From Chitinophagaceae bacterium (GTDB taxonomy: Bacteria > Bacteroidota > Bacteroidia > Chitinophagales > Chitinophagaceae): a DNA stretch of 17,477 nt. The translations under genes and the position numbers were made by a program. Within the stretch, counting starts at the first letter, position 1, and each line of letters begins with the position of its first letter. Under the pieces are notes generated by a model. It did no database searches. It worked only from the letters and a program-made list of their open reading frames with translations, and was not told the origin of the DNA. Positions 1 through 17,477 of the stretch are shown in pieces. The stretch covers positions 1 through 17,477 of the forward strand of contig CANCKV010000009.1 of assembly GCA_947378615.1 (NCBI GenBank). The letters run 5' to 3'.

Positions 1-690
1 TTGAAGAAAGAATTGGGTATTGAAAAGATATTCATTGGACTAGGAGGTTCAATGGGTGGACAACAATTATTGGAATGGGCTATTGATGAGCCCAATTTAT
101 TCGAACATATTATTCCTATAGCTACTAATGCCCGTCATTCTGCATGGGGTATTGCCTTCAATGCGTCTCAAAGAATGTGTATTGAATACGATCCTACTTG
201 GAAAGAAGAACATCCCGAAGCAGGATTGCAAGGCATGAAGACGGCAAGAAGTATTGCTCTAATTAGTTACCGTAATCATGACACTTACGATAATTTACAA
301 CAAGGAATTGCTGCAACAACGGAACATCTACCGCTTGATGAACAGATATTTAGGGCAGAGACTTATCAAAAATATCAGGGCGAGAAGTTGGCAAGACGAT
401 TTAATGCCTTTAGTTATTTTGCTTTAAGTAAAGGAATGGATAGTCACAATGTGGGCAGGGGAAGGGGGTCAGTAGAGGCTGCATTGCAATCAATCAAGGC
501 AAAGGCTTTGGTGATTGGCATCTCCACCGATTTGTTGTTTCCACCACAGGAACAAGCTTTTATTGCACAGCATATTCCTGACGGGAAGTTTATTGTCATA
601 GAATCTCTGTATGGTCATGATGGATTCTTATTGGAGTTTGCACAGATTGATACGGCTATCAGAAAGTTTTTGAAGGAAGTAGATGCGTAA
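1..690 (+). CDS. metX: Homoserine O-acetyltransferase (MetX), C-terminal part, 5' end outside window
   Basis: This alpha/beta-hydrolase-fold enzyme transfers an acyl group (acetyl in MetX proper) from acyl-CoA to the hydroxyl of homoserine, the committed step of methionine synthesis in the cytoplasm. The visible 229 residues carry the nucleophile elbow GGSMGGQQ with the catalytic Ser at residue 17, Asp177 in the STDLLFPP motif and His206 in YGHDGFL, so the triad is complete. Family members are usually about 330-380 residues, so roughly 100-130 N-terminal residues lie upstream. The first codon in the window, TTG, is simply the first in-frame codon and is not proposed as the start. Acetyl versus succinyl specificity cannot be fixed from this fragment; acetyl is the usual activity of MetX-type proteins. 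Confidence 0.95.
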   Translation: MKKELGIEKIFIGLGGSMGGQQLLEWAIDEPNLFEHIIPIATNARHSAWGIAFNASQRMCIEYDPTWKEEHPEAGLQGMKTARSIALISYRNHDTYDNLQQGIAATTEHLPLDEQIFRAETYQKYQGEKLARRFNAFSYFALSKGMDSHNVGRGRGSVEAALQSIKAKALVIGISTDLLFPPQEQAFIAQHIPDGKFIVIESLYGHDGFLLEFAQIDTAIRKFLKEVDA

Positions 691-1145
691 ATAACAAATT
701 GGATACAGATAATGATACCTCTGATTAAATAGTTTAAGTGATTAAAATAATTAATTATAAAGGATTGTAGGCATTTACTTTCGCAAAAAAATATTTTGAG
801 TATAAAAGAAGATTTGAAAATAAAAGGCAAAATGAATTAATTTTCTATTTCTCGTTTAGAATTTTTAGGAAAGAAGAAAAGGCTCTTCTATTAGAGCCTT
901 TTTATTGAGTAGAAATTCCTTTTTGTAAAAAAGAAGACTAATAAGGTTTTGAAACAAAGCAGTTAGTAACTGAATTAACTAAAACTAATACTAAAAATCC
1001 CCACAAAGAAAAGCTTCGATACCCCACTTATTGCCTTTAATAATTGTTATTTTAAAGGTGCAATTTTTTATAAAACGACTATATTTTAAAACAAATTTAT
1101 TTGGTATTAAAAAACTAATTATTTTAGCATTTCAAATTGAATGTT
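691..1145. other. Intergenic stretch metX-umuD (455 bp)
   Basis: No convincing gene is seen. The stretch holds one strong intrinsic terminator (877-903), listed separately, and otherwise AT-rich sequence leading up to umuD. A TTTATTTG at 1096-1103 resembles the Bacteroidota -7 element (TAnnTTTG with one mismatch) but no TTG stands at the right distance, so I do not call it a promoter. I see no convincing LexA-type palindrome upstream of umuD. Confidence 0.6.
877..903 (+). terminator. Rho-independent terminator, isolated
   Basis: A perfect 10-bp stem (AAAAGGCTCT at 877-886 and AGAGCCTTTT at 893-902) closes a 6-nt loop TCTATT, and the 3' arm ends in a T run. It lies about 190 nt after the metX stop with no ORF in between. 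It either ends a long metX 3' UTR or a short non-coding transcript. The A run before the stem means it could also work on the opposite strand. Confidence 0.8.
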
Positions 1146-1622
1146 ATGAATAATGAAGTAATGTATGGTTCCACCTATAATGGAACAAAGAGTTTTAGTC
1201 AGAATGATATTCAAACTGCAAACGCCACCGGTTTTGGTGCTGCCACAGATGACTACTCTGAAAGAGGGATTGACCTGAACGAACAGTTGATCATGAACAA
1301 GCCTGCAACTTTCTTCTTCAAGATGAATAGCGATGCAATGACAGAAGCGGGCATTTTCCCTGGTGATGTATTGATTGTGGATAGGAGTTTGAAGGCGTCA
1401 TCTGACAAAATTATTGTTGCCGCAGTTAATGACGATTTGGTAGTCAGGTATTTCAAACAAAACCAACAATTATTTTGGCTAGAAGCCGCAAATAAGCGTT
1501 ACGGAAACATGGTATTGGAAGAATTTACTGTTTACAGACCTTGGGGAGTTGTGACTTGTGTGATACACATCATTGAACCGGCATTGAAGGCGTTTTCAGC
1601 ACCAAAGAAATCTGGAAAATGA
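1146..1622 (+). CDS. umuD: UmuD-like subunit of DNA polymerase V, catalytic Ser and Lys replaced
   Basis: UmuD is the S24/LexA-fold partner of UmuC. In E. coli it removes its own N-terminus after RecA stimulation, which activates error-prone polymerase V. I start at ATG 1146 (158 aa); an in-frame TTG at 1137 and an ATG at 1161 are alternatives. Residues 29-80 align without gaps to E. coli UmuD from memory: the GIDLNEQLI segment, ATFFFK, then NSDAM where E. coli has SGDSM, then PGDVLIVDRS. The nucleophile Ser60 position is therefore Ala64 (codon GCA at 1335-1337), and the Lys97 position, 37 residues on as in E. coli, is Arg101 in LVVRYF. The Cys-Gly cleavage site corresponds to Thr28-Gly29. 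The fold looks intact but self-cleavage should be impossible. The gene overlaps umuC by 4 bp (ATGA), implying translational coupling. Confidence 0.93.
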   Translation: MNNEVMYGSTYNGTKSFSQNDIQTANATGFGAATDDYSERGIDLNEQLIMNKPATFFFKMNSDAMTEAGIFPGDVLIVDRSLKASSDKIIVAAVNDDLVVRYFKQNQQLFWLEAANKRYGNMVLEEFTVYRPWGVVTCVIHIIEPALKAFSAPKKSGK

Positions 1623-2902
1623 TTGCGATAGTAGATTGTAATAGTTTTTATTGTTCGTGCGAGCGTGTTTTCAAGCCTTCTCTCTGGAATAAACCCGTTG
1701 TAGTACTCAGCAATAATGATGGATGTATCATCGCTCGGAGTGATGAGGCAAAGGCAATTGGTGTCGGCATGTCTGGCCCATATTTTAAAGCTAAACCATT
1801 GATAGAACAATATGGAGTGGCTACGTTTTCGAGCAATTATAACCTATATGGTGATATGAGTTGGCGGGTAATGGAGACTCTTCGAGAACTTATGGGCAAA
1901 GAAAATGTAGAAGTTTATTCTGTTGATGAATGTTTTATTAATATGGATAAGGTACCTAAGGAACAATGGCAAGAAATGGCAGAAAAAATGCGTGACACCG
2001 TAGAAATGTGGACGGGTATAAAGGTATCTGTAGGTGTAGCACCTACAAAAGTACTCAGCAAGGTAGCAAACAGATTGGCAAAGAAAAATAAGTTGGCCAC
2101 TAAATGTGTGTTACTATTGAACAGTCCAAGAAAAATAGAACAGGCATTGCAAAAGACGTTGGTGGAAGACGTGTGGGGTGTCGGTGGAAAATATGCAGAG
2201 AAACTAAGGCGGTACAACATTTTAACAGCCTTCGATCTCAGCAAAAGAGACTTGAATTGGGGAAGAAATAACTTGGGAGGTGTAGTAGGAGAAAGATTAT
2301 TGAGAGAATTGAAGGGAGAACAAAGTAGGATAATGGAAAATCCATTAATTGACAAAAAAGTGATTGCTACCACTAGAATGTTTGGTAACCCTGTAAAAGA
2401 CATCAAAAGTATCAAGGAAGCGGTGGCTACCTATATTACTAGAGCGGCAGAAAAATTGCGTAGGCAACATAGTGCCGCCAAAACAATCAGCGTATTTGTG
2501 GTACCGAAAGAAGATAATTTTAATCCCCGTTTCAGACATGGTCCTAGTATTGGAGGATATACAACGCTGCCACTTGCGACCTCCCTCACGAATGAAATGA
2601 TTAAGCCTGCAATGGGTATTGTAGATCAAATTTTTGAGCAAGGTCGTACGTACAAAAAGGCGGGCGTAATGCTGAGTAGTATTGTTCCTGACAATTCGAT
2701 ACAAGGAAACTTATTTGAGGTGGGGAATAAAAAAAATGAACAACGCCTCTTAATGAGTATGATGGATAATATTAATTTCTCAATGAGGGATGATATACTC
2801 AAGTTTGCTGCAAGTGGCACTACCCGCAATTGGAAAATGCAAAAGAATTTTCATAGTCCACGCTATACTACACGATGGGGTGAAATATGCAAAGTGAATT
2901 GA
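1619..2902 (+). CDS. umuC: DNA polymerase V catalytic subunit UmuC (Y-family polymerase)
   Basis: This is a translesion DNA polymerase that copies past damaged bases. The full 427-residue length matches E. coli UmuC (422). The N-terminus MIAIVDCNSFYCSCER holds metal-binding Asp6 and the steric-gate Tyr11; YSVDECF supplies Asp103 and Glu104, the other two catalytic acids. A helix-hairpin-helix-like segment follows (EDVWGVGGKYAEKL), then the little-finger region. QGNLF at 362-366 corresponds to the beta-clamp-binding motif (QLNLF in E. coli), and the C-terminal SPRYTTRWGEI is the usual UmuC tail. All catalytic residues are present, so the enzyme should be active even though its UmuD partner looks protease-dead. 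The ATG sits inside the umuD stop (ATGA), so the two are made together. Confidence 0.96.
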   Translation: MIAIVDCNSFYCSCERVFKPSLWNKPVVVLSNNDGCIIARSDEAKAIGVGMSGPYFKAKPLIEQYGVATFSSNYNLYGDMSWRVMETLRELMGKENVEVYSVDECFINMDKVPKEQWQEMAEKMRDTVEMWTGIKVSVGVAPTKVLSKVANRLAKKNKLATKCVLLLNSPRKIEQALQKTLVEDVWGVGGKYAEKLRRYNILTAFDLSKRDLNWGRNNLGGVVGERLLRELKGEQSRIMENPLIDKKVIATTRMFGNPVKDIKSIKEAVATYITRAAEKLRRQHSAAKTISVFVVPKEDNFNPRFRHGPSIGGYTTLPLATSLTNEMIKPAMGIVDQIFEQGRTYKKAGVMLSSIVPDNSIQGNLFEVGNKKNEQRLLMSMMDNINFSMRDDILKFAASGTTRNWKMQKNFHSPRYTTRWGEICKVN

Positions 2903-3545
2903 AATATGAATGGAAAGTGTCAATTGAAACTTGAATTACGACAAAGGAGGTTTCACCACAAGGAAAACAAGGAAAAATCAAGGAGCACAAGGATTTCTAT
3001 TCAAATAATTTGTTATGAAGTATCAGAAATGTATTTTAGGCCTAGTGTCTCTACTAATAACTTCTTTTCAGAAAGTCGTTCCTAATGTTATGAAGTAGGA
3101 TTCCTCTGTGAACTTTTTTTATAAAATATGAAAAATCTATGCCCTTTCTATGTGCCTATGAACCTATGTGTTAAGCTTTTTCTTTTTTCTAAAACTTATT
3201 TAACTAGAAACATGAACTCCTTTATTTCACTCTTTGTGCAATCCTTGTGATCATTTTGGCGAAAATAGCTGAGTTATAACAATAGTTGGAATAAGTCGAA
3301 AGCAAACAAAAATCAACTGAATCTGTTATGAACTTGTCAAACATTTGGAAGCAACTAAAAATTAGTTGTTTTTGTCATTGTTTATTGTATTATTGCAAAC
3401 TTATTAAAGAGTATTAGCTACTTGATAATAACGGTTAACTAAAATTTATTAATGATTCATTTCTACGCTTAACTACATCAAACAGTTTATTCTTTTTCGA
3501 TTAGTAGTTTTCTCTTTTATTTGCAAACTAAATTTAATTATTCAG
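2903..3545. other. Gene-free stretch with short-period repeats (643 bp)
   Basis: No ORF of coding character was found. CAAGG occurs four times at 2959, 2968, 2979 and 2988 (spacing 9, 11, 9), and CTATG four times at 3137, 3148, 3156 and 3164 (spacing 11, 8, 8). The first series reads as CACAAGG-like units on the + strand, and the second as CATAGG-like units on the - strand. A further CCTTGTG lies near 3242-3250. GTTATGAAGTA appears twice, at 3012-3022 and 3087-3097. The last ~200 bp is AT-rich and should hold the porV promoter. Confidence 0.55.
3366..3395 (+). promoter_or_regulatory. Candidate Bacteroidota promoter for porV
   Basis: TTG at 3366-3368, a 19-bp spacer, and TATTATTG at 3388-3395 (one mismatch to TAnnTTTG). 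This would give a porV leader of about 145 nt. A closer TTTATTTG at 3516-3523 has no TTG at a suitable distance. In DNA this AT-rich chance matches are common, hence the low confidence. Confidence 0.28.
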
Positions 3546-4715
3546 ATGACAAATTCATCAGTTAAGCGTTTATTGATTGTATTACTAGCCTTAGGGGCAG
3601 GTATCATTTCCGAAGCACAAATCAATGTGGTCACCACAGCCGTTCCCTTTTTGCGTATTTCTCCCGATGCCCGTGCAGGCGGGATGGGTGATGTAGGTAT
3701 TGCTACAAATCCCGATGTGAATGCAAACTTTTGGAATCTAGCAAAAACTCCTTTTGCGAAGAACGACAATGCAATTGGATTTAATTATACGCCTTGGTTG
3801 CATGATTTGGGTTTGAATGATGTATATCTATTGTGTGCATCAGGATATCATAAGATTGATGAAATGAATGTCATTTCTGCTTCAGTAAGATATTTCAGCT
3901 TGGGTAATATACAGTTCACAGATAATAGTGGCAATCCACTGCAATCTTTTAATCCTAAAGAATATGGGATTGATTTTGGTTATGCCCGTAAACTTGGTGA
4001 TCGATTAGGATTGGGGGTTTCCTTACGCTATATCAATAGTAGTCTTGCTAATGGTGCACAAGATGGTACCGTTTATAAAGCTGGTACAACTGTTGCTGGC
4101 GATATTTCCTTATTTAAAAACGCTCCTAACGAAAATGGAGAGGGATTGAGTTGGGGTCTTACTTTATCGAATTTGGGAGGTAAGATTGGCTATACTAACG
4201 ATGCATTGAACAAGGATTATATCCCTGCTAATTTGGGTTTAGGACTTGCCTATACTAAAGTACCCGATGAAAGTAATCGTATTACATTTGCCTTAGATGT
4301 CAATAAATTATTGGTGCCTGCACCTCCTGTTTCTACTGGAGTGACTTCTACTGATTCCTCCGCATTGGCAGATTATCGTTCTAAAAGTGTGGTAAACAGT
4401 TGGGCGAGTTCGTTTAGCGGTGGTTCTCAACTTCAATTATTACAGGTTTCTGCAGGTATTGAATATACTTATGCGGATCAGTTTTCGTTGAGAGGTGGTT
4501 ATTTTTATGAAGATAATAGTCAGGGTGGACGTAAATATTTTTCGTTTGGAGCAGGTTTGAAATACAATATTATCGGTATCAATCTATCCTATTTGGTTCC
4601 TTCGGGCAATGGTGTTACTCGTAATCCATTGTCGAATACGCTTCGTTTTGGCGTTACTTTCGATTTGAATGACGGTTCTTCTAATACTGCTCCTGCCCCT
4701 GTGGATGGGAATTAG
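3546..4715 (+). CDS. porV: Type IX secretion system outer-membrane protein PorV (LptO)
   Basis: PorV is a FadL-like outer-membrane beta-barrel that works with the type IX secretion translocon: it takes substrates from the SprA channel and passes them to the attachment complex that anchors them on the cell surface. The 389-residue protein begins with a signal peptide (KR at 7-8, hydrophobic core 9-21, likely cleavage after Ala24 before QINVV). The mature start carries the family signature TTAVPFLRISPDARAGGMGD, then GIATNPDVNANFWN and a series of amphipathic beta-strands ending in a strand with an aromatic (LRFGVTFDL). A short Pro/Ala/Ser-rich tail follows. Only PorV is present here; other T9SS genes are not in the window, as is usual since porV is often unlinked from them. 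The gene appears monocistronic, or is followed by ispF across an inverted repeat. Confidence 0.93.
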   Translation: MTNSSVKRLLIVLLALGAGIISEAQINVVTTAVPFLRISPDARAGGMGDVGIATNPDVNANFWNLAKTPFAKNDNAIGFNYTPWLHDLGLNDVYLLCASGYHKIDEMNVISASVRYFSLGNIQFTDNSGNPLQSFNPKEYGIDFGYARKLGDRLGLGVSLRYINSSLANGAQDGTVYKAGTTVAGDISLFKNAPNENGEGLSWGLTLSNLGGKIGYTNDALNKDYIPANLGLGLAYTKVPDESNRITFALDVNKLLVPAPPVSTGVTSTDSSALADYRSKSVVNSWASSFSGGSQLQLLQVSAGIEYTYADQFSLRGGYFYEDNSQGGRKYFSFGAGLKYNIIGINLSYLVPSGNGVTRNPLSNTLRFGVTFDLNDGSSNTAPAPVDGN

Positions 4716-4729
4716 GGGTGTAAGGTGTT

Positions 4730-4811
4730 AGGTGTAGGGTATTAGGTATAGGATATAAGCTTTAGCTTTCTTTTTTCTGAATATATTTCGAAAACCTTTA
4801 ACCCTACACCT
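4730..4811. repeat. Long-loop inverted repeat between porV and ispF
   Basis: AGGTGTAGGGT at 4730-4740 is repeated exactly inverted at 4801-4811 (ACCCTACACCT), with about 60 nt between. The flanks add partial pairing (GTAGGGTAT at 4734-4742 against ATACCCTAC at 4819-4827). The left arm is part of a run of degenerate GGTGTTAGGTGTAGGGTATTAGG-type short repeats that begins right after the porV stop. No T tract follows, so a terminator role is not supported. Confidence 0.6.
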
Positions 4812-4841
4812 TGTACCATATACCCTACTTAAAATATAATT

Positions 4842-5318
4842 ATGCGAATAGGTTCGGGTGTTGATTTTCATCAATTAGTGGTTGGCAGAGACCTTTGGAT
4901 TGGAGGGGTAAAAATTCCTCATACAAAAGGAGCTTTAGGTCATAGTGATGCCGATGTGTTATTGCATGCAATTTGTGATGCATTACTTGGTTCGTTAGGA
5001 TTAGGCGATATAGGATTCCATTTTCCAGATACTTCGAATGAATTTAAGGGCATTGACAGTAAGATTCTGCTAAAAAGAACTTATGAATTGATTACTAAGG
5101 AGGGATATGAAGTGGTTAATCTCGACACAACACTATGCTTGCAGGCACCAAAAATAAAACCGTATGTTCCTACTATGCAACAAGCAATTGCGGATATTTT
5201 ACATATTGAATTGAAAGATGTTTCGATAAAGGCAACTACGACCGAAACAATGGGATTTGTGGGAAGAGAAGAAGGATTAATAGCTTATGCAACTGTGTTA
5301 GTAAAAAAGAAAGGGTAA
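4842..5318 (+). CDS. ispF: 2-C-methyl-D-erythritol 2,4-cyclodiphosphate synthase (IspF)
   Basis: IspF closes CDP-methylerythritol 2-phosphate to the cyclic diphosphate with loss of CMP, the fifth step of the non-mevalonate isoprenoid pathway, as a cytoplasmic homotrimer with zinc at each active site. The 158-residue length is typical. Zinc ligands Asp8 and His10 are in GSGVDFHQL and His42 in DADVLLHA, the GHSDAD loop (33-38) carries His34, and the C-terminal KATTTETMGFVGREEG gives the cytidine-binding and trimer-interface signature. All key residues are intact. The ATG is preceded by A/T-rich sequence without a Shine-Dalgarno, which is normal in this phylum. It stands alone rather than fused to or beside ispD. 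Confidence 0.97.
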   Translation: MRIGSGVDFHQLVVGRDLWIGGVKIPHTKGALGHSDADVLLHAICDALLGSLGLGDIGFHFPDTSNEFKGIDSKILLKRTYELITKEGYEVVNLDTTLCLQAPKIKPYVPTMQQAIADILHIELKDVSIKATTTETMGFVGREEGLIAYATVLVKKKG

Positions 5319-5442
5319 TTTCTTTGTTCTTCGATTGAGTAATTCACTATTTCTTTAAGGGCAATGTAGAATCGAAAAAATTTAAGAAAATCGAATTCCA
5401 TCCTAATCCTTATGGTGAAAAATTAATGGAATTTCGGAAAAC

Positions 5443-5480
5443 AAAACAGGCTGTCCTTTTATTAAGGAACAGCCTGATTA
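5443..5480 (-). terminator. Rho-independent terminator of the 5500-6174 gene
   Basis: The stem pairs CAGGCTGT (5447-5454) with ACAGCCTG (5469-5476) and CCTT (5455-5458) with AAGG (5464-5467), with a one-base bulge and a 5-nt loop. On the - strand the stem is followed by TTTTGTTTT, which fits termination of the - strand gene. On the + strand no T run follows, so it should not terminate ispF efficiently. Confidence 0.82.
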
Positions 5481-5499
5481 GCCAATAAAATCATTTGAC

Positions 5500-6174
5500 T
5501 TAATTATTTGAGAAAACAAAATCAGTACCCACACTCAATGGGCTTACTGTTACAGTATTTCCCGCATAACAATATAAATAATAGATGATACCTGCCTTTA
5601 GGTTACTGAATCTTTTTATTCTTTGTTTGGAAAAGTTGTGAATAATTGTTGGATTCGTACCTTCTGGCAATACTAAAACGCCATCAATAAAAGTTGTTCC
5701 TTCGGGTAAAGCACCGCCAACAACTATAAACATGCCATAATATTCGGCTCCATTCACTCCGTGATACTCCATTTCCATTACACCTCCACCACATTTTTTT
5801 AACAGTTTTAAAATAGGTTGTAGTAGCGGATTTACACCGCCGCCTATCACATTATTTTCATGAAAGCCAGAGAAACCAATCATCTCAGAGGTGAGATTTG
5901 GTAAATGATTCACATAATCAAGCAAATCATCAAGCATTGTCAACAATACAGTATATGAGTTTTCATAAGCTGCCTTTAAACCCTTTCCTCCGTAAGAATA
6001 TTCAGAACTTGCCTTGTTATAGGCATCTACTGCTGCTGAAAATGCAGCTTTTGTTACAGGAGGGGTAACAAAAAGAAGAACGTACTGAAATAGCCCATTC
6101 AGTATTTGAATAATGAAAATAGCAAATAAATGCTTTTTGTAATAAGGATAATCCTTTAATGCGTAAACTTTCAT
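5500..6174 (-). CDS. Unrecognised protein, helical N-terminus and beta-rich C-terminus
   Basis: The 224-residue protein has no motif I can name with confidence. Residues 15-37 are hydrophobic but contain Gln and Asn, so neither a signal peptide nor a membrane anchor is clear. Residues 38-105 look helical (PPVTKAAFSAAVDAYNKA, LLTMLDDLLDYVNHL), then come SGFHENN and a Gly-rich loop. Residues 130-224 alternate like beta-strands and end in a segment resembling a fibronectin type III strand pair (AGIIYYLYCYAGNTVTVSPL). Bacteroidota genomes contain many small proteins with this plan, a helical domain reading PPV...AVDAY...G plus an FN3-like tail, of unknown function; my link to them is from memory of the pattern. 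It is transcribed alone, convergent with ispF, with its own strong terminator. Confidence 0.75.
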   Translation of the reverse strand: MKVYALKDYPYYKKHLFAIFIIQILNGLFQYVLLFVTPPVTKAAFSAAVDAYNKASSEYSYGGKGLKAAYENSYTVLLTMLDDLLDYVNHLPNLTSEMIGFSGFHENNVIGGGVNPLLQPILKLLKKCGGGVMEMEYHGVNGAEYYGMFIVVGGALPEGTTFIDGVLVLPEGTNPTIIHNFSKQRIKRFSNLKAGIIYYLYCYAGNTVTVSPLSVGTDFVFSNN

Positions 6175-6586
6175 AACTTAAATTTTTAATTGTAAGAACA
6201 TATTTTGTTATAAACAATAATTTTTGAAATTAGATTTTACATTTATTTATTTTATAGAAATAAATACAGTTTAGATAGATTGAATTAAACATATATGTTC
6301 GACTACTAGTGGTTGTGCCATTGGGTTTCAGCCATTTTGGTAAAGCCAAAAAGAAGCAGAAAAAAATTTATAATATTTTTTAAAATCTTAAATTATTTTC
6401 AAAAAAGTGATATAAATCCTATTTACAAGCTAAAAAATAAATATGATTTTGAAATTTGTGATAAATATCATCAACTAATAATCCATGATATGGGTTTTGA
6501 TAGAAGGTAACAAAGTGTTAGATTTTAGTACCAATTGAAGTGGTTTGTTAAAGAAGGAACGCATGTTCCAAATCAAGGCTTTGGCA

Positions 6587-6838
6587 CTTGACATGTAGAT
6601 TTCATCCCTTGACATGAAGATTTGTGGACTTGACATGTCAAGTAGCTAATTCAAGATGTTTGGAGGACAAAAAATCTTGTCAAAACACCTACTCGACATG
6701 TCAAGCAAAAAAGTTGACATGTCAAGTAACAAATTAGACATGTTCGAAGAACAACTTTTCTTGTCAGGGGCTCAACTCTTCATGTCAAGTACCAAAACCT
6801 TCATGTCAAGTGCACAATTCTTGATTCTTTGAGGAAAA
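6587..6838. repeat. 21-bp-period array, 12 units with palindromic core TTGACATGTCAA
   Basis: Twelve consecutive 21-bp registers run without a single insertion or deletion. The core CATG, or a one- to three-base variant, falls at 6592, 6613, 6634, 6655 (GATG), 6676 (CTTG), 6697, 6718, 6739, 6760 (CTTG), 6781, 6802 and 6823 (GATT). The consensus unit is CTTGACATGTCAAG followed by about seven A-rich bases. The unit at 6628-6643 contains a perfect 16-bp palindrome, ACTTGACATGTCAAGT. Units at the left keep the left half-site and those at the right keep the right half-site (CATGTCAAG). The strict 21-bp step equals seven codons or two helical turns. Confidence 0.93.
6656..6832 (+). CDS. Possible 58-residue heptad-repeat peptide inside the 21-bp array
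   Basis: Because the array steps by 21 bp, one frame stays in register and reads as eight heptads: MFGGQKI, LSKHLLD, MSSKKVD, MSSNKLD, MFEEQLF, LSGAQLF, MSSTKTF, MSSAQFL. Met or Leu is always first, Ser is common second and third, and hydrophobic residues recur at position six or seven. The frame is interrupted upstream by stops at 6596-6598 and 6647-6649, so only the right two thirds of the array is open. It may be a real small protein, a decayed longer one, or a by-product of non-coding repeats. No promoter or ribosome site supports translation. Confidence 0.22.
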   Translation: MFGGQKILSKHLLDMSSKKVDMSSNKLDMFEEQLFLSGAQLFMSSTKTFMSSAQFLIL

Positions 6839-6987
6839 TTGTGAAGATTTTACCCACTTACGCACGTCAAATCAGGGTATCAATGCCGCAAATCGAGACT
6901 TAGGCATATTGGGTCTTAAACAAGTACCGTTACTAAATTTCGAATTGATACATACTCCTTGAATTTGAGAATAATGAACAAACGGCA

Positions 6988-7002
6988 CATGACTGAGTCA
7001 TG
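6988..7002. repeat. Interrupted palindrome CATGACT-G-AGTCATG
   Basis: Perfect 7-bp arms flank one central base, about 115 bp upstream of the start at 7119. A dimeric regulator could bind here, but no other evidence supports this. Confidence 0.35.
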
Positions 7003-7118
7003 CGCTAGTGGTTGAATCTAAAATGAATTAATAAAATATTTTGTATAATATTGTAAACTTATTATTCAAAATATGATTCACCTTTCACCTTACTATTTCT
7101 TTTAAAAAAACAATTTTC

Positions 7119-9266
7119 ATGTACAAGTTTATCCTAATTGCTGCTTTTATTGTCTTTGTTATTTCTGTTTCTGCACAAACTACCACTGCCGAAGAATATG
7201 ATTATCTCACAAGAGATTTCAAAAAGGATATGGCTAATGGGAAAAAGTTTCGAAAAGGATATGAACTTGACTCAATAAATGAAGTTTATCTTTCTAAAAG
7301 TTATGCCTATATCAAGAGATTCTATAAAATGGAGAGAAACAACAAAAGGAAAGTAGCTTATCTGATTGCCTATAAAAGTCCGATAGCAGATACTGAATAT
7401 TTCTGTTATCCTAATCCCTACTCTTTCGACGGATTTGTTCTTATGTATGTAAATCAGGTTTACCTGCATAATCCAAAAGACACTATAAGGCTGCAATGTA
7501 TCGACTCATTGACTTCTAAGCTAATCTATAGTTTTGATAATATAGCACAAATGAAATCGGAAGGGACAAATACTGATACGACTCAACCACAATTTATGGG
7601 TGGGGATAGAGGTTGGAATTTATACCTTCAAACTTCTGTTATTCATGATATTAAAGCAGCACCGTTGGGATTTTATAAAGTAAATGCGACTTATACTATC
7701 AATGAAAATGGGGAAATAACTGACGTTAAAGCACTTAATAGCCCTGGATTTGGAATGTCAGAAAATTTGGTGAATCTAATCAAGAAAAGTCCTGTTTGGA
7801 TACCTGCAACGTTTAACGGGAGGGGAATTAAATATAAAGGGTATGTAACTAAAACCTTTAGGGGTATTTTATCTAATGCTCACATTTTAGATAGCGTTAT
7901 CCATAGTAAGTGGAAACCACAAAATTATGATTCTTTATCTCCTCAAAAGCAATGGCAAACTTTTGTAATGAGAAATCTTGATGCTTCTATTCCATATAAG
8001 AATGGCGCACCTGCTGGAAAATACAAAGTCGATCTTTCTTTCTTTGTTAATGAGGATGGAAGTATTTCTGACGTAACAGCTGACAATGACCCTGGTTATG
8101 GCGCAAAAGAAGAATGTTTGAGAATGATGAAATACGCACCAAAAAAATCTCCCATATTAGTTAATGGTGTGGCTACAAGAGTTAAGGAAAATAAATCAAT
8201 TGTATTCGATGTTTCGGAAGAATCTACTCATAACAAAGATTATGAAAGGATATATACAAATGTGGAGGTTGAACCAACGTTTCCGGGTGGAAGCGACGCA
8301 TGGCATAAATATCTAGAAAAAAATCTGAATACTTCTATACCCACTAATAAGGGTGCTCCTCCAGGAAAATATACGGTGAATCTTAACTTTACTGTGTCGG
8401 CAGATGGAACCTTAAAAGATATTAATGCAAACCGTTCACCTTATGGAACAAGTGAAGAGGCATACCGGGTATTAAAAGCTGTACCACATTGGATTCCTGC
8501 AAAACTAGAGGGTAAAGATGTTGCGTATCGGACTAAAGAGGAAATCACATTTATTGTTCCTGAGGAAGAAAAAATTTTAAATGAGGATACAATCGTTGAC
8601 AAAGAACCTGAATTCCCAGGTGGACGTTGGGCATGGTCAACGTATCTATCTAAGAATTTGAATAGTAATGTACTTAAGGCAAATGGGGCTCCTGTGAGTT
8701 TGTACGATGTTGAATTATATTTTTTGGTTGATAAGGACGGCAGTATTAAATACGTACATGCGGATCCTTATTGTTATTATGGAACAGCTGAAGAAGCAAT
8801 TAGGGTATTAAAAAGTGGTCCAAAATGGATACCTGCGGTTAAAAATGGACAAAATGTTGCGAATAGAGTAGAAAAGACTATTCGATTTTATGTAGAAGCC
8901 GAAAGTCCTATAAAGAATACATTTAATCAAATTAATATCATGCAACAAGATGCTCATTTTCCTGGAGGATCTTATGCCTGGAAATATTATGTTGAGCGGA
9001 ACATAAAGAAAAACTTATCAAAAGAATATGGAGCAGCTCCAGGAATTTATACAGTAATGGTTTCGTTGTTGGTTGATAAGGAGGGTAATATTAATGATGT
9101 GAAAGCAGACCCTGCGCCTTATGGAATTGAGGCTGAAGCAATCAGGTTGATAAGCGAGGGACCTAACTGGATACCTGCCAAACAAAATAATAAAAATGTT
9201 GCTTCTAAGGTAAAGCTGTCTTTAACATTAATTATTAATGAGAATCATGGGTCGAAAGTACCCTAG
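7119..9266 (+). CDS. Secreted or periplasmic protein with five TonB-C-like domains
   Basis: The 715-residue protein opens with a signal peptide (hydrophobic 4-18, cleavage probably VSA-Q at 19/20) and has no later membrane segment. Residues 20-150 are a unique N-terminal region. Five tandem copies of a ~95-residue domain follow at about 157-249, 273-366, 385-481, 497-593 and 611-707. Each reads roughly as FPGG..AW..YL..NL, then GAP.G.Y.V...F.V..DG.I.DV.A, then YG..EEA.R.LK..P.WIPA..NG. That is the TonB C-terminal fold pattern common in Bacteroidota proteins. Copies 3-5 are the best kept; copy 2 has lost FPGG and WIPA. True TonB proteins have an N-terminal transmembrane anchor and one such domain, so this is not an energy-transducing TonB. 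A scaffold or cell-envelope binding role is a guess. It is transcribed alone. Confidence 0.82.
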   Translation: MYKFILIAAFIVFVISVSAQTTTAEEYDYLTRDFKKDMANGKKFRKGYELDSINEVYLSKSYAYIKRFYKMERNNKRKVAYLIAYKSPIADTEYFCYPNPYSFDGFVLMYVNQVYLHNPKDTIRLQCIDSLTSKLIYSFDNIAQMKSEGTNTDTTQPQFMGGDRGWNLYLQTSVIHDIKAAPLGFYKVNATYTINENGEITDVKALNSPGFGMSENLVNLIKKSPVWIPATFNGRGIKYKGYVTKTFRGILSNAHILDSVIHSKWKPQNYDSLSPQKQWQTFVMRNLDASIPYKNGAPAGKYKVDLSFFVNEDGSISDVTADNDPGYGAKEECLRMMKYAPKKSPILVNGVATRVKENKSIVFDVSEESTHNKDYERIYTNVEVEPTFPGGSDAWHKYLEKNLNTSIPTNKGAPPGKYTVNLNFTVSADGTLKDINANRSPYGTSEEAYRVLKAVPHWIPAKLEGKDVAYRTKEEITFIVPEEEKILNEDTIVDKEPEFPGGRWAWSTYLSKNLNSNVLKANGAPVSLYDVELYFLVDKDGSIKYVHADPYCYYGTAEEAIRVLKSGPKWIPAVKNGQNVANRVEKTIRFYVEAESPIKNTFNQINIMQQDAHFPGGSYAWKYYVERNIKKNLSKEYGAAPGIYTVMVSLLVDKEGNINDVKADPAPYGIEAEAIRLISEGPNWIPAKQNNKNVASKVKLSLTLIINENHGSKVP

Positions 9267-9370
9267 GCATTAAATATTAGTGGGAAATTGATGAAAAATA
9301 ATTGTCTAAAACCCAACAAACACAGGAATTACAAAGGCTTTAGAATGCTCGTCAAAAATCAGGTGTCATG

Positions 9371-9402
9371 CGCGTGAATCTATTTATGTGCTATGTAGTC
9401 AC
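9371..9402. repeat. Left copy of imperfect direct repeat flanking the sdpRI-like operon
   Basis: GCGCGTGAATCTATTTATG at 9371-9389 and the bases after it match 10597-10629 at about 24 of 33 positions in the same orientation, sharing TGAATC, ATTTATG and GCTAT exactly. The preceding GTCATGCGC (9365-9373) also occurs at 6997-7005, again followed by a TGAATCTA. Confidence 0.45.
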
Positions 9403-9500
9403 TTTTTCAAGGAAAAAAAATATTTCTCTTCTGTAGTTACAAATTTTCCAATGATTACTTACTATAAGTTTTCCCTTTTAAATAAATTTAAAAAAATATT

Positions 9501-9530
9501 TTGCTATTTAATTAGATATTTAGATATTTG
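9501..9530 (+). promoter_or_regulatory. Promoter of the sdpR/sdpI-like operon
   Basis: TTG at 9501-9503, a 19-bp spacer, and GATATTTG at 9523-9530 (one mismatch to the Bacteroidota -7 consensus TAnnTTTG). Transcription would begin near 9536, leaving a leader of about 30 nt before ATG 9567. The operator palindrome covers the -7 element. Confidence 0.6.
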
Positions 9531-9539
9531 TCTAAATAT
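9516..9539. promoter_or_regulatory. Operator palindrome for the ArsR/SdpR-like repressor
   Basis: ATATTTAGA (9516-9524) and TCTAAATAT (9531-9539) are perfect 9-bp inverted arms around TATTTG. A direct repeat TTAGATAT overlaps the left arm (9512-9519 and 9520-9527). It covers the predicted -7 element just ahead of the repressor gene, as expected for an autorepressor. Confidence 0.62.
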
Positions 9540-9566
9540 TTAATTCTGTATATCAAATACATACTA

Positions 9567-9818
9567 ATGAACGATATTTTTAAGGCAATGAATGACCCTG
9601 TTCGGAGAGAGATATTGACAATGCTTCGAAAATCAGATATGACTGCGGGTGATATTGCTGCAAACTTCGAGATGACGGCACCTAGCATATCACATCATCT
9701 TGATAAATTAAAACGAGCAGGTTTAGTGTCAACAGTAAAGCAAGGGCAATTTGTACTTTACTCTATTAACACAACTATAATTGATGATTTACTTCAATAT
9801 ATTTTACAATTTAAATAA
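9567..9818 (+). CDS. ArsR-family repressor, SdpR-like
   Basis: This is a small winged-helix repressor of 83 residues. I start at ATG 9567 (MNDIFKAMNDPVRREIL), since the upstream TTG at 9528 lies inside the operator and adds a non-conserved tail. MNDPVRREILTML opens the ArsR fold, DMTAGDIAANFEMTAPSISHHLDKLKRAGLV (residues about 24-54) is the helix-turn-helix with its recognition helix SISHHLDKL, and the wing VKQGQFVLYSIN follows. There are no Cys pairs of the metal-sensing ArsR type, so it is unlikely to sense metals. In Bacillus subtilis SdpR is an autorepressor of sdpRI that is inactivated when SdpI captures the SdpC toxin at the membrane. The neighbouring SdpI-type gene 7 bp downstream makes the same logic likely here, by inference. 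Confidence 0.88.
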   Translation: MNDIFKAMNDPVRREILTMLRKSDMTAGDIAANFEMTAPSISHHLDKLKRAGLVSTVKQGQFVLYSINTTIIDDLLQYILQFK

Positions 9819-9825
9819 TAAAACA

Positions 9826-10473
9826 ATGAAAAAAAACGTAAATGAAATTGTCTTATGGCTATTTATTACACTGCCATATTTGTATGTAGCCACTATTTGG
9901 AAGGCACTCCCACAAAAGGTTCCTACCCATTTTAATATAAATGGAATCGCTAATGATTGGTCCGACAAAAGCTTTTTATTATTTATCCCTTGTGGATTAG
10001 GTCTCTTTATGTATCTATTAATGATTGCAATTCCTAGTTTAGATCCTAAAAATAAATTATCACAGATGGAAAATAAATTCAATGCTATCAAGAATATCCT
10101 CGTGATTTTTATATCCATATTATCTATCTATCTCTTATATATCATTAAAGAGGGAAGCATCAAAAATCCAAATCTGATTATCACCTTATTAGGTGCTCTA
10201 TTTGTTGTACTTGGAAATTATATACAGACGATAAGACCTAATTATTTTATAGGAATACGCACTCCGTGGACACTAGAAAATGACATAGTATGGAAGAAAA
10301 CTCATCGATTTGGTGGAAGATTATGGATGATCGGAGGGCTTATAATTTCGTTAATTTCACTTTCCTTGAATAACAGTAACATGTGTACCATCGTAATGAT
10401 TGTTCTAATAGTAGTATTAGCATTTATACCTGTCATTTATTCATATAAGGTATTCAAGCAAGAACAGGTTTAA
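9826..10473 (+). CDS. SdpI/YhfL-type membrane protein (DUF1648 plus SdpI domain)
   Basis: The 215-residue protein has six predicted membrane segments at about 8-25, 49-70, 89-107, 116-134, 166-181 and 187-206. Between segments 1 and 2, LPQKVPTHFNINGIANDWSD (28-47) is the DUF1648 signature, and RTPWTLENDIVWKKTHRFGG (145-164) is the SdpI-family signature. In B. subtilis SdpI gives immunity to the SdpC killing peptide and signals to SdpR. Many SdpI homologues, however, sit in genomes with no SdpC, and none is visible here, so immunity to a peptide toxin is inferred only from family and operon. The start is ATG 9826, 7 bp after the repressor stop; an in-frame ATG at 9781 would overlap the repressor gene. 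Confidence 0.87.
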   Translation: MKKNVNEIVLWLFITLPYLYVATIWKALPQKVPTHFNINGIANDWSDKSFLLFIPCGLGLFMYLLMIAIPSLDPKNKLSQMENKFNAIKNILVIFISILSIYLLYIIKEGSIKNPNLIITLLGALFVVLGNYIQTIRPNYFIGIRTPWTLENDIVWKKTHRFGGRLWMIGGLIISLISLSLNNSNMCTIVMIVLIVVLAFIPVIYSYKVFKQEQV

Positions 10474-10596
10474 AAATAGCTGTAAGTTGGGAGTAATTTT
10501 TTTTGATACTGCTCAATTTTTAGAATAGATAAATTTTCCTAACTAGCGCAAGAAATTATATTGATTATAAGATACTGTTCGATAATTAGGAATCTA

Positions 10597-10629
10597 GCGT
10601 ATGAATCCATTTATGAGCTATCATATTAC
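10597..10629. repeat. Right copy of imperfect direct repeat flanking the sdpRI-like operon
   Basis: GCGTATGAATCCATTTATG and the following bases repeat the sequence at 9371-9402 in the same orientation, about 24 of 33 positions matching, so the two copies bracket the repressor-immunity cassette about 1.2 kb apart. Confidence 0.45.
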
Positions 10630-10667
10630 TAATCCAAGCATACAAAACATTTCTTTCATTAATAAAT

Positions 10668-10696
10668 TTCATGTCAATCACTATAAGGTATATTTG
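10668..10696 (+). promoter_or_regulatory. Candidate promoter ahead of small ORFs at 10715/10797
   Basis: TATATTTG at 10689-10696 is a perfect TAnnTTTG match; the -33 position holds TTC rather than TTG (10668-10670, 18-bp spacer). It lies 18 bp before the ATG at 10715. Confidence 0.4.
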
Positions 10697-10714
10697 TAAA
10701 CATATTATCGAAAA

Positions 10715-10819
10715 ATGATTACAATTGACTTTGAAGATACGTTTGAACCTATTGATGTTGCAGAAGATTTGTCCTTTATGACTTTTAATTGTTTTTATGA
10801 AAGAAAATGTACAAAATAA
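10715..10819 (+). CDS. Possible 34-residue acidic peptide
   Basis: The ORF encodes an acidic peptide beginning MITIDFEDTFEPIDVAEDL and ending FYERKCTK, with 8 Asp/Glu and 4 Lys/Arg among 34 residues. It follows a perfect -7 promoter element and overlaps the next ORF by 23 bp in another frame. I do not recognise it. It could be a leader peptide, a small partner of the next gene, or the first half of one gene split by a frameshift; the downstream frame is open back to 10782, so a single +1 change near 10782-10817 would join them. Confidence 0.35.
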   Translation: MITIDFEDTFEPIDVAEDLSFMTFNCFYERKCTK

Positions 10820-10991
10820 GATTAATAATATTCGCCAACTTGCAAAGGGTTCAGTAATAATTAGCAATCCAGGAGAAAGAAAATCTTTACAAAGCAATGA
10901 CAGTCTTTCAAAAGTGATTCGCAATCCACAAGAAGCAATCCTATTCTTTGCTGAGTTAAATGCTGTAATTTCTGTTTTAAATAAGCAATAG
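10797..10991 (+). CDS. Small unrecognised protein (64 aa)
   Basis: The 64-residue product is basic at the start and predicted mostly helical, with a last third (NPQEAILFFAELNAVISVL) that reads like a proper amphipathic helix. Together with the upstream promoter-like element and the overlapping acidic ORF this makes it more credible than a random ORF of this size. The two-small-gene layout resembles toxin-antitoxin or gene-leader pairs, but I see no family signature. It may instead be the second half of a frameshifted gene starting at 10715. Confidence 0.42.
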   Translation: MKENVQNKINNIRQLAKGSVIISNPGERKSLQSNDSLSKVIRNPQEAILFFAELNAVISVLNKQ

Positions 10992-11193
10992 TTTTATTGA
11001 CTTTAGTTCTTTTTCCCCATTAGCACAGGGCTTTAAAATCTACTAAATACTCAGGTCAAAAATAGGCTGCTTGTTTATGAGACCCTGCTTGGTCTTTTCG
11101 TTACTAAAGGCATCTATATCTGTTAATTTAGAAGGACTTAGAAGCACCTTTATAATAAAAGGTAAGTGTTCTTCCATTTTGCAAGGAAACATT

Positions 11194-12168
11194 CTACACC
11201 CCGAGATTTGATTTCAACTCAATCAAGAATGAACGGAACTTGTTGAGTGATTGACTTAATTCAAAGTGAATATCAGCTTGTTGCTTATTAGATTTCAAAT
11301 ATTCCTTTGCACCTTCCACACTAAACTTACGGTTTCTAAGTAAATGATGTATCAACTGTAAAGTTTTGACATCTTCAAAACGAAATAGCCTGTCACCTTT
11401 CCTTGTTTTCCTTGGTTTTAATACATCGAATTCATTTTCCCAATAACGAATCTGAGAGTTATTTACCCCAAACCAATCTGCCACTTCACTAATTCCGTGA
11501 TATAATTTCTTTTTTAAAGTTTCATCATCGGGAACATTCACTAAATCGACGGAACTATCAATTTCTTTAAAACTCTTACGTCCTCTCTTTCCCGGCGTAT
11601 TGATGGAAGAATAAGAAGTAGGCACCTCTTTTTTTACTAATTCCTGATTTGTACTTCCTTTCGGCCGTCCCTTCAATTTTACTAATATCTGAGTATCACT
11701 ATAAACTACCCTGTTTTCATCTTGTGTTTGATTCTCAACATTTGAAATTGTATTATTTTCAGTTACTTCTTCTTGTTTAGGCTGAATTACAGTGGTATGT
11801 TCATGTATTGTTTCTTTCTGAATGCTTTCATTTTCATTAATGACCTCATTTGAAGGTGTATCTGTAATTGTATCGTTCAAATTACCATCAATTTTATTTT
11901 CAGATACAACATCTTCAATAGCATCTAGATTGGTAATAGGATTAATTTCAATAATTGAATCAATAGTCGTATCTGTAATATCTTCTGTGATTGTAAAAGG
12001 AGAAAGTGGTTCAATGCTCTCTTCTTCCTTGAAAAGTGGAAATGATGGGGGCAATGCAGTAGCGTCAAATGTCTCCTGTTTTACAGAAGAATTGCTTCCA
12101 CTCGAAGATTTTTCCTTTTCAGGTATCGAGACAGGATTGCCCCATAAATCTAATTGTACATTTGCCAT
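11194..12168 (-). CDS. MerR-like transcriptional regulator with long disordered N-terminus
   Basis: The DNA-binding domain is at the C-terminal side: residues 221-292 read KLYHGISEVADWFGVNNSQIRYWENEF, then LKPRKTRKGDRLFRFEDV, the winged helix-turn-helix of the MerR family. It ends with a helix (SNKQQADIHFELSQSLNKF) that could form the usual dimer coil. Ordinary MerR proteins place this domain at the N-terminus. Here it is preceded by about 215 residues rich in Glu, Thr, Asn, Ser and Ile that look disordered, with two AT-hook-like basic motifs, LKGRPKG (165-171) and GKRGRK (193-198). No ligand or metal-binding domain is visible. Bacteroidota commonly carry one such MerR protein beside envelope genes; its target is unknown. 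It follows lpxD on the same strand after 140 bp and may be co-transcribed. Confidence 0.85.
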   Translation of the reverse strand: MANVQLDLWGNPVSIPEKEKSSSGSNSSVKQETFDATALPPSFPLFKEEESIEPLSPFTITEDITDTTIDSIIEINPITNLDAIEDVVSENKIDGNLNDTITDTPSNEVINENESIQKETIHEHTTVIQPKQEEVTENNTISNVENQTQDENRVVYSDTQILVKLKGRPKGSTNQELVKKEVPTSYSSINTPGKRGRKSFKEIDSSVDLVNVPDDETLKKKLYHGISEVADWFGVNNSQIRYWENEFDVLKPRKTRKGDRLFRFEDVKTLQLIHHLLRNRKFSVEGAKEYLKSNKQQADIHFELSQSLNKFRSFLIELKSNLGV

Positions 12169-12236
12169 GCTGTAAAAATAGCTATCCTCACTAAGTATTC
12201 AATCATTAAGAAAAAAACAAGGGTGTAAAACGGGAA

Positions 12237-12272
12237 CTTATTAACATTTTGTAATATGACAATGTCAATAAG
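12237..12272. repeat. Inverted repeat between lpxD and the MerR gene
   Basis: CTTATTAACATT (12237-12248) pairs with AATGTCAATAAG (12261-12272) at 11 of 12 positions across a 12-nt loop, 37 bp beyond the lpxD stop. No T run follows on the - strand, so a terminator is doubtful; a regulator site ahead of the MerR gene is equally possible. Confidence 0.45.
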
Positions 12273-12308
12273 TATGATTTTGAGAACCTTTAGTAGGTTT
12301 CTGAATTC

Positions 12309-13346
12309 CTATTTACCACTTTCTGCTATCTTTTTTTCTAATTCTCTAATACGTTTTTCCATCTCAGGCAATGTTCGGTAAATAACTTCAATGCGCTTTT
12401 GTTCCATATAATTGATTGCTGGATTCCCGGTGACAGAAGTATTTTCTACTTTAATGGATTTTGCTACACCACTCTTTCCATTAATCTTGGTTCCATCTGC
12501 AATACTAATATGACCTGCAATTCCTGCTTGACCACCAATCATAACATTGTTTCCAATTTTAGCACTTCCACTCACTCCTACTTGTGCTGCCATAACTGTA
12601 TTTTCTCCTATCTCGACATTATGGGCAATTTGAACCAAATTATCGAGTTTTACTCCCGTCCTAATAATAGTAGAACCCATTGTAGCTCTATCTATGGTGA
12701 CATTCGCTCCAATTTCGACAAGGTCTTCTATTATTACATTGCCAATCTGAGGTATTTTTTTATAACTACCATCTGTTAATGGAGCAAAACCAAATCCATC
12801 GCTACCAATCACACTTCCTGCATGAACCGTTACTGATTTTCCAATGACACAATCGTGATAAACGGTCACACTAGGATGCAAAACCGTATTATCGCCAATA
12901 GTAACATTTGCTCCGATAACAACTCCTGAATGAATTTTTACATTATTTCCAATCTTGACATGATTACCAATATAGGCAAAGGCAGCCACAAAAACCTTTT
13001 CACCTATCACAGCAGATTCTGCAATATAAGATGGCGTCTGAATGCCAACTAACTGTTGACTAACAATTTCGTCATACTTAATCATTAGAGTCGCAAAAGC
13101 TGAATAAGCATCTGGAACACGAAGAAGAGTGGCTGATACAGGTTCTCTTAATACCAAACTATCGTTTACAATGACTATTGAGGCACTTGTCTTATACAAA
13201 AACTCCTCATACTTTGGATTAGCCAAAAAGGCTAACTGCCCATCCTGCGCTTCTTCTATCTTTCCAAAACTAGCCACAGAAGCATTTTCATCTCCTTCAA
13301 TTCGGGCATTAATCATAAAGGCTATCTGGGTGGCAGTAAAACGCAT
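12309..13346 (-). CDS. lpxD: UDP-3-O-acylglucosamine N-acyltransferase (LpxD)
   Basis: LpxD adds the N-linked 3-hydroxyacyl chain from acyl-carrier protein to UDP-3-O-acylglucosamine, the third step of lipid A synthesis, as a cytoplasmic trimer. The 345-residue protein has the N-terminal uridine-binding domain (1-100, with [16 protein letters not shown]). About ten hexapeptide turns of a left-handed beta-helix follow (105-300, for example [14 protein letters not shown]), and the catalytic His242 lies in [11 protein letters not shown] (His239 in E. coli). A C-terminal helix [20 protein letters not shown] closes the trimer. It follows an HD phosphohydrolase gene on the same strand. In many Bacteroidota this pair continues into lpxC-fabZ and lpxA; here the next gene is a MerR-like regulator, so the lipid A cluster is broken at this point. 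Confidence 0.96.
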
Positions 13347-13659
13347 ATCTAAAAATCTTGTTCGTTAATAATATCAAGAAGATACCCTTTCATTCCATTT
13401 CTTTTGTTTCATAACTGAAATAAAGAATCAAAACAGAAAATATCCCATTCAAAACATAGTTGTTGCTATTTCTCTAATTGTGTGCATAAAAGTTTTTCGC
13501 TTAAAGAGTTTCATGGAGACACGAACCTCGGCAGTCTGTCTCGCGGCTTGTCCTCACGTAGCGAAAAACTTTTATGCACCCCTCTAATTTTAAATAATTA
13601 TTGTAATAAAATATTCTTCATACCTTATCCTGATACTTAATTATTTTCACTAGAACTTT
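13347..13659. other. Intergenic stretch between the HD gene and lpxD (313 bp)
   Basis: It is occupied mainly by the 102-bp MITE-like element and its target duplication. The ~125 bp nearest lpxD is AT-rich and may hold its promoter, but no well-spaced TTG/TAnnTTTG pair was found on the - strand. Confidence 0.5.
13472..13589. mobile_element. MITE-like element with 21-bp terminal inverted repeats and 8-bp target duplication
   Basis: The termini 13480-13500 and 13561-13581 are inverted repeats matching at 20 of 21 positions, with the inner 19 bp (GTGCATAAAAGTTTTTCGC and its reverse complement) perfect. Immediately outside, with no gap, CTCTAATT stands on both sides (13472-13479 and 13582-13589), an exact 8-bp direct repeat as left by transposition. 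The 60-bp interior has no ORF, is richer in G+C than its surroundings, and contains a small stem GAGACA/TGTCTC (13516-13521 and 13537-13542). It is a non-autonomous element; the parent family cannot be fixed from the ends alone (8-bp duplications are known for IS6, IS66, IS256 and IS1595 types). On RNA it would fold into a long hairpin between the HD gene and lpxD. Confidence 0.85.
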
Positions 13660-14859
13660 CTAAGAAAGTGTGCAAATGTAGAATTTTTTTATTGGGGCAG
13701 AAATAGTTTGATGAATTAATGGATTATCTATTCCCGCAATATCCTTTACCGTACCGTTTTTAAACAGAATATTTATTTTATCATCTCCCATATTGTACAT
13801 GGTATTATCCGCTTCTCCTGTAAAAACAAAGTATTTGGCTTCTTCACCAATATTCAAAGACTTACTAGCCTCCGCCAACTTTTCTTTCACCAATTCCTCT
13901 TCGAATGGCTCTGATTGAAGTTTTATTTTCAAAAGTTTTCTATTCAATAATCTACTACTCAATTGACTCAACACAAAATCGGGATGCTGACTCCACCTCT
14001 TAATGGCAAAAGAACAATCAATATCATCAAGCAGACAAAATTGGTCAAGCATCGTCCTATTGATTGTGCCATCAAATTGATATAAGAAAAAATCCATTGC
14101 ACCACCTGTTGCTAAACTTTTATCACCTGATTTAGCTAAAATAAATGCCCGCTTAAGTAAATTGACCAACATAATCTCGGCGCTTAAAACTGTTTTATGT
14201 AGATAAACCTGCCAATACATTTGTCTTCTTGCTACTAAGAATTTCTCGATACTGAAGATTCCTTTTTCTTCCACCATCAATTCTCCTTCATGTACGGTGA
14301 GCATTTTCAAAATACGATGATAGCCAATTACACCTTCACTCACTCCTGTAAAAAAGCTATCTCTCGTCAGGTAATCCATTCGATCAACATCAATCTGACC
14401 ACTGATTAGTTGGTGAAGAAATCTTTTAGGATATTGATTGGTAAAAATTGATATTGCCATTGTTAGCTTGCCACCAAAATCTTCATTCATTGCCTGCATC
14501 AGCAGTAAACTCAATGTTTCATGGTGAGCCCCTTTTATTAAAGAACCCTCTAAAGCGTGTGAAAATGGACCGTGACCAACATCGTGAAGCAGTATTGCGG
14601 CTTTTGCTGCTACTTCTTCTTCCTCAGTTATTTCAATACCCTTCGACTTAAGTTCTGTCAATGCATTACACATTAAATGGTAAGCCCCTAAAGCATGATG
14701 CAACCGAGTATGAACAGCGCCCGGATAGACTAAATAAGCCAAAGCCATTTGATGTATTCTACGTAAACGCTGAAAATAGGGGTGGGCAATAATATCAAAT
14801 ATCAAAGGGTCATTGATAGTGATAAATCCATAAACAGGGTCATTTACAATTTTTTGCAT
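13660..14859 (-). CDS. HD-domain phosphohydrolase (dNTPase/SAMHD1-like)
   Basis: The HD-superfamily metal-dependent phosphohydrolase has 399 residues. The metal-binding set is complete: His54 in RLHHALGAYHL, His92-Asp93 in ILLHDVGHGPFSH, and Asp159 in QIDVDRMDYLTRDSFF, the arrangement of SAMHD1 and bacterial dGTP triphosphohydrolases. RLRRIHQM near residue 31 also fits that group. The C-terminal ~200 residues are helical plus a small beta-rich end without a motif I recognise. The substrate is unproven; a (d)NTP or other phosphate ester is likely. In many Bacteroidota this gene sits directly upstream of lpxD, as here, though a functional tie to lipid A synthesis has not been shown to my knowledge. 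The MITE-like element now separates the two. Confidence 0.92.
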   Translation of the reverse strand: MQKIVNDPVYGFITINDPLIFDIIAHPYFQRLRRIHQMALAYLVYPGAVHTRLHHALGAYHLMCNALTELKSKGIEITEEEEVAAKAAILLHDVGHGPFSHALEGSLIKGAHHETLSLLLMQAMNEDFGGKLTMAISIFTNQYPKRFLHQLISGQIDVDRMDYLTRDSFFTGVSEGVIGYHRILKMLTVHEGELMVEEKGIFSIEKFLVARRQMYWQVYLHKTVLSAEIMLVNLLKRAFILAKSGDKSLATGGAMDFFLYQFDGTINRTMLDQFCLLDDIDCSFAIKRWSQHPDFVLSQLSSRLLNRKLLKIKLQSEPFEEELVKEKLAEASKSLNIGEEAKYFVFTGEADNTMYNMGDDKINILFKNGTVKDIAGIDNPLIHQTISAPIKKFYICTLS

Positions 14860-15145
14860 GACGACAAAGATAAAGGAGTTATCTGTTATGAATGGTGTAA
14901 GGGATAGGAAGTTGTAGGTAATAAGTTATAAGTATAAAGTTAAAAACACACTTAATTGAGGTACAGGTTGCTCAATTTATTTTAATTACATTCCATGTGT
15001 ATATAGTTTCAAATACAGGATGAAAGGTATAATGGGTATTCGGGTCTATTTAATCCAAATTGTAGCCCTTTCTTTTGCACATTATCAAGCCATCGTATTT
15101 TATCACCTTATTTTGTGCTTAATTTCATCAAAAAAATAATTAGTC
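14860..15145. other. Divergent intergenic region HD gene / rmuC (286 bp)
   Basis: It should hold promoters for both genes. A run of degenerate GGTGTAAGGGATAGG-like short repeats at about 14893-14940 resembles the repeats after porV (4715-4755). No properly spaced promoter pair was found. Confidence 0.4.
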
Positions 15146-16936
15146 ATGGATATTATCGTACTAATAGGAATAGGAGGTCTAGTTGCAGGCTTAATACTTG
15201 GTTGGTTAATAGGGAAATTATTGGGGAATAAGGCGCTACAACAAAATAATATAGCAGCAGCCACTCAATTCAATGACCTTGAAAAAGAATATGTTTCCTA
15301 CAAGGCGACAACTATCAATCAGTTACAAACTGTTCATGAACAGGTTACTGAAAGAGATGCGCTGATTGATGATTTGAAACAACAATTACAGAATTACATA
15401 TCAGAATCCACAAGAATCAATCAAGAATTGACTGCTACTGTATCTAAAGCAACTAATCTGAACGAACGTTTGATGGAGAAGAATAATGAGTGGCTTAGGC
15501 AAAGAGAAGAATTAAAACTTTTGAAAGAAAATCTAGAGGTTTTAAAAGAACAACTTTCACAATCTGATACTAAAAAGCAATTGGCAGAAACAAGATTAGT
15601 TAACGTCTCGGAGGAATTGAAAGAAGTGAAGGAGGAGATGAAATCGGCTAATATTCTATTGACAAGAATTCATCAAGAGTTTGCTACAGCTACTGCCGAC
15701 AAACAAGCTGCAATAGAAAGGGTGGAAGTGATAACCAAAGATTTTGTGGCTACAAAAGAAGAATTATATCAAACCAAACAACAACTGAATAGTAGTAATG
15801 AACAATTGGCATCTGCAAAAGCAAAAAATGATGCACTCATCATCAATCTTGATACGCAGAAGAAGACAATGGAAGAACTTGGTGTGAAGTTTAATACTGA
15901 ATTTGAAAATATAGCTAATAAAATTCTGGAAACAAAGACTGAGAAGTTTACCGAGCTTAATAAGAACAACTTGACTGCTATCCTCGAACCTTTGGGAAAG
16001 AATATTGATGAATTTAAAAGACAAGTTGATGAAGTCTATAAAAGCGAATCGAAGGAACGGTTTTCTTTGGGAGAGAAGGTAAAAGAATTGGCACAACTCA
16101 ATCAGGTAATCAGTGAGGAGGCACGAAACCTGACTAAGGCACTGAAGGGAGAAGCAAAAACGCAGGGCAGATGGGGAGAGATGATATTGGAAAGTATTCT
16201 CGAAAGGTCTGGATTAGTAAAGGATAGGGAATATTTTATGGAATATGAATTGAAGGATGATGATGGCAACGCCCTCAAATCTGATGTGGAAGGAAAGAAG
16301 ATGCGCCCTGATGTGGTGATAAAATATCCTGACAATAGGAGTGTCATCATCGATTCGAAAGTATCGCTGAATGCCTTTACCCGATTGTTGGCTGCAACAG
16401 ATGTGGAAGAACAAAAGAAGGAATTAGAGGCGCATGTATCTGCTATCAAGAATCACATCGTTTCATTGAGTTCAAAAGGGTATGATGATTATGATAAAGC
16501 ACTTGATTTTGTGATGTTGTTTGTGCCAAGTGAACCCGCTTATATTGCTGCATTACAAGGAGATGCCGACTTATGGAACTTTGCTTATGACAAGAGAATC
16601 TTGCTATTGAGTCCTACTAATCTGATAACATCTCTAAAGTTGATAGTTGACCTATGGAAGCGGGAATATCAGAATCAGAATGCACAGGAAATAGCGGAAA
16701 GAGGGGCTAAACTCTATGATAAGTTTGTCGGTTTTGTTGATAATCTTGAAGCTGTAGGGGAATATATTGATAGGGCACAGGGGAAATATAGTGAAGCATA
16801 CAAGCAATTGGCAACAGGTAATGACAACCTTGTATTGCAAGCTAATAAGCTAAAATCTTTGGGATTGAAGACAAAAAAAGAATTGCCAAGAGAAATAATT
16901 AATTCGGCAATAGGAAATGAATTGAATGAGTATTAG
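15146..16936 (+). CDS. rmuC: DNA recombination protein RmuC
   Basis: RmuC limits recombination at inverted repeats and is thought to be a nuclease, anchored to the inner membrane. The 596-residue protein starts with one membrane segment (3-24) ending in GKLLGNK. A long coiled coil of about 40-260 follows, rich in Glu, Lys, Gln and Leu, then the RmuC domain of about 270-575. In that domain TQGRWGEMILESILERSGL (339-357), RPDVVIKYPDNRSVIIDSK (387-405), FVPSEPAYIAAL (459-470) and RILLLSPTNLITSL (484-497) are family signatures. Asp389, Asp403 and Lys405 fit a PD-(D/E)XK-type nuclease core. The length is within the family range and nothing is missing. It is transcribed alone. Confidence 0.95.
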   Translation: MDIIVLIGIGGLVAGLILGWLIGKLLGNKALQQNNIAAATQFNDLEKEYVSYKATTINQLQTVHEQVTERDALIDDLKQQLQNYISESTRINQELTATVSKATNLNERLMEKNNEWLRQREELKLLKENLEVLKEQLSQSDTKKQLAETRLVNVSEELKEVKEEMKSANILLTRIHQEFATATADKQAAIERVEVITKDFVATKEELYQTKQQLNSSNEQLASAKAKNDALIINLDTQKKTMEELGVKFNTEFENIANKILETKTEKFTELNKNNLTAILEPLGKNIDEFKRQVDEVYKSESKERFSLGEKVKELAQLNQVISEEARNLTKALKGEAKTQGRWGEMILESILERSGLVKDREYFMEYELKDDDGNALKSDVEGKKMRPDVVIKYPDNRSVIIDSKVSLNAFTRLLAATDVEEQKKELEAHVSAIKNHIVSLSSKGYDDYDKALDFVMLFVPSEPAYIAALQGDADLWNFAYDKRILLLSPTNLITSLKLIVDLWKREYQNQNAQEIAERGAKLYDKFVGFVDNLEAVGEYIDRAQGKYSEAYKQLATGNDNLVLQANKLKSLGLKTKKELPREIINSAIGNELNEY

Positions 16937-17168
16937 GCAATATCTAACTAATGCGAAAAAGGGTATAAAATGTACTTATACAAAAAATAAATTGGTTGGA
17001 GAAAAATGAACGACTATCATACTATAAAATTAATGGAATCAATCATTTTAATAAAACTAATCCCAGATGCCGCAATATTCTTCGCTGCTACCGCAAACGT
17101 GTCGCTTGTGGATTCGTTACAGGATAACTAACATAATAAAATCTTTCTTGGTGAAAGTACTTTTAGTT

Positions 17169-17326
17169 CAAGTCTATTATTTGCCACAAGTCAATGACTT
17201 GCGGAAGCGAGGCCCTAATTTCACTAGCGGTAGCGGGGGATATTTTGCAAGTCCATTATTTGCCACAAGTCAATGACTTGCTGCAGCAAGACCCTAATTT
17301 CACGAGTGGTAGTGGGGGATATTTTG
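17169..17326. repeat. 79-bp tandem duplication, two copies
   Basis: Copies 17169-17247 and 17248-17326 match at 71 of 79 positions with no gaps. Each contains the interrupted palindrome CAAGTCA-A-TGACTTG (17187-17201 and 17266-17280) and ends GGGGGATATTTTG. The start of a third copy is lost after a few bases at 17327. As 79 is not a multiple of three, the same peptide pattern (YLPQVNDL then PNFTSGSGGYFA) appears in two different frames. Confidence 0.9.
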
Positions 17327-17343
17327 CAAAGGGTCTTTTGCAG

Positions 17344-17477
17344 AGCACTTCAGGCAGAGCAGAATCCACATCGAGGAGAGCAGAATGCACATCGTGGAGA
17401 GCGGGGAACGGTTAGGGGAGGCTACATTGGTCTCAAGGGATGTCGGGAAGCACTTCGAGGTGAGTGTTAAGCACTTA
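17344..17477. repeat. Second 21-bp-period array, cut by window edge
   Basis: Units start at 17344, 17365, 17386, 17407, 17428, 17449 and 17470, all exactly 21 bp apart. AGCACTT opens units 1, 6 and 7; CACATCG and GAGAGC are shared by units 2 and 3, with GCAGAA ending units 1 and 2. Units 4 and 5 are strongly diverged but keep length. In one frame the array reads as heptads starting with Gly or Ala and ending in Arg or Lys (AEQNPHR, GEQNAHR, GERGTVR, GGYIGLK, GCREALR). Confidence 0.82.

Follow-up and report, generated by a model that had tools for sequence, protein, structure and literature searches.

CRISPR-Cas, REP-RAYT and iteron-Rep partnerships depend on a common repeat sequence. CRISPR arrays combine a constant repeat with variable spacers and are accompanied by cas genes, and the iterons of plasmid origins are repeats of about two helical turns beside the gene of a Rep protein.

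Several intergenic repeats of bacterial chromosomes have also been described. BrickBuilt of Porphyromonas gingivalis is a minisatellite/MITE of tandem 23-bp units without spacers, found at many intergenic loci, for which the part of the report cited here gives promoter activity and one single repeat sequence, bounded by leader and tail ends (PMC4596501). REP/BIME elements, which go with the RAYT tyrosine transposase, are tagged extragenic palindromes located, in the cited part of that report, mainly downstream of genes (PMC3733652). TAACTGA heptamers, as far as the cited part of their description goes, occur in Beggiatoaceae, Cyanobacteria and some Bacteroidetes, in intergenic regions and often upstream of start codons (PMC4679880).

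Here we analyse an array of 21-bp units in a Chitinophagaceae bacterium. The window, meaning the whole 17,477-nucleotide stretch analysed, spans one entire contig; the draft genome that it belongs to is fragmented (3.66 Mb in 590 contigs, 68% complete). Like CRISPR arrays, the arrays described below join regular repeats and variable sequence to an adjoining protein gene, but they lack a constant repeat with variable spacers; a CRISPR was rejected, given that conserved and variable columns intermingle throughout the 21-bp unit of the window array (unit table) and that PADLOC gives no match for the partner protein. Like iterons, they are repeats of about two turns adjoining a protein gene; unlike iterons, they are presumably chromosomal, many per genome, contain dyads and come with no Rep domain that we could find. 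A scan of ten window proteins showed none, and an iteron origin was rejected.

With BrickBuilt, as described in the cited text, they share tandem intergenic units at many loci of a Bacteroidota genome, whereas their sequences mostly differ by locus, shared ends were not observed and they go with a protein family (PMC4596501). The cited part of the REP/BIME report offers a likeness in extragenic palindromes of similar size, some tied to a protein gene, but the present arrays differ by locus, are tandem-phased and mostly occupy gaps upstream of genes (PMC3733652); REP/BIME with RAYT was rejected, there being no shared palindrome and no transposase match (Pfam) for the partner protein. The TAACTGA repeats are likewise many intergenic arrays in overlapping phyla, and some genomes of the present sample also contain 7-bp arrays; theirs, however, is a fixed 7-bp sequence, with no protein family found in the cited part of the report (PMC4679880), and they were rejected as the window unit is 21 bp long and lacks TAACTGA. 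In the open-licence PMC literature, we found no description of two-turn or 21-bp arrays that go with a protein family.

The window array

A first-pass annotation had placed a strict 21-bp array of a palindrome at 6587-6838, in a 944-bp gap separating divergent genes. The array is real, with 12 consecutive units and no phase slip (Table 1), and the gap stands as described (6175-7118). By autocorrelation, the array matches itself at 0.567 at lag 21 and at 0.46-0.57 at multiples of 21 (0.565 at 84), other lags giving about 0.18-0.35, and its combined 21-bp score of 0.517 is the window maximum for periods 12-59, with 0.383 at most in 20 window shuffles. Tandem Repeats Finder called just two fragments of it, 6584-6637 and 6695-6743. 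The palindrome is looser than had been proposed: its phase is kept, but the perfect form TTGACATGTCAA occurs in only two of the 12 units, with a one-mismatch copy in a third, and the CATG core said to recur every 21 bp is itself present in 8.

Further order lies above the single unit. A four-unit (84-bp) super-period, absent from the first-pass annotation, makes units 4, 8 and 12 alike and units 5 and 9 alike, and an array-wide imperfect inverted repeat accounts for the earlier observation that left-hand units keep the left half of the palindrome and right-hand units the right half. The dyad score of the unit profile reached p 0.002 against 1000 column shuffles.

Table 1. Coordinates of features in and around the window array.
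Feature	Position	Strand	Basis
Array of 12 phased 21-bp units, partial dyads around CATG	6585..6836		Autocorrelation, unit table
Perfect palindrome TTGACATGTCAA, unit 3	6630..6641		
Palindrome with one mismatch, unit 6	6693..6704		
Perfect palindrome TTGACATGTCAA, unit 7	6714..6725		
Inverted repeat, left arm	6571..6643	+	Reverse-strand self-match to 6754-6826, 74%
Inverted repeat, right arm	6754..6826	-	Reverse-strand self-match
Partner gene, 224-aa protein (helical N-terminal half, beta-rich C-terminal half)	5500..6174	-	Family linked to upstream arrays
410 bp separating array from partner gene, putatively holding promoter and leader	6175..6584	-	Coordinates only

Other repeats were seen. A segment a little to the right of the array (6852-6894) matches contig C133 of the same genome at 3252-3294 (81%), and C133 also bears a 42-bp array at 2206-2457. 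The contig end of the window carries 79-bp and 21-bp tandem repeats (17169-17329 and 17356-17402).

Within the 68% of the genome that was recovered, the window motif is confined to its locus, other near-matches not exceeding a reversed control, and BLAST with the window array against 58 relatives gave no match. A paired-motif pattern had one or two scattered matches in 14 of the 146 others among 147 genomes of the bacterial family, and one match each in 4 of the 394 others among 395 genomes of the phylum; one of these four, locus L202 in genome G338, is a 21-bp array with another motif. An exact scan of genome contigs for paired palindromes returned, among the matches listed, mostly unrelated pairs, and yielded L086, L088, L098 and L111. 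At least 37 pattern loci (in L064-L182), with largely actinobacterial titles, have GACATGTCAA pairs at 29-bp spacing, perhaps another regulatory site. On the viral contigs L194 (5300-5460) and L195 (2057-2147), GACATGTC palindromes follow one another about every 16 bp, unlike the 21-bp arrays.

Array census in the genus

A sequence-independent scan for multi-lag periodicity detected 75 arrays in 1,071,377 bases sampled from 13 genomes of the genus, none in block-shuffled sequence of the own genome, and, across 760,000 bases from 19 genomes of other genera of the bacterial family, a single one of 15 bp. Directly observed periods in the genus were 21 (38 arrays), 42 (18), 41 (5), 20 (3), 22 (1), 44 (1) and 14 (9), placing 66 of the 75 at 20-22 or 41-44 bp. 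The sampled stretches are non-random: the window and the own contigs L254-L256 were included on the strength of arrays already known or flagged in them (leaving them out, this genome still has 21 arrays on 17 contigs), and stretches of congeners and of genome G426 were chosen partly by protein matches. Extrapolated from the density in these non-randomly sampled stretches, a genome would hold some 200-300 arrays.

The first-pass annotation had offered either two helical turns or seven codons as the meaning of the spacing, and helical turns fit better, because the genus periods include 20, 22, 41 and 44, which are not divisible by 3. Decayed coding sequence with a seven-residue repeat (LDMSSxx) was suggested by one plus-strand frame of the window array that gives LDM-SS heptads; this best frame contains two stops, however, its open part (6650-6832) has no homologue by protein search, and the four periods just named would shift the frame in sister arrays. 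We rejected a coding heptad repeat and regard its decayed counterpart as highly improbable. No 150-codon open frame runs across the array in 70 of the 75 genus arrays.

Most arrays are unlike one another in sequence, though some motifs recur: in a set of 85, the 99.9% null was exceeded by 15 of 721 pairs within a genome and by 13 of 2849 pairs between genomes. A BrickBuilt-type MITE was rejected on this ground (28 of 3570 pairs overall), no single repeat being shared and the window array being unique by BLAST.

Symmetry and position were also observed directly. Dyads in the consensus unit are enriched, with p ≤ 0.05 in 24 of 63 arrays and p ≤ 0.01 in 12, and with p ≤ 0.05 in 7 of the 13 arrays of the profile-found set, window counted in; the 39 of 63 without a significant dyad weigh against the repeat-plus-protein module proposed in the Discussion. 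The 63 arrays fall in 26 divergent, 26 tandem and 4 convergent gaps, 5 called ORFs and 2 ends, the examined contigs offering 89 divergent, 385 tandem and 90 convergent gaps as defined by a simple ORF caller; therefore, most arrays lie upstream of some gene. The window array had been put forward as a control or structural site. Its position upstream of a gene is confirmed and found again at other loci, but one palindrome acting as a lone control site is not supported; the same architecture recurs many times with other sequences.

Degenerate 7-bp (14-bp) arrays co-occur with 21-bp arrays in these genomes and make up 8 of 25 arrays in the own genome. Such sites lie at 4717-4756 in the window, at 7962-8115 and 11113-11294 in L237, at 1-182 in L239, at about 5734 in L111 and at about 2728 in L088.

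The partner protein and its linkage to arrays

In a large protein collection, the 224-aa protein encoded left of the array has seven homologues, itself included; searches of Pfam, NCBIfam, PHROGs, PADLOC and PDB gave nothing significant. Its family has expanded within the genus, with members in 10 of 13 genomes; no match was found in 26 other genomes searched, and none of the viral contigs searched encodes a member. The structural model of member P0008, based on 29 sequences (pLDDT 89.9, pTM 0.50), is confident in its parts and consists of helices at residues 8-98 followed by a beta-sandwich at 117-214; the model of the window protein has the same element order at low confidence (pLDDT 60). 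Helical plus beta-sandwich proteins of such look are, we presume, common and unnamed in several phyla. The near-neutral halves of the family protein and its lack of a recognised DNA-binding domain argue against a module in which it assembles on DNA.

Within the genus, an array lies at most 900 bp upstream of 16 of 21 family genes, namely those with enough upstream sequence, compared with 93 of 768 other genes (p 7e-11). Under a stricter array definition and a limit of 700 bp, the counts were 15 of 24 and 68 of 759 (p 4e-10). In the 700-bp test, 68 of the 89 upstream-array calls belong to other genes; that many arrays have no adjoining family gene counts against the module. A count of 6/7 in this test is biased, the six seeds of A2 (a profile built on array-linked proteins of greater distance) having been chosen for standing next to arrays or for kinship with proteins that do. 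In the own genome, arrays stand at 5 of 9 genes found by profile A2, one of them weak. The linkage between arrays and family, itself a direct observation, is well supported.

On the other side of the array, the gene at 7119-9266 encodes a 715-aa protein with TonB_C-type repeats, relatives of which occur in 13 of 13 genus genomes. A tie between the array and this TonB_C-like gene was rejected, with an array at 1 of 19 loci with relatives and 1 of 8 in samples; the sole such locus is L046 in genome G006, where the TonB_C motif missed the gene and another search puts it.

A second genus family, of 319 aa, is encoded at L240 3472-4431 (without Pfam match), L244 562-1521 and L265 18021-18980, with 42-bp arrays upstream in 3 of 3 sampled members.

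Arrays and family outside the genus

Profiles A2 and A4, the latter built from out-of-genus matches, were run on whole genomes and the upstream DNA was inspected afterwards. Out-of-genus family genes had an upstream array in 12 of 20 cases, with periods 21 (eleven) and 43 (one), the 20 being drawn from about 28 such genes, with eight places in G562, G572 and G364 left out. By genome, the counts were 3/4 in G426, 5/7 in G332, 1/1 in G032, 0/1 in G557, 1/2 in G562 (Phycisphaerales, Planctomycetota), 1/2 in G572 (Hormoscilla, a cyanobacterium) and 1/3 in G573 (uncultured Bacteroidetes), so that the linkage spans Bacteroidota, Planctomycetota and a cyanobacterium. Genomes G562, G572 and G573 were reached via an array-like pattern and contribute 3 of 7, the remaining genes 9 of 13. 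An array was called at a score of 0.55 and a period of at least 20, which made L377 (0.522) and L375 and L379 (0.504) misses; the call at L376 depends on a short stretch, and L088 had passed as an array by score ahead of the family search, its close reading coming only afterwards. In control tiles of 1.1 kb, arrays were present in 0 of 685 from other genera of the bacterial family and in 9 of 324 from G426. The 8 of 20 genes without an array count against the module.

Among sampled and searched genomes, arrays of period 20-44 occur in 12 of 12 carriers of the protein family (G000-G004, G006-G008, G010-G012 and G426, with G012 counted as a carrier on one 78-codon fragment) and in 0 of 21 non-carriers, including the congeners G005 and G009 (58 kb sampled). 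This near-absence from sampled family-free genomes was observed directly and is a strong hint that arrays are confined to carriers, in genomes that are related and mostly sampled in small amounts. The rule is probably not strict, given that G338, outside that sample, has the 21-bp array L202 (score 0.82) and a doubtful family match (E 6e-4). Twenty genomes were reached via pattern-scan loci; among the matches listed, three carry the family. A 21-bp array by score was present at 5 of the 20 loci, namely L086, L088 and L111 of the carriers plus L155 and L116. The last two occupy coding-like frames in genomes without the family and speak against the module; the family is absent from the remaining 15 genomes.

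A rival reading is a neutral origin, in which minisatellites would arise by a lineage-specific mutational process, e.g. hairpin slippage, and be linked to the family indirectly via shared long, fast-changing gaps. Such a process would not be expected to give unrelated lineages a sharp period close to two and four turns, to leave the window array without a single phase slip at about 50% unit divergence, or to link arrays with one protein family across phyla, although it sits well with variable unit numbers, sequences that differ between loci, arrays that are common in long gaps and rare between convergent genes, and the presence of 7-bp arrays in the same genomes. We hold it to be rather unlikely.

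Apparent constraint on pitch and symmetry

At one orthologous locus amid conserved genes, with flanks 82-88% identical, G001 has 3 units and G007 has 8 units of the same array, a directly observed change in whole units; in G004 the array has diverged while its complementary arms are kept, and G012 has no array. Loss of unit phase in relatives had been named in the first-pass annotation as a refuting outcome; phase is kept among relatives while sequence and unit number are not. The earlier proposal of a constraint on spacing is supported. Two G007 paralogues 87% identical in protein sequence have unrelated arrays, and therefore pitch and symmetry, rather than sequence, look constrained.

Sequence-specific operator arrays, where each protein would bind its own palindrome before its own gene and specificities would have co-diversified, find some agreement in the dyads, the two-turn spacing and the upstream position, in the recurrence of motifs within a genome noted above, and in a weak correlation between protein identity and array similarity across 24 modules (rho 0.19, Mantel p 0.006). 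The G007 paralogues tell against them, as do another pair, 64% identical, with dissimilar arrays and a window motif without a second site in the recovered genome, and we consider such operators rather unlikely.

Folded as single-stranded RNA, the window array reaches -93.5 kcal/mol on the minus strand, the sense strand of the partner gene (z -7.6), and -83.9 kcal/mol on the plus strand (z -7.1). The order of its units contributes nothing significant to folding, as a fraction of 0.275 of 40 permutations did equally well (plus strand). Self-complementarity is general, with a median z of -4.5 over 87 arrays against mononucleotide shuffles, and in 19 of them the order of units itself makes folding more favourable (p ≤ 0.05). 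These values would suit an RNA element, transcribed arrays acting as a hairpin string or as one long hairpin in the gene leader. However, stability shows no preference for the sense strand (19/35, p 0.74), G-T mismatches do not significantly exceed A-C mismatches (97 to 76, p 0.13), and no Rfam family was found at its gathering score, the window matches being microRNA families far below theirs; an RNA element is improbable. Because neither stability nor mismatches show a strand bias, we read the arrays as a DNA feature.

Discussion

The reading we favour, with a confidence a little short of even, is that the arrays belong to an undescribed repeat-plus-protein module, in which an array on two-turn-phased DNA would lie upstream of the gene of a protein of about 220 aa. 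Such a module would comprise tandem partial dyads at two-helical-turn phase together with a gene whose product is helical in its N-terminal half and forms a beta-sandwich in its C-terminal half. The dyads may be presented on one face of the helix every 21 bp as an assembly surface, on which a factor tolerant of sequence would assemble, either the family protein or one travelling with it, and most likely the family protein itself.

In this module, arrays would gain and lose whole units and may serve as upstream regulatory or architectural platforms, and a factor acting in trans might explain arrays without an adjoining family gene. From sequence, we infer that the pitch would be read by a protein, that this reader could be the family protein, and that the expression of the next gene may be what is controlled. 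It is conceivable, if unlikely, that superfamily proteins go as far as building and maintaining the arrays by a two-turn ruler, in any upstream sequence, leaving locus-specific, barcode-like arrays in at least three phyla.

Taken together, the arrays and the family point to an undescribed genetic system. Geometry is common to the loci and sequence is not, and the arrays track one protein family across Bacteroidota, a planctomycete and a cyanobacterium. This linkage provides a first lead on a family unnamed in all libraries searched and a possible explanation for unexplained intergenic repeats in carrier-type genomes, and it raises the testable question of whether anything in such cells reads or builds DNA at two-turn pitch.
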